Of a stretch of 64,000 bases of DNA, positions 1 to 64,000 are shown piece by piece. Source of the stretch: a virus; the IMG/VR virus record IMGVR_UViG_3300031787_010241, positions 62,001 through 126,000 of that record. One strand, 5' to 3'. Below the pieces are notes generated by a model. That model was not told the DNA's origin. It did not search any database and was given only the letters and a program-made list of their open reading frames with translations. Position numbers and translations under genes: made by a program. The stretch's first letter is position 1. Every line of letters starts with the position of its first letter.

Positions 1-1173
1 CTTTGTTCTGCCAAGTAATTTAGCGTCAGAAAATTTGTTAATCAATTTACGTGAGATAACTTCTTGTTCCACATTTTCACTCAACTGATTAATTTTCCAA
101 ATCATTTCTTTTTTTCTATCTTTCTTTTGTTCAGTGATTACTTTTTCAGTTTCACTTACATTGAAATATTTTTTCAGGATTTGGTCAACTTTCGACTCAC
201 TAAACAAACCTTCAATCATGTCCTCAACCCCAAACGAATGTTTGTCATCAAGACCTTTGATTTTAGCCATTCTTGGTTCTTCAGGAGCTTCTGATTCATA
301 TTCATCAAACATCTCCATCATTTCCGCAGGTATTTCTTCAGCCCCCATTTCATCCGCAGGCATTTCTTCATCACCCATATCACCCATATCTTCCATTCCC
401 ATCTCATCACCTGCCATTTCTTCACCTTCGAATTTACCCATGATTTCATCTCTGTCTTCTTCATCCAATAAATTCAAATCAAATGCTGATAAAACAGAAT
501 TAATTACATACTTAATGTCTTTTGATGACATTGGGTTTTCCTCGTCAGCCGCAAGTGTTCTAATTTTTTGAGCCAACTTACCTGTTAATTTCTGAATGGT
601 TTTGAAAGTTACAATCTCTTCATCTTGTTCATCACCCATTTCAGTCTCCGCATCCATTTCAGGTTCCATTGGTTCCTCTGGCATTTCAGGAGCTGGTTCT
701 TCAGCCGGTACTTCCGCAGGCGCCGGAGCAGGTGCCGGAGCAGGTGCCGGTGCGGGAGCCGCGGTGGGAGGAGCTTGTTCCATTTTCAGGAAATATTTTG
801 TTTTATCCTTCTTCTCATCACCTTCATTGAACAATGAAACATTTTTTTCGTTACCCACCAAACTATTAACTTCTTTGGTGATTAAGTTCAATCTCTTGAA
901 TGCTTGCGAGTATGAAGAATAATATTTTCTATTTTTCATTGGTTCAATATAATCCATTTCAGACTCATTAAGTCCTTTAACGATTACATAACCATTCTTC
1001 TCCTTATCAATTCGGTAAGTATGTCCGTCAGGTAAAACTTTTTTGTACTCAACAGAAGCATCTTCATTGATTGGATTTGGTATGTTTTCTTTGTATCTAG
1101 CAATCTCAATCATACGATTGATTTTGTCCATACCCTGAAGTTTTTCACTTCCAATAGGCTTTAATTTTCCCAT
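1..1173 (-). CDS. Acidic scaffold/prohead-core-like protein (3' end cut by window edge)
   Basis: An open frame of 391 codons starts at the ATG at 1173 and runs off the left edge without a stop. The middle holds a Pro-Ala repeat (AP x8, residues about 153-170), followed by a very acidic, Met/Glu/Asp-rich stretch (repeats such as MGDMGDEE). The C-terminal part is charged and helical (VITEQKKDRKKEM). Low complexity, high acidity and predicted helices resemble phage scaffold or prohead core proteins, but no specific family is recognised. The coding-strand motif TATATTTAT lies about 30-40 nt upstream, as for other structural-type genes here. Serine-rich frames on the opposite strand are its antisense shadow. 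Confidence 0.75.
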   Translation of the reverse strand, partial: MGKLKPIGSEKLQGMDKINRMIEIARYKENIPNPINEDASVEYKKVLPDGHTYRIDKEKNGYVIVKGLNESEMDYIEPMKNRKYYSSYSQAFKRLNLITKEVNSLVGNEKNVSLFNEGDEKKDKTKYFLKMEQAPPTAAPAPAPAPAPAPAPAEVPAEEPAPEMPEEPMEPEMDAETEMGDEQDEEIVTFKTIQKLTGKLAQKIRTLAADEENPMSSKDIKYVINSVLSAFDLNLLDEEDRDEIMGKFEGEEMAGDEMGMEDMGDMGDEEMPADEMGAEEIPAEMMEMFDEYESEAPEEPRMAKIKGLDDKHSFGVEDMIEGLFSESKVDQILKKYFNVSETEKVITEQKKDRKKEMIWKINQLSENVEQEVISRKLINKFSDAKLLGRTK

Positions 1174-1230
1174 GTTATTTTTTTGTGTAAATTATTTTTA
1201 TATAAATATATCAGTTTTATGAAAATTTTT

Positions 1231-3447
1231 TTACATCTTACCTCCGTATTGACTGTAAAAAGATTTTAATATCTCGAAATTCATGTGAGTACCTCCTTTA
1301 TTGAAGCATACTACTCGCCCAGCATATTGATTTTTGTTCGCACAATACCATTCAAGTCTTTTTCTAGTTTGACCATAAAAACCTGAAGTTCCCCAATTTT
1401 TAGGGTCACAATAAAGAATAGTATTTGAACCAAAAGTTAAACCTGTCTCATAAGTTGATGGGTCAATCAAACCAACCAAACTCAAAGTACTGTCGTCAGC
1501 ATGTTCCCAAGCTTCCTTGCCTCCTTGTGAAAATCCGGCGATAGACGTAACAATTCCACCAAATTTTTCTTTAACATATTGTCTAACATTTGCCAAAGTG
1601 TTTTGGTGATGAGTTACAACAATAATAATATTATTTGCATAAGGTGTCATTACACCAATATATTTTCTAATATTTTGTGGTTTAGCACTATTTGGGGAAT
1701 AACCTGAAGTGTGAGCACCTCCAAATAATACGTGAACTCTATTTCCTTTGTATCCATTAGGTCTAATTATCGCATACTCATTATCTGAAGTAGATGATAC
1801 TTCAGAAGGTGACATTTCATTCGGTTTTGGCCCATCAGGCATAGTTTCCACCTTAGTTTTTTGTACATCACCAACCGCATCTGGATTCTTTTCTATTGTA
1901 GTCGATACCAAAGAAACCAATTTTTCAATATCATATGGTGATATTATTCCTGTTTCTTCTAACCCAATGGACTGTTGATATTTTTTAACAGCCGCTTCTG
2001 TTTCATTACCAAACTTACCATCCACACCCCATTTTGGCAGTGAAAAACCTAAAATTTGTAAAGCGGTTTGTAATGTTTCAACGTTTGAATCAAATGGTAT
2101 CGATGACCCCTCAGATTTTAGGTTTTTTAGAGGTTTGATTAAATTTTTCAGTTGAGATAACTTATCTACAAAATTTTCAAAATTTACTTCCTCAGTTCCA
2201 GATAATTCTTTTGATGGTGTTATTTCTAGTCCGGTGGAATCTTCCTTCGATGGTGATGAAGACTCGCTTCCCGTAAATATTTTATCAGAATTAGTAAGTA
2301 ACTCTCTTAAATGTCTTCCTTTTGGAAGTCCTAAATGTACGTGAGTTCCTCCATGCATTTCCTTACATGATTCGTCCTTACACCATTCTGTGACTTCACC
2401 AATATAATCACCTAATCTTACTGTATCACCAGGTTTAAGTTTTACATTCTTTAAGTGAGTGTAAAATATATCAGGATATTCTCCAGTGCCTTTAATACTA
2501 ACTTGGGTTCCGAAAACTTTTCCTGACCTTTTATTAGTATTTCTTATTTTAGTCACTTTACCTTCAGTGTAAGAATTTACCACACTACCAGGAGGGGCAA
2601 ATATGTCCCAAGCGTTATCTGACTGCCAATTACCAAATGCTCTTTTGGAGTGATTTGATGGACCATTCTCAATATCTGTTTTGAATGGTCCTCCAATCGA
2701 TGTGGAAGCCTCTTTTAGAGTGTAAGTTTTGTCGATAAGTTTGTCTTCAAAACTGTGTAATTTTTCAATATACCCATTTCTTCTTAAAGCCTTAAAGACT
2801 AGATTTTCATCAGAATATTCACCCTGTTTTTCAAGACCGCAAGTTCTATATTTTTTAAGTTTGTCTTTATATTTTTTGATGATTTGTTTTGCCTTATCAA
2901 TCGGTTCGTCAGATACATTCTCAATAACTCCATCGATAATATCCATCCATTGATTTGTTTTTGTTTTAATCAATGATGTATCAATTTTTACATTTTCTTT
3001 TTTTGGTTTGTTTGACCACTCATCAAATAAAACGGAATAAACTCCACTACTAAAGTGAGATTCGGTTTCGTTCTGAACATATAACTCAACGTCATAACCA
3101 AAAATAGTTATATCATGTTTGTCGTTGTATAAAGTTTTTTTTAGATTAAAAAGTTCTTTGTAAAGGTCCAATTGTTCTTCAGGAAATTGACTGAAATCAG
3201 CAACTATGTGTAAATCAATATCAGAGAAACTTGACCAATTAAAATTAGCCAAAGACCCCGTCATGATTACATCCGTAACCACAATTTCAACTTTAAGGTA
3301 CTCTATAAAATCATTAGCAATATCCAAAAGGGCTGCCCTAACTTCTGGATTCATTTTAACCGTACCATCAATTTTTTTCCAAATTTTAGGATTTAAAGAT
3401 TCTCTAACCTTAAAACTTGATAAAATCTTTTTTAAATTACTCATCAC
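1231..3447 (-). CDS. Nucleotidyltransferase - M23 peptidase - peptidoglycan-binding - serine hydrolase fusion (738 aa)
   Basis: Four modules are visible. Residues about 30-180 carry a polymerase-beta-type nucleotidyltransferase signature: GS at 64-65 followed by DID at 76-78. Residues about 250-390 are an M23 endopeptidase fold (NAWDIFAPPGS, FYTHL, THVHLGLPKG), with the HxH zinc motif kept and Asp in place of the usual first His. Residues about 445-512 are a peptidoglycan-binding domain (GVDGKFGNETEAAVKKYQ). Residues about 565-738 are an alpha/beta-hydrolase-like domain with nucleophile GFSQGG, LIDPS and a late GGTHMN His. The wall-binding and cutting modules suggest a virion-associated lysin; the role of the nucleotidyltransferase is unknown. 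An AATATTTAT motif abuts the start. Confidence 0.85.
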   Translation of the reverse strand: MMSNLKKILSSFKVRESLNPKIWKKIDGTVKMNPEVRAALLDIANDFIEYLKVEIVVTDVIMTGSLANFNWSSFSDIDLHIVADFSQFPEEQLDLYKELFNLKKTLYNDKHDITIFGYDVELYVQNETESHFSSGVYSVLFDEWSNKPKKENVKIDTSLIKTKTNQWMDIIDGVIENVSDEPIDKAKQIIKKYKDKLKKYRTCGLEKQGEYSDENLVFKALRRNGYIEKLHSFEDKLIDKTYTLKEASTSIGGPFKTDIENGPSNHSKRAFGNWQSDNAWDIFAPPGSVVNSYTEGKVTKIRNTNKRSGKVFGTQVSIKGTGEYPDIFYTHLKNVKLKPGDTVRLGDYIGEVTEWCKDESCKEMHGGTHVHLGLPKGRHLRELLTNSDKIFTGSESSSPSKEDSTGLEITPSKELSGTEEVNFENFVDKLSQLKNLIKPLKNLKSEGSSIPFDSNVETLQTALQILGFSLPKWGVDGKFGNETEAAVKKYQQSIGLEETGIISPYDIEKLVSLVSTTIEKNPDAVGDVQKTKVETMPDGPKPNEMSPSEVSSTSDNEYAIIRPNGYKGNRVHVLFGGAHTSGYSPNSAKPQNIRKYIGVMTPYANNIIIVVTHHQNTLANVRQYVKEKFGGIVTSIAGFSQGGKEAWEHADDSTLSLVGLIDPSTYETGLTFGSNTILYCDPKNWGTSGFYGQTRKRLEWYCANKNQYAGRVVCFNKGGTHMNFEILKSFYSQYGGKM

Positions 3448-3474
3448 TCATAAATATTTGAGTTGAGTTAATTG

Positions 3475-3717
3475 TTAGAATTTTTTGTATTTAAACGCCT
3501 TTGCAATTTTTCCACTAAAAAACTTACCTTGTGACTCGCTCATCCTAAATTGAGTATAAAGTTGGTGAGGTACTTCCTGATATTCGTATATTGCTCCATT
3601 ATTGAATGTCACCAATAAATTTTTAGTTTCAGTATCATATTCGGTCTTCTTAATATTACTTGACTGAATCTCGTTGATAATCTTTGTACCAATAATTTCT
3701 TCTTTGAGTATTGCCAT
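3475..3717 (-). CDS. KTSC domain protein
   Basis: This 80-aa protein matches the KTSC domain layout: SSNIKKTEYDTETKNLLVTF, then a Tyr-rich strand (AIYEYQEVP), then SESQGKFFSGKIAKAFKYKK. KTSC domains occur alone or fused to nucleic-acid enzymes in phages and bacteria; the biochemical role is not established. The gene is divergent from the ClpC-like ATPase, with only 20 bp between the two start codons. Confidence 0.75.
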   Translation of the reverse strand: MAILKEEIIGTKIINEIQSSNIKKTEYDTETKNLLVTFNNGAIYEYQEVPHQLYTQFRMSESQGKFFSGKIAKAFKYKKF

Positions 3718-3737
3718 AACTTTTTTTTTAAAAAATA

Positions 3738-5795
3738 ATGGTTATTATTAGAAAAAAAACAGTTATGATAGAATCTGCGGATAATGATGGAAAAAAATCA
3801 AAACAAACTAGTGATAGTGGTACCCCTGTACTAGATAATTTTAGTAGGGATTTAATTAAACTTGCAGAACAAGGTAAAATTGACCCTGTGGTCGGTAGAG
3901 AACGAGAAATAACAAGGATAGCTCAAATTCTTTCAAGAAGAAAAAAGAACAATCCAATTATCATTGGTGAGCCAGGTTGTGGTAAAACCGCAATTGTCGA
4001 AGGATTAGCAATTAAAATCTTTGAAGGAGATTGCCCAAGAAATCTACAGGACAAAAGAATTGTATCTTTAGATATGACTTCAATTGTTGCCGGTACAAAG
4101 TATCGTGGTCAGTTTGAAGAACGTATGAAGGTGATTATTGAGGAGTTACAAAGTAATCCAAATATTATTGTCTTCATTGACGAAATTCACACTATTGTAG
4201 GAGCCGGTAACTCGTCGGGGTCATTAGATGCTTCCAATATCTTCAAACCGGCACTTGCTCGTGGAGAAATTCAATGTGTTGGGGCAACAACCAATGATGA
4301 ATATCGTAAAAACTTTGAAAAGGATGGGGCCCTTGAGCGTCGTTTCCAAAAGGTTGTCGTGGATGCCGCAACAAAGGCCGAAACACTTCAAATTCTAAAA
4401 AATACAAAGGACAAATATGAAACATATCACAAAGTATCATATTCAGACCCAATTTTAAGTTTGTGCGTTGATTTGGCCGAACGATATATTACAGACCGTG
4501 AGTTTCCTGATAAAGCCTTTGACATCATTGATGAAGTTGGTGCTCGTAGTCAAGTTGAGATTAAGATGCCGGAGATTATTGATGATTTGAAGAAGCAGGC
4601 TCAAGATATTAAACAACAAAAGTTAGATGTTGTTAAAAAACAAAACTATGAGGAAGCCGCAAATTTGAGAGATAAGGAAAAGAAAATCCTATCAAAACTT
4701 GAAGATGAGAAAAAGAAATTTGAGAGTGATTTGTTGTTATCAAAACGAGATGTGACCGAAGAATTGGTATATGAGGTTGTATCAAATATGACCAAAATTC
4801 CAATCTCAAAACTAAACTCCGATGAAACAAAATTACTGACAGAATTAGAGAAAAATCTTTCAGGAAAAGTTATTGGTCAAGAAGAAGCGGTAATCAAAAT
4901 TTCAAAATCAATCAGAAGAAATCGTTTGGGTATCAAGGACCCTAACAAACCAATTGGGTCATTTATATTCTTGGGCTCTACTGGTGTTGGTAAAACATTA
5001 CTCGCAAAACAACTTGCCAAAGAAATATTTGGTAGTGAGGACAGCCTTATCAGAGTTGATATGTCTGAATTCCAAGAAAAACATACAATCTCTCGTTTGA
5101 TTGGAGCTCCTCCCGGATATGTTGGTTATGATGAAGGAGGACAACTTACAGAACAAGTGAAAAACAAACCTTATTCTGTGGTATTGTTTGACGAAATTGA
5201 AAAGGCAAACAAAGATATTTTTTCAGCACTGTTACAAGTATTGGATGATGGTCATATCACCGATGGTTTGGGTAGAAAAATCAACTTCAAGAATTGTGTC
5301 ATTATTATGACCTCAAACATTGGGGCTAAAATGTTACAAGATTTTGGTACGGGGATTGGATTTAAATCTGGAACAAATACGTACATTGAAGAAGAATACA
5401 AAAGGGATATATTGAAAAAAGAATTGAAGAAATTCTTCGCACCTGAATTCCTTAACCGAATCGATGAAATAATTGTCTTCAATAATCTCAAGAAAGAACA
5501 AATTGCCGAGATTGTTAAAATTGAATTGAATAAATTATCTAAAAGATTAAGTGGTTTGAAATATCAAATTAATTTCACGGATTCAATTATCGATTTAATA
5601 TCTGAAGTTGGTTTTGATGAAACATATGGAGCTCGTCCACTTAAAAGGGCAATCCAAGATAAAATAGAAGATTATATTTCTGAAGAAGTATTAAAAGGAA
5701 ACATATCCGAAGAAAAGGAATATGAGTTAGTCGCGGAAGAAGGTAATGTCAAAATTATCGAGACTAAAAAGGTAAGAAAGAAGAAGGGGTCATAA
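3738..5795 (+). CDS. clpC: ClpC/ClpB-type AAA+ unfoldase, lacking the N-domain (685 aa)
   Basis: Two AAA+ modules are clear. D1 has Walker A GEPGCGKT (77-84) and Walker B VFIDEIH. D2 has Walker A GSTGVGKT, VVLFDEIEKA and the sensor-2 region GARPLKRAIQ. Between them is a short UVR-like segment (NYEEAANLRDKEKK), typical of ClpC rather than ClpB with its long middle domain. The N-terminal substrate-binding repeat domain is absent, replaced by a ~30-residue polar leader. It should unfold proteins, either for host ClpP or alone. ATG at 3765 is an alternative start. The stop codon lies within the loop of the downstream terminator hairpin. Confidence 0.93.
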   Translation: MVIIRKKTVMIESADNDGKKSKQTSDSGTPVLDNFSRDLIKLAEQGKIDPVVGREREITRIAQILSRRKKNNPIIIGEPGCGKTAIVEGLAIKIFEGDCPRNLQDKRIVSLDMTSIVAGTKYRGQFEERMKVIIEELQSNPNIIVFIDEIHTIVGAGNSSGSLDASNIFKPALARGEIQCVGATTNDEYRKNFEKDGALERRFQKVVVDAATKAETLQILKNTKDKYETYHKVSYSDPILSLCVDLAERYITDREFPDKAFDIIDEVGARSQVEIKMPEIIDDLKKQAQDIKQQKLDVVKKQNYEEAANLRDKEKKILSKLEDEKKKFESDLLLSKRDVTEELVYEVVSNMTKIPISKLNSDETKLLTELEKNLSGKVIGQEEAVIKISKSIRRNRLGIKDPNKPIGSFIFLGSTGVGKTLLAKQLAKEIFGSEDSLIRVDMSEFQEKHTISRLIGAPPGYVGYDEGGQLTEQVKNKPYSVVLFDEIEKANKDIFSALLQVLDDGHITDGLGRKINFKNCVIIMTSNIGAKMLQDFGTGIGFKSGTNTYIEEEYKRDILKKELKKFFAPEFLNRIDEIIVFNNLKKEQIAEIVKIELNKLSKRLSGLKYQINFTDSIIDLISEVGFDETYGARPLKRAIQDKIEDYISEEVLKGNISEEKEYELVAEEGNVKIIETKKVRKKKGS

Positions 5796-5808
5796 GACCC
5801 CTTTTTTT
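5786..5808 (+). terminator. Rho-independent terminator of the ClpC-like gene
   Basis: GGGGTC-ATAA-GACCCC followed by seven T. The TAA stop codon of the ATPase gene is the loop. A near-identical hairpin ends the last gene of the window (63952-63976). Confidence 0.85.
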
Positions 5809-6196
5809 ATGCTAATTTTTGTGATGCTAACTGTTCTATTGTATTAATCAATCCGGAATAGGCGTTAAAATGAGCTATCGCTTTATCTATTGTATTTATA
5901 AGATTTTGTTTTTTATCGGTTGGCATTTTTGAAACGGTAACCTTATTTTTCAAATCGGTTAATTGAGTCATTATTTTAACATTCGGAGCATCAAGTTTTT
6001 TTAACTTACGAGTTAAACCTCTCAATGAGCTCAAATATTTGAAGTAGTCATATCCTTCTCCTCTCCAAACGCCTTTTAGACCTTGAGCCGCATTAACCAA
6101 AGGGTCAAAAACACCTTCTTGGGTTTCTTGTTCCTCTATTACTTTTCTTACAATATTTTCTAAATCCGCTTCTGTGAGTTTAATAACTTTTGCCAT
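5807..6196 (-). CDS. Small virion-cargo candidate with N-terminal LTEADL motif
   Basis: A 129-aa protein starting MAKVIKLTEADLENIVRKV, the amphipathic N-terminal motif shared with unrelated proteins at 28148, 29173, 32614 and 42286 and proposed here to be a capsid-targeting sequence. The remainder is helical and Lys-rich, without a recognised domain. ATATTTAT lies ~15 nt before the start. The 3' end abuts the terminator of the convergent ClpC-like gene. Confidence 0.8.
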   Translation of the reverse strand: MAKVIKLTEADLENIVRKVIEEQETQEGVFDPLVNAAQGLKGVWRGEGYDYFKYLSSLRGLTRKLKKLDAPNVKIMTQLTDLKNKVTVSKMPTDKKQNLINTIDKAIAHFNAYSGLINTIEQLASQKLA

Positions 6197-6219
6197 GATA
6201 TTTTTTTTTAATAAATATC

Positions 6220-7044
6220 CTAAAAAAGCAAAAATTGTTTTTCTTTTACAATTGAGGCCTTGTGTTTTTTGTTACCCAATTTTTCAATCATTTTTTTACC
6301 AGCATCAATTCCACTGAATACATCTTCGATTACAACATATTCTTCAGGTGTGTGATAATCATAATATCCGATTGAGATATTGATACAAGAAAAATCAAAC
6401 TTGCTTCTCAAGGCATATACATCGGTGTATGGGTGTGACCCATATTTTTGTCGTCCTTCAAATGATTCATTCAGGACTTCATCACATTTCTTGAAGAAAT
6501 CGTCTGACTTATCAAACAATTTAACTCCCATGCTGTATTCAGTGACCATCCAATTGAATGGAGCATCGAATTGAATTGCGTATCCTACGTTTTCAAAGAA
6601 ATTTGGGTCCGCCTTTCTTGAGCCGTGACAACCTGTTTCTTCTGATACAAAAAATGCCGCCTTTAATACGGGAAGTTCTTTTAACAATTCCAAACAAGCA
6701 AAAACTCCACACTTATTATCACCACCAATACCAGTTGGTTTTCCAAAGTCATTATACGCCTTCAAAGATGGTCGAATCTGACCTTGTGCGTTCTTTAATT
6801 CCTCCTCACGTATATTGATTACATCAATGTTATGTACGGTATCTGTGTGAGCAACAACGCAAGGATAGTAAGAATGCTCATCAACTTCACCTTTGGTCGC
6901 ATAAACATTCCAATGTTCGTCTACCGAATATTCAATGTTGTTTCGTTCTAACCAATCAATCAAAAACTCAATCATCAATTCCTCTTGATAAGTTTTGGTT
7001 GGCACAGATAAAACTGATTTAAGTAAATTTAGGTCTCTTGTCAT
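6220..7044 (-). CDS. M20/M42-family zinc aminopeptidase-like protein (PepT-like)
   Basis: 274 aa with the metal-binding pattern of M20/M42 co-catalytic peptidases: AHTDTV (H66, D68), GIGGDNKCG (D109), SEETGCHGS (E135/E136), FDAP (D160) and a C-terminal YDYHTPEEYV. These match the five zinc ligands and catalytic Glu of the family. The chain is shorter than bacterial PepT (about 400 aa), so the lid/dimerisation domain is probably missing. It would cleave small peptides in the cytoplasm. TATCTTTG lies 5 nt before the ATG, implying a leaderless mRNA. Confidence 0.85.
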   Translation of the reverse strand: MTRDLNLLKSVLSVPTKTYQEELMIEFLIDWLERNNIEYSVDEHWNVYATKGEVDEHSYYPCVVAHTDTVHNIDVINIREEELKNAQGQIRPSLKAYNDFGKPTGIGGDNKCGVFACLELLKELPVLKAAFFVSEETGCHGSRKADPNFFENVGYAIQFDAPFNWMVTEYSMGVKLFDKSDDFFKKCDEVLNESFEGRQKYGSHPYTDVYALRSKFDFSCINISIGYYDYHTPEEYVVIEDVFSGIDAGKKMIEKLGNKKHKASIVKEKQFLLF

Positions 7045-7086
7045 AATGACAAAGATAGGTCAAGATTGTTTATAAATAAAATTTAT

Positions 7087-8148
7087 TTAGAATAATTCTG
7101 GGTGATATAAGAAATTGGCAAAATCTTCTATAGGAATTAACATTTTTTCCACACCGTAAAAGTTACCTTTATCTTTTTTATAAAGAACTTTTATTTTACC
7201 ATCTTCAAAATCAGAAACTTGAAAAATCTTGTTTGGGTCCGTTTTACCAAATGTTTTTTGTTTTGGGAATGTACTCCAATTTCCAATTTGAACATTTAAT
7301 TTATCCAACATAACATAGACCTTTTTCATGTTTTCCAATTCTTCGGGTTCCATGTCTTCGGTTAATCTATCATATAATCTAACCAAAATTCTATCAACCT
7401 CTTTATTAAATGAATCTCCATCCCAATTATTACTGCTCCAATAATCCCAATAGTCCTCCCATAAATCTTCATCAAACTCCAAATTATTTTTAGATACAAA
7501 ATTTTTAAACATTTCTATAATACTTTCATCATGTGGTGTTCCTGTAGAGTCCCAAAAATCAATTAAAAAATCTACTGTTGTTACATAATGTTCTCGACAA
7601 CTTTTTTCCATAATACCATAATTGTCAAACTTTCCACATAATTTTCGATTCACATAATCCAAACACCCGGCCTTAAGCGCCTCATCATAATAATCCGCAT
7701 AGTAATCCGCAATATCATCAGATTCCCTTTCAAAAACTCTAGAAAAAAAAGCACCAGCGTCTTCTGTATTACCAAGGTTAAAATTAGCGAGTGATGGATT
7801 AACTAATTTTAAAATATTTCTTAATAACTGCATATTTTCTTCATTAAAATAATGAAATGGATAACCTCCTTTCATTTCGTCCCTACCCCAATATGAGTCG
7901 ACAAATAAATTACTTGAATATTTATTTTCACAAGCGGCAATTACCGCACTATTATTACCGTATTCATTTTTATCGTCAATAAAAATTTTCATAAACTCCT
8001 CTTCGGTAAAACGTAGCTCAACCAAAGATTTACCTCTATTTTTAGCAACTTTGATTATTTTAACAACATTGTCATCATCCGCCTCCCTAACAAACATAGG
8101 GTCAATATCCGAATCACGAAATTGTACAAGTGCCTGATATAATTCCAT
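7087..8148 (-). CDS. Conserved phage-type hypothetical protein (353 aa)
   Basis: An acidic, aromatic-rich soluble protein (many Asp/Trp/Tyr, e.g. DLWEDYWDYWSSNNWDGD) with no recognised domain, signal peptide or membrane segment. The coding-strand motif GTATTTATATAA about 18 nt before the ATG puts it in the putative late group with the structural genes around it. Confidence 0.75.
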   Translation of the reverse strand: MELYQALVQFRDSDIDPMFVREADDDNVVKIIKVAKNRGKSLVELRFTEEEFMKIFIDDKNEYGNNSAVIAACENKYSSNLFVDSYWGRDEMKGGYPFHYFNEENMQLLRNILKLVNPSLANFNLGNTEDAGAFFSRVFERESDDIADYYADYYDEALKAGCLDYVNRKLCGKFDNYGIMEKSCREHYVTTVDFLIDFWDSTGTPHDESIIEMFKNFVSKNNLEFDEDLWEDYWDYWSSNNWDGDSFNKEVDRILVRLYDRLTEDMEPEELENMKKVYVMLDKLNVQIGNWSTFPKQKTFGKTDPNKIFQVSDFEDGKIKVLYKKDKGNFYGVEKMLIPIEDFANFLYHPELF

Positions 8149-8170
8149 TAAAAACTTTTTATATAAATAC

Positions 8171-8201
8171 TTGGATTACCAATAAACTATGTATATATTT
8201 G
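8171..8201 (+). promoter_or_regulatory. Bacteroidota-type promoter of the tmRNA gene
   Basis: TTG (8171-8173) - N20 - TATATTTG (8194-8201). The start of transcription would fall a few nt downstream, about 10-15 nt before the mature tmRNA 5' end at 8222. Confidence 0.8.
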
Positions 8202-8221
8202 TAGAACGTTATTTGAAATAT

Positions 8222-8596
8222 GGGGGTAACTTGGAATTGACTAGCATAGTTAATTACTCGGAGCATGTCGAGGCTGAACTAACCTTGTAAAACTGGTTCA
8301 CACGATAAACGGCAACGTTATCAACAAACTCTCTGCAGTTGGTCTTATCCGTACTGAAGAGAACATTTCAGTAGCCTAATCTAGGATTGGGATACAAAAC
8401 GGGTCGGTAAGCATACAACCTTGGAACAGAAGCTCGTACTGTGGTGTGGTTTCTACCCGAAAAGAAACACAACTCGTTTGTGGTTTTGAGAGCTCAAAAA
8501 CCAATATTTCGGAACATTGAGAAGCGATGTTGACCTAAACATGTAGGGCTTAGTAGTTAAGATGAGTAGGAAGGGGTTCGACTCCCCGTACCTCCA
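8222..8596 (+). ncRNA. ssrA: tmRNA (ssrA), phage-encoded
   Basis: The 5' end GGGGGTA (8222-8228) pairs fully, with one G-U, with TACCTCC (8589-8595) to form a 7-bp acceptor stem, with A8596 as discriminator. A T-arm (GGGG TTCGACT CCCC) lies just before it. The inner reading frame begins at GGC 8311 and ends with TAA at 8377-8379. It encodes a 22-residue tag that starts GNVINKLSAV and ends ENISVA, longer than most tags and ending SVA rather than ALAA. The start with Gly-Asn is reminiscent of Bacteroidota tags. Its own promoter and terminator are visible. tmRNA rescues stalled ribosomes and tags the product for proteolysis, perhaps with the phage ClpC-like ATPase. Confidence 0.92.
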
Positions 8597-8603
8597 CCGT
8601 AAG

Positions 8604-8637
8604 AAAAAACCCCTCACTCGGAGGGGTTTTCTTTTTA
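8604..8637. terminator. Bidirectional terminator (tmRNA / glycosyltransferase)
   Basis: CCCCTC-ACTCG-GAGGGG flanked by A6 and T-rich runs, able to work in both directions. The 34-bp sequence is repeated exactly at 9724-9757. Confidence 0.88.
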
Positions 8638-9648
8638 TGAAAAGTATTTTGTCCAAATTCTTTCTGATTTCAGTGAATACCACCACAATCCTAACTTATT
8701 GAACACTCTTGTGTGTGGATATAACAACGCTAACCTCATTCTTCTAACAATACTATCAACCTTTGATGGGTTGGCATGGAACAATCGACTAACCCATGGT
8801 ATCTCTTTTGACACAACAACAGGTATATTGTTATTTACAAAATCAGCGGTTACAATGTTAAAAGTCTCCGTGAATGAAACCTGCATCCCCAAGTCCATAG
8901 ATTGTACAACATCAATAAATTCATCGTGAGTTAACCAGCTATATTCAATTAATTCGTGTCTTGGGTTGTTCTTAAAGAGTTCTCGAATATTCTTTAATAC
9001 CGGCTCACCCTTTCCTTCAATTCTTTTAACATTGATGTGAAATTTTAATTTTTTACCATAGGTGTCAGCATAATCAATAGCTGCAACCGCTTGTATCAAC
9101 TGATTTTTAAGTGGTCTTACAGCACCAAAACAACCAATATTTAATTCTTTTTTGAAGAATGGTTTTGGTTTATTTTTGTTAAAAAATCCTACAGGGTAAT
9201 AATTTGGTAGATATAAAAAAGCTCTATTTGTCAGGTCTGAAAAATTTTCATTAGTATCATAATCATTTGCTGATATAATGACATTCGGATATTTTGTGTA
9301 TTGATATATCCAGTCAATTGCAATCCCTTCATTTGCCAAAAATGATATATCACTATGTAATCTTATAATCCACTTTACATTAGGATGTAGTTTTGTTAAA
9401 ACTTCAAACTTTGATGGGACAACCCAAAGAGCCTCAATAATTACATGAGTTGGTTTATATTTGGTAACCTCTCTGTCAATACAGTTGTTATCATTTACTT
9501 CGACTAAATTCGATTCGATACCATTTTTGTTTAACATATCTGATACGAATTTAGCGGAGTTTAACAATCCAGACGATACTGAACTATAATTTGGGTGGGA
9601 CGATTGCCTTTTTTTCAATATAAAAAGGACTTTTTTTTCTTTTTTCAT
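8635..9648 (-). CDS. GT4-like (GT-B fold) glycosyltransferase
   Basis: 337 aa with a Rossmann-like start (KKVLFILKKRQ) and a second Rossmann domain beginning at NIGCFGAVRPLKNQ. A late FTETFNIVTADFVNNNIPVV stretch corresponds to the E-x7-E donor-binding region of GT4 enzymes. It would transfer a nucleotide-activated sugar; donor and acceptor are unknown. Identical 34-bp terminators lie on both sides (8604-8637 and 9724-9757), so the gene may be an exchangeable cassette. TTATTTATAGATATAA precedes the gene. Confidence 0.75.
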   Translation of the reverse strand: MKKEKKVLFILKKRQSSHPNYSSVSSGLLNSAKFVSDMLNKNGIESNLVEVNDNNCIDREVTKYKPTHVIIEALWVVPSKFEVLTKLHPNVKWIIRLHSDISFLANEGIAIDWIYQYTKYPNVIISANDYDTNENFSDLTNRAFLYLPNYYPVGFFNKNKPKPFFKKELNIGCFGAVRPLKNQLIQAVAAIDYADTYGKKLKFHINVKRIEGKGEPVLKNIRELFKNNPRHELIEYSWLTHDEFIDVVQSMDLGMQVSFTETFNIVTADFVNNNIPVVVSKEIPWVSRLFHANPSKVDSIVRRMRLALLYPHTRVFNKLGLWWYSLKSERIWTKYFS

Positions 9649-9723
9649 AATTGGGTGGGATTATATCTATAAATAAGGTGAAAACCTCAAATGTGTATTA
9701 CTTTTTTGTAATATTTTAATAAT

Positions 9724-9757
9724 AAAAAACCCCTCACTCGGAGGGGTTTTCTTTTTA
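9724..9757 (-). terminator. Terminator after the small membrane coiled-coil gene
   Basis: Same hairpin as 8604-8637 (CCCCTC/GAGGGG with T tracts), here ending the minus-strand gene at 9755. Confidence 0.85.
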
Positions 9758-10054
9758 ACTTTCTTTCTCTTTGTATTGATAAATAAATTTATCAATTCTT
9801 TTGTCCGTGTAACTTGTACATTCTTGGTGAAGTTTTTCAAAATCTCTGTAGAAATCCGAGAATCTTTCTTGAGTTATTCTCTGTTGTTCATCAAAACGAC
9901 GATGGTTATTTTCAAAATCCCATCTGTACTGTTCTCTGTAACTCTGCATTTCTCTTTGGAGCTTTTGAACTCTACCCATTCCCAAAACTACCACCCCAAC
10001 TAATGTCAGAGCAATAACCGTAAGAACACCTAAAGTGAAATAAAACATTTCCAT
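9755..10054 (-). CDS. Small membrane-anchored coiled-coil protein (spanin-like)
   Basis: 99 aa with an N-terminal membrane segment (residues about 4-25, FTLGVLTVIALTLVGVVVLG) and a long charged helical tail rich in Gln/Arg/Glu. One TM plus a coiled coil fits an inner-membrane spanin or another phage membrane adaptor, but no family is recognised. The stop codon abuts the duplicated terminator. Confidence 0.7.
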   Translation of the reverse strand: MEMFYFTLGVLTVIALTLVGVVVLGMGRVQKLQREMQSYREQYRWDFENNHRRFDEQQRITQERFSDFYRDFEKLHQECTSYTDKRIDKFIYQYKEKES

Positions 10055-10104
10055 AAAATAAAAGAATTATTGTTTATACCTGAATGGTATAAGAAATATA
10101 AGAA

Positions 10105-10130
10105 TAAAAAAAGGTGAGACAAGCTCACCT
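10105..10130 (-). terminator. Terminator of the large ncRNA - tRNA-Met unit
   Basis: On the minus strand AGGTGAG-CTTGT-CTCACCT is followed by T7. It lies 10 nt beyond the 3' end of tRNA-Met and closes the unit that begins at the promoters near 11118-11348. Confidence 0.85.
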
Positions 10131-10140
10131 GTAAATTTGT

Positions 10141-10211
10141 TGCAACTGAAGGATTCGAACCTCCGACCTTCAGGTTATGAGCCTGACGAGCTGGCCTCTG
10201 CTCTAAGTTGC
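10141..10211 (-). tRNA. tRNA with CAU anticodon (Met type)
   Basis: Cloverleaf on the minus strand: acceptor GCAACT/AGTTGC, D-arm GAGC/GCTC, anticodon arm TCAGG-CTCATAA-CCTGA (anticodon CAT), T-arm GGAGG-TTCGAAT-CCTTC. No CCA is encoded. CAU may also be a tRNA-Ile2 read after lysidine modification. No separate promoter is visible, so it should be processed from the 3' end of the large ncRNA transcript. Confidence 0.9.
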
Positions 10212-10212
10212 G

Positions 10213-11105
10213 ATGTAAGATTAAACGAAGCCTGAGATTACAGCTTTCTGTGAGAACCTTTTGAAGGATTATTGTTTCCCTTCGTATCCACTTCCTTTTG
10301 AGAAGTATTTCTCAGTCACGGTCTTTTAGGTTTACCACTCCTTGAGGTTTAAGTTACTCTCTTATTACTTAACTCTTTCCGAGGTTGCCACCCCAGTTCA
10401 TCCTTGCGGGATTAAAGGTTTTTCGTAAAACTACAGTCGGACTTGGGGTCTTTCTGTACCACTGACAGCCAGTGATTAGGTAGTGACCTTTCACTTAAAC
10501 CTGATGGACACTTTTCCTTTAATTATTTTTTAATAATTTAAGATTGTGTCGTGGATGTGTCAGAGTAGTGGTCCACCGTAAGTTCCGTCTCCTTTTGAGC
10601 GACAGAATACTAAACTACTCCGTGAGATATCCCTATCTCCATACTTTCAGATTACTTCATAAAGAGACCTTGGTAGGTCTTCCTTAGGGGTAGTAGCGAC
10701 ACCACTCGTTCTCTACCTTACCTTTCGGTTTTAAGTACCCTTCTGTATTGGAATCCGCAATATTGTAGTTGGAAGCCACATTTCTTACTTGATTCCTATG
10801 GGTTATTCTTGTTGGTGTTCCCACCTCAACTTGACAATCCACTTTGCCAAGTCACCTGACCACTTTCCCTACAGTGTTACCCTCGGTACTAAAGGTCTTG
10901 TGATATCCCACTTGTGTACTCGAGTTCCTTTCGAAACCGCAACCTCCTCAACACGGGGGAGGTCACTTTATCCTACTTTCGTAGTTTATTTAAGGACCAT
11001 ACACGGCCCATTATCTTTTACAGTTGTCTCAGAATCAACCCTAAGGTCTCATCATCAACATCCTGATGGATAATCTAATTTTCAAAGAACTTCTTCGGTC
11101 ATTTC
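10213..11105 (-). ncRNA. Large structured non-coding RNA (~0.9 kb), GOLLD/ROOL-like
   Basis: No credible gene lies here, yet the minus strand folds densely. Examples are CTAC-GAAA-GTAG (10973-10984), GGTG-GGAA-CACC, ACC-GAAA-GGT and CACTG-GCTGT-CAGTG. Also present are a 9-bp hairpin ACTTGGCAA/TTGTCAAGT, a GGAATC/GATTCC helix, and a 7-bp GAGTAGT/ACTACTC helix enclosing TTCTGTC/GACGGAA. Three Bacteroidota-type promoters precede it, and tRNA-Met and a terminator follow. Size, GNRA loops and tRNA linkage fit GOLLD RNA (large phage RNAs often next to tRNAs); ROOL is usually shorter. The class assignment is from memory and unverified. The exact 5' end is inferred from promoter position. Confidence 0.78.
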
Positions 11106-11117
11106 CGAATTGTTTTA

Positions 11118-11148
11118 CAAATTTAAGTCAAATTTTTCGTTCTGTCAA
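11118..11148 (-). promoter_or_regulatory. Proximal promoter (P3) of the large ncRNA unit
   Basis: Minus strand TTG-N20-TAAATTTG. Just downstream is the hairpin TTCGG-AAATGA-CCGAA. Confidence 0.75.
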
Positions 11149-11217
11149 ATTTTTCTTAAACTTTTTTTTAAAGATTCGAGACTTGTATCTTAATCGTTGT
11201 CCGTCTCAAATCTTTTA

Positions 11218-11248
11218 CAAATATATGGTGACTTTTTCATTCTACCAA
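11218..11248 (-). promoter_or_regulatory. Middle promoter (P2) of the large ncRNA unit
   Basis: Minus strand TTG-N20-TATATTTG, 100 bp upstream of P3. The transcript would begin near a GAGAC...GTCTC hairpin. Confidence 0.75.
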
Positions 11249-11318
11249 ATTTATTTGTAAGTTTTTTTAGATTTAACTTCCGAGTATCTTTCATCACCTG
11301 TAGGTGTCAAATCCTCTA

Positions 11319-11348
11319 CAAATGTAAGAATAAATATTGCTGGAACAA
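11319..11348 (-). promoter_or_regulatory. Distal promoter (P1) of the large ncRNA unit
   Basis: Minus strand TTG-N19-TACATTTG, 101 bp upstream of P2. The hairpin CACC-TACA-GGTG follows. Confidence 0.72.
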
Positions 11349-11367
11349 GCAAAATCTGAAATTTTTT

Positions 11368-11937
11368 TTATTTCATCAATTGTTTGATTCTCTCGACTTG
11401 TTCCTTTAAGATTTTTTCCGACTCCTCAACACTTTCTTTTGTTAGAGCTTGGAATGCGGTAAATGGGGCCAGTGCCACGTCTTTTACAACTCCTCGTACT
11501 AAAGCGTAGTCACTTATTTTTTTACCATCAGTAACATTTGTACTTTTATATAATTTACTACCAGTCGATGAACCTGTCTTATCATTTCCTGTAGTAATTG
11601 GTGCGATTTCACCTTTTAGATATTTTTTTACATCCACTTTAGAATTTTTGTCATTAAAAATTGTAAGCTCAAGAGCATCGTCTGATTTGGTATATCCTAC
11701 TACAGTTCTTTTTTTAAAAACTCTGCTTCCATTTGTGACCGACGCTCTACCAACTTTATCAAAAGTTAGTATATGTCCATCATCACCTTCTATTTTAATA
11801 CTTTCACCTCTTTTGTCTATTACTGTTCCGTCTACAGGAGATAGTATAGTACTTTCGGACCTTGGATTAAATTCTACTGTTTTTGAAAACGTTTTTTCTT
11901 CGGCTTCTACTCCGTTTACTGGTGAAAAATAGTCCAT
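11368..11937 (-). CDS. Degenerate M23-like/beta-barrel protein with C-terminal RIKxLM tail
   Basis: 189 aa. The centre (ILSPVDGTVIDKRGESIKI, then VVGYTKSDD) resembles the biotinyl/M23-type beta fold (SPVDGTV), but no zinc-binding His residues remain, so it is probably not catalytic. The C-terminus is a charged helix ending EQVERIKQLMK. The same kind of tail (EDIKRIKNLL) ends the neighbouring M23 protein, 1 nt upstream in the same operon. Confidence 0.7.
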   Translation of the reverse strand: MDYFSPVNGVEAEEKTFSKTVEFNPRSESTILSPVDGTVIDKRGESIKIEGDDGHILTFDKVGRASVTNGSRVFKKRTVVGYTKSDDALELTIFNDKNSKVDVKKYLKGEIAPITTGNDKTGSSTGSKLYKSTNVTDGKKISDYALVRGVVKDVALAPFTAFQALTKESVEESEKILKEQVERIKQLMK

Positions 11938-11938
11938 A

Positions 11939-12661
11939 TTAAAGTAAATTTTTTATTCTTTTTATATCTTCGGTCAATTTTGTAACATATTCCGTTGATT
12001 CATTTTGTATTGCTGAACTTAAAATATCCGCCAATCCTGGTGATAATTGTTTAACAAGTGGCATCAAAGCTTTGTTTTTTTGAGCGATTGTCATGTCCTT
12101 ACCACCAATCAAATATTTTATAAAATTTTCAATATCTTCATCACTCGATTGTGAGGTAATTGGTTTGGTTGGTTCAGTTGTGGTATCTGAATCGGTTGTA
12201 GTTTCACTATCAGATTTTAATCCCACTGATGAACCCTCATAATACGGTTTTGGATTTACAGTTTGACCGTTTTCATACACTTCAAAATGGATATGAGGTC
12301 CTGTTGAGCGACCTCTACCAACATCACTTTTACCCCCTCCAGAAATTGCAATTACCTCACCCTTTTTAACATTATCTCCTACTTTTTTAAGTAATTTACT
12401 ATTATGACAAAATCTGGTTTTAAGTTTTTTTCCATCAACCATTCCGTGGTCTATAGCAATTGTGCCACCACAAGCATTATTCGCCATTTCACTTTGAATA
12501 ACAACACCATCGGTCATTGCTAGTACTTCAGTTCCTGTTGGATGAGCAATATCTAATCCAGAATGTTTTTTAACCTTACCTAATGTAGGATGTACCCTAT
12601 TACCGAAAGGGGATGTTATTCTACCTTTAGAGGTATTTGTTATGTAAGAAAAATTTGTCAT
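11939..12661 (-). CDS. M23 zinc endopeptidase (endolysin/virion lysin)
   Basis: 240 aa. A complete LytM/M23 domain occupies residues about 10-140: FGNRVHPTLGKVKKHSGLDI (first H/D ligands), GTIAIDHG, RFCHNS and the final GPHIHFEVYENG. It should cut peptide cross-links in peptidoglycan. A Thr/Ser-rich linker (TTTDSDTTTEPT) and a helical C-terminus ending DIKRIKNLL follow. The gene sits in a run with a TM coiled-coil protein (12661) and other small membrane proteins, which suggests a lysis or virion-entry module. Its start overlaps the stop of the upstream gene. Confidence 0.88.
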   Translation of the reverse strand: MTNFSYITNTSKGRITSPFGNRVHPTLGKVKKHSGLDIAHPTGTEVLAMTDGVVIQSEMANNACGGTIAIDHGMVDGKKLKTRFCHNSKLLKKVGDNVKKGEVIAISGGGKSDVGRGRSTGPHIHFEVYENGQTVNPKPYYEGSSVGLKSDSETTTDSDTTTEPTKPITSQSSDEDIENFIKYLIGGKDMTIAQKNKALMPLVKQLSPGLADILSSAIQNESTEYVTKLTEDIKRIKNLL

Positions 12662-12996
12662 TATACCAATCTTTGTCTTAATGAATGATTTTCGGCTCGA
12701 AGATTTTCGTTATCCCTTCTTAAAAATTCAACTTCCACTTCTAATTTGGATACTTGAGCAGTCAATAATACAATGTTTTCTCTCATTTTATCTTTTTCTT
12801 TAGCCGACTCATTTAACAATGTCTCCAACTTAACAACTCTTTCTCTCAGGTCATCTCGATACATTTCGCTATCTTTATGTACATCCTGTTCTTGTTTAGC
12901 CTTTAACACCATCCTTTTTTCATAATACCTCCACGCAGCGGTAGAAGTTAAAACAGTTAACAATGTGATTACCACAGTATAAATTTGTTGTTCCAT
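12661..12996 (-). CDS. Membrane-anchored coiled-coil protein (i-spanin-like)
   Basis: 111 aa from MEQQIYTVVITLL: one N-terminal TM (residues about 5-24), then a continuous heptad-rich coiled coil (KLEVEVEFLRRDNENLRAEN). Size and layout match inner-membrane spanins, and the next gene is an M23 lysin. A longer in-frame start at 13071 is unlikely because it would overlap the ATATTTAT motif and a terminator. Confidence 0.72.
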   Translation of the reverse strand: MEQQIYTVVITLLTVLTSTAAWRYYEKRMVLKAKQEQDVHKDSEMYRDDLRERVVKLETLLNESAKEKDKMRENIVLLTAQVSKLEVEVEFLRRDNENLRAENHSLRQRLV

Positions 12997-13030
12997 TAAG
13001 CAAAAAATATATCTATAAATATTATGAAAT

Positions 13031-13058
13031 AAAAAAAAAGTGTGACATTTAGTCACAC
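13031..13058 (-). terminator. Terminator after the 51-aa membrane peptide gene
   Basis: Minus strand GTGTGAC-TAAAT-GTCACAC followed by T9. The stop codon of the small gene lies in the hairpin. Confidence 0.85.
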
Positions 13059-13204
13059 TTCTCACACTCATCCATAAAATACTTTCTCCACCATTTACTA
13101 TAACCTGTGTTAGGTAGTTTTCTACTTATGATTTCAGATATTATAATGAAACCATAAAAGCTTAAACAGAAAACCACATACAGTTTAATTAAAGTGTTCA
13201 ACAT
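13049..13204 (-). CDS. Small membrane protein (51 aa)
   Basis: Starts MLNTLIKLYVVFCLSFYG, overlapping the last 20 bp of the upstream receiver-like gene in another frame. One strong TM (residues 5-25) is followed by a basic/aromatic tail (YSKWWRKYF) and a CEKC near the end. The terminator directly at its stop supports it as a real gene. Function unknown. Confidence 0.6.
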   Translation of the reverse strand: MLNTLIKLYVVFCLSFYGFIIISEIISRKLPNTGYSKWWRKYFMDECEKCD

Positions 13205-13655
13205 TGTGTTCTATTTGTACTCTAACACAATCTTGTGGTTGAGCTTCGTTCATTAAAAAGTTATTAATATACCCCATAATATTTGCCGAACCGATAGGAT
13301 TTGCCGAGTGAGTATAAACTTTTGGAAAAGTAATTCCATTAATTTTTTTACTCTTCCTTGAAATTATGTCCTCCGCGAAATTATAATTATCATAGTAATA
13401 ATCAACAAGCCATTTGGCACAATCCATACCTGTCTTTTCGGTTATATGAGTATAATCCAAAGTATAGTTAGGACTAACATTATTGAAGTATTCATTCATT
13501 GCGGTATCACCCAAATCGTGGTCCAAAGAAATTACTTCGATGCTCTCAAATCCAAGTTCCCTTACTTTTTCAACAAATTCATCATAAGAACGAACCACAA
13601 CCCAATCAGGGTTGATTGGTGTTCTTACGTCATCGAGATATATTTTGTGTTTCAT
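13185..13655 (-). CDS. Cyclic-phosphate-type receiver (REC-like) domain protein
   Basis: 156 aa. Starts KHKIYLDDVRTPINPDWVVV and continues with VISLDHDLGD, the signature of the small REC-like family annotated as cyclic-phosphate processing receiver (YLDDxRxP...SLDHDLG). The phosphorylation-site analogue would be the Asp of LDHD. A MDCAKWLVDYYYD helix follows. The role in phages is unknown. A host-type promoter (13660-13690) ends 4 nt before the ATG. Confidence 0.75.
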   Translation of the reverse strand: MKHKIYLDDVRTPINPDWVVVRSYDEFVEKVRELGFESIEVISLDHDLGDTAMNEYFNNVSPNYTLDYTHITEKTGMDCAKWLVDYYYDNYNFAEDIISRKSKKINGITFPKVYTHSANPIGSANIMGYINNFLMNEAQPQDCVRVQIEHNVEHFN

Positions 13656-13659
13656 CAGA

Positions 13660-13690
13660 CAAATATAGTTACTTTATTGTACTTTGACAA
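13660..13690 (-). promoter_or_regulatory. Host-type promoter, leaderless gene 13185-13655
   Basis: Minus strand TTG-N20-TATATTTG, then TCTG and the ATG. Confidence 0.75.
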
Positions 13691-14708
13691 ACTTTTTATA
13701 CTTATTGTCTTTTCCTTTGATAACTCTCATTTGTAAATCACTATTAGGTAGTATTGACTGCCAATCAATAATTATTTCCGTACAAGGACCGAGATAGTCA
13801 CCGTGAGCAAGGTGAGCCGGTACCGCCTGTGGTGCCACGTAAATAGTATGATAACTACCATTACCTTCAGCATGACAGATAGCAACTAAATTTCCGCCAC
13901 CATTATTACCATCATCATCGTCATCATCGTCATCATCGCCAGGCGGGATAACAACATCAATATGGATAATTTGCTCAAAAGTTGATGTATTTCCACAATA
14001 GTCAGTAGCGGTGTAAGTTCTAATAATGTTGTTTCCTGATGTTTCAACATCTGAATAAGTAATGACCGGAATGACACAATTATCAGTTACTGTAATAAAA
14101 ATAGAATCTATATTTACACTGTCCGAAAATTCAAGGTAAATTTGACCAGTTATAACAGGTGGAGTTAAATCTTGTGAAGTAATTGTTTGTGATGAAATTG
14201 AAGTATTACCACAAAAATCAATTGCTTGCCAAACTCTAATATAGTTAGTCGTACAACTATCTATTTGAGATATAATGTCATAACTTGTTAAAGCAAAATC
14301 ACTACAGTTATCTGTAACTTGGGGGTCGTCGAATACTATCGAATCACTACAATCTACAGTACGAGCTTCAAATGGGATAAAAAGTGGTGATGTCTCGTCA
14401 ACAACGTGAATCATTTGACTCTCCACTGACTGATTTCCAAAGTTATCGAAGGCTCTGTATACTCTAAAAATATCATAATTGTTTTCACATATACCAGTAG
14501 AAACTTCCTGATACCATGCAATCTCTACACTGTCATCACATTCATCTAACGCAACAGGAAAGATAACACTCAAATCAACATCACAAGATATGCTGATTTC
14601 AGGTTCAAAATTAACAAAATAAGGGTTAATCGAATCATTCTCACATTGTGAGAACGAAACTATCGAGAATAAAAAAGCAATTAAAGTTAGAGTTACGTTT
14701 TTCATCAA
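13674..14708 (-). CDS. Secreted HYR/Ig-like repeat protein with poly-Asp linker
   Basis: 344 aa. The signal peptide (KNVTLTLIAFLFSIVSFSQ) is typical of Bacteroidota. Three HYR/Ig-like repeats follow, each with a DNCV/CxD pattern (VTDNCSDFALTSYD, VTDNCVIPVITYSD). Next come nine consecutive Asp (near residues 268-276, encoded by a TCATCATCG-type DNA repeat) and a CHAEGNGSYHTIYV segment. It is probably a surface or secreted adhesin made in the host. ATATTTATATAA precedes the gene. No T9SS domain of the CHU_C type is evident at its C-terminus. Confidence 0.8.
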   Translation of the reverse strand: MMKNVTLTLIAFLFSIVSFSQCENDSINPYFVNFEPEISISCDVDLSVIFPVALDECDDSVEIAWYQEVSTGICENNYDIFRVYRAFDNFGNQSVESQMIHVVDETSPLFIPFEARTVDCSDSIVFDDPQVTDNCSDFALTSYDIISQIDSCTTNYIRVWQAIDFCGNTSISSQTITSQDLTPPVITGQIYLEFSDSVNIDSIFITVTDNCVIPVITYSDVETSGNNIIRTYTATDYCGNTSTFEQIIHIDVVIPPGDDDDDDDDDGNNGGGNLVAICHAEGNGSYHTIYVAPQAVPAHLAHGDYLGPCTEIIIDWQSILPNSDLQMRVIKGKDNKYKKFVKVQ

Positions 14709-14736
14709 ATTTAGTTTTTAGTTTATATAAATATCG

Positions 14737-14810
14737 TGCGCCTTGTAGGAATCGAACCTACGACCTACTGATTATGAGTCAGTTGCTCTAACCGATTGAG
14801 CTAAAGGCAC
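14737..14810 (-). tRNA. Second tRNA with CAU anticodon (Met or Ile2)
   Basis: Acceptor GTGCCTT/AAGGCGC, D-arm AGCTC, anticodon arm CTGA-CTCATAA-TCAG with CAT, T-arm GTAGG-TTCGATT-CCTAC. It differs from the CAU tRNA at 10141, so one may be initiator, elongator or Ile2. It lies 6 nt after tRNA-Leu and shares its promoter. Confidence 0.9.
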
Positions 14811-14816
14811 TAAAAG

Positions 14817-14900
14817 TACTGGGAGCGGGACTCGAACCCGCACAGACACAATGTCCAAGGGATTTTAAGTCCCTCGTGGCTACCGTTACACCATCCCAGC
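14817..14900 (-). tRNA. tRNA-Leu (UAA)
   Basis: Class II tRNA: acceptor GCTGGGA/TCCCAGT, anticodon arm GGGA-CTTAAAA-TCCC (anticodon TAA), a long variable arm of ~19 nt, T-arm GCGGG-TTCGAGT-CCCGC. First gene of a two-tRNA unit. Confidence 0.9.
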
Positions 14901-14917
14901 ATTTCAAATAACTTATG

Positions 14918-14948
14918 CAAATGTAAGGCGAAAACCTTAACCAATCAA
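14918..14948 (-). promoter_or_regulatory. Host-type promoter of the tRNA-Leu/tRNA-CAU unit
   Basis: Minus strand TTG-N20-TACATTTG, ending 18 nt before tRNA-Leu. Confidence 0.78.
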
Positions 14949-15053
14949 CTTAAAAACCAAAATAATTAAGTTTAAAACTACCACGGTTACTCCGAAAGCC
15001 ACCGCAAAACGATACATAAATTCTTCGAAAGGTGTATTGTTATTGTATTTCAT
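14937..15053 (-). CDS. Short membrane peptide (38 aa)
   Basis: MKYNNNTPFEEFMYRFAVAF followed by a strong TM (VTVVVLNLIILVFKLIG) and a stop. It fills the space between the aberrant tRNA and tRNA-Leu, and its 3' end overlaps the tRNA promoter. Small size and a clean TM suggest a real phage peptide, but this is uncertain. Confidence 0.45.
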   Translation of the reverse strand: MKYNNNTPFEEFMYRFAVAFGVTVVVLNLIILVFKLIG

Positions 15054-15069
15054 TTTATTAAAAAATTAG

Positions 15070-15204
15070 TAGTCAAGGAAGGGTTCGAACCTTCACGGGG
15101 TGTCATTATAGTAACCACATCGAAACGATGCTTTTTAACCCACGCTGCTATAACCATGCGTCGCGTCTGCCTGAAGAGTACTCTTTCATTTCCGCCACTT
15201 GACT
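15070..15204 (-). tRNA. Aberrant 135-nt tRNA-like gene with D-loop insertion, anticodon unresolved
   Basis: Perfect 7-bp acceptor stem (AGTCAAG/CTTGACT) and a proper T-arm (GAAGG-TTCGAAC-CCTTC). The D-arm is of Leu type (TGGCGGAAATG...GCAGACGCG), but ~15 nt are inserted in the D-loop containing the palindrome AAGAGTACTCTT. The region after the D-arm is ~30-40 nt too long. ACGC-A-TG-[GTTATAG]-CA-GCGT is one possible anticodon arm (anticodon UAU) and CATCG-TTT-CGATG another hairpin. It could hold an intron-like insert or be a tRNA mimic. A good host-type promoter precedes it. Confidence 0.65.
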
Positions 15205-15215
15205 ATATTGAGTTA

Positions 15216-15245
15216 CAAATATACTAACTAATTTTACTCAATCAA
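15216..15245 (-). promoter_or_regulatory. Host-type promoter of the aberrant tRNA
   Basis: Minus strand TTG-N19-TATATTTG, 11 nt before the acceptor stem. Confidence 0.75.
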
Positions 15246-15283
15246 CCGAATATTTATAGTAAATAAACTTTAATCAAAAAATA

Positions 15284-15448
15284 ATGGTACAAAAAGAACA
15301 AATTTTGGGTTTAATTAGACACGGTCTAACTTTTATCGGTGGTATTTTGGTCGCTAAAGGTTTAGCATCTGAAGGTCAAATCATGGATATTGTTGGTATG
15401 GCTGTAACCTTTGTAGGTGCTGTTTGGTCTGTATTATCCAATAAATAA
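15284..15448 (+). CDS. Pam3-gp28-like putative holin (54 aa)
   Basis: MVQKEQILGLIRHGLTFIGG, then VAKGLASEGQIMDIVGM and a second TM ending VLSNK. This RHxLT(F)xGGxLVAKG pattern with two TMs is that of the small Pam3-gp28-type phage holin family. It would form the inner-membrane lesion at lysis. ATATTTATAGTAAATAAAC is found ~30 nt upstream and a strong terminator follows. Confidence 0.8.
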   Translation: MVQKEQILGLIRHGLTFIGGILVAKGLASEGQIMDIVGMAVTFVGAVWSVLSNK

Positions 15449-15467
15449 TACCTCATTTTTGAGTATT

Positions 15468-15495
15468 AAGGGGAGTTTTAACTCCCCTTTTTTTG
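15468..15495 (+). terminator. Terminator of the holin gene
   Basis: AAGGGGAGTT-TT-AACTCCCCTT followed by T7. It overlaps the 3' end of the minus-strand gene at 15478. Confidence 0.85.
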
Positions 15496-15642
15496 TGTAT
15501 AATGATTATATACCTCCTCAACCGTAAAACACATTGTCATCTCTTCTGATGTTTTTGGGTACCTATATTTCCAATCATGCTGCCCACAAGGTTCATACAC
15601 CGTTGGAATCCAAAATGCGAAATCTTTAGCTTCTTTACTCAT
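15478..15642 (-). CDS. Small hypothetical protein (54 aa)
   Basis: Starts MSKEAKDFAFWIPTVYEPCG and ends VEEVYNHYTQKKGS. Its start overlaps the upstream stop as ATGA, indicating translational coupling. No domain recognised. Confidence 0.6.
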   Translation of the reverse strand: MSKEAKDFAFWIPTVYEPCGQHDWKYRYPKTSEEMTMCFTVEEVYNHYTQKKGS

Positions 15643-15923
15643 ATTTTTACCTTTAATATTGGTTGACTATCAAATTTTTCAATAATTTCATTAACCTCAT
15701 TAATTGTTTGCCATCCCAAAACTTGGTCGTTTTCTCCAAGTTTAATCATATCTCCCACTCTATCAAACACAGCAACTTCGAATGTTTTTTCACCATCCCC
15801 GTATAAACCTTTTCCACCACCAACAACTGATATTTTGTATCCATTACCCAATTCCATTTGGGCTAATTTACCACCCATTCCATTTGGGTGTGGTTTGAAT
15901 TCTAAATCAATAAAGTTCTTCAT
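15639..15923 (-). CDS. Hypothetical protein (94 aa)
   Basis: A beta-rich soluble protein (GYKISVVGGGKGLYGDGEKT, EVAVFDRVGD) with no recognised family. It overlaps the 3' end of the archaemetzincin-like gene by 17 bp and the next gene by 4 bp, so it belongs to that operon. Confidence 0.7.
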   Translation of the reverse strand: MKNFIDLEFKPHPNGMGGKLAQMELGNGYKISVVGGGKGLYGDGEKTFEVAVFDRVGDMIKLGENDQVLGWQTINEVNEIIEKFDSQPILKVKI

Positions 15924-16530
15924 CGGTTTTAATTAATTTTTTACAATTTTCACAAAAATCATTAACATCGTAGTCATCATTATAAATTGCCATAAGACAA
16001 TTCATATTATTACAGTGCTCAAGTCCTAAAGTATGCCCAATCTCATGGAGAATTGTCTTTTTATTATATCTACCAGACTCCAAAATAACTGTATTACTTC
16101 GGTAAGTAGTACCTCCACGTAATTCCATATCACCCGCGACTAAGTTTTCATTGGTGATGTAAATCATTTTTACTCCATCACGTCTGAGTTGGGGAATACA
16201 GTTTGTAATTTCCAAACTATTTCCATTCGAACTGTACATCTCGGGATTGGTTTGTACGGGAGATTCAATAATACAGTCGTATCCATAAAACTCTTCGATA
16301 TTTGATTCAACCTGCTCCAATACTGATTGATTGAAGTCACCGAGCCCCCGAATTATAACTCGCTTAGGTCTTGGTTTTAAAGATTTAGGTTTGGTGACAG
16401 GTATCTCTGATACACTAGTATAAATTTTATCGCGTTCTTCATTATCTAAAAGTGGGAAAGTGTGGTCACCTTTTGATTGACAAGATGAAAGTAAAATTGT
16501 AATAAATAATGTTATTGTTATTGTTTTCAT
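15907..16530 (-). CDS. Archaemetzincin-like zinc protease, predicted lipoprotein
   Basis: 207 aa. The N-terminus (KTITITLFITILLSSCQS) is a lipoprotein signal with an LSSC lipobox. The C-terminal half has HEIGHTLGLEHCNNMNCLM, matching the metzincin HExxHxxGxxH zinc site plus the Cys pattern of archaemetzincins (HCxxxxCxM), then a CENC pair. It should act on the outside of a membrane. Archaemetzincins are usually cytoplasmic, so the lipobox is unusual. A host-type promoter sits 4 nt before the ATG. Confidence 0.85.
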   Translation of the reverse strand: MKTITITLFITILLSSCQSKGDHTFPLLDNEERDKIYTSVSEIPVTKPKSLKPRPKRVIIRGLGDFNQSVLEQVESNIEEFYGYDCIIESPVQTNPEMYSSNGNSLEITNCIPQLRRDGVKMIYITNENLVAGDMELRGGTTYRSNTVILESGRYNKKTILHEIGHTLGLEHCNNMNCLMAIYNDDYDVNDFCENCKKLIKTDEELY

Positions 16531-16534
16531 TTGA

Positions 16535-16565
16535 CAAATATACGGTAGTAATTTGAATTACACAA
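16535..16565 (-). promoter_or_regulatory. Host-type promoter, leaderless archaemetzincin-like gene
   Basis: Minus strand TTG-N20-TATATTTG, then TCAA and the ATG. Confidence 0.75.
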
Positions 16566-16567
16566 AT

Positions 16568-16759
16568 TTATTTATCTGTAGTATCCTCAATCATCCACTT
16601 TTCTAAAATTTCGGGGTTGGTTTTCCACTCTTTCCAGTTGTCAAAATCTAACAATCTTTCAAATGTTTTATTAGGTATTAACTTAAATCCATCGGGGGCA
16701 ATACCCTCAAATTTATAATAATGAGAATTTTTAATTTTGTATTTTATCGGGTCTTCCAT
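16568..16759 (-). CDS. Small hypothetical protein (63 aa)
   Basis: Starts MEDPIKYKIKNSHYYKF (an upstream in-frame ATG at 16771 is possible) and overlaps the 3' end of the RmlB-like gene. Trp-rich and acidic at the end (NWKEWKTNPEILEKWMIED). No family recognised. Confidence 0.6.
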   Translation of the reverse strand: MEDPIKYKIKNSHYYKFEGIAPDGFKLIPNKTFERLLDFDNWKEWKTNPEILEKWMIEDTTDK

Positions 16760-17672
16760 ATAATTTATCAAAATATTCTAAAATATGTAATGTATAAGTC
16801 ACTTGACCAATTTTAACTAAAATATCCTTTAATTTATCAGAGTTTAATGAATATTTTTTATCATGACCTAATCTATCGGGGACCGATTTAATTTTAACCC
16901 CTTTTCCGCCAGTTTTTTCATAGATAATATTGATAATTCTATTGTTTGAGTATTTTATCCCCGAACCAATATTAACCACTTCGTTTTTAATATCAGAAAA
17001 CATTAAAAGAGCGATATATCTTGCGTTATCTTCAGAGTGTATCCATTCTCTTACGTGACTCCCATCACCATAGAGTGGAATTTCTTTTCCTTCTTTAATT
17101 GACTGATATATTTTAGGTAGGAACTTCTCAGGATACTGGTGTTCTCCGAAATTATTACAAGTTCTTGTGATAAGATATGGGAGTCCGAATGTTCTATGGC
17201 AAGCTTGGACTAAAAGGTCGGCTGCCGCTTTTGATGCCGAATAATATGAACTCGCCTTTAATGGGAAAGTCTCATCGGCTTCTACTCCTACACCATAGTC
17301 AAACATATCACCATAAACTTCGTCCGTCGAAATTTGAATGAACTTAATGAGGTTAGGATTTTTCCTTGCAACCTCCAAAAGATTAAATGTTCCCTCTATG
17401 TTTGATTTAATAAAGGGCATTCCGTTAGATATAGAGTTATCTACGTGACTCTCCGCCGCAAAATTCACAAGATAATCATAACTTCCCAGGTCATCGGCAG
17501 TTATATCGCAGATATCTTTCTCAATAAACTCGACTTTATGTTTTATGTTATCTTTATTTGCACAATATGTCATTTTATCAACACAAACAACATCCAATTC
17601 GTAGTGGTCAAGTAAGTAGTTAATAAAACTCGACCCAATAAAACCGGCACCACCTGTTACAATTACTCTCAT
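16731..17672 (-). CDS. rmlB: dTDP-glucose 4,6-dehydratase-like SDR (RmlB family)
   Basis: 313 aa extended SDR. It has the NAD-binding GGAGFIG (7-13), the family signature STDEVYGD supplying the catalytic Thr-Asp-Glu, YSASKAAAD (Tyr/Lys pair), and TRTCNNFGEHQYPEKFLP and YGDGSHVREW typical of RmlB. It would convert dTDP-glucose, or a related NDP-sugar, to the 4-keto-6-deoxy sugar. RmlC-like (24073) and RmlD-like (53281) enzymes are also present; no RmlA is in the window. It is the gene after 17674 in a minus-strand run with 1-nt spacing. Confidence 0.88.
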   Translation of the reverse strand: MRVIVTGGAGFIGSSFINYLLDHYELDVVCVDKMTYCANKDNIKHKVEFIEKDICDITADDLGSYDYLVNFAAESHVDNSISNGMPFIKSNIEGTFNLLEVARKNPNLIKFIQISTDEVYGDMFDYGVGVEADETFPLKASSYYSASKAAADLLVQACHRTFGLPYLITRTCNNFGEHQYPEKFLPKIYQSIKEGKEIPLYGDGSHVREWIHSEDNARYIALLMFSDIKNEVVNIGSGIKYSNNRIINIIYEKTGGKGVKIKSVPDRLGHDKKYSLNSDKLKDILVKIGQVTYTLHILEYFDKLYGRPDKIQN

Positions 17673-17673
17673 A

Positions 17674-18054
17674 TCATCTATAAATTATACCGTAAATAAT
17701 ACAAACATCATCATATTCAATCATTAGAACATTACCATTCCTATAATATAAATAAACTTTACATCTCTTCATTTCCTCATCAACCGCATACCAATATGAA
17801 CCATTACCGTCATCAGTTTTATATTCGGGATTCAAGGTTTGATAGAACTGAATTTCTTCAGTATATACTATAACATCACTACCTTCTAACTTAATTAGAA
17901 GTTTGTCAGATACCGGTTTTGTTTCACCCCAAGCAAATTTAGAATACTCGTTGTCTCTAATACCAATTGTAAGATTAACCGCGGCGGCCCATGTTTGGGC
18001 AAATGTTAGTGATGTGAGTAAACATAAAACTAACGTAATTAGTGTTTTTTTCAT
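17674..18054 (-). CDS. Secreted hypothetical protein (126 aa)
   Basis: Signal peptide KKTLITLVLCLLTSLTFAQ with a cut expected after FAQ. The mature part is beta-rich with Tyr-rich strands (GSYWYAVDEEMKRCKVYLYY) and no recognised domain. One of many exported small proteins in this genome. Confidence 0.7.
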   Translation of the reverse strand: MKKTLITLVLCLLTSLTFAQTWAAAVNLTIGIRDNEYSKFAWGETKPVSDKLLIKLEGSDVIVYTEEIQFYQTLNPEYKTDDGNGSYWYAVDEEMKRCKVYLYYRNGNVLMIEYDDVCIIYGIIYR

Positions 18055-18055
18055 T

Positions 18056-18658
18056 TTAATTTTTATAATTTTTCAAATATCTTTCTTTTCTTGCCGAGTT
18101 TTTGTTTTTTCTCTTAAATGTATCGAGCTGTGAATCACAGTTGGGGCAAACCAATCTTAAATTATCTCTCATATTGTTCGACGCATTTCCATCAATGTGG
18201 TCTAAAACAAAAACTAACTTCTTTTCATTCCATTTATCCTCCAAATCACAAATCGCACATTTGTGGTTTTGGTCTTCGAGAAAATATGGTTTTAAATAAC
18301 TAATATTCCTATCATAACAATAATCTTTTTGATTATTTAAATAGTTTTCGTAATTAAACTTTGTTCTGTCTTTTACCGAACATTCAAAAGAACAATATTT
18401 CTGCTCTTTAGGGGCATTTTCAGATATATTATTACTACAATACTTACAATTTTTTTGTTCATTTATCCCTTTATTATGGGGGACAAAATCTTCAGGGAAA
18501 ACCTTTCTTTTTTCTAAAGTTAATCCCATTTTTTTAGATATTTTTTTTATGTAAGTATCACTTACATTGTACATCCTACCAATTTCTCTGTAGGATTTTT
18601 TTTCTTCGAAGATTAATTTATATAAATCTTCTTTTTTAAATTTTTGTTCGGTTTCCAT
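18056..18658 (-). CDS. HNH endonuclease with HTH and zinc-ribbon modules
   Basis: 200 aa. Residues about 12-50 form a homeodomain-like HTH (KKSYREIGRMYNVSDTYIKK). A CxxC...C zinc-ribbon follows (CKYCSNN, KYCSFEC). The C-terminus is an HNH domain: CAICDLEDKW, LDHIDGNASNN, RLVCPNCDS. Such combinations are common among phage free-standing homing-type nucleases. An ATATTTAT motif sits 5 nt before the ATG. Confidence 0.87.
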   Translation of the reverse strand: METEQKFKKEDLYKLIFEEKKSYREIGRMYNVSDTYIKKISKKMGLTLEKRKVFPEDFVPHNKGINEQKNCKYCSNNISENAPKEQKYCSFECSVKDRTKFNYENYLNNQKDYCYDRNISYLKPYFLEDQNHKCAICDLEDKWNEKKLVFVLDHIDGNASNNMRDNLRLVCPNCDSQLDTFKRKNKNSARKERYLKNYKN

Positions 18659-18663
18659 ATTTA

Positions 18664-18671
18664 ATAAATAT
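18664..18671 (-). promoter_or_regulatory. Late-type motif ATATTTAT before HNH gene
   Basis: ATATTTAT-TAAAT-ATG on the minus strand. Confidence 0.5.
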
Positions 18672-18703
18672 CACAACTCGAACCAATAGTCAAAAAAAAT
18701 TAG

Positions 18704-18775
18704 TACCCCCGTCTGGATTCGAACCAGAAAAATTTCATTAGAAGTGAAATAGTATATCCCTTTACTTACAGGGGC
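18704..18775 (-). tRNA. tRNA-Arg (UCU)
   Basis: Acceptor GCCCCTG/CGGGGGT with two G-U pairs, D-arm AGT/ACT, anticodon arm TTTCA-CTTCTAA-TGAAA (anticodon TCT, reads AGA), T-arm CTGG-TTCGAAT-CCAG. AGA is a preferred Arg codon in AT-rich phage genes. Confidence 0.9.
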
Positions 18776-18796
18776 AAATGTTGTTGTTCCTGAGTA

Positions 18797-18826
18797 CAAA
18801 TATACGAACATATTTCAAATAACCAA
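18797..18826 (-). promoter_or_regulatory. Host-type promoter of tRNA-Arg
   Basis: Minus strand TTG-N19-TATATTTG, 21 nt before the tRNA. Confidence 0.78.
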
Positions 18827-18885
18827 ATAAATTATTTTTTTACAAGTTATTTTTTATCCGACATAAATTTTGTATATTTGGATAG

Positions 18886-19377
18886 ATGGAGAAAGTTTTA
18901 GTTTTAAACTCAGATTTTACCCCCATTAATGTGACATCCGTTTATAAGGGGTTCAATTTGGTTAATAAAGGTAAGGCGGAGATATTAAAATCTCACGAAA
19001 AGCCAATACTTGCTGGTTTACAAACATTTGTTAGACCTCTCATAATACGCTTATTCAATTACGTAAAATTCAGATACCACAAATTAAAAATTAATCGTCA
19101 CCGGCTTTTCAGACGAGATGATTACCAATGTGTTTATTGTGGAAGTAAAAGGAATTTAACCGTGGACCATGTTGTCCCCAAATCTAGAGGTGGTGGAAAT
19201 GGTTGGACCAATTTGGTAACGTGTTGTTCAAGTTGTAATAGATTTAAAGACAATCGAACTCCTGATGAAGCCGGCATGAAACTGTTAAAAAAACCGTATG
19301 AACCCACAATATTTTCAGATGTTGTAAATCCTCAGGTTGAGTTCATTTGGGAAGAGTTCAGAAAGAGTTTCATATAA
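18886..19377 (+). CDS. HNH endonuclease family protein (163 aa)
   Basis: N-terminal half EKVLVLNSDFTPINVTSVYK is the conserved start of a Bacteroidota/phage HNH family. The C-terminal half has the HNH core: CVYCGSKRNLTVDHVVP, GGGNGWTNLVTCCSSCN. TATATTTG lies 5 nt before the ATG, although the matching TTG upstream is weak. A terminator follows. Confidence 0.88.
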   Translation: MEKVLVLNSDFTPINVTSVYKGFNLVNKGKAEILKSHEKPILAGLQTFVRPLIIRLFNYVKFRYHKLKINRHRLFRRDDYQCVYCGSKRNLTVDHVVPKSRGGGNGWTNLVTCCSSCNRFKDNRTPDEAGMKLLKKPYEPTIFSDVVNPQVEFIWEEFRKSFI

Positions 19378-19384
19378 AAAACAA

Positions 19385-19406
19385 AAAGATGTCTCTCGAC
19401 ATCTTT
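19385..19406 (+). terminator. Hairpin after the HNH gene
   Basis: AAAGATGTC-TCTC-GACATCTTT with a short T tract. Confidence 0.65.
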
Positions 19407-19475
19407 CTGTTAGATTTGGAATACCCCCTTTCTTTAATTGGTTTATCCCATTCGGAGTCTACTCCGAGAGGTTTC

Positions 19476-21266
19476 TTAACTTAATCCAATTTTTGATAAA
19501 ATACCTGAATCTTCTTTAGCCCCTACCGCATTATCCGTAATGCTAGCAGCGGCATCTTTCATTTTACCCGATATTGAACTAATTAAAGGACATATCACTG
19601 AACCCAATGCCGATTCAATCTTTTGACCTAATTCAGTATCACTTAACACCTCAACTACGGTATTTCTTAATATATCCGCAAGTGGGCTATCACTAGCATA
19701 TTTTTGTTGTAATTGTCTAACCGTGCCTTCAGCCATTGCCTTTGAAATCACTTTAGTTGCAAAATTACAATCACTAAATAATTTTGGTATATCCATGATA
19801 TCAACATCGCCTAGTCCTGTAACTAAAACGCTACCTAACCAGCTATCAGGATTTAATCCTACTTTTTCTAATAACCAAGCAATTCCTCTTTCCTTGAATG
19901 TGTCAAATATTGAATCTATTCCTTTTGGAAATAATCCAGAAAGAACTTCCCAAAACCCTTCGTTAATTACTTGTTTGTCAAAACCTTGAGAACTAAGGTA
20001 GACCATTTCATTGATTAATTCATCACTTAACTTAATTCTATCTTTTTTACCTTTAATTGTTCTACCTTCACCAATAATTTTAAATCTATTTTTAACGATT
20101 TTACTTTCTTCAGTTAAAACTTTTTTCTTGTTTTGTTGGATTGAGATTAGATTTTCACGTATAATATTTTTTAATTCTTTTTCAATTCCTTCATTACTTG
20201 CAGTTCTTTGGGATGTTCTCCAACTGTCGTACATAGATTTTATACCATACATTCCTTTATCTCTAGTTAATTGTCTAACTTGGTCATCGGTGCTTACCCC
20301 AAATACTCCTGCGTCGTAACCTCTTGCAACAGTAAATCCATCAATACCTTGTTGAGCTATACAGGCCATTACGATATTTTTTGCCTCCTCAATAGCATAT
20401 TCGTCAGTGAGTGGTGTGAATTTTCTTGGTTTTTTTGTTGCCGATGGTGAATTATAATAAAGGTTTTCAATATTTGTCTTACATTCTAATGCGGTATATC
20501 TTGGAGCATTTTTGTATGATTTAATCTCTTTTTTTACATCTTCTTTCTTCTTAGGCCCCAAATCAGTCACATTTAATCTATATATTCTTGTAGTTAAATC
20601 AGTAATACCTATTTCAGTAATATCATATTGGGTAAGCACATCAGCTAAAGTCTTAGGGTTGCTTTTCGCATACTCATAGTCAGGTGTTCCATAAGCCGGG
20701 GCTTCTCTAGTATATCCCTTCTCAGTCAATACTTCATCTAGCTTTGTAATTTGGTCTGGCCTCATGTTTGTAAGAGCGGTTTGCTTGTAAAGAGTAACAC
20801 CAGGGATTGATGTAGTATCCGATTTCCAACCTGTCATATCTTCAGGTTTTGTGGTAGTTATACCTTTATCTTTTGACTGGATGACCTTAAGCTTAATGCC
20901 TTGGTCCGGAGTTAAATTTGTAGTGTCTTGAGCCACACCGGCGGTTTGAGCGATTTCTGTACAATCCCAAAGTTTCTTGTTTCCTGTTGTTGCGTTAACT
21001 ACTGTTTTGTCAGCTAAAAAATAAATGTTTTCATTTACCCCCTCAGTTTTAGTAAATTTTATTTTAAATCCTTTGATTGCGAATCTACCATCTTTCAATT
21101 TTACAGGTTGGGTATGGTCAGTATCTAATTTGAACCATCCGTATTTTCCTGAAATATTAGTATTAGGGTCAATTTTGAAGCAAGCATTCAACGAATTTTT
21201 CAAAAATCCCTCATCTGATTGCGTTTGGGCCGCCCCTGCCGCTTGTTCTTTAATATTTTTTTTCAT
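19476..21266 (-). CDS. Large virion-type protein (596 aa)
   Basis: No known domain. The N-terminal half is beta-rich (GKYGWFKLDTDHTQPVKLKD). The middle contains a helical segment IEKELKNIIRENLISIQQ followed by KKVLTEESKIVKNRF, resembling the N-terminal motif of cargo proteins. The C-terminal 150 residues are hydrophobic/amphipathic helices (WEVLSGLFPKGIDSIFDTF). It lies 12 nt after the peptidoglycan-binding protein gene and probably shares its transcript, pointing to a joint role in the virion or DNA entry. Confidence 0.75.
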   Translation of the reverse strand: MKKNIKEQAAGAAQTQSDEGFLKNSLNACFKIDPNTNISGKYGWFKLDTDHTQPVKLKDGRFAIKGFKIKFTKTEGVNENIYFLADKTVVNATTGNKKLWDCTEIAQTAGVAQDTTNLTPDQGIKLKVIQSKDKGITTTKPEDMTGWKSDTTSIPGVTLYKQTALTNMRPDQITKLDEVLTEKGYTREAPAYGTPDYEYAKSNPKTLADVLTQYDITEIGITDLTTRIYRLNVTDLGPKKKEDVKKEIKSYKNAPRYTALECKTNIENLYYNSPSATKKPRKFTPLTDEYAIEEAKNIVMACIAQQGIDGFTVARGYDAGVFGVSTDDQVRQLTRDKGMYGIKSMYDSWRTSQRTASNEGIEKELKNIIRENLISIQQNKKKVLTEESKIVKNRFKIIGEGRTIKGKKDRIKLSDELINEMVYLSSQGFDKQVINEGFWEVLSGLFPKGIDSIFDTFKERGIAWLLEKVGLNPDSWLGSVLVTGLGDVDIMDIPKLFSDCNFATKVISKAMAEGTVRQLQQKYASDSPLADILRNTVVEVLSDTELGQKIESALGSVICPLISSISGKMKDAAASITDNAVGAKEDSGILSKIGLS

Positions 21267-21278
21267 TTTTTTTTGATT

Positions 21279-22187
21279 TTAAGGTGCTATATTATTATCG
21301 GCAACATCACGTCCTGTGTCAACCGACATATCAATTGCGTCTTTTTTAGGTTCTGGAGACGCTTGTACTTTACAAATCTTATCAACATCAGCATCTGTAA
21401 ATCCACCGGTAAAACCTTTAGCGGTGAGAGCTTTTTGAGTTTTAGGTCCAAATTTACCGTCGGCAACTAAACCTAAACAACCCTGAACTTTTTTAATTGC
21501 TTCTGATTTACATCCTTGAGTGTATGTACCAGTACATGCTTTATATGAACCTCCAGTATATACGGTTTTTTTACCATCTTCGGTTTTTTTACCATCTTCG
21601 GTTTTTTTACCATCAGTCGTTTCAGGATTTGCTTGGACTTTGTTTAATTCTTCTTCCGCATCAGCAACTTGCGGGGCTATTGCCGACCAAACATACTTTC
21701 TAAAATCTTCCCCATCAATATCACTATCCAAATCATCATATAAATCACCATAGGTATTATTATAGTACTGGTACATAGCACAAATGTCAGCTACGGTTGT
21801 CATTTCAGAAAAGGCCGATTTTATATCGTTAAGTGTTGTTCCCACCCCCTCAATTGCATTATATATTTTATCTGCGGCGGCCCTGTGCTCACTTTTACCC
21901 AAAGTGGGTTTTAAATTTTTAGTATTTGAATTACATCCTTGAAAAAACGCTTGAGTTTTTGCAAAAGCATCTCCTCCACCAGAAGTGTTGTAAATCCAAG
22001 CACCTATTGAGCTAGCCGCGGCAATCCCATACGTGGTAAGCCAAGGTATCGTAAGAAAGGCGGCAGGAATTATTTCGGTAATTAATTGATTACTGTTAAT
22101 ATTTTCAGTTAAAGTCTTACGACTATCGTATTTCATCATGAGTAGAGCTCTTTTTAACTCTTCCTCAGCAATTTGTCTTTTGTTCAT
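21279..22187 (-). CDS. Peptidoglycan-binding virion protein with N-terminal targeting-like motif
   Basis: 302 aa. Starts MNKRQIAEEELKRALLMMKY, then LTEN: an amphipathic N-terminus like other proposed cargo proteins. A hydrophobic segment (residues about 38-60, IIPAAFLTIPWLTTYG) may be a TM. A six-residue repeat, EDGKKT x3, separates the body from a peptidoglycan-binding domain (AIKKVQGCLGLVADGKFGPK). ATATTTAT precedes the gene. Likely a wall-binding virion component. Confidence 0.8.
   Translation of the reverse strand: MNKRQIAEEELKRALLMMKYDSRKTLTENINSNQLITEIIPAAFLTIPWLTTYGIAAASSIGAWIYNTSGGGDAFAKTQAFFQGCNSNTKNLKPTLGKSEHRAAADKIYNAIEGVGTTLNDIKSAFSEMTTVADICAMYQYYNNTYGDLYDDLDSDIDGEDFRKYVWSAIAPQVADAEEELNKVQANPETTDGKKTEDGKKTEDGKKTVYTGGSYKACTGTYTQGCKSEAIKKVQGCLGLVADGKFGPKTQKALTAKGFTGGFTDADVDKICKVQASPEPKKDAIDMSVDTGRDVADNNIAP
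21564..21618 (-). repeat. 18-bp tandem repeat (x3) encoding EDGKKT
   Basis: Three near-identical copies of TTTTTTTACCATCTTCGG on the plus strand within the peptidoglycan-binding protein gene; the unit is in frame. Confidence 0.85.
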
Positions 22188-22218
22188 TTTAAAATGGTTT
22201 TTTAATAAATATATCTTT

Positions 22219-22479
22219 CTATAATAAAGTGTTTGCTTTACCTCTATTTATTTTGACGATTTCGGACCATTTGGTAAGACCTATTTGATTAGCCGGACCC
22301 GTTCTGGCAACACCTGATTCCCACTTTGTTACCGTGGGGTATACGGGTTTAGCTCCACCTCCGGATGATGCCCCACCACTACTTGCCGGCGCCGCGTCTT
22401 GTTCCCCAAATTCTTCTTTTGAGGTGTCAGTACTGTACTTATTAAATACTAAAATTAAATCATCAATATTCATTGACAT
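22219..22479 (-). CDS. Small hypothetical virion-type protein (86 aa)
   Basis: Start chosen at MSMNIDDLILVFNKYSTD because ATATTTAT lies 4 nt upstream (ATATTTAT-CATT-ATG). A Gly/Ser/Ala-rich linker and a C-terminal KWSEIVKINRGKANTLL follow. No family recognised. Confidence 0.65.
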   Translation of the reverse strand: MSMNIDDLILVFNKYSTDTSKEEFGEQDAAPASSGGASSGGGAKPVYPTVTKWESGVARTGPANQIGLTKWSEIVKINRGKANTLL

Positions 22480-22483
22480 AATG

Positions 22484-22491
22484 ATAAATAT
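22484..22491 (-). promoter_or_regulatory. Late-type motif ATATTTAT
   Basis: Minus strand, 4 nt before the ATG of the 86-aa gene. Confidence 0.5.
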
Positions 22492-22492
22492 T

Positions 22493-22522
22493 TTGTAGTA
22501 TAGAAAATTTAATTTATATTTG
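22493..22522 (+). promoter_or_regulatory. Host-type promoter of lipoprotein gene 22529
   Basis: TTG-N19-TATATTTG, 6 nt before the ATG at 22529. It abuts the divergent late-type motif at 22484-22491. Confidence 0.75.
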
Positions 22523-22528
22523 CCCATT

Positions 22529-23035
22529 ATGAAGAACACACTGATTTTATTTTTTGTCGTATGTCTAACTTCTTGTTATAGATACGCAGAACAAACCACT
22601 CCAACTCTATCAGGTGAGTATGTTATTGATAAAATTACGGTTTTGAATAATGAAAGTTTTGGGTCACCTAACGATAGTATCTATTTACCAGGTGATATAT
22701 ACTCTGATACGTTGTCTGATTTCCCTACCGATTTTATTGAAGTCGGTTCTTCTCGTTGGCACTTTGACTATAGTGCCGTTTGTTTTAGTCCTACTCCCAC
22801 TCCATGGGGTGAGTATGAATGGTCTGAAAAATATTTCTACGATTTGATTCCGTCTTGGTCCATACATGACCCTGGTTATGTTGAATTTAATATACCAGGT
22901 CGTAGAGTTTTATTCAAAATTATAGACGATGGTCTTGAAAGCTTGACCTTGAGAACAACAGGTCAATGGTATTATGATGAAACGGAATTATCCCAAAAAT
23001 CGATAACCTTACAGATGACAAGAATTGGTCCTTAA
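22529..23035 (+). CDS. Predicted lipoprotein (168 aa)
   Basis: KNTLILFFVVCLTSCYRYAE is a type II signal with an LTSC lipobox. The mature part is beta-rich with many aromatic and Pro residues. Start at 22529 rather than 22520 is chosen from the promoter position and signal-peptide fit. Its 3' end overlaps the convergent gene by 4 bp. Confidence 0.75.
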   Translation: MKNTLILFFVVCLTSCYRYAEQTTPTLSGEYVIDKITVLNNESFGSPNDSIYLPGDIYSDTLSDFPTDFIEVGSSRWHFDYSAVCFSPTPTPWGEYEWSEKYFYDLIPSWSIHDPGYVEFNIPGRRVLFKIIDDGLESLTLRTTGQWYYDETELSQKSITLQMTRIGP

Positions 23036-23373
23036 AACAATTCTGCGTTTGGTAAATTTCTTGAATTAACTAAATAATATTCAGTCAAAAAAGAAACCAC
23101 TTCTCCTTCGTCGATTGATTCTTCAAGATATTCATCTTCGTCATCGAAATCATCGAAGTCGGCATATTCTTCATCTTCCTCAAATAAGTCGCTGAATTTA
23201 ATTGAATCGTTATCTAAAAAAGAATAACCAAATTTCTTTATTTCATCTAAACCAATTTGGTCTGTTCTGATTTCATCATCGCTATCCTCAATTAATCTGA
23301 ATGTAACATCCAAAGTTTGAGTCGTTTCGTTCACACTATATGAAACTAATTCTTTGATTTCCATAATATCCAT
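23032..23373 (-). CDS. Acidic hypothetical protein (113 aa)
   Basis: Very acidic, with a stretch LFEEDEEYADFDDFDDEDEY. The first half is beta-rich (VNETTQTLDVTFRLIEDSDD). No family recognised; acidic small proteins are frequent among phage head-assembly and DNA-mimic proteins. Confidence 0.7.
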   Translation of the reverse strand: MDIMEIKELVSYSVNETTQTLDVTFRLIEDSDDEIRTDQIGLDEIKKFGYSFLDNDSIKFSDLFEEDEEYADFDDFDDEDEYLEESIDEGEVVSFLTEYYLVNSRNLPNAELF

Positions 23374-23413
23374 CTTTTCTTAACAAATATTAAAAAAAAA
23401 ATTAAAATACAGA

Positions 23414-24013
23414 TTATCTGCCAATTATTCTTTTAAACATGTCCAATGTTTTATTAACTTGTTCTTCAAGTGGTTCCAATTGGTCCATGTCAATATCATC
23501 TGATTTTGACAAATCAATCTTGTCAAATTTTGGCTCATCCCATTCTGATTCCATATCCTCGTCATCAAAGAAACGACCTCTCATTGTATCCATATCCTCA
23601 TCGTCATCATCAACAAATATTTCCATTTCACCTTCAGGGCCTACCAACATTTCTGTTTCATCATCTTCAAATGTCCCGTGGTCCATATCTGTTGGTCCAT
23701 CACCAATCATATCTTCATGTTCTTCCATATTAACGGCCATGCTATCAGGACCACCAAAATCAAAAGACACTTCTGGAGCGGTTTCGGCATCTACACTATA
23801 ATACATCTCATTGATATTCATATTTGTGTATGATTTAACATCACCTCTATTATTCACAGTTATACCACCTTTGTCGTTAGCCAAATCTTGTACATATAAT
23901 GGTTGTTGGTTATTTTGGCCGTATTGGGTGGCGTATCCATCATATACTGTTTTATGTTGGTCAAGAATATTATTCTTTTCTGCTTGGGTCATCTTGAAAA
24001 AATATGAATTCAT
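23414..24013 (-). CDS. Acidic virion/scaffold-type protein with MTQAEKNNILDQHK start
   Basis: 199 aa. After MNSYFFK the sequence MTQAEKNNILDQHKTVYDGY resembles the N-terminal motif of other proposed cargo proteins (compare MRKLLITEEEKSHIKKLHN at 42286). The rest is extremely acidic (IFVDDDDEDMDTMRG). ATATTTATTATAAA precedes the gene. Probably a head-interior protein. Confidence 0.75.
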   Translation of the reverse strand: MNSYFFKMTQAEKNNILDQHKTVYDGYATQYGQNNQQPLYVQDLANDKGGITVNNRGDVKSYTNMNINEMYYSVDAETAPEVSFDFGGPDSMAVNMEEHEDMIGDGPTDMDHGTFEDDETEMLVGPEGEMEIFVDDDDEDMDTMRGRFFDDEDMESEWDEPKFDKIDLSKSDDIDMDQLEPLEEQVNKTLDMFKRIIGR

Positions 24014-24037
24014 AGTTTTGTTTTTATAATAAATATA

Positions 24038-24068
24038 TTGATTGATGTTAAATTGTTTTTTATATTTC
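24038..24068 (+). promoter_or_regulatory. Host-type promoter of the RmlC-like gene
   Basis: TTG-N20-TATATTTC, 4 nt before the ATG; the last base deviates from TAnnTTTG. Confidence 0.6.
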
Positions 24069-24072
24069 TGTC

Positions 24073-24570
24073 ATGAAAACTCCGAAAAAATTTACTCAAC
24101 CAGTTTACAAAGATAACAGAGGGTCGTTCGTACCAATTAAATTAGAAGATAATTGGGTGCAAAGTAATTTAAGCATTAACGACAACCCATATACATGGAG
24201 AGGTCTCCATTTCCAAGTCGGTCCAAGGAGACAATCAAAATACATCACAGTAATCAAAGGTAGAATCATCGATGTTATTGTATGTTTAACAGGTGATAAT
24301 ATAGGTGAGGTTGAAGTTTATGAGTTGAAGGAAGGTGAAGGTCTTTATGTCCCCAAGAATTATGCTCACGGGTTTTTAACTTTAGAGTCGGGTACAATTG
24401 TAAGTTATTTTGTGGATGAGATTTATTCAAAAGAACACGAAGTTTCGGTTCATTGGATGAGTGTTCCTGAAGTTAAGTCGGTTGTTGAATCTCACTTGGG
24501 TAATAACCAACTTGTAATAAGTGATAAAGATAATGTTGCTATAGAATTTAACGAATACATACAAAAATGA
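24073..24570 (+). CDS. rmlC: dTDP-4-dehydrorhamnose 3,5-epimerase-like protein (RmlC family)
   Basis: 165 aa cupin. RGLHFQ supplies the conserved His, VIKGRIIDVIVCL the central strands, and VPKNYAHGFLTLE the second conserved His region, all hallmarks of RmlC. It would epimerise a 4-keto-6-deoxy sugar nucleotide. With RmlB-like (16731) and RmlD-like (53281) enzymes it points to a phage deoxysugar pathway. It is coupled by a 4-bp overlap to the next gene. Confidence 0.87.
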   Translation: MKTPKKFTQPVYKDNRGSFVPIKLEDNWVQSNLSINDNPYTWRGLHFQVGPRRQSKYITVIKGRIIDVIVCLTGDNIGEVEVYELKEGEGLYVPKNYAHGFLTLESGTIVSYFVDEIYSKEHEVSVHWMSVPEVKSVVESHLGNNQLVISDKDNVAIEFNEYIQK

Positions 24571-24854
24571 CGATAGATATTCATGAATACGCCGAAGATG
24601 CGGTTTTACTAACAGGTTTAGATAACGCAATCATCGGAATTGTGGAAGATTTCACAGGTAGAAAAATATTATACTCTAAAACCAAAATTATAAACATTTT
24701 GATGGTTAGAGATGGTATGACCGAGAGTGAAGCACAAGAATTCTATGATTATAATATTCTTGGGTTATACGCGTCCGACTTAAATCCTGTTTTTTTAGAT
24801 ATTGAGATTACTCCGGTTCCTGTAAATGGTGAATGGGTCTTTAATCTAGACTAA
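24567..24854 (+). CDS. Conserved phage hypothetical protein (95 aa)
   Basis: Starts TIDIHEYAEDAVLLTGLDNA. DNAIIGIVEDF and a MTESEAQEFYDYNI helix are of a type often seen in large phages, possibly a regulator or adaptor. Start overlaps the RmlC-like stop (ATGA). Confidence 0.72.
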   Translation: MTIDIHEYAEDAVLLTGLDNAIIGIVEDFTGRKILYSKTKIINILMVRDGMTESEAQEFYDYNILGLYASDLNPVFLDIEITPVPVNGEWVFNLD

Positions 24855-25421
24855 ATGCATGTAATTCTCAAGTACTTTAGTCGCAAATCTAGGTATAAAA
24901 CGATTAATTGAGCTTAATTCGACTTCTTTACCGTTATCTTCCAAATATCTGATGACACCAGAAATCATTTCGGCTTGAGCTATGTTAGCCATATCCAAAA
25001 CCTCATCACAAATTTCATTATCCGTTCTGTGGTATCTAAATTCTAATTCCATCCTATCTTTTCCCATATATAAAAATGGAGCCGCTTGAAACATATTAAC
25101 AGCACTACATTCTCTCAATTTAAGTAAGTAGTTTTTGAAAAATTTCATTTTAAAGTAACTGAATACGTCAATGTTTCTCATGAAAACTTCATTTGACCCG
25201 TCTTGTTCGTCGACCCTTTCTTTATCTAGTTTCCAAGCGTCACAAGATGAAATCAACGCCAATGTTGAGCCGTTTTCCCAATTTACTGAATATTGAATAT
25301 CACCAAATAAACTACTTTTACCAGTTACGGTACCCTTGGTACCTGGTGGCACACTGTTCCACTCGTCTTCCATGTGGTAACAAATTACTGTATCGCCTTT
25401 TTTTAGTTCAGGATTTAACAT
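24846..25421 (-). CDS. Hypothetical protein with SH3-like N-terminus (191 aa)
   Basis: N-terminal KKGDTVICYHMEDEWNSVPP followed by GTKGTVTG resembles a KOW/SH3-like barrel. The helical C-terminal part is unrecognised. ATATTTATTGGTATAA lies upstream, back to back with the divergent gene at 25467. Confidence 0.72.
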   Translation of the reverse strand: MLNPELKKGDTVICYHMEDEWNSVPPGTKGTVTGKSSLFGDIQYSVNWENGSTLALISSCDAWKLDKERVDEQDGSNEVFMRNIDVFSYFKMKFFKNYLLKLRECSAVNMFQAAPFLYMGKDRMELEFRYHRTDNEICDEVLDMANIAQAEMISGVIRYLEDNGKEVELSSINRFIPRFATKVLENYMHLV

Positions 25422-25452
25422 CTATAAAATTATACCAATAAATATATTCGAA

Positions 25453-25460
25453 GTATTTAT
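25453..25460 (+). promoter_or_regulatory. Late-type motif GTATTTAT
   Basis: GTATTTAT-TAGTAT-ATG, directly before gene 25467. Confidence 0.5.
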
Positions 25461-25466
25461 TAGTAT

Positions 25467-26099
25467 ATGAAAATGTCAGTATTAATAACAGAACATCAGA
25501 GAAAAGTTCTAATTACAGAATCTTTATCTGATGATTTTGCTGAAACCATTAAAAAAAATTACCAAATGGCCTCTGAAATTCTAAAGGAATCAAAAGAACA
25601 GATGGGACTTAATCTTCAGTTTATGATGACTTGGGGAGCTAGTATTGGTGGTTTTGTTGGTCCTCTGACAGATTTTATCGAGGGAAAATTTCCTGAATTA
25701 AATTCGGCTCAAATAACTTCAATATTAATTGGAATCATTTCAACATTTTATTTGGACAATAAAAAAATGATTTCCTCAATTCTTGAAAAAATTAAAGAGA
25801 AGGGGTTATCCGAATATTTTAAGGAGGTTTTTACAAAGGCAAAAGAATTAAAGGATAGTTTTTTAACTTTTATTGAAAGTTTAAATTTGACATTTCATAA
25901 AGTAACTAATATGATGACCTACACATTCATCATTCCTTTGGTTGAAAAACTAATCGGTATTGCTCAAACGGGTCAATTGGATGAAGCCGATTTAAAACAG
26001 TTGGCTTTGAGAATTTCATCCTTTGGATTATTGACCGTATCTTCTATTGGTATCGTCAAACTTGTCAAAAAAATGGTAAATCGATTCAGAGGTAATTAA
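25467..26099 (+). CDS. Membrane-associated cargo candidate with LITEHQRK motif (210 aa)
   Basis: N-terminus MSVLITEHQRKVLITESLSD, after an optional MK, matches the proposed targeting motif. Two hydrophobic segments (about 55-75 and 85-100; ASIGGFVGPLTDFI, ITSILIGIISTFYL) and two more near the C-terminus suggest membrane insertion or pore formation. It is a candidate ejected protein. Confidence 0.75.
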   Translation: MKMSVLITEHQRKVLITESLSDDFAETIKKNYQMASEILKESKEQMGLNLQFMMTWGASIGGFVGPLTDFIEGKFPELNSAQITSILIGIISTFYLDNKKMISSILEKIKEKGLSEYFKEVFTKAKELKDSFLTFIESLNLTFHKVTNMMTYTFIIPLVEKLIGIAQTGQLDEADLKQLALRISSFGLLTVSSIGIVKLVKKMVNRFRGN

Positions 26100-27076
26100 A
26101 TCGTTTTATTATAATCCATAATTTGGTCAATTACTTGTTCTTTTTCATCATCACTTAAATTGTGAATATCTCCGTGAGTATCAAACCAATTTCTAACAAT
26201 TTGTTCAAATGGTTGTTTTCTCAAACTTGATAATCTTCTAAAACCTTTCACTTGAGCCGGAATTTCGTGAGATTGGGTATAATACTCCAATGAATTTTCA
26301 ACATCGTCCTCATCGTGACCGTCAAATTCACCTTTGTAAGTTTGCACCCCATGTTCTAATTCGTGAGCAATAATTTCATTAAGTTCTCCAATGATATCAT
26401 ATAGATTTTTAGACAAATTGGCAGGATTAAACATAATGACTATTTCAATCACATCCTCATCAGGAACATAATTCGCATTGATTTTAAAACCATCAACTTT
26501 TTTTGTTCTTTTCAATGATAACTCAACTGTAAATCCAATAGGGTATTTAGAAAAAATATACAAACCAGATTCATCTTCAGGTAAATAAAATTCACCTGAT
26601 TTACCTAATTTTAAAGCATTTACAATGTCTCGTACTACTTGTCTGGTTGCTTGTCTGCTCATTCTTTGTTCTAGTATTGGTTCGTCACTTTCAAACTTGT
26701 CTCGTATTTCAACATCATCTATAACCACATTTTGATTATTTTCGGGGTCGAAGAATTGTAGCACCGAAGATAAGTAATTTTCTAATCCATACTTCATGGA
26801 TAACGCAGTTTTCATAAAATTAAATTTATGATTAGGGCCAACTTCCTCCAATCTTCTGAAAATCAATTTACTAACATCATCATTAAACTTTGTAAAAATA
26901 ATTTTGACTCTCATATATGGGTATTCCGTACCCACTCTTATCATATTTCGATACCCTAACAACTCAATTTTGAAATCAATATCACAATCAATAGTGCTCA
27001 ATATTTCTCCAGTGTAGTTGAATGTTTGGTCCTTTAGTATATCATTAATCCTATCTATCGATTTTTCACTTAACAT
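26096..27076 (-). CDS. HExxH zinc-metalloprotease-like protein (326 aa)
   Basis: The motif IIAHELEHGVQTY (HExxH) with a downstream Glu-rich helix (SLEYYTQSHEIPAQ) gives a gluzincin/M-type zinc site (HExxH ... E). The remaining chain has no recognised domain. The N-terminus MLSEKSIDRINDILKDQ is amphipathic. GTATTTAT lies 4 nt before the ATG. Together with the proteins at 32614 and 41850 it makes three HExxH proteins with late-type motifs. Confidence 0.78.
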   Translation of the reverse strand: MLSEKSIDRINDILKDQTFNYTGEILSTIDCDIDFKIELLGYRNMIRVGTEYPYMRVKIIFTKFNDDVSKLIFRRLEEVGPNHKFNFMKTALSMKYGLENYLSSVLQFFDPENNQNVVIDDVEIRDKFESDEPILEQRMSRQATRQVVRDIVNALKLGKSGEFYLPEDESGLYIFSKYPIGFTVELSLKRTKKVDGFKINANYVPDEDVIEIVIMFNPANLSKNLYDIIGELNEIIAHELEHGVQTYKGEFDGHDEDDVENSLEYYTQSHEIPAQVKGFRRLSSLRKQPFEQIVRNWFDTHGDIHNLSDDEKEQVIDQIMDYNKTI

Positions 27077-27080
27077 ATCA

Positions 27081-27088
27081 ATAAATAC
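27081..27088 (-). promoter_or_regulatory. Late-type motif GTATTTAT
   Basis: GTATTTAT-TGAT-ATG on the minus strand, overlapping the divergent IMPDH-like promoter region. Confidence 0.5.
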
Positions 27089-27091
27089 TCT

Positions 27092-27122
27092 TTGACCAAT
27101 AATAATTTTTCACTTATATTTT
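27092..27122 (+). promoter_or_regulatory. Host-type promoter of the IMPDH/GMPR-like gene
   Basis: TTG-N20-TATATTTT, about 17 nt before the ATG; the last base deviates from TAnnTTTG. Confidence 0.55.
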
Positions 27123-27139
27123 AGTGTTAAACAAATAAT

Positions 27140-28147
27140 ATGGATAAAAAGTTCGATTTCAAAGATATCACATTGGTTCCTGAAACCATCTCATCAATTT
27201 CGTCTCGTAGTGAGATTGATATTTTGACAGATTCTAAACATTTACCCCTTATGGTGTCACCAATGGATACTGTTATTGATTACACAAGTTCTATCGATTT
27301 TTGGCAAGAAAACATGGTTCTATGTTACCCAAGGGGAATGGAGCCGACTTATACAGGTTTCAAATCTATATCATTAGATGAATTTGAGAAATTGGTAAAT
27401 ACCAAGTGTTCGGTACTACCAAAAATACTGGTTGATATTGCCAACGGTCATATGGAAAAACTATATAATCTATCCAAAAGATTTATGGAACAATACCCAT
27501 ATGGAGAACTGATGATTGGTAATATTGCCAACCCAAAGACGTATGAAAAATTTGCCGAGATTGGTGTAAAATATATTCGTGTTGGTATCGGTGGTGGTAG
27601 TGGTTGTTTAACATCGGCAAATACTGGTGTCCATTATCCCATGGCGTCTTTGATTAAGGAATGTTTTGAAATTAAAAAACAGTGGGGTTATAACTCTAAA
27701 ATTGTTGCCGATGGTGGTTTTAAAAATTATGATGACATTATTAAAGCCCTTGCTTTAGGTGCCGACTATGTGATGTTAGGAGGTATGTTGAATAAAACTT
27801 TGGAATCATGTTCAGATACTCTGTTGTTTGGTAAGTTTAAATTATCCAAAGAACGGGCTACTAAAATTTGGGAAAAATATCCATTTATGAGAAAGTATTT
27901 CTACAAAAAGTTTAGAGGTATGAGTACAAAGGAGGTTCAGAAAAAATGGGGTCGAGGTAAAATTAAAACATCCGAGGGTGTCCATCGGATGAATAAAGTC
28001 GAATACTCATTAACGGGTTGGACTGAAAACTTTAAGGATTATTTGAGGTCGGCAATGTCTTATACCAATTCAAAAAATCTTGAGTCATTCAAATATTCTG
28101 ATTTTGTGTTCATAACAGAAAACGCCCGTAAAAGATACGATAAGTAA
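27140..28147 (+). CDS. IMP dehydrogenase / GMP reductase family protein
   Basis: 335 aa TIM barrel. FKDITLVPE and SPMDTV at the start, GIGGGSGCLTSANTGVHYP with the catalytic Cys at 156, and VADGGFKNYDDIIKALALGA for phosphate binding. There are no CBS domains, and the length is nearer to GMP reductase. It should redirect guanine nucleotide pools; which direction cannot be told from sequence alone. Confidence 0.9.
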   Translation: MDKKFDFKDITLVPETISSISSRSEIDILTDSKHLPLMVSPMDTVIDYTSSIDFWQENMVLCYPRGMEPTYTGFKSISLDEFEKLVNTKCSVLPKILVDIANGHMEKLYNLSKRFMEQYPYGELMIGNIANPKTYEKFAEIGVKYIRVGIGGGSGCLTSANTGVHYPMASLIKECFEIKKQWGYNSKIVADGGFKNYDDIIKALALGADYVMLGGMLNKTLESCSDTLLFGKFKLSKERATKIWEKYPFMRKYFYKKFRGMSTKEVQKKWGRGKIKTSEGVHRMNKVEYSLTGWTENFKDYLRSAMSYTNSKNLESFKYSDFVFITENARKRYDK

Positions 28148-28582
28148 TTACCAAGTACGACACGCCCAATATCTGGCCTTCCATCTTGGTCCAGGATTGT
28201 CACAGTTGTGTCTTGCTCTGAATGATTTACGTCTTGCCGGATTATTTTTTTTAATTACCATTCTTTTACCTTTGGCCGACGAGCCCCCAAATCCAAAATT
28301 AACTTTAACCACATTACCTTTATCGTTTTTAACATAAACTTTGAATTTCTTTACGTCACCCTGCATGATTTTACCAAGTTGTACTTTTCTACCTTTATAT
28401 TCAGCTTCACTTAATAAATCACTGACCACAAAATCAGTTTCCTCAACGCTACCATATGCATCTTCATAGATAATTCTTGATTTTGACTCAACAGATTCAG
28501 TTAAGTTTTTTTTCATCTCCAAAGAGACCATTTCGATAATTCTTTTTAAATCAGATTCTGTCAATCTTACAATTTTAGACAT
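28148..28582 (-). CDS. Virion protein with N-terminal LTESDL motif and Cys/Trp-rich C-terminus
   Basis: 144 aa. MSKIVRLTESDLKRIIEMVS is the clearest copy of the proposed targeting motif. The C-terminus RKSFRARHNCDNPGPRWKAR, followed by YWACRTW, is a distinctive Cys/Trp motif that I associate with head proteins of large marine and freshwater myoviruses, but I cannot name the family. GTATTTATTAATAAA precedes the gene. Confidence 0.8.
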   Translation of the reverse strand: MSKIVRLTESDLKRIIEMVSLEMKKNLTESVESKSRIIYEDAYGSVEETDFVVSDLLSEAEYKGRKVQLGKIMQGDVKKFKVYVKNDKGNVVKVNFGFGGSSAKGKRMVIKKNNPARRKSFRARHNCDNPGPRWKARYWACRTW

Positions 28583-28634
28583 AATATTAACTTTATTAAT
28601 AAATACCCTTATATTTGTATATAAACCTAAAAAA

Positions 28635-28826
28635 ATGAAATTACTTAAATTTATAACACAGGTATCAGTATCCTTCTTATTTGGTTTTGGATTTTGGTAC
28701 TGTATCGGAATTCTATTATCAAGTGAGTTTAATCCACTCGTTTGGCCAATATACGGAAAATTACTATATATAATTTTTTCTTGGGGTACCGCTAGAGCAG
28801 TTCAAGAAATCATACAACATTACTGA
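28635..28826 (+). CDS. Small two-TM membrane protein (63 aa)
   Basis: Two hydrophobic helices (FITQVSVSFLFGFGFWYCIG and LLYIIFSWGTARAV) separated by a short loop. TATATTTG lies 17 nt upstream without a good TTG element. Function unknown; the size is compatible with an antiholin or another membrane effector. Confidence 0.65.
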   Translation: MKLLKFITQVSVSFLFGFGFWYCIGILLSSEFNPLVWPIYGKLLYIIFSWGTARAVQEIIQHY

Positions 28827-28830
28827 TTTT

Positions 28831-29049
28831 CTATTTAGAATATTTGCGAAACAAAAAAGCAAACCCAAAGGACAAAACCGACAAACAGTACAAAACGAAA
28901 TTTGCTTTCCACAAATCTCCTGTCAAAGATAAAAGGTAGTACTGAATTATATCGAATCCAAACGGGTTGAAAAACATCCCTAACATTAGAAATTTGACTG
29001 ATAGATTCCCCACGAAAATTTTTCTCCAAGTTGTTTTTACTATCTCCAT
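28831..29049 (-). CDS. Small two-TM membrane protein (72 aa)
   Basis: MEIVKTTWRKIFVGNLSVKF, then two hydrophobic stretches (LMLGMFFNPFGF, VLYCLSVLSFGFAFLF) and a basic end. Another overlapping frame at 28835-29056 is judged its shadow because it lacks membrane character. Confidence 0.6.
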   Translation of the reverse strand: MEIVKTTWRKIFVGNLSVKFLMLGMFFNPFGFDIIQYYLLSLTGDLWKANFVLYCLSVLSFGFAFLFRKYSK

Positions 29050-29172
29050 CTTCCATGTTAGGACATTTACTTTTTATGTTTCGACAATTAACATGTCTAA
29101 CATCGATAAATATGTCGTTAATGAAATAAATTGGTAGTTACGATATATTTATGGAAGAAAAGTAACCCAAAA

Positions 29173-29694
29173 ATGGAAAGAATTAAAATAGACGAAGCTC
29201 AACTACGAAAAGTAATACGTCAAAGAATTTTAGAAGAAACTGAAATTAAAGAAAAAGAACGCAAACCAATGTGTTTAACTAATAACACCATTCCTTTGGA
29301 TGAGATTGTCGGTCAGGCCGATAACTACGTTAATTACACTCCAGGTGTTATGAGAAGGGGTATGGGTGTCAATTCTATGGTTGATACCATTGGTATCCTT
29401 AATAATTTGAGATTATTTAAGGACGTTACCGATGGTGGAGCTCATTTATCTTATGAAATGATGAATCACCTTAACAAATTTAGAAACAAAAACTACTATG
29501 ATGAAACAAGTGGTGAATGTAATAAAGCTATGGATAAAGTCATAGAATTATACAAAGAAAATGAGCACGGTACCGAACTTGTAAAGGACATTGAAAGAGT
29601 TTTGGCATTACAATCGAGAGATGACGAGTTCACTCCATCACCAAGAGCCAAAGAATATTTGAAAAGATGTATAGCTTTAATTAAAGAAAAATAA
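29173..29694 (+). CDS. Cargo candidate with KIDEAQLRKVIRQ motif (173 aa)
   Basis: Start at MERIKIDEAQLRKVIRQRIL, which aligns with the proposed targeting motif; the ATG at 29131 would only add an unrelated extension. The rest is a helical soluble domain without known homology. ATATTTAT lies ~20 nt upstream. Confidence 0.75.
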   Translation: MERIKIDEAQLRKVIRQRILEETEIKEKERKPMCLTNNTIPLDEIVGQADNYVNYTPGVMRRGMGVNSMVDTIGILNNLRLFKDVTDGGAHLSYEMMNHLNKFRNKNYYDETSGECNKAMDKVIELYKENEHGTELVKDIERVLALQSRDDEFTPSPRAKEYLKRCIALIKEK

Positions 29695-29737
29695 ACCTCG
29701 TAAGAGGAGTCTTAGGACCGTTATGTTACATAACAGG

Positions 29738-29770
29738 AAAAGGGGAAGTTCGCTACTGTCCCCTTTTTTG
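29738..29770 (+). terminator. Terminator after gene 29173
   Basis: AAAAGGGGA...TCCCCTTTTTT with a 12-nt loop. It follows two smaller hairpins (CCTCGTAAGAGG and GTTATGTTACATAAC). Confidence 0.75.
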
Positions 29771-29818
29771 TTTTATGAAAATATTTATAAGTAATAAAAC
29801 AAAAATAAAATAAAAATT

Positions 29819-29944
29819 ATGGCAAAATCATCATCGGCAGTTGGTGCTAAAGAAACTTTCGGTACTAGAAAAAAAGGGAAGGCGAAAAGAAAGTACGGAC
29901 CAAAAGAAAATAAACCCAAATCTTACAGAGGACAAGGAAAATAA
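29819..29944 (+). CDS. Small highly basic protein (41 aa)
   Basis: MAKSSSAVGAKETFGTRKKG, then Lys/Arg-rich to the stop (KRKYGPKENKPKSYRGQGK). ATATTTATAAGTAATAAAA is upstream and the holin-like gene follows after 12 nt. Likely a DNA- or RNA-binding virion peptide. Confidence 0.65.
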   Translation: MAKSSSAVGAKETFGTRKKGKAKRKYGPKENKPKSYRGQGK

Positions 29945-29956
29945 AAAAACAAAACA

Positions 29957-30229
29957 ATGAAAAAACTAATTGGTGAAATATTATTCTGGTTAAAAGGAAT
30001 TTTTAATGATGAAAAGGGAAATCCATCATCAAAAAGAATTGTTGGTATGGGTTGCTCCGTAGCCCTTTGTTTAACCATGTATCACAACAGTTTTTCAACT
30101 GTTGATGTGGCTCCGGCAGAATATTTGGTTGATGCGGTTGCGTTATTAGCATTCGGATGTCTTGGACTTGCGAGTATTGATAAATTCACTGCAAGAAAAC
30201 ATAAGAAAAAAGACGAAGAAGAATCATAA
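29957..30229 (+). CDS. Holin-like two-TM protein (90 aa)
   Basis: KKLIGEILFWLKGIFNDEKG, then two TMs (IVGMGCSVALCLTMYH and YLVDAVALLAFGCLGLASI) and a charged tail KHKKKDEEES. Topology and size match small phage holins, giving a second holin candidate besides 15284. Confidence 0.65.
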   Translation: MKKLIGEILFWLKGIFNDEKGNPSSKRIVGMGCSVALCLTMYHNSFSTVDVAPAEYLVDAVALLAFGCLGLASIDKFTARKHKKKDEEES

Positions 30230-30235
30230 TAAAAT

Positions 30236-30262
30236 TAACCCCCTTTTTAGGGGGTTTTTTAT
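30236..30262. terminator. Bidirectional terminator between 29957 and 30259 genes
   Basis: AACCCCC-TTTTTA-GGGGGTT with T6 on the plus side. Confidence 0.8.
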
Positions 30263-30399
30263 TTTCTTTTTTTCTTAACGGGTTCAGGTTTCTTGTCAAT
30301 AGTTTCAACTGAAACTGGTCCATTTTTAAACTTATCCAAATCATAAGTCCAAATTGAGATTGTGTCCTCGTCTTCGTATTTTCTTACAAATTTACTCAT
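30259..30399 (-). CDS. Small basic/acidic hypothetical protein (46 aa)
   Basis: Start chosen at MSKFVRKYEDEDTISIWTYD, since it overlaps the upstream stop by one base (TAATG). Ends in a Lys-rich tail. Function unknown. Confidence 0.55.
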   Translation of the reverse strand: MSKFVRKYEDEDTISIWTYDLDKFKNGPVSVETIDKKPEPVKKKRK

Positions 30400-30578
30400 T
30401 ATGTTAAAAGATTTATTATGAACAAAATTATTAAAACTATGGGAATGCTCCAAAAAAAAGCATTAATTAATTTTATAACTTCCACTTTTATAGACACCCA
30501 ATTCTCATCACGTATATGATAATCGGAAAATCTACGGCTAAAAGTGTTTATCAAACACAAGATTATAAATGAATACAT
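30399..30578 (-). CDS. Small membrane protein (59 aa)
   Basis: Start at MYSFIILCLINTF because TATATTTG is 4 nt upstream. The C-terminal TM is INAFFWSIPIVLIILFIINL. Translationally coupled to the next gene. Confidence 0.55.
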   Translation of the reverse strand: MYSFIILCLINTFSRRFSDYHIRDENWVSIKVEVIKLINAFFWSIPIVLIILFIINLLT

Positions 30579-30598
30579 TTGACAAATATAAACAAAAA

Positions 30599-30626
30599 AT
30601 CCCACCGAAGTGGGATTTTTGTCTTT
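30599..30626. terminator. Terminator of dnaK
   Basis: AATCCCAC-TTCG-GTGGGATT on the minus strand, followed by T-rich sequence. Confidence 0.85.
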
Positions 30627-30630
30627 TTTT

Positions 30631-32496
30631 TTAACTTGGTTTTACTTCTTCAAAATCTACGTCTGAAACTTCAGGGTCGCTAACTTGACCTTCGTCTCCT
30701 TGACTATAAATTCCTTGAGTAATCGTTTGAGCGACCAACGCCAATTTACCAGTACCGTTTCTTACCTTTTCAATATCCTTTTCAGCGATTGATGTCTTCA
30801 ATTCTGATATTGCTTCAGCAAGTTGGGTTTTTTGTTCTTCGGTCATCTTCTCCTCCAAATCTTTCATGGTTTTTTCGGATTGGAATACCAAAGAATCCGC
30901 TTGGTTAATAGCGTCGGCATCTTCTCGTGATTTTTTGTCCGCCTCTGCGTTCATTTCCGCATCTTGTTTCATCTTTTCGATTTCTTCTTTTGAAAGACCT
31001 GACGATGATTCAATACGGATTGATTGTTGTTTGTTGGTTGCCTTATCCATCGCCGATACATTGATAATACCGTTGGCATCGATGTCAAAAGTAACTTCAA
31101 CTTGTGGAACACCTCTCATTGCTGGTGGTAGTCCGTCCAAAATGAAACGACCAATTGTTCGGTTGTCTTGAGCCATTGCTCTCTCCCCTTGTAGAACGTG
31201 AATCTCTACTGATGGTTGATTATCAACCGCCGTTGAGAACACTTGGGACTTTTTAGTTGGGATTGTTGTGTTTGCCTCGATGAGTTTTGTGAATACACCA
31301 CCTTGAGTTTCAATACCAAGTGATAGTGGAGTCACATCAAGTAACAATACATCTTTAACATCCCCTGCGAGTACACCTCCCTGAATTGCTGCACCGAGTG
31401 CCACAACTTCGTCAGGATTAACTCCTTTTGATGGTTCTTTACCGAAGAATTTTTTAACCGCTTCTTGGATTGCCGGAATACGAGTTGAGCCTCCAACCAA
31501 GATAATTTCATCAATGTCCGCAGGTTTCAAACCGGCATTTTTGAGAGCTGACTTACACGGTGCGATTGTACGTTGTACCAAACTGTCAACAAGTTGCTCA
31601 AACTTTGCCTTTGTCATTGTGCGAACAAGGTGTTTTGGAACACCATCTACCGGCATAATGTAAGGTAGGTTGATTTCTGTTGATGGTGAAGTTGACAACT
31701 CAATTTTTGCCTTTTCAGCTCCTTCACGGAGACGTTGAAGTGCCATTGGGTCTTTGGTCAAATCAAGTCCGTTTTCATCTTGGAATTCTTTAACGAGCCA
31801 GTCAATGATTACGTTATCGAAGTCATCACCACCGAGGTGAGTGTCACCATCAGTTGCCAATACTTCAAATACACCATCACCCAATTCAAGGACTGATACG
31901 TCGTGAGTACCACCACCACAGTCGAACACCACAACTTTCATGTCTTTACCTTGTTTGTCAAGACCGTAAGCAAGTGCCGCCGCAGTTGGTTCGTTAATTA
32001 TACGTCTAACGGTAAGACCCGCGATTTCACCAGCTTCTTTAGTCGCCTGACGTTGAGCGTCGTTGAAATACGCCGGTACCGTGATAACCGCCTCTGTTAC
32101 AGTTTCGCCCAAATAATCTTCAGCAGTTTGTTTCATCTTTTGGAGAACCATTGCCGAGATTTCTTGTGGTGAATACTTCCTGTCTTCAATTTGGACACGA
32201 GGAGTATTACCGTCACCTTTAACTACCTTGTAAGGTACTCGTTTAATTTCTTTTTTACTCTCATCAAAACTGCCTCCCATGAAACGTTTGATAGAATAAA
32301 CTGTTTTGTCAGGATTAGTAACTGATTGACGTTTAGCCGGGTCACCAATCTTTCTCTCACCACCATTCGCAAAACCTACAATTGAAGGGGTGGTTCTTTT
32401 TCCTTCACTGTTTGTAATCACAACAGGTTCGCCGCTTTCCATAACGGCAACACACGAATTTGTTGTTCCTAAATCAATACCTATAATTTTACCCAT
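30631..32496 (-). CDS. dnaK: Hsp70 chaperone DnaK, full length (621 aa)
   Basis: Complete Hsp70: N-terminal [50 protein letters not shown] and LVGGSTRIP. The substrate-binding domain [17 protein letters not shown] and an acidic C-terminus DVDFEEVKP follow. One substitution in the phosphate loop ([10 protein letters not shown]; usually DLGGGTFDVS). Such close similarity to bacterial DnaK suggests acquisition from a host. It would help virion protein folding and may work with the DnaJ-type zinc-finger protein at 60280. Confidence 0.97.
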
Positions 32497-32592
32497 ATAA
32501 CTTTTATTTTTAAGAAATATATGTTGTTTATTTTATGGAATCAAGTCCGACAACAAAATATTAAATAATGTGCCAAAAATAAAAGTATGACA

Positions 32593-32609
32593 AAATGTCA
32601 GGATATCTG
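32593..32609. promoter_or_regulatory. Inverted repeat upstream of dnaK
   Basis: TGTCAG-GATAT-CTGACA, with a further overlapping TGACA-AAA-TGTCA. It may be an operator for dnaK or, read on the minus strand with TTTT following, a weak terminator of the protease-like gene that ends at 32614. Confidence 0.45.
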
Positions 32610-32613
32610 ACAA

Positions 32614-33654
32614 TTAGATTTCCGGTTCTAAAGCATACAACCTCATATATTTTTTTAATAAGGTTTCACCCGCTTTATTGATTCTTGGTTGGAATTTACT
32701 AATCAAATCTACCAAATTTTTTGAGTTATCGATGAATCTTGCTGGTTTTTCATTGTGAAGTTTCATCCATTTGTAGTAATCAGTTAAAAACCACTTATAT
32801 AGATTATTGAAAATACTGACTTCTTTACCTGGTGATAATTCACCTATTTTAGATAATAATGTTTCAATAAACACATCTGAATTGAAATTCTTTAGGTTAT
32901 TAGCCCCTCTCCAATACTTTGTATTTTTGAATTCTTCAAAAGGCATTCTAGACCTCAAACTAAATGCTTCTTGTACTTTGGCATTAACCTCATACGGTTC
33001 TGAATTATATACATAATCCATAAAATTTTGCCAAACACTGAAAATTTCCCTTTTTACATTAACATTTTTGTTACCAGCCCAACTTAAAGTTACATTCATC
33101 TGTTTAGCACCCCTTTCAGCTCTTTTGTAGAATTCATACAAGTGGTTACATTCATGTGTAATCGTATCTCTAAAATCAAATAATACCGATTCACTCATAC
33201 TGTCATCATAAGAACTTCTTATTTCTACAGACAGGTCCATTCTGGCAACAATAGTTTGGTCAACTTCCTCTAAAATATATTTTGGTAATTCAAATGATGG
33301 TTCTTTTAAATAAGACCCTTTTAGATATTCTTTTTGTATTGATTGGGCCGCTCCACCAGTTGTGAATGGAACATTGGCTTTTTTTCTGGGAGAGCTCACA
33401 AAAGTTAGAGTAATTTCAATCTGTTCAATAGGTAATTCGATAAAGTCATCCATACTAGATTGATAGATATATGACATTTCATCTACTGAAATCGTAAATT
33501 TGTATTTGCCACTTTTTTTTGTGTCTAAAAATTCTTTTACTTCAGATTCTAATTTAGAATAGATTAAATTGGTATATGCTAATGCCGCTCTGGACACTCC
33601 CAAATCCTCTTTTATCAACTTTTTTAATTGTTCTTCCGATAATCTAACTCTCAT
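32614..33654 (-). CDS. HExxH metalloprotease-like virion cargo protein (346 aa)
   Basis: N-terminus MRVRLSEEQLKKLIKEDLGV is a copy of the proposed targeting motif. The middle has DTITHECNHLYEFYKRA (HExxH zinc motif); the third ligand is not certain. GTATTTAT-TAGT-ATG marks the start. Combination of targeting motif and protease core suggests a protease packaged with the DNA and delivered into the host, or acting in head maturation. Confidence 0.8.
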   Translation of the reverse strand: MRVRLSEEQLKKLIKEDLGVSRAALAYTNLIYSKLESEVKEFLDTKKSGKYKFTISVDEMSYIYQSSMDDFIELPIEQIEITLTFVSSPRKKANVPFTTGGAAQSIQKEYLKGSYLKEPSFELPKYILEEVDQTIVARMDLSVEIRSSYDDSMSESVLFDFRDTITHECNHLYEFYKRAERGAKQMNVTLSWAGNKNVNVKREIFSVWQNFMDYVYNSEPYEVNAKVQEAFSLRSRMPFEEFKNTKYWRGANNLKNFNSDVFIETLLSKIGELSPGKEVSIFNNLYKWFLTDYYKWMKLHNEKPARFIDNSKNLVDLISKFQPRINKAGETLLKKYMRLYALEPEI

Positions 33655-33658
33655 ACTA

Positions 33659-33666
33659 ATAAATAC
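33659..33666 (-). promoter_or_regulatory. Late-type motif GTATTTAT
   Basis: GTATTTAT-TAGT-ATG, identical to the arrangement before gene 59167. Confidence 0.55.
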
Positions 33667-33712
33667 TCAAAAAAAATTTTAAGTGATTACTTTATTTTTT
33701 CAACTTTATCTC

Positions 33713-33720
33713 GTATTTAT
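33713..33720 (+). promoter_or_regulatory. Late-type motif upstream of mini-ORF and attenuator-like hairpin
   Basis: GTATTTAT followed 6 nt later by the ATG of a 9-codon frame; the only promoter-like element seen before the aaRS-like gene at 33799. Confidence 0.5.
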
Positions 33721-33726
33721 TTCAAA

Positions 33727-33756
33727 ATGAACAAGAATTTAATAAATAATAAATAA
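33727..33756 (+). CDS. Possible Asn-rich leader peptide (9 aa)
   Basis: MNKNLINNK then TAA; four of nine codons are Asn. It lies between a late-type motif and an intrinsic terminator, directly upstream of an AspRS/AsnRS-like gene. The composition could be chance in AT-rich DNA. Confidence 0.35.
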   Translation: MNKNLINNK

Positions 33757-33760
33757 ACGT

Positions 33761-33786
33761 AACCTCCTTCGGGAGGTTTTTTTTTA
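33761..33786 (+). terminator. Intrinsic terminator 5' of the aaRS-like gene (candidate attenuator)
   Basis: AACCTCC-TTCG-GGAGGTT and T9: a 7-bp stem with a UUCG loop. No larger gene ends upstream on this strand, so it must act on a short leader transcript. Confidence 0.8.
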
Positions 33787-33798
33787 CCCTAAAGTAAT

Positions 33799-34656
33799 AT
33801 GAAAAACACAAAAGTTTATCACGAGTTGGTCCAAAAGATGAGGACCTTTTTTCTAAACAAAGGTTTTCTTGAGGTTCCGACCCAATCAAGATTATCAATT
33901 CTCGCAGCATGTGAGAATCCACACTCAATCACAACGTTTGAGTACCAAGGTCAAATTTGGCCATTACCACAAACAGGTCAAATGTGGTTAGAGTATGAAT
34001 TGTTACAAAATCCTGAATGGCCAGGTGTGTTCTGTATCTCAACATCGTACAGACAAGAAAAAGACCCAATCCCAGGTCGTCACGAATTAATCTTCCCAAT
34101 GTTTGAGTTCGAGTCAAAGGGTGGTATGAAGGAATTACTTAAATTAGAATCTGAATTACTTGCGTTTTTAGGTTTTGATTCACCTGTTGAAGTGAATTAT
34201 GACGATGTTTGTGAAGAATATGGTGGTGTACCGATTTTGGAGAACGAGCACGAAACAAGAATGTGGAATGAAAAAGGTAGTGTAGTGTCATTACAGAATT
34301 TCCCCGTTAGAACAAACCCATTCTGGAATATGAAGTCGGGTGAGGGAGATAAATTCAACAAAGTGGATGTTATTCTTTATGGTCAAGAAACAATTGGTTC
34401 GGCCGAAAGAAGTTGTGATGTTGATGAAATGAGAGAAATGTTCTATACTATTGAAAATGGTGGTTATTCGGCCAAATTGTTTGAATTGTTTGGTAAAGAA
34501 AGGGTTGAGAAGGAATTGGAAGAATTCTTGTCTCACAAATTCTTCAAAAGATTTGGTGGCGGTATCGGAATGACTCGAATGGCTCGAGCTTACGAAATGA
34601 TGAAAGCCGAACACGATGAATTACACATGAATTACGGTGATGTAAATAAGTTTTGA
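33799..34656 (+). CDS. Stand-alone class II aminoacyl-tRNA synthetase-like catalytic core (AspRS/AsnRS type)
   Basis: 285 aa. NKGFLEVPTQSRL fits the strand after motif 1, FCISTSYRQEKDPIPGRHEL then IFPMFEFE motif 2, and FGGGIGMTRMARAY motif 3 with the ATP-binding Arg. The N-terminal OB-fold anticodon-binding domain of AspRS/AsnRS/LysRS is absent. Relatives of such cores make amino acids (AsnA-type) or modify proteins (EpmA-type). Substrate unknown; asparagine chemistry is plausible. Coupled by TGAATG to the next small gene. Confidence 0.8.
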   Translation: MKNTKVYHELVQKMRTFFLNKGFLEVPTQSRLSILAACENPHSITTFEYQGQIWPLPQTGQMWLEYELLQNPEWPGVFCISTSYRQEKDPIPGRHELIFPMFEFESKGGMKELLKLESELLAFLGFDSPVEVNYDDVCEEYGGVPILENEHETRMWNEKGSVVSLQNFPVRTNPFWNMKSGEGDKFNKVDVILYGQETIGSAERSCDVDEMREMFYTIENGGYSAKLFELFGKERVEKELEEFLSHKFFKRFGGGIGMTRMARAYEMMKAEHDELHMNYGDVNKF

Positions 34657-34824
34657 ATGAAAAATTTTGAGGTCAAAAATAGATACACCAAAGAAATGTC
34701 GGATAAGTTCTTATCCGAATACAAATCTTCAGGTGAATGTTCAGTTGAAAATCCCGACTTTTACGGGAATTGGGAATGGAAAAAATTTGGTACCGAGGAG
34801 TATAAAAATTCTTTCAAAAAGTAA
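34657..34824 (+). CDS. Small hypothetical protein (55 aa)
   Basis: Starts one base after the aaRS-like stop codon: MKNFEVKNRYTKEMSDKFLS. Charged and aromatic, ending EEYKNSFKK. Likely cotranscribed with, and possibly a partner of, the synthetase-like protein. Confidence 0.6.
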   Translation: MKNFEVKNRYTKEMSDKFLSEYKSSGECSVENPDFYGNWEWKKFGTEEYKNSFKK

Positions 34825-34827
34825 AAA

Positions 34828-35067
34828 TTACTGAATTTGACTCAAAGACATAATGGTGTCATTCGAAAGGGTGACACCATTTTTTGTTTCGTAAGAAACA
34901 TAACTTACAGATAGAACTTCTTCCTCTGTTGGTATAAAAACTTCACCATCCAAATTAGAAAAATATACACCCTGATTAGTTTCAACTTTAACACCTGTCA
35001 AAGTTTCGTCCGTTTGTGAATCTAAAAAAATGATTCTAAAAAATACTGATATAAGAATTGTTTTCAT
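34828..35067 (-). CDS. Small secreted CarbopepD-regulatory-like protein (79 aa)
   Basis: An N-terminal hydrophobic leader (KTILISVFFRIIFLDSQ) precedes DETLTGVKVETNQGVYFSNL and a conserved pattern of the carboxypeptidase-regulatory beta-sandwich (GV-V-T-G--F---GE--I). Probably exported. Confidence 0.6.
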   Translation of the reverse strand: MKTILISVFFRIIFLDSQTDETLTGVKVETNQGVYFSNLDGEVFIPTEEEVLSVSYVSYETKNGVTLSNDTIMSLSQIQ

Positions 35068-35158
35068 ACACTAATATGTATGTTAAATTTTTCGATAGTC
35101 AAAATTGTTAATATTACTTAACATTTCCTTAATCTATTTATAATATATCCTTAATATT

Positions 35159-35509
35159 ATGAGACAGATTGTTTTTTTGGTGTTTATGTTCCTACAGGTT
35201 GTAGGTTATTCACAAGTAGAAGAAGTTTTATTTAGAAATGAGAAGGGTCAAATCGAACAGAAAGGTCATCTATCAAATAATCTAAAAACCGGTGAGTGGA
35301 CCGCATATTACGATAATGGTAGTATATTTTCTGTGGGTCATTATGATGAGGGTAGAAAAGATGGAATATGGGTTACATATTCACCATTCGGTATCAAAAT
35401 ATCACAAGTCAAATATGTTAAGGGAAGAAAATACGAAGGGTGGATGTATGATATGGAAGGTAATCTTGTTGAGAAAAGAATTTTCCAAGATTATATGACT
35501 AATGACTAA
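35159..35509 (+). CDS. Secreted MORN-repeat (YwqK-like) protein (116 aa)
   Basis: Signal peptide RQIVFLVFMFLQVVGYSQ. Three to four MORN-like repeats follow: GHLSNNLKTGEWTAYYDNGS, GHYDEGRKDGIWVTYSPFG, VKYVKGRKYEGWMYDMEGN. Such YwqK-type proteins are common in Bacteroidota, with unclear function. CTATTTATAATATA is upstream. Confidence 0.72.
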   Translation: MRQIVFLVFMFLQVVGYSQVEEVLFRNEKGQIEQKGHLSNNLKTGEWTAYYDNGSIFSVGHYDEGRKDGIWVTYSPFGIKISQVKYVKGRKYEGWMYDMEGNLVEKRIFQDYMTND

Positions 35510-36189
35510 TTCTTCTTTGGTTTTTCTGATGCGTATTTAACACCCATTATTGTTCCGACTATACTAAACGCATTAGTAAGTAAGATACCAAACATATTAC
35601 TCCAAGTTGAACCTATTATTTGGGTGTCTTGGTTTGTAAATAACGCAACAGTATATAATGCCGTGGTAGTAATACCAACACCGATTATTACAAATAATGC
35701 CACTCTAACAATTGTATTGATTAACTCAAATTGAGTTTTCTTTTGAAGTACATCCAAGTCATTTTCAGCATTCTGTTTTGCCTTTTCGGCATCCACTCTC
35801 GCCTGTTCGGATTTAACCATCTCAACTGTTAGTTCTTCGGTTAATCTTATATTATCGGCTTTCCACTCGTTTAATTCTCTGTTTTGAACCTCAAATGTCA
35901 TCTTGGAGTCCTCAACTTCTTTTAGGGTTGACTGTAACTCCTCTAATATTTTTTGATTCTCGTCATTTAAGTCAGATAGCTCTTTGTTTTGTGTCTGAAT
36001 TTGTTTGGTAATATCGAGCCTTTTCTTACGATTTGCGGTATCCCTTTCCCCACACTTTTTAAGGTATTCTTTAAAATTATCATCCCCATCAGAATCAATT
36101 ACCTTAACAATGTTTCCTTCCAAAAATAAATTTTTTGTTTCAGATAAGGTAATTAATTCTTTTTTTATTTCAGGGGTAAATTTTATCAT
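35506..36189 (-). CDS. Coiled-coil protein with two C-terminal TMs (227 aa), third gene of sensor operon
   Basis: The N-terminal ~60 residues are globular, then a long coiled coil (about 60-150; KELSDLNDENQKILEELQ), then two TMs (IVRVALFVIIGVGITTTALY and MFGILLTNAFSIVGTIMGV). Its ATG overlaps the receiver stop by 4 bp, so it is translated with the kinase and receiver. It may be the output component of the pathway. Confidence 0.75.
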   Translation of the reverse strand: MIKFTPEIKKELITLSETKNLFLEGNIVKVIDSDGDDNFKEYLKKCGERDTANRKKRLDITKQIQTQNKELSDLNDENQKILEELQSTLKEVEDSKMTFEVQNRELNEWKADNIRLTEELTVEMVKSEQARVDAEKAKQNAENDLDVLQKKTQFELINTIVRVALFVIIGVGITTTALYTVALFTNQDTQIIGSTWSNMFGILLTNAFSIVGTIMGVKYASEKPKKN

Positions 36190-36617
36190 TTGTAAATCTT
36201 AAATGGGGCTGTTCTATTTTTATATCCTTCGTAATCCTTCTTAAACTCCTCTAATCGTGGTTCAATCTCGTCTGATTTTATAATCCAAAATTGAGCACCA
36301 GATTGAATTGCCTTTGCCTGTTCTTCAGGTTCGTTTGATGATGAAATGATTCCAATCACAACATTATTTCCGTATTCAAAGTTAATCTTTCTAATAAGTT
36401 CAATACCATCAAAGGAAGACCCAATGATATTCAAATCAACAAACACACATTCAGGTTTGTCGGCACTGTTTGATTGCCATTTCTCAAATAATTTGGCTGC
36501 CTCATCTGAACTATTTAAACTTTTTAAAGATAATGTTATATCAAGAAGTGAACAACTATCTTCAAACACTAAATGGAATAAATCCTCGTCATCTACCAGT
36601 AAAATTGAATCAATCAT
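36186..36617 (-). CDS. Single-domain response regulator (REC)
   Basis: 143 aa. Receiver residues are intact: acidic pair D9/D10, phospho-acceptor D61 in VFVDLNIIG, S92 and K114 in WIIKSDE. No DNA-binding or enzymatic output domain follows, so it must signal by protein contacts. It lies 8 nt after the histidine kinase gene and overlaps the membrane coiled-coil gene. Confidence 0.88.
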   Translation of the reverse strand: MIDSILLVDDEDLFHLVFEDSCSLLDITLSLKSLNSSDEAAKLFEKWQSNSADKPECVFVDLNIIGSSFDGIELIRKINFEYGNNVVIGIISSSNEPEEQAKAIQSGAQFWIIKSDEIEPRLEEFKKDYEGYKNRTAPFKIYK

Positions 36618-36625
36618 AGTTTTTT

Positions 36626-38218
36626 TTATTTTATTTTTATTTTCAGTTTAGTTCCTATCTCATTTTTCTCGCATCTTACCAAAAACTTGTGTTCTTGTAA
36701 TATCGCCACACATATGTTTAATCCGAGTCCAGTTCCTGACTCTTTTTGTCCTTCTTTTCTTGTGTATGGTTTTGATAAGTGGTCGAAATCTTCTTGAGTT
36801 ATACCTCGTCCATTGTCCTGAACCATTAACTCATCACCTTCCATGTATATTTTTACAAATTTTGATTCAGAATCATTGTACTTCAATCCATTCCTAATTA
36901 AGTTATCTACCGCAGTACAGAATAATGCTTCATTAACTTCTATGGTTGGTAATTCTTCAATAATAACCTGACTATGATATGCGGTTGATGATAGATAATC
37001 ATTTAATATGTCTCTTAAATTACATTCAGCTTTATTTAACACAACATCCTTTTTAACCAAATTGGTAAATTCATAAACACCCTTATATACTTTTTGTGAG
37101 TGTCTTAATCCCTCCTTAATCATTTTAATCGGAGCTTCAATTTTTAAATTCTCAATGTCTTCAGTTTTTAATCTTCTCTCCAAAGAACTTAACCCCCTCG
37201 GCATGTAAGTGTTAATACCCGAGTGCATGTCGTGTCTCAATATTTTTGCGGCATGTTCCAAATAAGTATTCTTTTTTTCTATCTCTTGGGATTGTAAAAC
37301 TTTGTCAGTAATATCAATCGCAATTTTCATAATTCGAATAACTTTACCATCATTATCAAAGATTGGGTTATATGTGGCTTGTAACCAAATTTCATCACCA
37401 TTCTTTTTAATTCTCATAAATTGAGCAGATATGAAATCACCACTTCTTAAAGTATCCCAAAATTCTTTATACTCCTGTGACTTTGAATACTCCTCATTTA
37501 AAAATATACTATGATGTTTTCCCACAATTTCTTCCATAGTATATCCCATAGTATCACAGAAATTTTTATTGGCATACATTATATTACCACTCAAATCAAA
37601 CTCAATAACCGCATTAGATTGATTGATGGCATTCATTCTGTTTCTAATCTCAAGTTCTTTTTTCTTAACTTCTGAAACATCATATCTTATTGACATAAAA
37701 CCTTTTAGGTCTCCATTTTCTTCAAATTCGGCTTTAATATATGAATCAACCCAATATAGATGACCATCCTTTGCTTTGTTAGTTACGACAGCATTCCATA
37801 TTTTTTTATCTTTGATTGTTGTTTTATACATTTCCTCCCACATTTCTTTGGGATGAAATCCTGAGTTAACTATTCGGTGGTCTTTACCTGCGGCGTCTTC
37901 TAAACTCCACCCTGACACTTCACTGAATTTTTGGTTAACATATGTTATCTTACCATTCTTATCAGCCTTACTAACCAGTACTGAGGTATCAACAAAATTT
38001 TCAAATTCTTTAAACTGATTATATAACCTATTAGTTTTAATGTAGTGTCTAATTAAATTGTAAAAAACAGGAATAAAAAATAAAAAACAAACATATTCCG
38101 TTCCTCTTGTTAATTTTGAGCTAGATATAATTTCGATTAAAACCGCAGTTTTAACCATGAAAAATACCGACATTATGACCAATGACGATAAAATTAAAAT
38201 TTTTATTTTTTTATCCAT
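36626..38218 (-). CDS. Membrane PAS-PAS sensor histidine kinase (530 aa)
   Basis: Two TMs (about 7-31 and 42-56), PAS1 (about 75-185; VNQKFSEVSGWSLED), PAS2 (about 195-305; YANKNFCDTMGYTMEEIVGK), a DHp helix with H329 in ILRHDMHSG, and a HATPase domain: N-box NLIRNGLKYND, G1 VQDNGRGI, G2 GTGLGL. All catalytic motifs look intact. It would autophosphorylate and pass the phosphate to the adjacent receiver. ATATTTAT lies 6 nt before the ATG. A complete kinase is rare in phage genomes. Confidence 0.92.
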   Translation of the reverse strand: MDKKIKILILSSLVIMSVFFMVKTAVLIEIISSSKLTRGTEYVCFLFFIPVFYNLIRHYIKTNRLYNQFKEFENFVDTSVLVSKADKNGKITYVNQKFSEVSGWSLEDAAGKDHRIVNSGFHPKEMWEEMYKTTIKDKKIWNAVVTNKAKDGHLYWVDSYIKAEFEENGDLKGFMSIRYDVSEVKKKELEIRNRMNAINQSNAVIEFDLSGNIMYANKNFCDTMGYTMEEIVGKHHSIFLNEEYSKSQEYKEFWDTLRSGDFISAQFMRIKKNGDEIWLQATYNPIFDNDGKVIRIMKIAIDITDKVLQSQEIEKKNTYLEHAAKILRHDMHSGINTYMPRGLSSLERRLKTEDIENLKIEAPIKMIKEGLRHSQKVYKGVYEFTNLVKKDVVLNKAECNLRDILNDYLSSTAYHSQVIIEELPTIEVNEALFCTAVDNLIRNGLKYNDSESKFVKIYMEGDELMVQDNGRGITQEDFDHLSKPYTRKEGQKESGTGLGLNICVAILQEHKFLVRCEKNEIGTKLKIKIK

Positions 38219-38224
38219 ATATTG

Positions 38225-38232
38225 ATAAATAT
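38225..38232 (-). promoter_or_regulatory. Late-type motif ATATTTAT before the kinase operon
   Basis: ATATTTAT-CAATAT-ATG on the minus strand. Confidence 0.5.
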
Positions 38233-38282
38233 CATTATACTCTTTATAAAATTTTTTGATTTACTATAATTAACCGACAATA

Positions 38283-38312
38283 AAAAACCCCTCATTTCTG
38301 AGGGGTTTCAAA
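38283..38312 (-). terminator. Terminator after the metallophosphatase gene
   Basis: Minus strand CCCCTCA-GAAA-TGAGGGG followed by T6. Confidence 0.85.
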
Positions 38313-38999
38313 TTAAATAAACTCCAAGTTATTCGTTACAGGGTCCCACTCTACTGTTAGAGGTTTTTGGGTGTATTGATACTGTTCATCCAGCACTGAT
38401 GCATTTATGAAGTGAGTATCTCCGTCAAAAACATAACCATACCCTGAGTGTATATGTCCGCAGACATGAATTTTGGGTTTAATTTTCTTAATCCGCTTGG
38501 TTAGTAATTCACAACCAAGATTATCATACTGACCCACCACAGTATCCAAGATACCAAACGCAGGTCCGTGAGTAATCAAGATGTCCGTATCCTCAGGAAT
38601 GTCGTTCCACTTCTGCTCAAGTTCCCATCCATTCTTTGGTAAATTAAACGCCCAATTATGAAACTCAGGTTGCCATGGACTACCATAAATTTTAACAAGG
38701 GTTTCCATATCAGGACCAAAGGACAAATGATTGTCTTGAAGGTATGTAATCCACTTGTATGAATTAACAATTTCCATAGTTTCTTCGGGTCGTTTCTCAA
38801 ATCCAAAGTCGTGATTACCGGCAATGAAGACAACCGCAGAATAATTAGTCAAGCCATCAAACCACTTACAGAATTGTTGAATCTCGTGTTTGTGACCCAT
38901 ACTTGATATATCACCAGCGTGAATAAGCAAGTCACCGCCAGGTAAATCCTGTATTTGTTTGTGCTTATTGTGAGTATCGCTGATGAATGTTATCTTCAT
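38313..38999 (-). CDS. Calcineurin-like metallophosphoesterase (228 aa)
   Basis: Metal-binding blocks are all present: ISDTHNKH (DxH), HAGDISSMG (GD), FIAGNHDFGF (GNHD), ILITHGPAFG and HVCGHIHSGYG (GHxH). It would hydrolyse phosphoesters of nucleotides or nucleic acids; the substrate is not deducible. It overlaps the NusG-like gene by 4 bp. Confidence 0.92.
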   Translation of the reverse strand: MKITFISDTHNKHKQIQDLPGGDLLIHAGDISSMGHKHEIQQFCKWFDGLTNYSAVVFIAGNHDFGFEKRPEETMEIVNSYKWITYLQDNHLSFGPDMETLVKIYGSPWQPEFHNWAFNLPKNGWELEQKWNDIPEDTDILITHGPAFGILDTVVGQYDNLGCELLTKRIKKIKPKIHVCGHIHSGYGYVFDGDTHFINASVLDEQYQYTQKPLTVEWDPVTNNLEFI

Positions 39000-39517
39000 T
39001 TTCTTATTTGTGTGTCTTCGAGTTCAACTGATGTTGGTCTACCAAAAATAAGGACATTTACCTTAATTTTACCTCTTTCTTTGTCAATATGTTCAATATT
39101 CCCCTTGAATGATGCGAATGGGCCTTCAGCGACCGTAACTTCATCACCAATACTGAAAATATCGGTGAATTCTTTCGCCTTATTCTCTTCGTGAAGTCCA
39201 ATCATACGACTAACTTCATTTTCGGGAATAACTTGGATGTTACCGGCTCTGTCAGACAATAGTCCTGTGGCTCCATCAATCTTTTTAACAACCTGTTTGA
39301 GTTCCCCAATTGCCGAGGTCTCAACAAATACATAACCAGGAAACAATACTTTTTCTCGTTGTGTCTTTTTCCCGTTTTTTGTGGCAAATACCTTCTCCAA
39401 CGGTACAACAACTCTACCCAATACTCCAGATAATTCCCCTTTTTCACCTTCTTTAAGAAGTCGTTCTGAAACTTTACGTTCCCGATTAGCTTGTGCTCTT
39501 ACAATATACCATTCCAT
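38996..39517 (-). CDS. nusG: NusG-like transcription elongation factor
   Basis: 173 aa from MEWYIVRAQANRERKV. NGN domain with WYIVRAQANRE, PLEKV and LFPGYVFVE. The C-terminal KOW domain is GDEVTVAEGPFASFKGNIEHID. All are NusG hallmarks (GPFxxFxG). A phage NusG could couple RNA polymerase to ribosomes or antitermination of long phage operons. Start at 39517 is preferred over 39541 from alignment to NusG starts. Confidence 0.9.
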   Translation of the reverse strand: MEWYIVRAQANRERKVSERLLKEGEKGELSGVLGRVVVPLEKVFATKNGKKTQREKVLFPGYVFVETSAIGELKQVVKKIDGATGLLSDRAGNIQVIPENEVSRMIGLHEENKAKEFTDIFSIGDEVTVAEGPFASFKGNIEHIDKERGKIKVNVLIFGRPTSVELEDTQIRK

Positions 39518-39528
39518 ATTATTAATTT

Positions 39529-40074
39529 TTAATCCCACCATTTATCAATATTCTTCGCGATGAATTTATACGCTTCTTTTTTATCTTTTCTATAATCCTT
39601 ACGAGCTTGTTTCATTGTGGCTCTAAACTCGGTTGAGTATTGTTCCTCATCCTCGGGAGTTTTTACATTCTCATGTTCAATCTCCATAAACATTGAGCCG
39701 GTACCATCATTTGTCGGAATCCAATTGAATGTACTCTTCCCCCACTTCTTCTGAATCTCCTCCATGGCCGGGTCTTCATAAAACTCCCAACTATCACGGG
39801 TCATGTGAAGACGGTCAATTGCCTCCTGAATTTCGGCAGCAACCTCTTTAGCATTAAGGATGTGAGTATTATCAGACAAGAAGAAATCTCGGGTATGTTC
39901 GAGTTTTTTGATTAATATTTCATTAATGAAGTGACTATCATAGTCCTCATCCTTCCAAATTGTGGGAAGCCATCGAAAAACGTTCTTAATTTTTCGAATA
40001 AATCGCTTAACAGCGTATTTTATGTCTTTAAAGCTTTCCCCAACCATTTTTATACTGTGTTTCATCGATACCAT
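39529..40074 (-). CDS. Conserved phage hypothetical protein (181 aa)
   Basis: Basic amphipathic N-terminus (YAVKRFIRKIKNVFRWLPTI) and a charged helical body (QARKDYRKDKKEAYKFIAKN). MKHSIKM (40065) may be the true start. No recognised domain; the layout is seen in T4-like and jumbo phages. Confidence 0.72.
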   Translation of the reverse strand: MVSMKHSIKMVGESFKDIKYAVKRFIRKIKNVFRWLPTIWKDEDYDSHFINEILIKKLEHTRDFFLSDNTHILNAKEVAAEIQEAIDRLHMTRDSWEFYEDPAMEEIQKKWGKSTFNWIPTNDGTGSMFMEIEHENVKTPEDEEQYSTEFRATMKQARKDYRKDKKEAYKFIAKNIDKWWD

Positions 40075-40123
40075 CTGATACTGTTTTAAAAAATTTAACT
40101 AATTTATTCCAAAATTTTCTCAT
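40028..40123 (-). CDS. Possible 31-aa peptide
   Basis: MRKFWNKLVKFFKTVSDGID to GWGKL. It begins in an ATGA overlap with the upstream gene and overlaps the start of the next gene by ~47 bp in a different frame. The basic amphipathic helix is membrane-active in character. May be real or a translational-coupling leader. Confidence 0.35.
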   Translation of the reverse strand: MRKFWNKLVKFFKTVSDGIDETQYKNGWGKL

Positions 40124-40359
40124 CGTATTAAATTATGTGGATTTATGTCATGTTCTTCCATCAATTCACGAAGTTTTTCATAAACCGCATCAACTCCTTT
40201 GTGATATGAGTCATCTTCGTCATATCCGTTGGTTAAACCACGGTATGAATTGGTCATAATCTCCCAAAGAACTAATGCCATGTCGGTTGACTTAACACAA
40301 CGCTCGTGAGCCATCTTATCATCGATGTCATCTAAATCAAATGTTAGTTTTGCTTTCAT
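40120..40359 (-). CDS. Conserved phage hypothetical protein (79 aa)
   Basis: Start chosen at MKAKLTFDLDDIDDKMAHER because TATCTTTG ends 4 nt upstream; the longer frame would run through the promoter. DLDDxDxxxxHxRCVK is a pattern common in phage small proteins. Function unknown. Confidence 0.72.
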   Translation of the reverse strand: MKAKLTFDLDDIDDKMAHERCVKSTDMALVLWEIMTNSYRGLTNGYDEDDSYHKGVDAVYEKLRELMEEHDINPHNLIR

Positions 40360-40387
40360 GTTACAAAGATAAGGCAAGTTTTTTAAT

Positions 40388-40425
40388 GAAAAAAGGGACT
40401 TAACAAAAATTAAGTCCCTTTTTCT
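40388..40425 (-). terminator. Terminator after gene 40516
   Basis: AAAGGGACTTAA and TTAAGTCCCTTT arms with T-rich flanks in both directions. Confidence 0.75.
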
Positions 40426-40515
40426 ATATATAGGCTCTCTGATGAGAGTGATAGTTTTGATAAATATTGTAATTTTGAGAAAAATAGTCCTAAAACACTT
40501 AAAAATCAACTTTTT

Positions 40516-40758
40516 CTACAAAAAATGTCCTATTGTTATCATTTTTTCTTGTTCAAATGTAAAACTATACTCCTTTAATTGGTTTTCAGTCATATGATTT
40601 CTCCATTTGTGAGTAAAAGCCTCAAAAAGCCTATTACTAATCACAATATGGTTAAAATTTTCACTAGATGACACGATTTTTACCACCCATTCGAAGTCTT
40701 TTTCAATTTTTTTACGTTTGTCAAGTTTTTTTAATAGAGTAATAGTGGATTCTATCAT
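40516..40758 (-). CDS. Hypothetical protein (80 aa)
   Basis: Charged helical start (LLKKLDKRKKIEKDFEWVVK) and SFTFEQEKMITIGHFL end. No domain recognised. Followed by a strong terminator. Confidence 0.6.
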   Translation of the reverse strand: MIESTITLLKKLDKRKKIEKDFEWVVKIVSSSENFNHIVISNRLFEAFTHKWRNHMTENQLKEYSFTFEQEKMITIGHFL

Positions 40759-40807
40759 TATTTTTTGTTTAAGTTAGGTTTATTTACTATTATAATTATA
40801 AAAAAAG

Positions 40808-41098
40808 ATGAAAGGGTGCCTCATTATACTTTTAAACTATCTTTACTACAAAGATATTGAGCTATTGTTTGGTAAAGACAGTATTGTTGATGTCTTATCC
40901 GTAAAATACTGTACAACCAAAAAATCTTATATGGTTGATTGTAAGTTGTATCTATCAGACATTAAATTATTTGAGGAATCTCAAATTACTTCATTAGATT
41001 ATGTCATTGAAGAATGCTGGAAATACACCGGATTTGACGGAGAACGACTGATTATTCAATCATCCTATGATTTACTCGAAAATTACTCTTCATCCTGA
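40808..41098 (+). CDS. Hypothetical protein (96 aa)
   Basis: Acidic/hydrophobic protein (YKDIELLFGKDSIVDVLSVK) without recognised family. Its 3' end overlaps the convergent 59-aa gene by 16 bp. Confidence 0.55.
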   Translation: MKGCLIILLNYLYYKDIELLFGKDSIVDVLSVKYCTTKKSYMVDCKLYLSDIKLFEESQITSLDYVIEECWKYTGFDGERLIIQSSYDLLENYSSS

Positions 41099-41262
41099 AG
41101 TAACCCCTCTTTTCTCATAGCTTGAAAAGCAAGTGGTACTGCGGTTGTAATAGGAGCACTATATTCTTTTTGAATTTGTCCTGCTCTTTCATGTAATTCG
41201 TTCATAAGACCGTGTCTGTAGGCAATATGAAACATTTCTTCCATTATTTTTTCGCTTGTCAT
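41083..41262 (-). CDS. Small hypothetical protein (59 aa)
   Basis: MTSEKIMEEMFHIAYRHGLM to EGLLQDEE; helical and acidic. A good host-type promoter at 41314-41343 lies ~50 nt upstream, supporting a real gene. Confidence 0.65.
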   Translation of the reverse strand: MTSEKIMEEMFHIAYRHGLMNELHERAGQIQKEYSAPITTAVPLAFQAMRKEGLLQDEE

Positions 41263-41313
41263 TCCCCCAAATGAATTAGAAAATTATTATATATTATAAA
41301 TATGTTATTTTTA

Positions 41314-41343
41314 CAAATATACTACGATTTAGTCATCACACAA
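41314..41343 (-). promoter_or_regulatory. Host-type promoter of the 59-aa gene
   Basis: Minus strand TTG-N19-TATATTTG. Unlike most, it leaves a ~50-nt AT-rich leader. Confidence 0.7.
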
Positions 41344-41419
41344 GTTTTTTTTATTAAAAAATTTCAAATAAAAAGTTTGTTTAATATAAAAAATACCTTA
41401 TTATTTAAAAAAATACAAT

Positions 41420-41845
41420 ATGAAAACAATACAAGATTCAGATTCAGTATCGGTTAACTACACCGGTCGATTGGAAGATGGTTCAGTTTTCGATACTTCA
41501 CTTACTGAAGGTCGTGAGCCATTGAAAGCTAAATTAGGTCAAGGACAACTAATCAAAGGTTTTGAAAGCGGTTTGATTGGTATGACAATTGGCGAAAAAA
41601 GAACCATTGAAATTCCTTGTGAGGATGCTTATGGTGATGTAAACGAAATGTTGGTTAGTGAAATTGCAAAAGAGCAGGTTCCGGAAAATGTTTCAGTTGG
41701 TGATATGCTGCAGGGAATGGGTCCAAATGGACCAATTAATGTTCGTATTGTTGAAATTAATGAATCTACCGTTAAAATTGATGCTAATCATCCTTTGGCG
41801 GGTAAAAAATTGATTTTTGATTTAGAAGTTGTTAGTATCGACTAA
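41420..41845 (+). CDS. FKBP-type peptidyl-prolyl isomerase (SlyD-like)
   Basis: 141 aa: VSVNYTGRLEDGSVFDTSLT, GQLIKGFESGLIGMTIGEKR and PCEDAYGD are the SlyD/FKBP signature; the inserted flap and C-terminal ANHPLAGKKLIFDLEV are also typical. The His/Cys metal-binding tail of E. coli SlyD is absent. A cytoplasmic folding catalyst, part of the phage chaperone set with DnaK and the ClpC-like ATPase. Confidence 0.93.
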   Translation: MKTIQDSDSVSVNYTGRLEDGSVFDTSLTEGREPLKAKLGQGQLIKGFESGLIGMTIGEKRTIEIPCEDAYGDVNEMLVSEIAKEQVPENVSVGDMLQGMGPNGPINVRIVEINESTVKIDANHPLAGKKLIFDLEVVSID

Positions 41846-41849
41846 CATT

Positions 41850-42239
41850 CTATTCATACATCGTATCTTCAAAGTTCGGGAATTTTTTCTCGAACTTTTT
41901 TATTAATGAGCCGGATAGAGCGTTAGCTTCATTTTCATTCTTACCACCAATATCTTGACCTCTTTCCCTTTTCATAATATCCATCTGATATTCATGTACC
42001 CACTCGTGTGCCAATGTGCGAAGAATATCTCTATTGATTCTATTTTTGGTCAGAACTTTAATAACGTGATTTTCACTTCTGGAGCCGGTACTCATTTCAC
42101 CTATACGATTTTTAAGGAAAAATATCTTTAAGTCATGTTTTAGAGGATATTGTGAAAATAAAAACTTTATAAATCTATCGCACACCTCTTTATTTCTTGA
42201 GGCTCTGTCTTTATCCTGATGCACTACCGTAACTTTCAT
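41850..42239 (-). CDS. Small HExxH metallopeptidase-like protein (129 aa)
   Basis: RTLAHEWVHEYQMDIMKRER carries an HExxH motif; the following NENEANALSGSL may supply the third ligand. Size and pattern resemble minimal gluzincins (SprT/ImmA-like). Its ATATTTATAGTGATAAA motif forms part of a shared palindromic promoter region with the divergent lysozyme gene. Confidence 0.75.
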   Translation of the reverse strand: MKVTVVHQDKDRASRNKEVCDRFIKFLFSQYPLKHDLKIFFLKNRIGEMSTGSRSENHVIKVLTKNRINRDILRTLAHEWVHEYQMDIMKRERGQDIGGKNENEANALSGSLIKKFEKKFPNFEDTMYE

Positions 42240-42285
42240 TGTATCACTTTATCACTATAAATATATTTATAATAAAAAGGTTGTA

Positions 42286-43104
42286 ATGAGAAAATTATTA
42301 ATTACCGAAGAAGAAAAAAGTCATATAAAAAAACTACACAATATAAATGAGCAATCTTTTATTGAAAAGGCACTTGCTTTATCAATAAAGAAAATGTTTG
42401 AGAAACCCTCCAAAACCCCAAGCTCATCAGAAGAAAAACCATCGGAAACAGGCACCACTAAAAGTTCACCTGTAAACGGTGATGTGAAAATTGTTGGTAA
42501 TTTTGATTCTGAACAACAAAAAAATATAAATTTTTTAATAGATAAAATGAATGAGGCGGGTATAACAAACCCCTATACTCAAGTAGGTATTTTATCAGTT
42601 ATTAATAAGGAATGTAATTTCAAACCTAAAAGTGAGGTTTCATACGCAACCACGGCCAATAGTAGAATTAGAAAAATATTCGGTAAAAGAGTGGCCGGAT
42701 ATAGTGATAGTGAATTAAACGCATTAAAAAGTGATATGAGAAAATTTTTCAATGTAGTTTACGCTAAAACAGTTGGTAATCAAGGTGGAGACGATGGTTT
42801 CACGTATAGAGGTAGAGGGTTCAACCAACTAACCGGTATTAAAAATTATGAAAAATATAGTAGAATGATTGGTATGGGTGATGAGTTAGTTAAAAATCCA
42901 GATTTAGTTAATGACCCTGAAATCGCAGCAAAAATCGCAATCGCATTTTTTACTAAAGGTAAATCCGCATCAACTTTCCCAAACTTTACAGACAAAAAAG
43001 AGGCTGCGGAATATTTTGCCGATATAAATGCGGGAGGAGGTACTAGCTCACATAGAGCTAACGCGGTTGCCAAAGTTGATAACTTTGAGATTAACGTCGC
43101 GTAA
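42286..43104 (+). CDS. GH19-family lysozyme/chitinase-like virion lysin with targeting motif
   Basis: 272 aa. MRKLLITEEEKSHIKKLHNI is a copy of the proposed targeting motif. A Ser/Pro/Glu linker (EKPSETGTTKSSP) leads to a GH19-like domain: INKECNFKPKSE with the presumed catalytic Glu, and FTYRGRGFNQLTGIKNYEKY. The motif and linker suggest it is packaged and used for wall entry rather than, or besides, late lysis. ATATTTATAATAAAAAGG precedes the start. Confidence 0.87.
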   Translation: MRKLLITEEEKSHIKKLHNINEQSFIEKALALSIKKMFEKPSKTPSSSEEKPSETGTTKSSPVNGDVKIVGNFDSEQQKNINFLIDKMNEAGITNPYTQVGILSVINKECNFKPKSEVSYATTANSRIRKIFGKRVAGYSDSELNALKSDMRKFFNVVYAKTVGNQGGDDGFTYRGRGFNQLTGIKNYEKYSRMIGMGDELVKNPDLVNDPEIAAKIAIAFFTKGKSASTFPNFTDKKEAAEYFADINAGGGTSSHRANAVAKVDNFEINVA

Positions 43105-43167
43105 AAATATTAAATATTTTAGTTAAAATAATATTTGTTATGTGATAAAAATAGAATGGTATTTTTC

Positions 43168-43689
43168 TCATGATAAATAATATGTGATACCTTTACTCCA
43201 GTAATCACCATATTCTTTAAATACTTCCAAATCAATTTCACCATATCTAATTTTGGTGATTATTTCAATCCCATCGATAACTTCAGTAATTACCGGCTTT
43301 AATTTATCAGAATCGAATTCTTCATCAAGTTCAATCTCATAATTGAAGAATTGTCCTTTTGTGTAATCTTCTACAATAAGGTAATTTTCTTTTCCGATTA
43401 TAAACTCGTACTCGTCTTCTTTGAATTCATGGTCATTTTCTGATGACCATACTTTAACCTCATTTTCGTTGAATACTTCGATTATAAAATTTTCGGGGTC
43501 ATTGTAAGGACCGAGATAGATATTATCGGTTTCGAAGATATCATTTTTATTTAATATTTCAATAATTTCTTCGTGTTCGCAATTGTCATTCTCGACATCA
43601 CACTCAAACAATTTCGACTTTTGATTTTCGTCAATAGAATGGACGTAGCATTCTGCGCCACGTCCACTCACAATGATTTTATATTTCAT
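43168..43689 (-). CDS. Acidic hypothetical protein (173 aa)
   Basis: Many Glu/Asp and beta-strand patterns (YEFIIGKENYLIVEDYTKG). No recognised domain. Overlaps the upstream 77-aa gene by 4 bp (ATGA), indicating coupled translation. Confidence 0.7.
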   Translation of the reverse strand: MKYKIIVSGRGAECYVHSIDENQKSKLFECDVENDNCEHEEIIEILNKNDIFETDNIYLGPYNDPENFIIEVFNENEVKVWSSENDHEFKEDEYEFIIGKENYLIVEDYTKGQFFNYEIELDEEFDSDKLKPVITEVIDGIEIITKIRYGEIDLEVFKEYGDYWSKGITYYLS

Positions 43690-43919
43690 TTCTCAATAAC
43701 CATGTTTGTATTAACAATCGGTACTCGTAATACGGGAATTGCTGAATACCCTGATGGTGCGGTTGAGCTATCAACTCTCTGCATTATTTCATAGTAACCG
43801 TCCAAAGGTTTTACGGTTGATATGTTTTCGTAATGAAATACTACTTCATCCGGAATTGATGCTGAAAAAACTCGAGCGGTTTTGTCTGTTGTGTTAAATA
43901 CTAGTTTCTGTAATGACAT
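43686..43919 (-). CDS. Hypothetical protein (77 aa)
   Basis: Beta-rich small protein, SLQKLVFNTTDKTARVFSAS, ending VPIVNTNMVIEK. No family recognised. Confidence 0.65.
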   Translation of the reverse strand: MSLQKLVFNTTDKTARVFSASIPDEVVFHYENISTVKPLDGYYEIMQRVDSSTAPSGYSAIPVLRVPIVNTNMVIEK

Positions 43920-43974
43920 ATAATTATTAATTTGACATAAACATACTAAATCAAATATGAAAAATCAAATGTTT

Positions 43975-44547
43975 TTACCTAACAACTGTAACATGACCAA
44001 AAATTATTTCAGGTTCTCGGTCAATACCCTTCCAAGTAACCTTATATTCGTAGACATCATTTTGAACGTAATATTCTCCACCTCTAAAGTTACCAATCCA
44101 TTGTCCTTTTGGGTCAACTGACTTAAATACAAGTACCCCCCATCTGTCAAATACTAATACTTCTATACTTTCCCATCCTGTTCCTTGGGGAAACCAAGTA
44201 TCGTTAAACCCATCATCGTTTGGAGTAAAAGCATTTGGAATATAGATTGAAGAACATTCCCCAATGAAAACTTTAAACTCCATCGGGTTTGACCTACATC
44301 CATCACTTTTTCCATAAACTTTAATTGTATGGACTCCAGGAGAATAAGTTTCCCAATTGACGGTCAGGGTTTGTCCAAAATGATAGATACCATCTACGTA
44401 CCAATAAAATGTTGTATTTGGTGTATTAGACTCTATCGAATACGTATATTCTGTTTTAGATTCGTCTTCGCATATGTCTATCTTTTGGTCTTGTCCTGAA
44501 ACAATCATGACCAACAAAAACAACAAAAGTGTTTTTATTTGTTTCAT
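43975..44547 (-). CDS. Secreted protein with gliding-type (CHU_C, T9SS type B) C-terminal domain
   Basis: 190 aa. Signal peptide (KQIKTLLLFLLVMIVSGQ), one Ig-like domain, then IPNAFTPNDDGFNDTWFPQG and VLVFDRWGVLVF, the classic start of the gliding-motility-associated C-terminal domain recognised by type IX secretion. It should be exported and displayed by the host. It is the last of three exported genes in a row (46313 to 43975). Confidence 0.85.
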   Translation of the reverse strand: MKQIKTLLLFLLVMIVSGQDQKIDICEDESKTEYTYSIESNTPNTTFYWYVDGIYHFGQTLTVNWETYSPGVHTIKVYGKSDGCRSNPMEFKVFIGECSSIYIPNAFTPNDDGFNDTWFPQGTGWESIEVLVFDRWGVLVFKSVDPKGQWIGNFRGGEYYVQNDVYEYKVTWKGIDREPEIIFGHVTVVR

Positions 44548-44549
44548 TA

Positions 44550-45107
44550 TTAGTCATGAGAAATGTTGTCCAAGACAGGAATTGGATAGACGGTCATATC
44601 AGCTGTCGCAGTAAATGTGCATCCCGCCTCAGTTATGGTGTAAGTCACCGTTTCAGTTCCCGCAGTTTGCGGACAATACTGACCGTTAACAATATTTGGT
44701 CCTGTGAATACTCCACCAGCTGGTGTTGCCACCAAATCTTCACAAGGGTCACCTTCACAAAAATCAAGTGGTAGAACAATTGGTAATATTTCCAAAATAA
44801 AAACATTCATTGTAATCGGAGGTCCGTCACAACCTGCCGGCGTTGTTGCATAAACACTAATCGCATCTACTATAGGACCGCCAGCAGGTGCTGCCGACCA
44901 ATCAACGGTAATCTCGTTTGTTCCTTGACCTGCAGTTAAAACACCAGGTGCTGAAACAGTCCAATTGTAAGTATAGTTTGGAGTATTTGGAACCTGATAA
45001 GTTGCAAACGGAGAGTTAATACAAACCGTATCAGGATTAATAGTTGTAAATTGAGCCAGTAATGTTACTGGAAGTAGAACCAAAAAAAATAGAATAAGTT
45101 TTTTCAT
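44550..45107 (-). CDS. Secreted Ig-like repeat protein (185 aa)
   Basis: Signal peptide (KKLILFFLVLLPVTLLAQ). Two Ig/PKD-like modules rich in Pro/Thr/Val (NYTYNWTVSAPGVLTAG; TVTYTITEAGCTFTATADMT). The C-terminus PVLDNISHD is strikingly like the end of the upstream protein (PVIPGIISHD). It lacks a T9SS domain itself; the next gene supplies one. Confidence 0.78.
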   Translation of the reverse strand: MKKLILFFLVLLPVTLLAQFTTINPDTVCINSPFATYQVPNTPNYTYNWTVSAPGVLTAGQGTNEITVDWSAAPAGGPIVDAISVYATTPAGCDGPPITMNVFILEILPIVLPLDFCEGDPCEDLVATPAGGVFTGPNIVNGQYCPQTAGTETVTYTITEAGCTFTATADMTVYPIPVLDNISHD

Positions 45108-45155
45108 AGTAAAGAATAGTTAGAGTTTATTCTACTATAAATATCTTGAAAAAGA

Positions 45156-46313
45156 CTAATCGTGACTAATAATTCCAGGAATTACAGGAATATCGAAGAC
45201 CTCAACCTCGCAATTTACAATATCCGTGCAGTTTGTATTTAATACATTTGCGGTCATTGTTACATTATAAACACCTGGTGACAAGTACTGGTGAGTTGGT
45301 GATATATCATCAGATATATTTCCGTCGTCAAAATCCCATAAAAATTTTACATTATATCCTTCTATGGTAGGAGTAAGATTAATAAAATTATTAGAATCAG
45401 GAAAACAAACATCCTCACAAATAATATTTGCAAGAAGTGGAATTGGGTCCAAAATAATTTGGAGAGTTAATTCACATCCAGTAACAGTTGTAACATTTAA
45501 ATTTAACGTATCATAAACTAATGGGGGAATTGTTATAACCCTTGTTGTGTCACCAGTTTCAACCCACTCATATGTTGCAAAACCTTCAGGTCCCTCAATC
45601 AAAATAGAGTCACTTGCTTGACAATAATAAATTTCTGTCTCAATTGGTCCACAAGATATTGCGTCAATATATGCGTAACCATAGTGAGCACCTAAATCAC
45701 AATCACCTGTCTCAAATTCAAGTGTAACACTTTGTCCAACATAAGAAGATAAATCAATTGAAATAACCCTCCAATCACTATAAGCAACCTGTACTGGATT
45801 TCCAAAAATATCATTTTCCATACAATAATTATAACCAGGAAGGTTAGGTCCCGCAGTTACAACATATTCTGTGCAAGGTATAATACTACCATTAGATAAT
45901 CTAACCCTTGATTGGAATCTTGGTTGAGCTCCGTCATTATGTCCAGGGTCTTGTAAAACAACAGCATAAGCATACTGAACTAACGTTGTTGCGGGGCTTA
46001 CGGTAAATGTATAATACAACCCTTCGGCTCTTGAATTGTTTTGGTCATTACCCAATCTTGCCGAAAAATTACCTTGATATACTCTGTTTAGTCCCCCACA
46101 AGAATGGGGGTCAAGTCCGGCACTTACAATTGTTTGTCTACCTGCCAATATACCTACAAATGGTAGATTAATCGGACAACAAGTTCCTCTCTTACCAGTC
46201 CAGTTAGTAAAGGTACCAAATTCAAAATTTGCGTTAGGACATTGGGCGAGCGACACCAATCCACTTAATGTGAGAATTATTAACCAAATAATATTCTTAT
46301 TCCTCTTCTTCAA
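45156..46313 (-). CDS. Secreted PKD-domain protein (385 aa)
   Basis: Signal peptide (IIWLIILTLSGLVSLAQ), a lectin/jelly-roll-like first half (NFEFGTFTNWTGKRG ... SVTLEFETGDCDLGAHYGYA), Ig-like segments and a PKD domain (FLWDFDDGNISDDISPTHQY). Ends PVIPGIISHD. Probably a cell-surface adhesin or a component of a multi-protein surface structure encoded by three adjacent genes. Confidence 0.8.
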   Translation of the reverse strand: MKKRNKNIIWLIILTLSGLVSLAQCPNANFEFGTFTNWTGKRGTCCPINLPFVGILAGRQTIVSAGLDPHSCGGLNRVYQGNFSARLGNDQNNSRAEGLYYTFTVSPATTLVQYAYAVVLQDPGHNDGAQPRFQSRVRLSNGSIIPCTEYVVTAGPNLPGYNYCMENDIFGNPVQVAYSDWRVISIDLSSYVGQSVTLEFETGDCDLGAHYGYAYIDAISCGPIETEIYYCQASDSILIEGPEGFATYEWVETGDTTRVITIPPLVYDTLNLNVTTVTGCELTLQIILDPIPLLANIICEDVCFPDSNNFINLTPTIEGYNVKFLWDFDDGNISDDISPTHQYLSPGVYNVTMTANVLNTNCTDIVNCEVEVFDIPVIPGIISHD

Positions 46314-46629
46314 GTCCGTCCATTAATGTTCCGTCCCACTCTGATATTTCATCGTCAGTATATTCAAACGCACCATCCGGTCCAATCTGAAAATCATCTG
46401 AAACATATGGTTCAATGTTTTCCTCGGCACATTCCTCTGCCATCTTCATCGCATAATCTTTCTTTCTCGCAAATGGTTTCTCGGGACATAGTTCTTCTTT
46501 TCCTCTATAAACCGCCCACCACCATTGTTGCTCCTCCATCTTTTCAACTCGGAGCATCATATCACGATATTTGGCAACATAATCGTCCTCGTCAATTTGT
46601 TCCCATCTATGTTTGAGGTCTTCCATCAT
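46297..46629 (-). CDS. Acidic hypothetical protein (110 aa)
   Basis: Trp/Met/Glu-rich (VEKMEEQQWWWAVYRGKEEL) with an acidic end. No family recognised. Overlaps both neighbours by a few bases. Confidence 0.68.
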   Translation of the reverse strand: MMEDLKHRWEQIDEDDYVAKYRDMMLRVEKMEEQQWWWAVYRGKEELCPEKPFARKKDYAMKMAEECAEENIEPYVSDDFQIGPDGAFEYTDDEISEWDGTLMDGLEEEE

Positions 46630-46853
46630 TTGTTTTGAGCAATTACTTTGGTTTTTATTCTTGAGTCATTATCGCAGTGATATTCATACCAGGTCATCGC
46701 CTTATCTTTTTCATAATAGGTTGCTCCCCACTCTGAATGTTCTTCAAAATACTGAGTCCACCATAGACCTAGTATTTTTTTTTCAATAACCCAATATGGT
46801 CTTCCGTTATAAATTAACTTATCTGTGATTTCTAATACTCTATAGCGTGCCAT
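46626..46853 (-). CDS. Hypothetical protein (75 aa)
   Basis: Aromatic-rich: YWVIEKKILGLWWTQYFEEH, then TYYEKDKAMTWYEYH. The pattern is seen repeatedly in small proteins of large phages; function unknown. ATGA overlap with the next gene. Confidence 0.66.
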   Translation of the reverse strand: MARYRVLEITDKLIYNGRPYWVIEKKILGLWWTQYFEEHSEWGATYYEKDKAMTWYEYHCDNDSRIKTKVIAQNK

Positions 46854-46864
46854 TGGTTTTATTT

Positions 46865-47050
46865 TTAGTAGTTATTTAATGATTGTTCCAAAAAACTTTT
46901 AAATAAATTATACACTTCTCCGGCATCTTCAATTAACTCTCCTTTATAACTAAATCCTTTTGAGTCAATAACAATGATTGTCTTTTCTTCTAGACTAAAT
47001 GTAAAAGAAGGTGCGTCCACTGGTTCTGATTTTAATAATAGATTTTCCAT
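46865..47050 (-). CDS. Hypothetical protein (61 aa)
   Basis: Beta-rich, SFTFSLEEKTIIVIDSKGFS, helical end. No family recognised; third of a close-packed series of small genes. Confidence 0.6.
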   Translation of the reverse strand: MENLLLKSEPVDAPSFTFSLEEKTIIVIDSKGFSYKGELIEDAGEVYNLFKSFLEQSLNNY

Positions 47051-47053
47051 AAT

Positions 47054-47509
47054 TTATATTTTTTTCCATTTATTATCTGAATCAAGTTCAAACTCACCAA
47101 TGAATTCTTGTTTCCATTCGGTTGGTTTTATTAAAGATAAGAAATATTCTCCACTATTTCTACGATAGAGAAAGTAATTTTGACCGATTATTGGTTGAAA
47201 ATTATAAGTTGCGTTATAAACAATATTGTTCCATTCAAACTCCTCAATGAGTTTTTGGTATTGTTCTTTTATCTCCTCGTATTTTCTATTGAAGTAATGG
47301 TTTGTCTTTAGTATCTTCTCGTTCTTCCAAGTTGATACATTGTCGGGTTTAATGACCGGAGCTCCGATGTTTGTCGCATATGGTAGTAGGTGAGCATAAT
47401 ATCCACGCTCTTCACTCCATACAACATTGTCGGGATATTTCTTTTTTGGTTGTTCGTAACTCATTACACTTGGTAGGTCAGAATAATTACACCACAGGTC
47501 ATCTTCCAT
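47054..47509 (-). CDS. Hypothetical protein (151 aa)
   Basis: Tyr/Trp/Glu-rich soluble protein (YFNRKYEEIKEQYQKLIEEF). No domain recognised. Located 3 nt after the exported hydrolase-like gene. Confidence 0.68.
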   Translation of the reverse strand: MEDDLWCNYSDLPSVMSYEQPKKKYPDNVVWSEERGYYAHLLPYATNIGAPVIKPDNVSTWKNEKILKTNHYFNRKYEEIKEQYQKLIEEFEWNNIVYNATYNFQPIIGQNYFLYRRNSGEYFLSLIKPTEWKQEFIGEFELDSDNKWKKI

Positions 47510-47512
47510 TTG

Positions 47513-48052
47513 TTATCGGTAAGTATTAAAAAAATAGTTCGGTATTTTAAGGTGAGACATATCAACCCTTACCGAGTTGACAGGTTTTAATTTGGTTGAA
47601 AAGTTTTTTAATCTTGAGCTATTACCCCCATCCCATACCGATGGATTGTAAATCATAAAGACATTTGTAATACCAAATGGGGTATCATATTTTTGTGGTA
47701 TAAGGGGGTCAATTAACCAAACATATTTAACTTTTCCTATTTCCATAAAGGCGTTATATCCACCCCTTGAAAATCCATAAACTTCAGTAACAACCCCATT
47801 TGGTGAAACCTTTTTTATAATTTCATCACACTTTTGTCTTGATAATTGGTAATCGGCGTAAATAACATTATTACAATTTAGGTGCAATGAGGCCTTATCA
47901 ACCATGTATTCCGCACCATAACTAGTGCTTGGTTTTCCACCCCAAACAATTACCCACTCATTAGATTTTGTGTTATTTTGTGAGACAATATATTTTTGAG
48001 AATGTGAAACCAAACTCAATAATATAAAAAATATTATAATAATTTTATTCAT
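47513..48052 (-). CDS. Exported alpha/beta-hydrolase-like protein (179 aa)
   Basis: Signal peptide (KIIIIFFILLSLVSHSQ). VIVWGGKP strand, nucleophile GFSRGG, WLIDPLIPQ (Asp) and a late DMSHLKIP His give a Ser-Asp-His triad. The same three blocks, in the same order, occur in the C-terminal domain of the 738-aa fusion at 1231 (GFSQGG, GLIDPS, GGTHMN). One copy is exported alone and the other is built into a lysin-like fusion. Overlaps ThyA by 1 bp. Confidence 0.75.
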   Translation of the reverse strand: MNKIIIIFFILLSLVSHSQKYIVSQNNTKSNEWVIVWGGKPSTSYGAEYMVDKASLHLNCNNVIYADYQLSRQKCDEIIKKVSPNGVVTEVYGFSRGGYNAFMEIGKVKYVWLIDPLIPQKYDTPFGITNVFMIYNPSVWDGGNSSRLKNFSTKLKPVNSVRVDMSHLKIPNYFFNTYR

Positions 48053-49356
48053 TAGTTGGATAGTGGTGCCTTAATTGCTGGATGTGATTGATAGTTTTCT
48101 AACTTATAAACCAATTCAACCGGCTCTAAACTACTATGTTCTATTACTAAATTTGGTAATTCAAATGGTTCTCTACCAATCTGTTCTTTTGCTTGTTCAA
48201 TATGGTTGAGGTATAAATGGGTATCACCCAAATTTCCAATCAATTCATCAGGTACCATATTAACTTCTTTGGCAATTATTGTTAATAGTAATCCGTATGA
48301 TGCTATATTGAATGGGAGCCCCAATAATGTGTCGACGGAACGTTGATTCCACATTAATGAGATTGCTCTGGTTGGAATCTTTTTACTTGCGTAATTATTG
48401 TCCCAATCTTTCTCTGCGTGATGGGGGTCAAATTTAATTTCTTCAGAATTTGGTGGTAATGGAGACGCTGTACCTCCATAACTCATTGGGTCTGAATTAT
48501 AAATGTTTCTTTTTTCATCATAACTCAACTCTCTTGTATAAACTTGAAATCCATAATGACAAGGTGGAAGAACCATTTGGTCTAATTCACCTACATTCCA
48601 AGCTGAAACCATTAGTCGTCTTGAGTCTGGGTTTGTTTTGAGTTCGTTAATGAGGATTGCTATTTGGTCTATAACTGTTTGGTCTGCCTCATCATAAATG
48701 TTTTCATATGAACCATCTGTTGATAGATACATTTTCTTTTTAGTCCATCTTCTCCATTGTTTCCCATAGATGGAACCCAATTCCCCATATTTTTTAGCAA
48801 ACCCATCATCCGTTTTTATTTTGTTGATGAATTCTTCCATTGTGTCCGGCCAATCACCTTTGAATTCATTAGTTTTACTGATGTAGTTTTTGAAAGCGTC
48901 TCCGTCCCAGATATGACAATTATTGTCAACAAGGTATTTGATGTTAGTATCACCTCTCAAGAACCATAACAACTCGGTTACCATTGTTTTAAACGCCATC
49001 TTCTTTGTTGTAAGAAGTGGGAATCCGTTTTTCATATTATGACGGATGGTGTAACCAAAAATTGATTTGGTTCCAGTTCCAGTCCTGTCACTCTTCGTAC
49101 AACCAAAATCCAAAATTGTTTGGAGTAGGTCTTGGTATTGTTTGTCTAATGTATTAGTCATAACTTGTTTTTTAATATAACCTCTATTTTCTTTATAGAC
49201 ATAAAGAATTTCATCATCTTGTATTTCAGGAAACCCATGTTGATATGTTTCAACTATAATTGATTTCCAATTACCTTCCATTGGCACATAACTAACTTCT
49301 GTCGGATTATCTAAATTGATTAGAAATGTTGGTTGTGTTACTTGTATTTTACTCAT
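48052..49356 (-). CDS. thyA: Thymidylate synthase ThyA with 65-residue N-terminal extension
   Basis: 434 aa. ThyA core from about residue 70: DRTGTGTKSIFGYTIRHN, GSIYGKQWRRW, active-site PPCHYGFQVY, LMWNQRSVDTLLGLPFNIAS and NLGDTHLYLNHIEQ. It makes dTMP from dUMP using methylene-tetrahydrofolate. The first ~65 residues (to QVMTNTLDKQ) are not part of the family; an in-frame ATG at 49161 could start the normal enzyme. Insertions around NIYDEADQ and SPLPPNSEE are present. Confidence 0.95.
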   Translation of the reverse strand: MSKIQVTQPTFLINLDNPTEVSYVPMEGNWKSIIVETYQHGFPEIQDDEILYVYKENRGYIKKQVMTNTLDKQYQDLLQTILDFGCTKSDRTGTGTKSIFGYTIRHNMKNGFPLLTTKKMAFKTMVTELLWFLRGDTNIKYLVDNNCHIWDGDAFKNYISKTNEFKGDWPDTMEEFINKIKTDDGFAKKYGELGSIYGKQWRRWTKKKMYLSTDGSYENIYDEADQTVIDQIAILINELKTNPDSRRLMVSAWNVGELDQMVLPPCHYGFQVYTRELSYDEKRNIYNSDPMSYGGTASPLPPNSEEIKFDPHHAEKDWDNNYASKKIPTRAISLMWNQRSVDTLLGLPFNIASYGLLLTIIAKEVNMVPDELIGNLGDTHLYLNHIEQAKEQIGREPFELPNLVIEHSSLEPVELVYKLENYQSHPAIKAPLSN

Positions 49357-49690
49357 AACTTTCTATTGTTTCGTTGAAATATATTAAATCTTTACCAATA
49401 GTTTTTTTGAAACATTTTTCTATTTTAGGCACAGGATTTGATTTATCCATCACGCCATTTTTAGCCCATCCGTGGTCACAACTAAAATAATGAATATTTC
49501 CATTATTTTGATAAACCTCATAATCATAATCTTGCCACGAAATAGTATGTATATCCTCAAGTTTATCAGGTGTACCTTCCCAAGAAAAAGCCTTTGGTAT
49601 AATAACTTCTTTTCTAGTATATTGTTTTCCCTTATACTCTATATAATGTGTGTATTCAATTTTTTTAATTAGCCTACGTATTTCATTCAT
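49349..49690 (-). CDS. Hypothetical protein (113 aa)
   Basis: MNEIRRLIKKIEYTHYIEYK; Lys/Tyr/Trp-rich, with a CDHGWAKNGVM segment. No family recognised. Overlaps the ThyA start by 8 bp. Confidence 0.66.
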   Translation of the reverse strand: MNEIRRLIKKIEYTHYIEYKGKQYTRKEVIIPKAFSWEGTPDKLEDIHTISWQDYDYEVYQNNGNIHYFSCDHGWAKNGVMDKSNPVPKIEKCFKKTIGKDLIYFNETIESYE

Positions 49691-49696
49691 AACTTT

Positions 49697-49957
49697 CTAT
49701 TTTAATCTAATTTCAACAGCATTATCATTATAAACCATTCCCATCCAAACCTTATCACCATCTACTTTGGTATAAATCTTCAACCCCCACTTTTCAGAGA
49801 ACTCTGGGTCTGTTTTACATTTGTTGATGAACTCTTCTTTCATTAGTGTTGGTAACTTAATTGATGTAGGACCAATCCCATCATATTCTGAAGTTTCAAT
49901 ACTACTCCAATATCTCTCATACACCTCATCAATAATCTGTTGTTGTTCTTTATTCAT
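49697..49957 (-). CDS. Hypothetical protein (86 aa)
   Basis: Start at MNKEQQQIIDEVYERYWSSI. KEEFINKCKTDPEFSEKWGL closely resembles a segment of the ThyA protein in this window (EEFINKIKTDDGFAKKYGEL). An upstream in-frame ATG exists at 49984. Function unknown. Confidence 0.65.
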   Translation of the reverse strand: MNKEQQQIIDEVYERYWSSIETSEYDGIGPTSIKLPTLMKEEFINKCKTDPEFSEKWGLKIYTKVDGDKVWMGMVYNDNAVEIRLK

Positions 49958-50255
49958 GACTTTGATAGGTTGTTCCGTTTTCATATTTTTTAATTGTATT
50001 TTCTAATTCGTGAAACATTTGTTTTATTCTCATCCCAAGTTCATATGGGTCAGCGTGTTTAACGCTTTCAAGTGTTATTTTATGATTCGCTCTGAACCAT
50101 TGTGGTGTCTTTGATTGTTTCTCCTGACCCCACATCCCTTCATATTTTCTATATCCCACATCATGCATTGTAACCAAACAATCAAATCTGATTTCACATA
50201 CTCTTGTGGTGTCGGCGGTGATTTCAGGTACCGGTGTTATTTCTGTATTATTCAT
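49950..50255 (-). CDS. Hypothetical protein (101 aa)
   Basis: VCEIRFDCLVTMHDVGYRKY then a helical C-terminus (ELGMRIKQMFHELENTIKKY). No family recognised. Coupled to the upstream gene by ATGA. Confidence 0.66.
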   Translation of the reverse strand: MNNTEITPVPEITADTTRVCEIRFDCLVTMHDVGYRKYEGMWGQEKQSKTPQWFRANHKITLESVKHADPYELGMRIKQMFHELENTIKKYENGTTYQSHE

Positions 50256-50425
50256 ATTAATTCTAATTCGTGTTCATAAAAATAAGGACAGCACCACTTT
50301 GGGGTATCACATTTCAGTTTAACCATTGTTCCTTTATAACAACCAGTTTCAACTACCGTTGCCATACCTGAGTATCTTGTCTTAATTCTGTCCCCTGTTT
50401 TGAGGTCGCCAAATGTTATTTTCAT
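50252..50425 (-). CDS. Small Cys-rich hypothetical protein (57 aa)
   Basis: MKITFGDLKTGDRIKTRYSG, then KCDTPKWCCPYFYEHELEL. The first half looks like a small SH3-like barrel and the Cys cluster could bind metal. The stop overlaps the next start (ATGA). Confidence 0.6.
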   Translation of the reverse strand: MKITFGDLKTGDRIKTRYSGMATVVETGCYKGTMVKLKCDTPKWCCPYFYEHELELI

Positions 50426-50436
50426 ATTCGTAATTA

Positions 50437-50715
50437 TTAGTTATTAATCCTATAATCAATAATCCCGTTTCTCACAAGTTTCTCTCTTTTGGAAAAACAA
50501 TTACCTTCACCTCTAATATATCGTAATGAATAACTGCCATTGAAAGTGTCAATGAAAAAATCTGCGTCTTCAGGTAATGAATGTGATTCGCGTATCCATT
50601 CACCATTTATTTTCTGCATACTTATATCAAAGTTTTTTTCATTGACTGATTCTCCACAACCAGATAAAATAAAAACCGTTAACAAGACATAAAAAAAATG
50701 CCGAGTTATATTCAT
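50437..50715 (-). CDS. Predicted lipoprotein (92 aa)
   Basis: Start at MNITRHFFYVLLTVFILSGC, a lipoprotein signal with LSGC, one base after the upstream stop. Mature part is short and basic at the end. Function unknown. Confidence 0.68.
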   Translation of the reverse strand: MNITRHFFYVLLTVFILSGCGESVNEKNFDISMQKINGEWIRESHSLPEDADFFIDTFNGSYSLRYIRGEGNCFSKREKLVRNGIIDYRINN

Positions 50716-50716
50716 A

Positions 50717-50965
50717 TTAATTTTCATCTTTTTCTTCGTAGTTATCAATTTCGTCTTGTTTCAATTCATATTGAGTGTTCACATAGTTCTCAAGTTCCTC
50801 GGCAATTTGAATGTACTTCAACCTGAGTTCGTGAAACTTCTCATCCTTAATTTCTTCAAATGATGAATAATGACGGAAACAATAATCAAATCCCTCATCT
50901 CTCATCTTTGCGTTAAGGTAAGTCAAATCATCAAGTTCTTGGTGAAGGTCGTTAATATCTTTCAT
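50717..50965 (-). CDS. Hypothetical protein (82 aa)
   Basis: Helical acidic protein (LHQELDDLTYLNAKMRDEGF). A host-type promoter lies 4 nt before the ATG and may drive the small genes 50965 to 49349. Confidence 0.66.
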   Translation of the reverse strand: MKDINDLHQELDDLTYLNAKMRDEGFDYCFRHYSSFEEIKDEKFHELRLKYIQIAEELENYVNTQYELKQDEIDNYEEKDEN

Positions 50966-50969
50966 TTTA

Positions 50970-51000
50970 CAAATTTAAGCCTTTTTTAGTATTCCGTCAA
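50970..51000 (-). promoter_or_regulatory. Host-type promoter of gene 50717-50965
   Basis: Minus strand TTG-N20-TAAATTTG, then TAAA and the ATG. It overlaps the 3' end of the repeat-protein gene. Confidence 0.72.
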
Positions 51001-52063
51001 TAAGTGGAGTGTGTGATTCAGCATCATAATGTATTGAATTAACACCAACATCTAAAACATTCTGAACAAGGTGGTCACACATATAAACATCGTGACTATA
51101 TGTTTTAACATAATCATCCTCTTTAATCTTGAGCTTGTCGGTCACCTTATCTGATTCATCAAGAATTTGACTGACGATAACATCTTGGAGGGGACTTTCA
51201 CCTTTTAATTTTCTAATTGATTTTATTTCAATCGGATTATCATTGTAATCAAGTGCTCCTGTTACAGGACGAAGCCTATGCGTTTTTGAATATCCAATTG
51301 TTTCAATGTCAACTGATAATACCTCATCTATTATTTTATCTTCATCAATCAGTGTCCCATGACTAGTTTTTTCAACCTCAAAAGTTATGACAGCATCCGC
51401 CTCTACGCAGAATTGAGAACCTACTTTGTCGGTTGTTTTCGCCTCGTTATTTAGGACCTCACCCAACCCTTGCGATATTGCTATGTCAGACCCGGATGTT
51501 GTTTCCACCTCGTTATTTAATACATCGTCCACCTTCCACTGCCTTGGGGTGAGATGCATTTCCGTTGTTTCTATCTCGTTATTTAATACCTCATCCACCA
51601 CAAATCTTGGTTTCCATCCATAACCATCAGTTGTTTCTACCTCGTTATTTAGGACCTCATCCACCTGATAACGACGGTCTAACCTTCGATGAAGAGTTGT
51701 TTCTACCTCGCTATTTAATACCTCGTCCACCTTATCCCCAAAATTCATAACACTTCCAACGGTCTTGAATATCTTGTTTGGATACTTTGATTCAAGTTTT
51801 TGTTTCTTGGTTAAAATCATATTAACCAGTTCACCTAATAAATACTGTTCCTTTTCAGCCTCCATTGAAAACATTGTTAGAGCCGTGGTAAAATGAGACC
51901 ATCTCCACCAAAGGTGTTTGTCCACTTTGTGATATTCAAAATACCAATACCGATTCTCTCTGTCAATAAACCATACACTGTCGCGATAATAGATTATCTC
52001 AACTTTATAGATTTCATCTAAAAGATATTCGAATATTATATTTTTAATTTTATCTGATAACAT
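50975..52063 (-). CDS. Repeat protein with 22-residue VDEVLNNEVETT units (362 aa)
   Basis: The N-terminal ~110 residues are an unrecognised Trp-rich domain. From residue 112 come five exact-length 22-residue units, each a near-constant VDEVLNNEVETT followed by ten hypervariable residues (e.g. DGYGWKPRFV, EMHLTPRQWK, SGSDIAISQG). Two more degenerate units follow (ADAVITFEVEKT, IDEVLSVDIETI). The C-terminal ~100 residues are a separate domain. No known repeat family matches. The constant/variable pattern suggests binding to varied partners or recombination-driven change. Confidence 0.8.
   Translation of the reverse strand: MLSDKIKNIIFEYLLDEIYKVEIIYYRDSVWFIDRENRYWYFEYHKVDKHLWWRWSHFTTALTMFSMEAEKEQYLLGELVNMILTKKQKLESKYPNKIFKTVGSVMNFGDKVDEVLNSEVETTLHRRLDRRYQVDEVLNNEVETTDGYGWKPRFVVDEVLNNEIETTEMHLTPRQWKVDDVLNNEVETTSGSDIAISQGLGEVLNNEAKTTDKVGSQFCVEADAVITFEVEKTSHGTLIDEDKIIDEVLSVDIETIGYSKTHRLRPVTGALDYNDNPIEIKSIRKLKGESPLQDVIVSQILDESDKVTDKLKIKEDDYVKTYSHDVYMCDHLVQNVLDVGVNSIHYDAESHTPLIDGILKKA
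51290..51730 (-). repeat. 66-bp in-frame repeat array (about 5 regular + 2 degenerate units)
   Basis: Plus strand shows recurring TCTACCTCGTTATTTA...ACCTC(A/G)TCCACC blocks every 66 bp, separated by unrelated 30-bp stretches, inside the 362-aa gene. Confidence 0.88.
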
Positions 52064-52064
52064 T

Positions 52065-52247
52065 TTAATCTCCGATTTGGCGCTCGGGTACGCTTGTTGG
52101 TTGTTTGTAATCGTTAGGAGATTCGATGTCGTCAGTGTCTATTGTTTTTATGTTAGACAAACTTTGGAAGACATGAACCTTTACTCCAAAAATTTGAGCA
52201 ATTTTTTGGATGACCTTTGTCTTGAAGTTAAACCATTTATTTTCCAT
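52065..52247 (-). CDS. Small hypothetical protein (60 aa)
   Basis: MENKWFNFKTKVIQKIAQIF, then Asp/Pro-rich to the end. No family recognised. Overlaps the upstream gene by 11 bp. Confidence 0.58.
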   Translation of the reverse strand: MENKWFNFKTKVIQKIAQIFGVKVHVFQSLSNIKTIDTDDIESPNDYKQPTSVPERQIGD

Positions 52248-52500
52248 TGATGTAAATTTTTTCTTTTAGAAACATTAGTAATTGTTTTGACTCACTGATT
52301 GTTCTATCCTCCTTTGTAAAAAGTTCCAACTCATCGTCGGTTGCCAATTCACAAATCTTATCAAGTTCATCATCATTAATCCGAAAAACTTTCATCATAA
52401 CTCCATCCATGAGACCAAATACCCCGCGACCTGCGTCCATACTGTCCTGTTCTTGAAAATTGCTTTTGCGTTCTAACCTTGTCATATAATTAAATTTCAA
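52237..52500 (-). CDS. Hypothetical protein (87 aa)
   Basis: Contains RINDDELDKICELATDDELE, then a helical end. No family recognised. Overlaps both neighbours by ~11 bp. Confidence 0.64.
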   Translation of the reverse strand: MKFNYMTRLERKSNFQEQDSMDAGRGVFGLMDGVMMKVFRINDDELDKICELATDDELELFTKEDRTISESKQLLMFLKEKIYINGK

Positions 52501-52765
52501 ATAGTTTCTTTAGACATTCCAATTGAGCTTCCTCATAGTTATCATAAACATAACTAGAAAATACCAATCCTTTATTTTCACTAAAATCTTTTACAAAAAA
52601 TTTATATGTGTGTTTAGTTATTTGTTCTACAAACCCAAATAAATTTTTGTTTTCTCTAAACCATCTAAATGCTTGTTGATACAAAACATCATCAACATCG
52701 GGTATATCAAACCCATATTCTATGAGCCGAATTTTCAGCTCATCCGATATAAAATCTTTATCCAT
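52490..52765 (-). CDS. Hypothetical protein (91 aa)
   Basis: DKDFISDELKIRLIEYGFDI, then aromatic-rich. TATCTTTG lies ~14 nt upstream, without a clear TTG. No family recognised. Confidence 0.65.
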   Translation of the reverse strand: MDKDFISDELKIRLIEYGFDIPDVDDVLYQQAFRWFRENKNLFGFVEQITKHTYKFFVKDFSENKGLVFSSYVYDNYEEAQLECLKKLFEI

Positions 52766-52789
52766 TTCTAATAATTTTACAAAGATATA

Positions 52790-53065
52790 TCAAACATCCT
52801 TTTCAAACAAATAAAAGTCAGGTAAATTACCTGTTCTGTTGTGAAATTCAACGATTGACTTAATATCATCATCTGATATTATAAAATCCGGAGTTAGTTC
52901 TGACGAGCTAGATGAAATCATTTTTTCATTCTCATCAACAACAATTATATGTTGTGGGTTCGAGATTTTAGTTCTGTGATAAACATCTTTGGAATAAAAA
53001 GATAATTTTTTACCCATGAAGCTAACTCTCGATGGTGTATCCGTTTCAACTAATCTAATCTTCAT
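52790..53065 (-). CDS. Hypothetical protein (91 aa)
   Basis: Ser-rich middle (ENEKMISSSSSELTPDFII) and acidic end. No family recognised. Overlaps the upstream gene by 4 bp (ATGA). Confidence 0.64.
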   Translation of the reverse strand: MKIRLVETDTPSRVSFMGKKLSFYSKDVYHRTKISNPQHIIVVDENEKMISSSSSELTPDFIISDDDIKSIVEFHNRTGNLPDFYLFEKDV

Positions 53066-53274
53066 ATCTCTTCAATTGTACAGTCAGTTTTTTGTGCGAA
53101 TGTCTTAATACCGTTTCCGTATTCTCTCACCACAAGGGGAAAATCAATCAGAGATAAAGTATCACTGCTGATATTATTTAAAATAATTTCCCCTTGTGGT
53201 ATAATAATTTTTTCACCCAAAACAATGTCGGTCAAATTATGTTTTAGTTTTATAACATATAATTTTTTATCCAT
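53062..53274 (-). CDS. Hypothetical protein (70 aa)
   Basis: Beta-rich (KLYVIKLKHNLTDIVLGEKI). No family recognised. Follows the RmlD-like gene after 6 nt and is probably in its operon. Confidence 0.62.
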   Translation of the reverse strand: MDKKLYVIKLKHNLTDIVLGEKIIIPQGEIILNNISSDTLSLIDFPLVVREYGNGIKTFAQKTDCTIEEI

Positions 53275-53280
53275 AATAAT

Positions 53281-53985
53281 TTACTCCGATACTTGATACA
53301 AATTTAATAAGAATTTTTCCATTTTTGACAAATTCATCGAAATATCTTTTGGTACGTGTGGTGGTGAAAATATTTCTTTAACATCTTCTTTGGTTCTTTT
53401 GGCCAGTTGGTAAATTGACTTTTTTTCTGTACCAACATTATACAAACCACTAGCACCTCCTTCAATTAATTTAATAACTAAATCAGAAATTACTGGTGTA
53501 TAATCGGCGTTTGTCATCACATCAGTCCAAGCACTATGATAAGGAAATGGATATGGTTTATGTGACAATCTACAAATCAAATAATTTTTCGCATGTTCTT
53601 TCAAATATTCATCAGCCAATAATTTAGTGAACATATACCAAGTATGGTCAAACAATGGTTCGTCTTCTTCGGTTGCTTCTGTTACCGAATTTTGATAAAG
53701 GTAATCGGTCGATATATGAACCAACTTCTTTCCGTAGTCATCACAATACTCCGCCAAGTAAGTTACTAACTCGTAATTGGCTTTCCAATGTTTGTCCTTG
53801 TCATCCGAATACGTATCGGTGTTTGCAATACAATTAACAACCACATCGTAATCGTCCATTTTATTTTTCCACTCATCGAAATTATCAATTGTAATTTCAT
53901 GTTCAGCCCTACACAAGTAGTCCCATCCCGTTTGTTTAACAATTTCACTTCCCAACTTCCCTTTTCCTAACACAATCGCTTTCAT
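53281..53985 (-). CDS. rmlD: dTDP-4-dehydrorhamnose reductase-like SDR (RmlD family)
   Basis: 234 aa. Rossmann start VLGKGKLGSEIVKQ, DVVVNCIANTDTYSDD, LVHISTDYLYQ (catalytic Ser/Thr-Asp) and YMFTKLLADEYL (Tyr-xxx-Lys) follow RmlD order. Shorter than E. coli RmlD (~300 aa), so the sugar-binding C-terminal part is reduced. It would complete a deoxysugar pathway with the RmlB and RmlC homologues elsewhere in the window; a glycosyltransferase-like gene lies just upstream. Confidence 0.82.
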   Translation of the reverse strand: MKAIVLGKGKLGSEIVKQTGWDYLCRAEHEITIDNFDEWKNKMDDYDVVVNCIANTDTYSDDKDKHWKANYELVTYLAEYCDDYGKKLVHISTDYLYQNSVTEATEEDEPLFDHTWYMFTKLLADEYLKEHAKNYLICRLSHKPYPFPYHSAWTDVMTNADYTPVISDLVIKLIEGGASGLYNVGTEKKSIYQLAKRTKEDVKEIFSPPHVPKDISMNLSKMEKFLLNLYQVSE

Positions 53986-54002
53986 ATTAAAAAAAATTAT
54001 TG

Positions 54003-54677
54003 TTAATTTGATGATAAATCCAAATAAAAATTATTCTCTCTTCTTTGCTGTAAAAGAGCCCAATCCTCATTTCCATGAGACCTATTTGTCATTTCAACTT
54101 CATCCCCTTGTATTAAACCATGATTATGATGAAATGGGTCAATGCCGGGTACAAAAACATTTCTACCTAATAATTTAGAAACTTCGGTGTATTCGTCATC
54201 ACAAAAAAGAGCCTTATAAGACGGATGATATACATATCCAAATCTATCATAATATTTTTTACCCATCACACAATATATGTCCAAAGAATCGGACCATCTT
54301 GGGGTCTGAAAATGTATCATACAATCCAGACCATACTCCGATTTTTCAAATTGGTTTGCAATCAAATCATCATACCCATGAATAATTGGTGTCAAATCAT
54401 CCTGTATATAGATTAAAATATCAAATTTTTCATCGTCCAAATCTGTGTTTATCGCATCTACTTTACTTTTATTATTTCTAAAATTTATCTTCTTCTTGAT
54501 GGGTAATGACATCATAAACTCAATAATTTCAGAATTATTCATAGTTTTATCATCTATATCAAGAGAAAAAACAAATTTAACATCGTGTTTAGCTGATAAT
54601 TTATCTATAAATTTTTGTGTTGTTTGTTTAAACAACTCGGGTCTTCCTCTCGAGGGGTATTTAATTAAAATGTTCAT
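54003..54677 (-). CDS. GT-A-like glycosyltransferase (224 aa)
   Basis: ILIKYPSRGRPELFKQTTQK is the start common to phage GT-A-type enzymes. FDILIYIQDDLTPII provides a DxD-like acidic motif, and a late DPFHHNHG and HGNEDWALL may bind metal and substrate. It precedes the RmlD-like gene by 17 nt and overlaps the RNA ligase by 4 bp. Confidence 0.72.
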   Translation of the reverse strand: MNILIKYPSRGRPELFKQTTQKFIDKLSAKHDVKFVFSLDIDDKTMNNSEIIEFMMSLPIKKKINFRNNKSKVDAINTDLDDEKFDILIYIQDDLTPIIHGYDDLIANQFEKSEYGLDCMIHFQTPRWSDSLDIYCVMGKKYYDRFGYVYHPSYKALFCDDEYTEVSKLLGRNVFVPGIDPFHHNHGLIQGDEVEMTNRSHGNEDWALLQQRRENNFYLDLSSN

Positions 54678-55753
54678 AATCTTTTAAATTCAGGTTTTAT
54701 ATATTTCCATATCATTTTATCATAATTCTTATTGTCCCATATCGCAAAGCATAATGCTTTCACCTTCGGGTCAATATTATTCAATGTCAAAAATTCCGCA
54801 AATTCTTTTTTGGTCGGCTCGGGATATCTATCGTTAAATTTACCGTAACGGAATTTGTCATGCATTTTTCCCGCGTATTCACTATAAGATAAATAAGAAT
54901 ATCTCAAATCTAAAACATACATCTTTATTCTTTTATAGAATTCATCAGGAACATCTTTCAGTATTTCCAAGACATCACGACCCTCACTTAACATTTCCCA
55001 AACCGCAGTTGTTGAGACATTTGTCATCAGTTTATGTAATCTTAAGTATTCTTCACCTTTGATTTTTATTCTTTCGCCGTTAGAAAATTTTATAACATAC
55101 CCTTCTTTATTGTCGGGTATAAAATCTTTCAAGTGAGAAAAATTTTTAAGTTGGTCGTATTTTTTTACCAATTTAAACCCAAGATTATGTATCATATTCC
55201 TCAACCTGATATCATTTTCTCCATCATGTAAATCAACTTCGTATCCGGTTTTGGTTTCTATCACACCAATAAGGATTAAGTCATCATAATCATACTGAAC
55301 CACTATTCTGTTTTCCTTATAGATTATCTCAAACAGGTAAGTGTAATTCTTGTGAAGTTTTTCATAATCATAATTCTTGAGAATCTCAAAACCTTTGATT
55401 GCTTGTTCAGATACAAATGACCCTCGGGTAGCCATAACCCATTCACCTTGATAATTAAATAGGATACCTAAAGAACCGTCCATTTTTTCATAAACATCAA
55501 ATTCTTCTGTCGGAGTATGTCTTCCTTCAGTGTCATTGAAAAATTTACGAAATGGTCTTGCGATTATATTACCCTCGTCATCAGTTACAAGACCTCGAGT
55601 TTGTAAAGTTATATCATCCCATAAATTATCATACTGAACCTTTTCAGAATAATTCCAAATAGTCAAAGGAAGGGTCGGATGTACTTGTTTATACACCAAT
55701 CCTTCCTCATAATATCTATTCAAAACCTCATTCATACCGCGAATATACGGCAA
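54674..55753 (-). CDS. T4 Rnl1-type RNA ligase (359 aa)
   Basis: Nucleotidyltransferase motif I KMDGS with Lys90 as the AMP acceptor (VYEKMDGSLGILF). RPFRKFFN lies upstream as in RnlA. Later motifs include YLFEIIY (IIIa), EGYVIKFSNGERIKIK (IV/V). The C-terminal helical domain is like T4 Rnl1, which binds tRNA. It would reseal cleaved tRNAs and counter host anticodon nucleases; no polynucleotide kinase is seen here. Confidence 0.9.
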   Translation of the reverse strand: MPYIRGMNEVLNRYYEEGLVYKQVHPTLPLTIWNYSEKVQYDNLWDDITLQTRGLVTDDEGNIIARPFRKFFNDTEGRHTPTEEFDVYEKMDGSLGILFNYQGEWVMATRGSFVSEQAIKGFEILKNYDYEKLHKNYTYLFEIIYKENRIVVQYDYDDLILIGVIETKTGYEVDLHDGENDIRLRNMIHNLGFKLVKKYDQLKNFSHLKDFIPDNKEGYVIKFSNGERIKIKGEEYLRLHKLMTNVSTTAVWEMLSEGRDVLEILKDVPDEFYKRIKMYVLDLRYSYLSYSEYAGKMHDKFRYGKFNDRYPEPTKKEFAEFLTLNNIDPKVKALCFAIWDNKNYDKMIWKYIKPEFKRL

Positions 55754-55754
55754 A

Positions 55755-55991
55755 TTATCTATTGTGAATCGGATTACTACAATTTCCTTTATGACTTCCC
55801 CAAGTCGAACTACCTCCGTAAAAAATTATATACTCACAACTATCAATTATATAAACGGAGTATTCTGTATCTAATGTATCAACATCATATACACTAATTT
55901 CTTTTTGTTTTTCTCTACTCGTACATCCGACCAATAATGTCATTATACATAACAATATAATGAAAACAATGGACCAAAATAATCTTAACAT
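55755..55991 (-). CDS. Predicted lipoprotein (78 aa)
   Basis: Start at MLRLFWSIVFIILLCIMTLL, LVGC lipobox, then an acidic short mature part with YGGSSTWGSHKGNC. Function unknown. Confidence 0.62.
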   Translation of the reverse strand: MLRLFWSIVFIILLCIMTLLVGCTSREKQKEISVYDVDTLDTEYSVYIIDSCEYIIFYGGSSTWGSHKGNCSNPIHNR

Positions 55992-56008
55992 AACTTTTCT
56001 ATCGTACA

Positions 56009-57823
56009 TTACCTAATAAGTGTTACATAACCGGACTCTTGTTTATTCTGTCCGAATTTATCTTTATATTCAATTATCCAATTATAGATTCCATTGTCAC
56101 AATAGTAACCACTTCCACTATCACCAGTCCACCAAAGATTTGATGATTCATAAACTACCACACCCCACCTATTGAATACTCTCATCATTGGTCTATAAAC
56201 TGACAATCCTCTGACTTCAAAAATGTCGTTTGTTCCATCACCATTAGGCGTAAATGAGTTTGGTGCGAAAAATCTCTGACAGGATTCGGTTTTTACGGAT
56301 ATTAATTTTGGTTCACTTTCACAACCAATCTCGTCGTAAGCAATCACCTTAACAATATAAGTTCGTGTAGTATCATACCATTCGATTGTCATATTATTTT
56401 CGTTCGATAATTGTTTAACTTCGTCGATAAACCATCCGTATGTTACACCAACTGTATCTTCAGCAATATATGTTTGAACTCCCGAATCAAAACAAAGGTC
56501 AATTAACTCGGCACTATAAATAATATTTGGAGCTTCGTATTTTCTTTTAACAACAACCTCAACTTCTTCTTGGATGTCACATCCGTGAATATTAGTAAGG
56601 TAGGATGGATGATATGTTCCAGGTTTGGTTCCAACAAATGTGTTTCCATTCATAAACTCTGAAGACCAACTTCCACCTTGCGGAAACGGTATAATCTCAT
56701 CCGACGAATTTAAGCACATTGAAAATGAGTTATGATTGAATATAATATCGGGTATGATAAGTTCAACTTCACAAGTTTTAATTACTCCGACACATCCTTC
56801 CTCCGTAGTTTCTTGTACCGTAATTGTATATGTTCCAGGAATGTCCCCCCAAATAATTTCACAATCTTTTGTGAGGTCAGTAGTTACAAGTCCTCCACCT
56901 GAAACTTGCCAATCATATGTGGAAGTAATATTTCCTGTAACTGAATACATTACCTCTGAACCAGTACAAGTTGTGTCAGGACATGGGATAAAATTATGGG
57001 TTATGTCCCCCATACTGAAATAGTTACAAGTTCCGTCATCACATCCCGCAAGTGGATTGAAGTTACAGGCAATTGGGTCGGTACATCCACCATAAGTACA
57101 ACTACCGTCATCACAGGGTGCGTTTAAATCAAAGTTACAGGCAAGTGGGTCGGTACAACCTGGTAAAATACAACTACCATCATCACAAGCCGCGTTGGCA
57201 TCATAGTTACAAGCCGCAGCGTTTGTACATCCATATGTGTTACATCCAACCTCTCCAATAAAAATACTAACAGGTGGGTCTTGACCTACACAATCGGCAT
57301 TACCCCAACTCCCCATAGTACCATCAGAAAAGTTTTGTACCTCAATATTTAAAGGGTCACCACTATTACCCGATGAAGTAAGTTCGACACAGAAAGTCCA
57401 AACACAATCTCCATTCATACAATAGTCACCCCAGTCATTACCGGGGTTACCATCTGTTGGGCCTGTCGGACCTTCAAAGAAATAACCAGGACCTGCCACC
57501 AAACCTGTGGCATCAGAAGTTACAGTATTCATCCATAACCAAGTTCCGCTTGCATCTGCGTCAGCATCGTCAGGAGGAAGTGTTGGATTCACAACTACCC
57601 ATCCCGCTCCCAATGTTAATCCGAAACCTTCCATCCAATTAGACCCTTGGGCATTACCATTCCATCCGGTCATTGTAACACAAAGTTCTATGGTTGTGTT
57701 GGGGGGGTATGTTCCGTCAGCGGCTGGTGGGGTACTTAAATCAAATGTAAGAGCTCCACCACATTGTGAAAATGAAGTTAGAGACGATAGTAAAATTGAT
57801 AGTAATAAAATTAAATGTTTCAT
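56009..57823 (-). CDS. Large secreted protein with T9SS type B C-terminal domain (604 aa)
   Basis: Signal peptide (KHLILLLSILLSSLTSFSQ). The N-terminal ~180 residues are a Bacteroidota-type beta domain rich in Gly/Trp. Next are three calcium-binding-like repeats GCTDPxACNFxxxAxCDDGSC (about 195-270), Ig-like domains, and a C-terminal gliding-type domain (FAPNSFTPNGDGTNDIFEVR; VFNRWGVVVYES). It should be secreted by the host type IX system and displayed on the cell surface. No transmembrane or phage baseplate feature is seen. Confidence 0.87.
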   Translation of the reverse strand: MKHLILLLSILLSSLTSFSQCGGALTFDLSTPPAADGTYPPNTTIELCVTMTGWNGNAQGSNWMEGFGLTLGAGWVVVNPTLPPDDADADASGTWLWMNTVTSDATGLVAGPGYFFEGPTGPTDGNPGNDWGDYCMNGDCVWTFCVELTSSGNSGDPLNIEVQNFSDGTMGSWGNADCVGQDPPVSIFIGEVGCNTYGCTNAAACNYDANAACDDGSCILPGCTDPLACNFDLNAPCDDGSCTYGGCTDPIACNFNPLAGCDDGTCNYFSMGDITHNFIPCPDTTCTGSEVMYSVTGNITSTYDWQVSGGGLVTTDLTKDCEIIWGDIPGTYTITVQETTEEGCVGVIKTCEVELIIPDIIFNHNSFSMCLNSSDEIIPFPQGGSWSSEFMNGNTFVGTKPGTYHPSYLTNIHGCDIQEEVEVVVKRKYEAPNIIYSAELIDLCFDSGVQTYIAEDTVGVTYGWFIDEVKQLSNENNMTIEWYDTTRTYIVKVIAYDEIGCESEPKLISVKTESCQRFFAPNSFTPNGDGTNDIFEVRGLSVYRPMMRVFNRWGVVVYESSNLWWTGDSGSGYYCDNGIYNWIIEYKDKFGQNKQESGYVTLIR

Positions 57824-58344
57824 TCGTAATTGTGTCTATAATGTCTAATTAATCCTTCTTTAGCGTCGTTTCTAAATATAACAAAATCTTTTATAATTCC
57901 AAGCCACCAAATAGCATTTATACCGTGGAAAGGAGTGAATGGGTGAATCCCATCCTCATCGTAGGGAGCAACATATCCGTAAATAAGACTCCCGATAATT
58001 GCTAAAGTCATTAACCAAAATATTGGTTTTCTTCTTAACCACCAAAAATAGTGAAACAAAAAGTAAAATGGATTACAAGTTTTCTTTTTCCATTTTCTAT
58101 CCTCAAAATGTAACTCATGAAACCCCAAATATGAAGCCGACCCTATTTGAGCGGTCCTCCATAAAAACTCATGAAACCAAAGTGGAATCATGGTTGAAAA
58201 AACAAATATCGGTAGAGTCCATTCGGGAACATAATCTGAATATGTTGTAAAACAAGCAACAGGAATGTAGAATGACAAAAAACAAATTACACCTACTAAC
58301 CACAAGAAATGTATGTTCTTAAAATTACTTAATATTTTACTCAT
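57820..58344 (-). CDS. Integral membrane protein (174 aa, about 4 TMs)
   Basis: Hydrophobic segments FLWLVGVICFLSFYIPVACF, LPIFVFSTMIPLWFHEFLW, FWLMTLAIIGSLIYGYVA and NAIWWLGIIKDFVIF. No family recognised. Overlaps both neighbours by 1-4 bp. Confidence 0.72.
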   Translation of the reverse strand: MSKILSNFKNIHFLWLVGVICFLSFYIPVACFTTYSDYVPEWTLPIFVFSTMIPLWFHEFLWRTAQIGSASYLGFHELHFEDRKWKKKTCNPFYFLFHYFWWLRRKPIFWLMTLAIIGSLIYGYVAPYDEDGIHPFTPFHGINAIWWLGIIKDFVIFRNDAKEGLIRHYRHNYE

Positions 58345-58562
58345 TACAGTTCTTGATTTTTATTGGTATTAATAATTTCCGCAGGTTTAACCATAGCCAA
58401 TCCTACTTCCCATATAATAAACTTAATAGATAAGACGATAGTCCAATCGTTTTTCCCCATTACTTTATCGTAATAATGTAATTGGGGTGAGGGTAACAAA
58501 ACAATTTCTTTGTGAGATTCACTCAACAATACTTGCGAGAAAGGGTTTAATTGTATTTTCAT
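58344..58562 (-). CDS. Hypothetical protein (72 aa)
   Basis: Start at MKIQLNPFSQVLLSESHKEI, chosen because the host-type promoter ends 5 nt upstream. One hydrophobic segment (TIVLSIKFIIWEVGLAMV). Overlaps the next gene by one base. Confidence 0.62.
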   Translation of the reverse strand: MKIQLNPFSQVLLSESHKEIVLLPSPQLHYYDKVMGKNDWTIVLSIKFIIWEVGLAMVKPAEIINTNKNQEL

Positions 58563-58567
58563 TTGAA

Positions 58568-58598
58568 CAAATGTAAGTGAAAAAATATATGGTATCAA
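58568..58598 (-). promoter_or_regulatory. Host-type promoter of genes 58562-55755
   Basis: Minus strand TTG-N20-TACATTTG, then TTCAA and the ATG. Confidence 0.75.
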
Positions 58599-58684
58599 AA
58601 AATATTTTTTATTTTTTTTCTGTTTTCAATCGATTTGTTTCATATATTTGTACCATCAAACAAAATTAATAATTTTATATAAAC

Positions 58685-58915
58685 ATGGCAACAAAAGGTA
58701 ATTCACGAGGTCGTTATATGACCAAAGTAGGTCACTACGACATTTATGGTAAAGATTCATTCCGTCCAAAAAAAGATGGGTCATCCAAACACATGGGTCC
58801 CGAAGTAGCATCAACTGACTTTCAAATCTATCACGCCAAGAAATTGGTAGAAAAAGGATTTAAAACTCAAGAAATGGCAATCGAACGAGCTCACGTCTTG
58901 GAGAAGAAACGATAA
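58685..58915 (+). CDS. Basic hypothetical protein (76 aa)
   Basis: ATKGNSRGRYMTKVGHYDIY, then KKDGSSKHMG; Lys/Gly-rich with a helical C-terminus. TATATTTG lies ~33 nt upstream and a terminator follows. Possibly a nucleic-acid-binding or virion protein. Confidence 0.66.
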   Translation: MATKGNSRGRYMTKVGHYDIYGKDSFRPKKDGSSKHMGPEVASTDFQIYHAKKLVEKGFKTQEMAIERAHVLEKKR

Positions 58916-58937
58916 AATTAAATTAACCAAATAATTA

Positions 58938-58965
58938 AAAACCCCTACTAAAAGGGGTTTTTTTA
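58938..58965 (+). terminator. Terminator after gene 58685
   Basis: AACCCCT-ACTAA-AAGGGGTT followed by T6. Confidence 0.85.
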
Positions 58966-58984
58966 TATATTTATCTGAAAAACT

Positions 58985-59176
58985 ATGCTAATAACTATCT
59001 TAATCTTTATCTCACTAATTTTTATTGGTTTTCTAATTTCTTGGAAAAATTACAAAAAACTTCACAAGGATGATGAGGATGGTGTTGAATTAACTGAATT
59101 ATCTATTAACGCCCCGACGCCAACTCCAGTACCTGAAAAAAAGAAAAGGGGTAGAAAACCAAAAACTCAATCGTAA
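58985..59176 (+). CDS. Small membrane-anchored protein (63 aa)
   Basis: N-terminal TM (ITILIFISLIFIGFLISW), then acidic and a Pro/Lys tail (PVPEKKKRGRKPK, AT-hook-like RGRKP). ATATTTATCTGAAAAACTATG precedes the start. 3' end overlaps the convergent gene by 10 bp. Confidence 0.62.
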   Translation: MLITILIFISLIFIGFLISWKNYKKLHKDDEDGVELTELSINAPTPTPVPEKKKRGRKPKTQS

Positions 59177-59868
59177 GGATTGTCCTCATCGGCTAATCCC
59201 ATTACCACACCTTCGAAAAAACTTACGATGTGGGGGACATTGTCTCCCGCGTCTTCTAATAAATCTTTTTGTGTATTTAAGTTTTCAAACTCAATTGATG
59301 TGAGTTCTTCATTCTCATCGGTAGTTACAAATCCGGTGTATTCATTTTCCATAAACACAACTTCACCCAAGTATTCATGACCATCTTCAGTTTCAATTGT
59401 TTCAAGTAATGTAAATGAAACAGTGGGTTCTTCTTGTGATTCAAATGTTACACCTGGTCTATCTCTGAATTTTGGTTTATCATATTCTAATGATTTACCC
59501 GAACTAAAATCTTGTAACTTTTTCTTTTGTGATGGAGACAATGATTCTTCCCCGTGTTTTGAAATTTGGTCAAGAATTCTATCAATAATGTCCTGTGACG
59601 TTGAATCAACTTCCGACAATAATTTAACTATTCTACTTAATTGTTGCTCTGTAACAACAATAGTTTTTTGTTCTGTTTTTAATTTCTTTCTCAATTTGAT
59701 TAATACTATGTTGATTCTTTCCTGTAGTTTTTTAAACTCGTCAGAACCTGATTTTATTTTTTTATCTTTGACAAATTGATTAACTTCTTTTACCGCGTCC
59801 TTTAACTCATCTAAATTTTCAGAATTGACGATTTTCTTTTGAAGTTTCAAGTAATCAAGATTTTCCAT
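59167..59868 (-). CDS. Virion-type protein with internal VTEQQLSRIVKLL motif (233 aa)
   Basis: A copy of the proposed targeting motif is internal (residues about 70-88, VVTEQQLSRIVKLLSEVD), after a helical N-terminal domain. The C-terminal part is acidic beta-rich. GTATTTAT-TAGT-ATG marks the start, as for the protease-like gene at 32614. The internal position may be a cleavage/processing site or a domain fusion. Confidence 0.72.
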   Translation of the reverse strand: MENLDYLKLQKKIVNSENLDELKDAVKEVNQFVKDKKIKSGSDEFKKLQERINIVLIKLRKKLKTEQKTIVVTEQQLSRIVKLLSEVDSTSQDIIDRILDQISKHGEESLSPSQKKKLQDFSSGKSLEYDKPKFRDRPGVTFESQEEPTVSFTLLETIETEDGHEYLGEVVFMENEYTGFVTTDENEELTSIEFENLNTQKDLLEDAGDNVPHIVSFFEGVVMGLADEDNPYD

Positions 59869-59872
59869 ACTA

Positions 59873-59880
59873 ATAAATAC
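59873..59880 (-). promoter_or_regulatory. Late-type motif GTATTTAT
   Basis: GTATTTAT-TAGT-ATG on the minus strand. Confidence 0.55.
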
Positions 59881-59884
59881 AAAA

Positions 59885-60217
59885 TTATCTTTTTCTGTAA
59901 ATAAGATATTGATTTGGTCTTGTCATATTAGTTCTTACAACATCTCCATTTGCGTTAAATAAAAATTTAACTGTTTCTCCAAAATCATTTACATGAAAAA
60001 CATTTCTACCTTTTATTTCTGAAATTTTATATTCTAAAGTGTCGTTATCATAAAACTGATACAAGGTTGAGTCGGATACGGTCCAAACTCCTGAATGATT
60101 TTTTTCAAGTCTTTCCTTACCATTGTAATCAATAACCAAATTATACTCGGCATTAAATTTTTGTCCAAAAGACATAATGGACATCATCAAAAAAACCAAA
60201 GTAATTATCTTTTTCAT
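59885..60217 (-). CDS. Small secreted protein (110 aa)
   Basis: Signal peptide KKIITLVFLMMSIMSFGQ, then a beta-rich mature domain (FNAEYNLVIDYNGKERLEKN). No family recognised. Confidence 0.7.
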   Translation of the reverse strand: MKKIITLVFLMMSIMSFGQKFNAEYNLVIDYNGKERLEKNHSGVWTVSDSTLYQFYDNDTLEYKISEIKGRNVFHVNDFGETVKFLFNANGDVVRTNMTRPNQYLIYRKR

Positions 60218-60267
60218 TTTTTTTGTTTGTATATTATTGTATAAATATCAACAAGCGTGCCCATAGA

Positions 60268-60275
60268 CTATTTAT
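60268..60275 (+). promoter_or_regulatory. Late-type motif CTATTTAT
   Basis: CTATTTAT-TAAT-ATG; defines the start of the zinc-finger gene. Confidence 0.5.
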
Positions 60276-60279
60276 TAAT

Positions 60280-61047
60280 ATGGAAAAAAATAAATTAATT
60301 TCGGTTGTAAAAAAAATACATCAACCTAATTTCAGCAACATACAACCCACAGACATCTATACCTACTTTCATTCTACTTTCCCTTATAATAAATTAGCAG
60401 AGGGAATGACGGCTAAAGATATTATAATTTCTTCTTTTCTTTTACCGCTCGTAGATACTCCCGAAGTTTTAGATAAAAAGTATGATGAAATAGTTAATAA
60501 TTTATTTGCCTACTCATTAATTGAAATAGATTTGGATTATTCAGAGACCCAATGTCCTCAATGTGATGGTGATGGATATGAAAATTGTGATTACTGTGAT
60601 GGTACTGGCCGCGAAGAATGTAGTGATTGTAGTGGTAGTGGACGAGATGAGGAAGATGATACTTGCGGGCTTTGTGATGGCGATGGTGATTTAGATTGTG
60701 ATTACTGTGCAGGCGATGGACAAGTAAATTGTAATGAATGTGGTGGTAGTGGAACTTACGACGATTATGATAAAAGAGAGATTAGTCAGTGGTTTTATGC
60801 CTCATATGATACAGAGTTAATGAATGAATTTATGGAGTTAGATGAATGGGATGAAATGGCACCTGACTCAATATACCCAAACAATAAAACTATAAGTTTA
60901 ATGAGAGTCCAAACACCTATTGTAGAGCCTATGAATCAAACATTAGAGAAAGACGATACGTATTTTTACGAAGCGATAGATGAACCAAAGTTTGGAAAAA
61001 GATTGAACGGTAGAATAAATGTGGATAACTTGGGAGAGTTGGATTAA
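60280..61047 (+). CDS. DnaJ-type cysteine-rich zinc-finger protein (255 aa)
   Basis: Start at MEKNKLISVVKKIHQPNFSN from the promoter position. Residues about 90-170 carry six CxxCxGxG/CxxCxGD units (CPQCDGDGYENCDYCDGTG ... CNECGGSG), like the DnaJ zinc-finger domain but with an extra pair. No J-domain is present. Likely a protein-binding cochaperone-like or assembly factor; it could act with the phage DnaK. Confidence 0.85.
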   Translation: MEKNKLISVVKKIHQPNFSNIQPTDIYTYFHSTFPYNKLAEGMTAKDIIISSFLLPLVDTPEVLDKKYDEIVNNLFAYSLIEIDLDYSETQCPQCDGDGYENCDYCDGTGREECSDCSGSGRDEEDDTCGLCDGDGDLDCDYCAGDGQVNCNECGGSGTYDDYDKREISQWFYASYDTELMNEFMELDEWDEMAPDSIYPNNKTISLMRVQTPIVEPMNQTLEKDDTYFYEAIDEPKFGKRLNGRINVDNLGELD

Positions 61048-61529
61048 ATCTCTTTGAAACTTCTTTTATCTATTCTTATCTCATTAGTTTCTGAGTCGTT
61101 AATATCGGTATAACCTTGTCTTCCCTCCCAATAATCTAAATCTCCGTTATATTCCATGGCTCTCGCTATTCTATATGGATTTCCATATGATTCTATTCGA
61201 TGTGTCCATGAACTTGTCTGATAAACCGTCTCACTTACATCAATATCAAATTCATATTCCTTAATTTCTGGCCGTTCTAAATTTCCCACCAATCTATCAT
61301 CAGATAATTTATTCATGTTCATTTTCAATACTGTCCATAAGAATTCATCATCAATATATTTTGGATTATCAATTATTCCAAAAATTTTGAGAGTTTGGTC
61401 AATAACAGTGATAATTTCATCACCAAATTCAGATTCTAACGAAATACTATTAGACTCACAATTTTCATCGATTTGTTTTATAATTTGAAACAATACTTTA
61501 TCAGACAGTCTTTCTAATTCAGATGCCAT
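61044..61529 (-). CDS. Hypothetical protein (161 aa)
   Basis: Acidic helical start (ASELERLSDKVLFQIIKQID), later YQTSSWTHRIESYGNPYRIA. No family recognised. Overlaps the upstream 110-aa gene by 11 bp. Confidence 0.68.
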   Translation of the reverse strand: MASELERLSDKVLFQIIKQIDENCESNSISLESEFGDEIITVIDQTLKIFGIIDNPKYIDDEFLWTVLKMNMNKLSDDRLVGNLERPEIKEYEFDIDVSETVYQTSSWTHRIESYGNPYRIARAMEYNGDLDYWEGRQGYTDINDSETNEIRIDKRSFKEI

Positions 61530-61851
61530 ATTCCGCTTCTTGTTGTGATACGTTTATATCGTTTTCACCAATATAATCGGTTAATCCTGAAGATAAATCA
61601 TAAATCAAATCTTCATCAGCATATGAGTAAATTCTATTCATATGGAATATCAAATCAACGGACCATATACCTTCGGACCTTCTGATGTCAGCAATCTCTA
61701 TTTTATCTATGTTATTTACAAATGCTCCGGTAAAATATTCCAATTCACCGGCATCATCCAAATCCCTATATTCTTCTAGCTTACCATCGAAGAATGATTG
61801 TAGGACCGACAATAAAGCCTGTTTTTTCTTTTCAGTTATTGTAAAAACCAT
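61519..61851 (-). CDS. Hypothetical protein (110 aa)
   Basis: KKKQALLSVLQSFFDGKLEE, then beta-rich EGIWSVDLIFHMNRIYSYAD. No family recognised. Follows the lipoprotein gene by 3 nt. Confidence 0.66.
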   Translation of the reverse strand: MVFTITEKKKQALLSVLQSFFDGKLEEYRDLDDAGELEYFTGAFVNNIDKIEIADIRRSEGIWSVDLIFHMNRIYSYADEDLIYDLSSGLTDYIGENDINVSQQEAEYGI

Positions 61852-61854
61852 TTT

Positions 61855-62064
61855 TTAGAAATTTTCTGTGGTGTCCTCAACTACATGGAATTCGTCAGAT
61901 GGAAAATCTGTTGTTTCCTCAACTTGAGGTTCTTTTTCAATTATTTGAATTTGCGCAGGCTTACTACATCCATTCTCACCACATTTACATCCATCTCCAA
62001 TGGTCAATGTACAACCAGCAAATAAAAATGAGAATAGTGATAACATAACTAATGACTTTTTCAT
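61855..62064 (-). CDS. Predicted lipoprotein (69 aa)
   Basis: KKSLVMLSLFSFLFAGCTLT with an FAGC lipobox, a CKCGENGC cluster and an acidic end. ATATTTATAAAA on the minus strand overlaps the divergent TATCTTTG of gene 62096. Confidence 0.68.
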   Translation of the reverse strand: MKKSLVMLSLFSFLFAGCTLTIGDGCKCGENGCSKPAQIQIIEKEPQVEETTDFPSDEFHVVEDTTENF

Positions 62065-62095
62065 ATCTTTGTTTTTTTATAAATATCTTTGTACT

Positions 62096-62578
62096 ATGAA
62101 TATTTTCTTTTTAGATTGGGATGTAGAAAAATGTGCTAAAGACCATTGTGATAAACATGTGGTCAAAATGATTCTTGAGACGGCTCAACTACTTTGTTCG
62201 GCACATTACATGACCGACCAACCGACCGACCAAGTACCGTATAAGTTATCCCACAAGAATCACCCCTGTTCTATATGGACCAGGTCCTCATTATCGAACT
62301 ATCTTTATCTTTGCGAACTTGGACTCGCCCTTTGTAAAGAATACACCAGTCGTTACGAAAAACGTCATAAATCACAGGATGTTATTGAGTGGTGTTTGTC
62401 AAATAAACCAACAATTAATGATGTTGGATTTACTGAACCACCAAAGGCAATGCCTGATGAATATAAAGTATCCGATGTTGTGGAGTCATATAGGAATTAT
62501 TACCGTGGTGCGAAATCAAGTTTCGCGGTATGGAAACATGGATTAGTACCTAAATGGTTTTCTGTTCCATCTTTTTAA
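62096..62578 (+). CDS. Conserved phage protein with HCDKHVVKMILE signature (160 aa)
   Basis: Start at MNIFFLDWDVEKCAKDHCDK, 4 nt after TATCTTTG. HCDKHVVKMILETAQLLCSAH, then HKNHPCSIWTRSSLSNY, and AMPDEYKVSDVVESYRNYY are conserved in a family found in many tailed phages, sometimes annotated as related to DNA glycosylase/excision proteins. I cannot assign an activity with confidence. Confidence 0.75.
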   Translation: MNIFFLDWDVEKCAKDHCDKHVVKMILETAQLLCSAHYMTDQPTDQVPYKLSHKNHPCSIWTRSSLSNYLYLCELGLALCKEYTSRYEKRHKSQDVIEWCLSNKPTINDVGFTEPPKAMPDEYKVSDVVESYRNYYRGAKSSFAVWKHGLVPKWFSVPSF

Positions 62579-62969
62579 CACCTAACCCCAATTGATAAAA
62601 TGGGAGTTTGTCTTCCGTATTAGGAAACATACTGTTCATCGTATTGAGATATAATTGAAAATTACTTTGATTTACATCTACCGAACCAGTATCTCTTTTT
62701 TGTATTAATTGATTACTCAAATCAGTCATTTGTTTTCTTTTCTCGACATCATCGGTTAATCCACTGAAAGAAACATTTGATGGGTCTTGGGTTAAACTTT
62801 TTTGAACAACGTCATTTAGAAAACCGAGTAAGGTAGTTTCTACTGTAGTTAAACCTGAAGTTACACCGCTAGTACTAGTTGTGCCTGTTGTTTGTTCGGA
62901 AATAACCACACCTCTTTTATACAATGAAAGGTATCCAAACTTTCTTACTTCTTCATTTAAGTTAATCAC
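62550..62969 (-). CDS. Virion-type protein with N-terminal NLNEEVRKFGYLSLY motif (139 aa)
   Basis: MINLNEEVRKFGYLSLYKRG followed by VVISEQ and a Thr/Ser-rich linker resembles a head-targeting N-terminus with a possible processing site. The rest is helical (LGFLNDVVQKSL). ATATTTATTATAAAA precedes the start. Confidence 0.7.
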   Translation of the reverse strand: MINLNEEVRKFGYLSLYKRGVVISEQTTGTTSTSGVTSGLTTVETTLLGFLNDVVQKSLTQDPSNVSFSGLTDDVEKRKQMTDLSNQLIQKRDTGSVDVNQSNFQLYLNTMNSMFPNTEDKLPFYQLGLGVKKMEQKTI

Positions 62970-62999
62970 AATATTATTTTATAATAAATATTGTTTTTT

Positions 63000-63671
63000 T
63001 TAAAATCTTGTTCTAATTACTTCGGCAACAGTATCGGCTAATTTGTCATAATCGGCGAATATTACTCTTTCGTCCGTATCATAACTAGTTTCACTCACAA
63101 CTATTTTACCGGTACACATCCAAGGAAAACATCTGATTTGTTCAAAACATTTAAAATCTTCCGCATAATGTACGTTAACCATAACTTTGCTTTTAGCAAT
63201 AATTCTGTCTCTATGCTCACCCCAACCATCCTGTCCATACATAACCCTCAATCCTCTACTTTGTAATTGGTACATCATATTGTATCTTCTTTCACTCATC
63301 CAACCAAAGAAAGATACATCATAGTCATAAGTGTTGTCAGGATTGTATGAAAGAATTTCCGCCCTATACTCATCGGTAGGTTCTAATTTAATCAATCTCG
63401 CTTTAGTAATCCCCGCTTGATTCATTAGATGAATGTTGTATTCGCTAAATGTCCAAACTTCATGGACCGCATCCCTATGTAGTGGGCCTAATACCATAGG
63501 GTCTTTCACAATATCTTCGGTTAATTGTTCAATCATAAAAGTTATGTGTTTTTCATCCCCATGAGAATGTCTTACTTGTATTGGGTATTCGGAGACAGGA
63601 CATCTATCACTCCTCAAAAAATCATCAAGTTCTTTAACCACCGGTCCTCCTGGACTATGTACTATGTTCAT
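63000..63671 (-). CDS. GT-B-like glycosyltransferase (223 aa)
   Basis: Start at MNIVHSPGGPVVKELDDFLR. The C-terminal half matches the donor-binding domain of GT4/GT1-type enzymes: DVSFFGWMSERRYNMMYQLQ, IIAKSKVMVNVHYAED, FPWMCTGKIVVSE. The chain is short, so this may be a reduced single-domain form. Substrates unknown. Confidence 0.75.
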   Translation of the reverse strand: MNIVHSPGGPVVKELDDFLRSDRCPVSEYPIQVRHSHGDEKHITFMIEQLTEDIVKDPMVLGPLHRDAVHEVWTFSEYNIHLMNQAGITKARLIKLEPTDEYRAEILSYNPDNTYDYDVSFFGWMSERRYNMMYQLQSRGLRVMYGQDGWGEHRDRIIAKSKVMVNVHYAEDFKCFEQIRCFPWMCTGKIVVSETSYDTDERVIFADYDKLADTVAEVIRTRF

Positions 63672-63692
63672 AAGTTTTTTTATAAAAAATAT

Positions 63693-63722
63693 TTGTAGAT
63701 TTAAAAAAGTGAAGTATATTTG
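63693..63722 (+). promoter_or_regulatory. Host-type promoter of lipoprotein gene 63749
   Basis: TTG-N19-TATATTTG, ~26 nt before the ATG. Confidence 0.75.
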
Positions 63723-63748
63723 TACCACAATTTTAAACCCATACAATT

Positions 63749-63949
63749 ATGAAAAACCCATTCAAAGCATTTGTTCTGTTCGCAACAATCATTTTGTCAA
63801 TCCTGTTTCTCGGTTCTTGTTCATCACCTCAACGTGGTTACAATTATTCGGCACATGCAAAACGAGGACAAAAGCATTCAAAGAAAGTTCAGAAAATGAA
63901 TAAAGGAAACGACTTGGTTCATTTCAAAGCTCCGTGTAACCGTCATTAA
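63749..63949 (+). CDS. Small basic lipoprotein (66 aa)
   Basis: Hydrophobic N-terminus (AFVLFATIILSILFLGSCSS) with LGSC lipobox; mature part rich in Lys/His/Arg. Could be an outer-membrane spanin or surface-modifying lipoprotein. Confidence 0.66.
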   Translation: MKNPFKAFVLFATIILSILFLGSCSSPQRGYNYSAHAKRGQKHSKKVQKMNKGNDLVHFKAPCNRH

Positions 63950-63951
63950 AA

Positions 63952-63976
63952 AAGGGGTCATAAGACCCCTTTTATA
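63952..63976 (+). terminator. Terminator of gene 63749
   Basis: GGGGTC-ATAA-GACCCC with a T tract; the same stem and loop as after the ClpC-like gene. Confidence 0.85.
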
Positions 63977-64000
63977 GTTTTAAAATCCAAACCACCTTAA

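Follow-up and report, generated by a model that had tools for sequence, protein, structure and literature searches.

The antitermination complex of bacterial rRNA operons consists of NusB-S10 bound to boxA, together with NusA, NusG, and SuhB. The phage locus studied here shares the architecture of an rRNA operon leader, with a promoter, a short leader, the boxA-like element GTTCTTTGA, a long untranslated RNA, and a tRNA in the same unit. It differs from such a leader in that it is carried by a phage, leads a GOLLD RNA (and, in relatives, tmRNA), and has a boxA function that is putative. GOLLD is an RNA class already known, with expression that rises during lysis among its traits; the rRNA-style leader, and its likeness to the leaders of rRNA and of phage tmRNA, are the new part. 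No paper in the open-licence literature that we searched links GOLLD RNA to boxA or to phages of Bacteroidota, and none treats boxA together with Nus and phage tRNAs.

The cage that GOLLD forms is very large and consists of RNA only; cryo-electron microscopy of the member env-38 resolved it as a 14-mer (PMC12286853). Our locus shares with env-38 (RF02032) a 3' domain that spans the whole model, a less conserved 5' domain, a variable linker, a length of more than 800 nt, a phage origin, and a tRNA-Met neighbor. It differs in its tandem promoters, hairpin, boxA-like leader, and convergent tmRNA, and in the position of the tRNA-Met, which is downstream here but upstream in env-38. ROOL (RF03087), another large RNA of phages or prophages, likewise assembles into a cage (PMC12286853).

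The window, by which we mean the whole 64,000-nt stretch of DNA that was analyzed, covers bases 62001 to 126000 of a 165,622-base virus record (IMG/VR IMGVR_UViG_3300031787_010241; G000 in the coordinates below). The GOLLD is thus phage borne, and it adjoins a tRNA-Met (10139 to 10212). On the minus strand, the unit runs from three tandem promoters through a hairpin, the boxA-like GTTCTTTGA, the GOLLD 5' and 3' domains, and the tRNA-Met to a terminator, and its transcript start and end are predicted from the following features.

11319-11348, minus: promoter P1, TTG (11348-11346), N19, TACATTTG (-7 box 11326-11319), read from the sequence
11270-11313, minus: P1 leader element GATTTGACACCTACAGGTGATGAAAGATACTCGGAAGTTAAATC, containing the 15-mer GATGAAAGATACTCG
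11218-11249, minus: promoter P2, TTTG...TATATTTG (-7 box 11225-11218), sequence pattern
11173-11212, minus: P2 leader hairpin GATTTGAGAC / GTCTCGAATC, read from the sequence
11118-11149, minus: promoter P3, TTTGAC...TAAATTTG (-7 box 11125-11118), sequence pattern
11094-11109, minus: leader hairpin TTCGG aaatga CCGAA, directly before the boxA-like element
11082-11090, minus: boxA-like element GTTCTTTGA, 27 nt past the end of the P3 -7 box
10623-11081, minus: GOLLD 5' domain, aligned in 70 sequences, no Rfam match
10229-10622, minus: GOLLD 3' domain, Rfam RF02032, model positions 1-416
10139-10212, minus: tRNA-Met (cat), ARAGORN, beginning 16 nt past the GOLLD match
10106-10130, minus: intrinsic terminator AGGTGAG...CTCACCT plus T run, read from the sequence

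The Rfam model for GOLLD (RF02032) matches positions 10622 to 10229 of the minus strand over its full length (1 to 416 of 416) with 317.4 bits, compared to a gathering score of 150. A preliminary description of this DNA had proposed such a comparison by Infernal with Rfam models, and the result is GOLLD, with the model covered completely and a score twice the gathering threshold. Between 9900 and 11400, tRNA (10212 to 10140, minus strand, the same tRNA-Met) provides the single further match at an E value of ≤1, and therefore no ROOL, OLE, or HEARO is present. Specifically, the ROOL model RF03087 has no match at an E value of ≤1 in this interval, and a ROOL identity was rejected. Of the two options given in the preliminary description, a GOLLD-type RNA or a new class, the first stands (RF02032, 317.4 bits) and the second is excluded by the full-model match. 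What spoke for a new class of large RNA is that the 5' half lacks an Rfam match; the 3' half, however, matches RF02032 full-length at 317 bits, and Kretsch et al. describe the GOLLD 5' region as less conserved (PMC12286853), so that we regard this idea as refuted. It is nearly certain that the minus-strand RNA at about 11110 to 10229 is a GOLLD, with a length of about 880 nt (~0.88 kb) from P3 to 10229. The preliminary description was also right in placing a structured RNA of ~0.9 kb on the minus strand, in recognizing three Bacteroidota-type promoters (TTG-N19/20-TAnnTTTG sites on the minus strand, a pattern that we take to be the Bacteroidota-type consensus), and in closing the unit with tRNA-Met (10212 to 10139) and a terminator (10130 to 10106). 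It made no mention of the boxA-like leader, or of the tmRNA and tRNA-like RNAs of this phage that are led in a similar way.

Pattern scans of IMG/VR provided at least 209 loci for comparison, an incomplete sample that is biased toward the lineage of this phage because the patterns were drawn from it. A GOLLD 3'-domain profile, itself built partly from these loci, matches 204 of 211 loci (the 209 from these scans, this phage as L001, and LR745206.1 as L002). The latter, an unannotated 634,780-base record of an uncultured phage, ranks first in INPHARED (24% of the query, 75.9% identity) and has its own GOLLD (287 bits) and a tRNA-Met, there upstream. A tRNA neighbor is not universal among GOLLDs: in 72 representatives, a tRNA lies within 300 nt downstream only in 11, upstream only in 13, on both sides in 9, and on neither in 39, with Met as the commonest kind. 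A terminator-like stem with other letters follows the tRNA-Met in the near relatives L075, L018, L106, L095, and L125 (read by eye) and is absent from the same place in L036. In bacterial genome contigs, a pattern scan returned at least 120 stretches, with one GOLLD by profile among the matches listed, in Mycobacterium (197.3 bits); the same genome is the one with GOLLD among 296 genomes of its phylum. None of 398 genomes of a Bacillus's class matched, in a search that gave no signal whatever, so absence is not implied.

For the alignment, 130 loci were compared with the window, of which 124 gave BLAST matches and 25 were skipped as fragments or for a missing anchor motif. Of the resulting 100 sequences, window included, 27 exact duplicates, two that were too distant (L014 and L002), and one with an internal gap (L110) were removed, leaving 70. 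No reading frame is conserved across them, and a coding gene in the GOLLD region was rejected. The three longest frames tested (94 amino acids [aa] on the plus strand, 52 aa on the minus strand, and 47 aa on the plus strand) are free of internal stops in only 11, 26, and 14 of the 70 sequences, respectively, which agrees with the earlier statement that no credible gene is present.

The RNAalifold consensus fold of the 70 sequences has 235 pairs. In place of R-scape we used a test of our own, whose null consists of 20 alignments simulated by redistributing the observed substitutions over the tree. Relative to this tree-preserving null, 34 column pairs covary at an E value of ≤0.05, and 28 of these are inside the consensus fold, a proportion that leans toward the fold because the fold itself was computed with covariation. 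The finding that 32 of the 34 strongest column pairs are able to pair is not circular; the two pairing-incompatible ones are 10279-10267 and 10712-10696. Thus, the covariation check suggested in the preliminary description was passed, with helices beyond chance. Twelve of the 28 pairs are wholly in the 5' domain and 16 are in the 3' domain; the 5' half, outside the Rfam model, is structured too. Four more of the 34 column pairs are paired in all sequences, including 11002-10916 (G-C in 56, C-G in 8, and A-T in 6). This pair belongs to a 5'-domain loop, UGUA (11003 to 11000), that faces UACA (10918 to 10915), making the two a candidate pseudoknot or kissing contact. The nonamer TCCATCAGG occurs twice in this GOLLD, at 11070 to 11062 in the 5' domain and at 10508 to 10500 in the 3' domain (minus strand).

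A TAnnTTTG box lies within 90 nt upstream of the boxA-like element in 43 of the 55 cluster representatives that have the element (1.6 in shuffles), and in the 450 nt upstream, 7 of these representatives have no full promoter, 11 have one, 20 have two, and 17 have three. The 15-mer within the P1 leader element occurs 22 times among 331 loci, some of them identical, in GOLLD leaders only, always on the GOLLD strand and 512 to 815 nt before the 3' domain. By eye, the outer stem of this element (11313 to 11270) changes on both sides, and the whole resembles a small three-way junction; it has no Rfam match.

Of 129 non-identical viral GOLLDs among the matches listed, 112 have the generalized form of the boxA-like element, GYTCTTTRA, upstream of the 3' domain (this phage is one of the 129; each had at least 600 nt upstream, and 1,000 nt were scanned). 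The occurrence nearest to -500 falls within -375 to -524 for 111 of the 112, and in L110 it is at -241. Scanning both strands of these loci, with the leaders counted in, gives a background of 411 occurrences in 4,226,058 bases (0.097 per kb and strand). Because the lineages are unevenly sampled, we also counted by cluster: at least one exact element between -620 and -250 is present in 74 of 90 clusters at 95% identity, 57 of 72 at 90%, 23 of 34 at 80%, and 14 of 25 at 75%. Per-column identity is 93 to 99% (76% at position 8), compared to 27 to 76% for neighboring columns, values that are inflated because the 67 representatives were centered on a match with at most two mismatches. Of the 17 GOLLDs without the exact element, 5 have a one-mismatch form at -700 to -330 and 12 have none. 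Six named phages, a selection from 63 records, likewise have no exact element upstream of GOLLD (four of Streptococcus, mycobacteriophage PegLeg, and Acinetobacter phage Herod). We therefore rejected the idea that all GOLLDs have a boxA-like element, as these six lack the exact form and 12 of 129 have nothing within one mismatch. Judged from the sequences, the element is a feature of one large GOLLD group with Bacteroidota-type promoters, and GOLLDs outside this group lack it.

In 31 of 35 leaders, the hairpin directly before the element has a perfect stem of at least 4, compared to 6.1 in shuffles, by a strict test that was chosen after seeing the sequences. The stems comprise 13 strings and about six clearly different sequences. 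A looser test (stem of 5 with G-U) hardly discriminates (51 of 55 versus 41.3 in shuffles).

An element this constant might be a structural strand of GOLLD itself, and RNAalifold indeed pairs GTTCTTTGA with 10326 to 10318 of the 3' domain in a helix of 8 pairs with 86% of cells paired. We consider this very improbable. The helix shows no covariation, and positions 10323 to 10325 vary while the element is constant: 39 or 40 sequences have G at the partner position 10323, 20 have A, and 9 or 10 have T, and C11087 is C in 68 of 69. Moreover, 10341 to 10325 looks like a separate hairpin in which changes on one side are matched on the other (by eye; Rfam structure), and in other loci the element stands before tmRNA too. 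As the predicted partner varies and the element stays, the element is conserved without its pairing partner. The structural strand was therefore rejected, and the boxA-like element is judged not to be part of the RNA fold.

The nine letters of GTTCTTTGA match boxA, the Nus-factor antitermination site, and they recur before the rRNA genes of Bacteroidota. Within 200 nt before 16S, the best match in 31 Bacteroidota leaders has no mismatch in 12, one in 10, two in 6, and three to four in 3, compared to means of 0.035 exact and 0.5 one-mismatch matches in letter-shuffled leaders. (The set began with 33 loci, two of which lacked the anchor; the fragments L336 to L338 were left out, and 7 of the 31 have <150 nt upstream.) It speaks against a boxA that the Flavobacterium and Chryseobacterium 16S leaders read GTTCTTAGA and GATCATTGA. 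In some GOLLDs, the likeness extends beyond the nonamer, with GTTCTTTGACATATTG in the L175 GOLLD and GTTCTTTAACATATTGAAATTACAG in the L006 GOLLD beside GTTCTTAGACATATTGAATTGACAG before 16S in a Flavobacterium genome. GTTCTTTGA probably acts as a boxA in this GOLLD leader. The exact element is absent before two Bacilli ROOLs, and a boxA before ROOL was rejected; one ROOL (L370) starts with GCCCTTTGA, which is one letter off the element and inside its first stem.

Other RNAs of this phage have a similar leader. A search of both strands over 165,500 of the 165,622 bases finds 28 copies of the relaxed pattern GYTMTTTRA, and 5 of the 28 have a -7 box within 45 nt upstream, where 0.96 would be expected by chance. 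All five lead untranslated RNAs: the GOLLD, a tmRNA, a tRNA-Leu/tRNA-Met unit, and two tRNA-like units. The features other than the GOLLD, together with one tRNA-like RNA that has its own promoter, are as follows.

8222-8599, plus: tmRNA, convergent with GOLLD, Rfam, 94.6 bits (gathering score 47), not called by ARAGORN
8208-8216, plus: GTTATTTGA, boxA-like with one change, before the tmRNA, 6 nt past the end of the -7 box TATATTTG
14904-14912, minus: GTTATTTGA before tRNA-Leu and tRNA-Met, 5 nt past the end of TACATTTG
G000:151,256 and G000:151,727: tRNA-like units led by GTTCTTTGA and GTTATTTGA, respectively
15071-15204, minus: tRNA-like RNA AGTCAAG ... CTTGACT, 134 nt, apparent D-loop insert, own promoter

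The rule has exceptions, as two RNAs lack the element after their promoters: the tRNA-like RNA at 15204 to 15071 and tRNA-Arg (18703 to 18775), which has GTTATTTGA between its two promoter boxes. Spacing differs also. In GOLLD, the distance from the end of the -7 box to the start of the element is 27 nt, but in the other four units it is only 5 to 6 nt; the latter is about where the transcript is expected to start, which is early for a boxA and weakens the boxA reading of these units.

This spacing in the tmRNA and tRNA units suggests a different signal, namely, an element for initial transcription, 5' processing, or stability, or the target of a phage antiterminator, rather than a Nus boxA. 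The variant GTTATTTGA points the same way in that it departs from boxA, differing from the element at C4; in E. coli, a C4T/T6C double change in the suhB boxA removed SuhB association (PMC5725501). The phage, furthermore, itself encodes at least one transcription factor, NusG. We nevertheless think such a signal unlikely, as the same nine letters are found in 16S leaders of the host phylum (exactly in 12 of 31), the element of GOLLD is placed 27 nt past the -7 box and behind a hairpin, and the element mostly precedes untranslated RNAs.

Around 203 other GOLLD loci, there are 41 further non-identical sites, among the matches listed, in which TAnnTTTG is followed by GYTCTTTRA (≤55 nt apart). By what comes next, these sites divide into 2 with an ARAGORN tRNA at ≤80 nt, 11 with no more than a T-arm motif, 1 with an open reading frame (ORF) of ≥60 aa, and 27 others. 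For 548 element-free promoters, defined by a slightly stricter promoter rule (TTG-N17-22-TAnnTTTG), the corresponding numbers are 11 (plus 29 with a tRNA at 81 to 400 nt), 13, 205, and 290. A few of the 41 sites look unrelated to RNA genes (e.g., L006, L057, L094 at 5512, and L193). In all 27 loci chosen for a tmRNA-like start, Rfam finds a tmRNA, which begins 14 to 30 nt downstream of the point where the element begins. In 26 of these chosen loci, the tmRNA is convergent with the GOLLD, as in the window; only L139 differs (by manual comparison of coordinates). A tmRNA above the cutoff is present in 12 of 21 GOLLD phage records, this one included and many of them fragments. PegLeg (L410) has a tmRNA near its GOLLD as well, and a group I intron overlaps the end of the phage tmRNA match at L094:8352-8575 and L161:3940-4164.

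A tRNA-like cluster at L377:5720-7060 (G000:151,220-152,560, plus strand), found also in L398 to L406, is led by a promoter and GTTCTTTGA. It starts with an Rfam-negative RNA of about 290 nt without plus-strand ORFs of 40 aa, followed by four tRNA-like elements and then a true tRNA-Glu. The four elements span 94 to 120 nt and have a T-arm, matching acceptor stems (mostly AGTCAGG/CCTGACT), and a D-arm like that of tRNA-Leu (GGCGGAATTGGTAGACGC); the anticodon region is replaced or expanded, and ARAGORN calls none of them. Similar elements of 72 to 214 nt, two with an extra D-loop hairpin, recur in shuffled order, and 11 of 20 GOLLD phage records match at an E value of ≤0.001, some by short pieces only. 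The L377-type elements are possibly a new kind of phage tRNA-like RNA. Two further RNAs are a Pistol ribozyme (L022:837-912, minus strand), located upstream of the 3' domain of a GOLLD at a distance of about 360 nt, and a skipping-rope RNA (L198:5950-6084, minus strand) next to another GOLLD in a tRNA array.

NusB is absent from all 16 GOLLD phage records searched for it, this phage included, and the boxA idea therefore needs NusB and S10 of the host. NusG is found in 4 of 20 other GOLLD phage records and in the phage studied here:

38996-39541, minus: phage NusG, PF02357; TIGR00922 with 139.4 bits (cutoff 135.7)

It is possible that this phage NusG is a partner of the boxA complex. Its presence speaks for the boxA reading; the NusG and NusB counts in the GOLLD phage records speak against it. 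Two phage proteins, at 56009 to 57823 (minus strand, just under the cutoff) and 43975 to 44547 (minus strand), have a C-terminal domain of type IX secretion (CHU_C; TIGR04131) and point to a Bacteroidota host. The phage also encodes a DnaK (30631 to 32496, minus strand) and a ClpB/ClpA-like ATPase (3738 to 5795, plus strand).

In our best reading, to which we give a probability of roughly 0.7, GOLLD is produced with the help of rRNA-type antitermination in Bacteroidota phages. The host rRNA antitermination complex (NusB-S10 on boxA, with NusA, NusG, and SuhB) would load onto RNA polymerase at boxA and would then keep Rho from cutting the long untranslated RNA short, so that the RNA could fold while being made, as rRNA does. 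RNase P and the terminator would release GOLLD and tRNA-Met, and GOLLD would assemble into a cage resembling the 14-mer structure of env-38.

If the boxA leader is real, it would explain how a long untranslated phage RNA can be produced in bulk, and it would tie GOLLD to tmRNA and tRNAs in one regulatory group. More tentatively, and with less confidence than we have in antitermination of GOLLD, Bacteroidota phages may run an rRNA-operon-like stable-RNA regulon in which GOLLD, tmRNA, tRNA operons, and tRNA-Leu-like arrays are expressed via promoter, boxA, and the host antitermination machinery, with NusG helping in some. Were this true, GOLLD would be, in terms of transcription, the "rRNA" of the phage and would compete with real rRNA for Nus factors.
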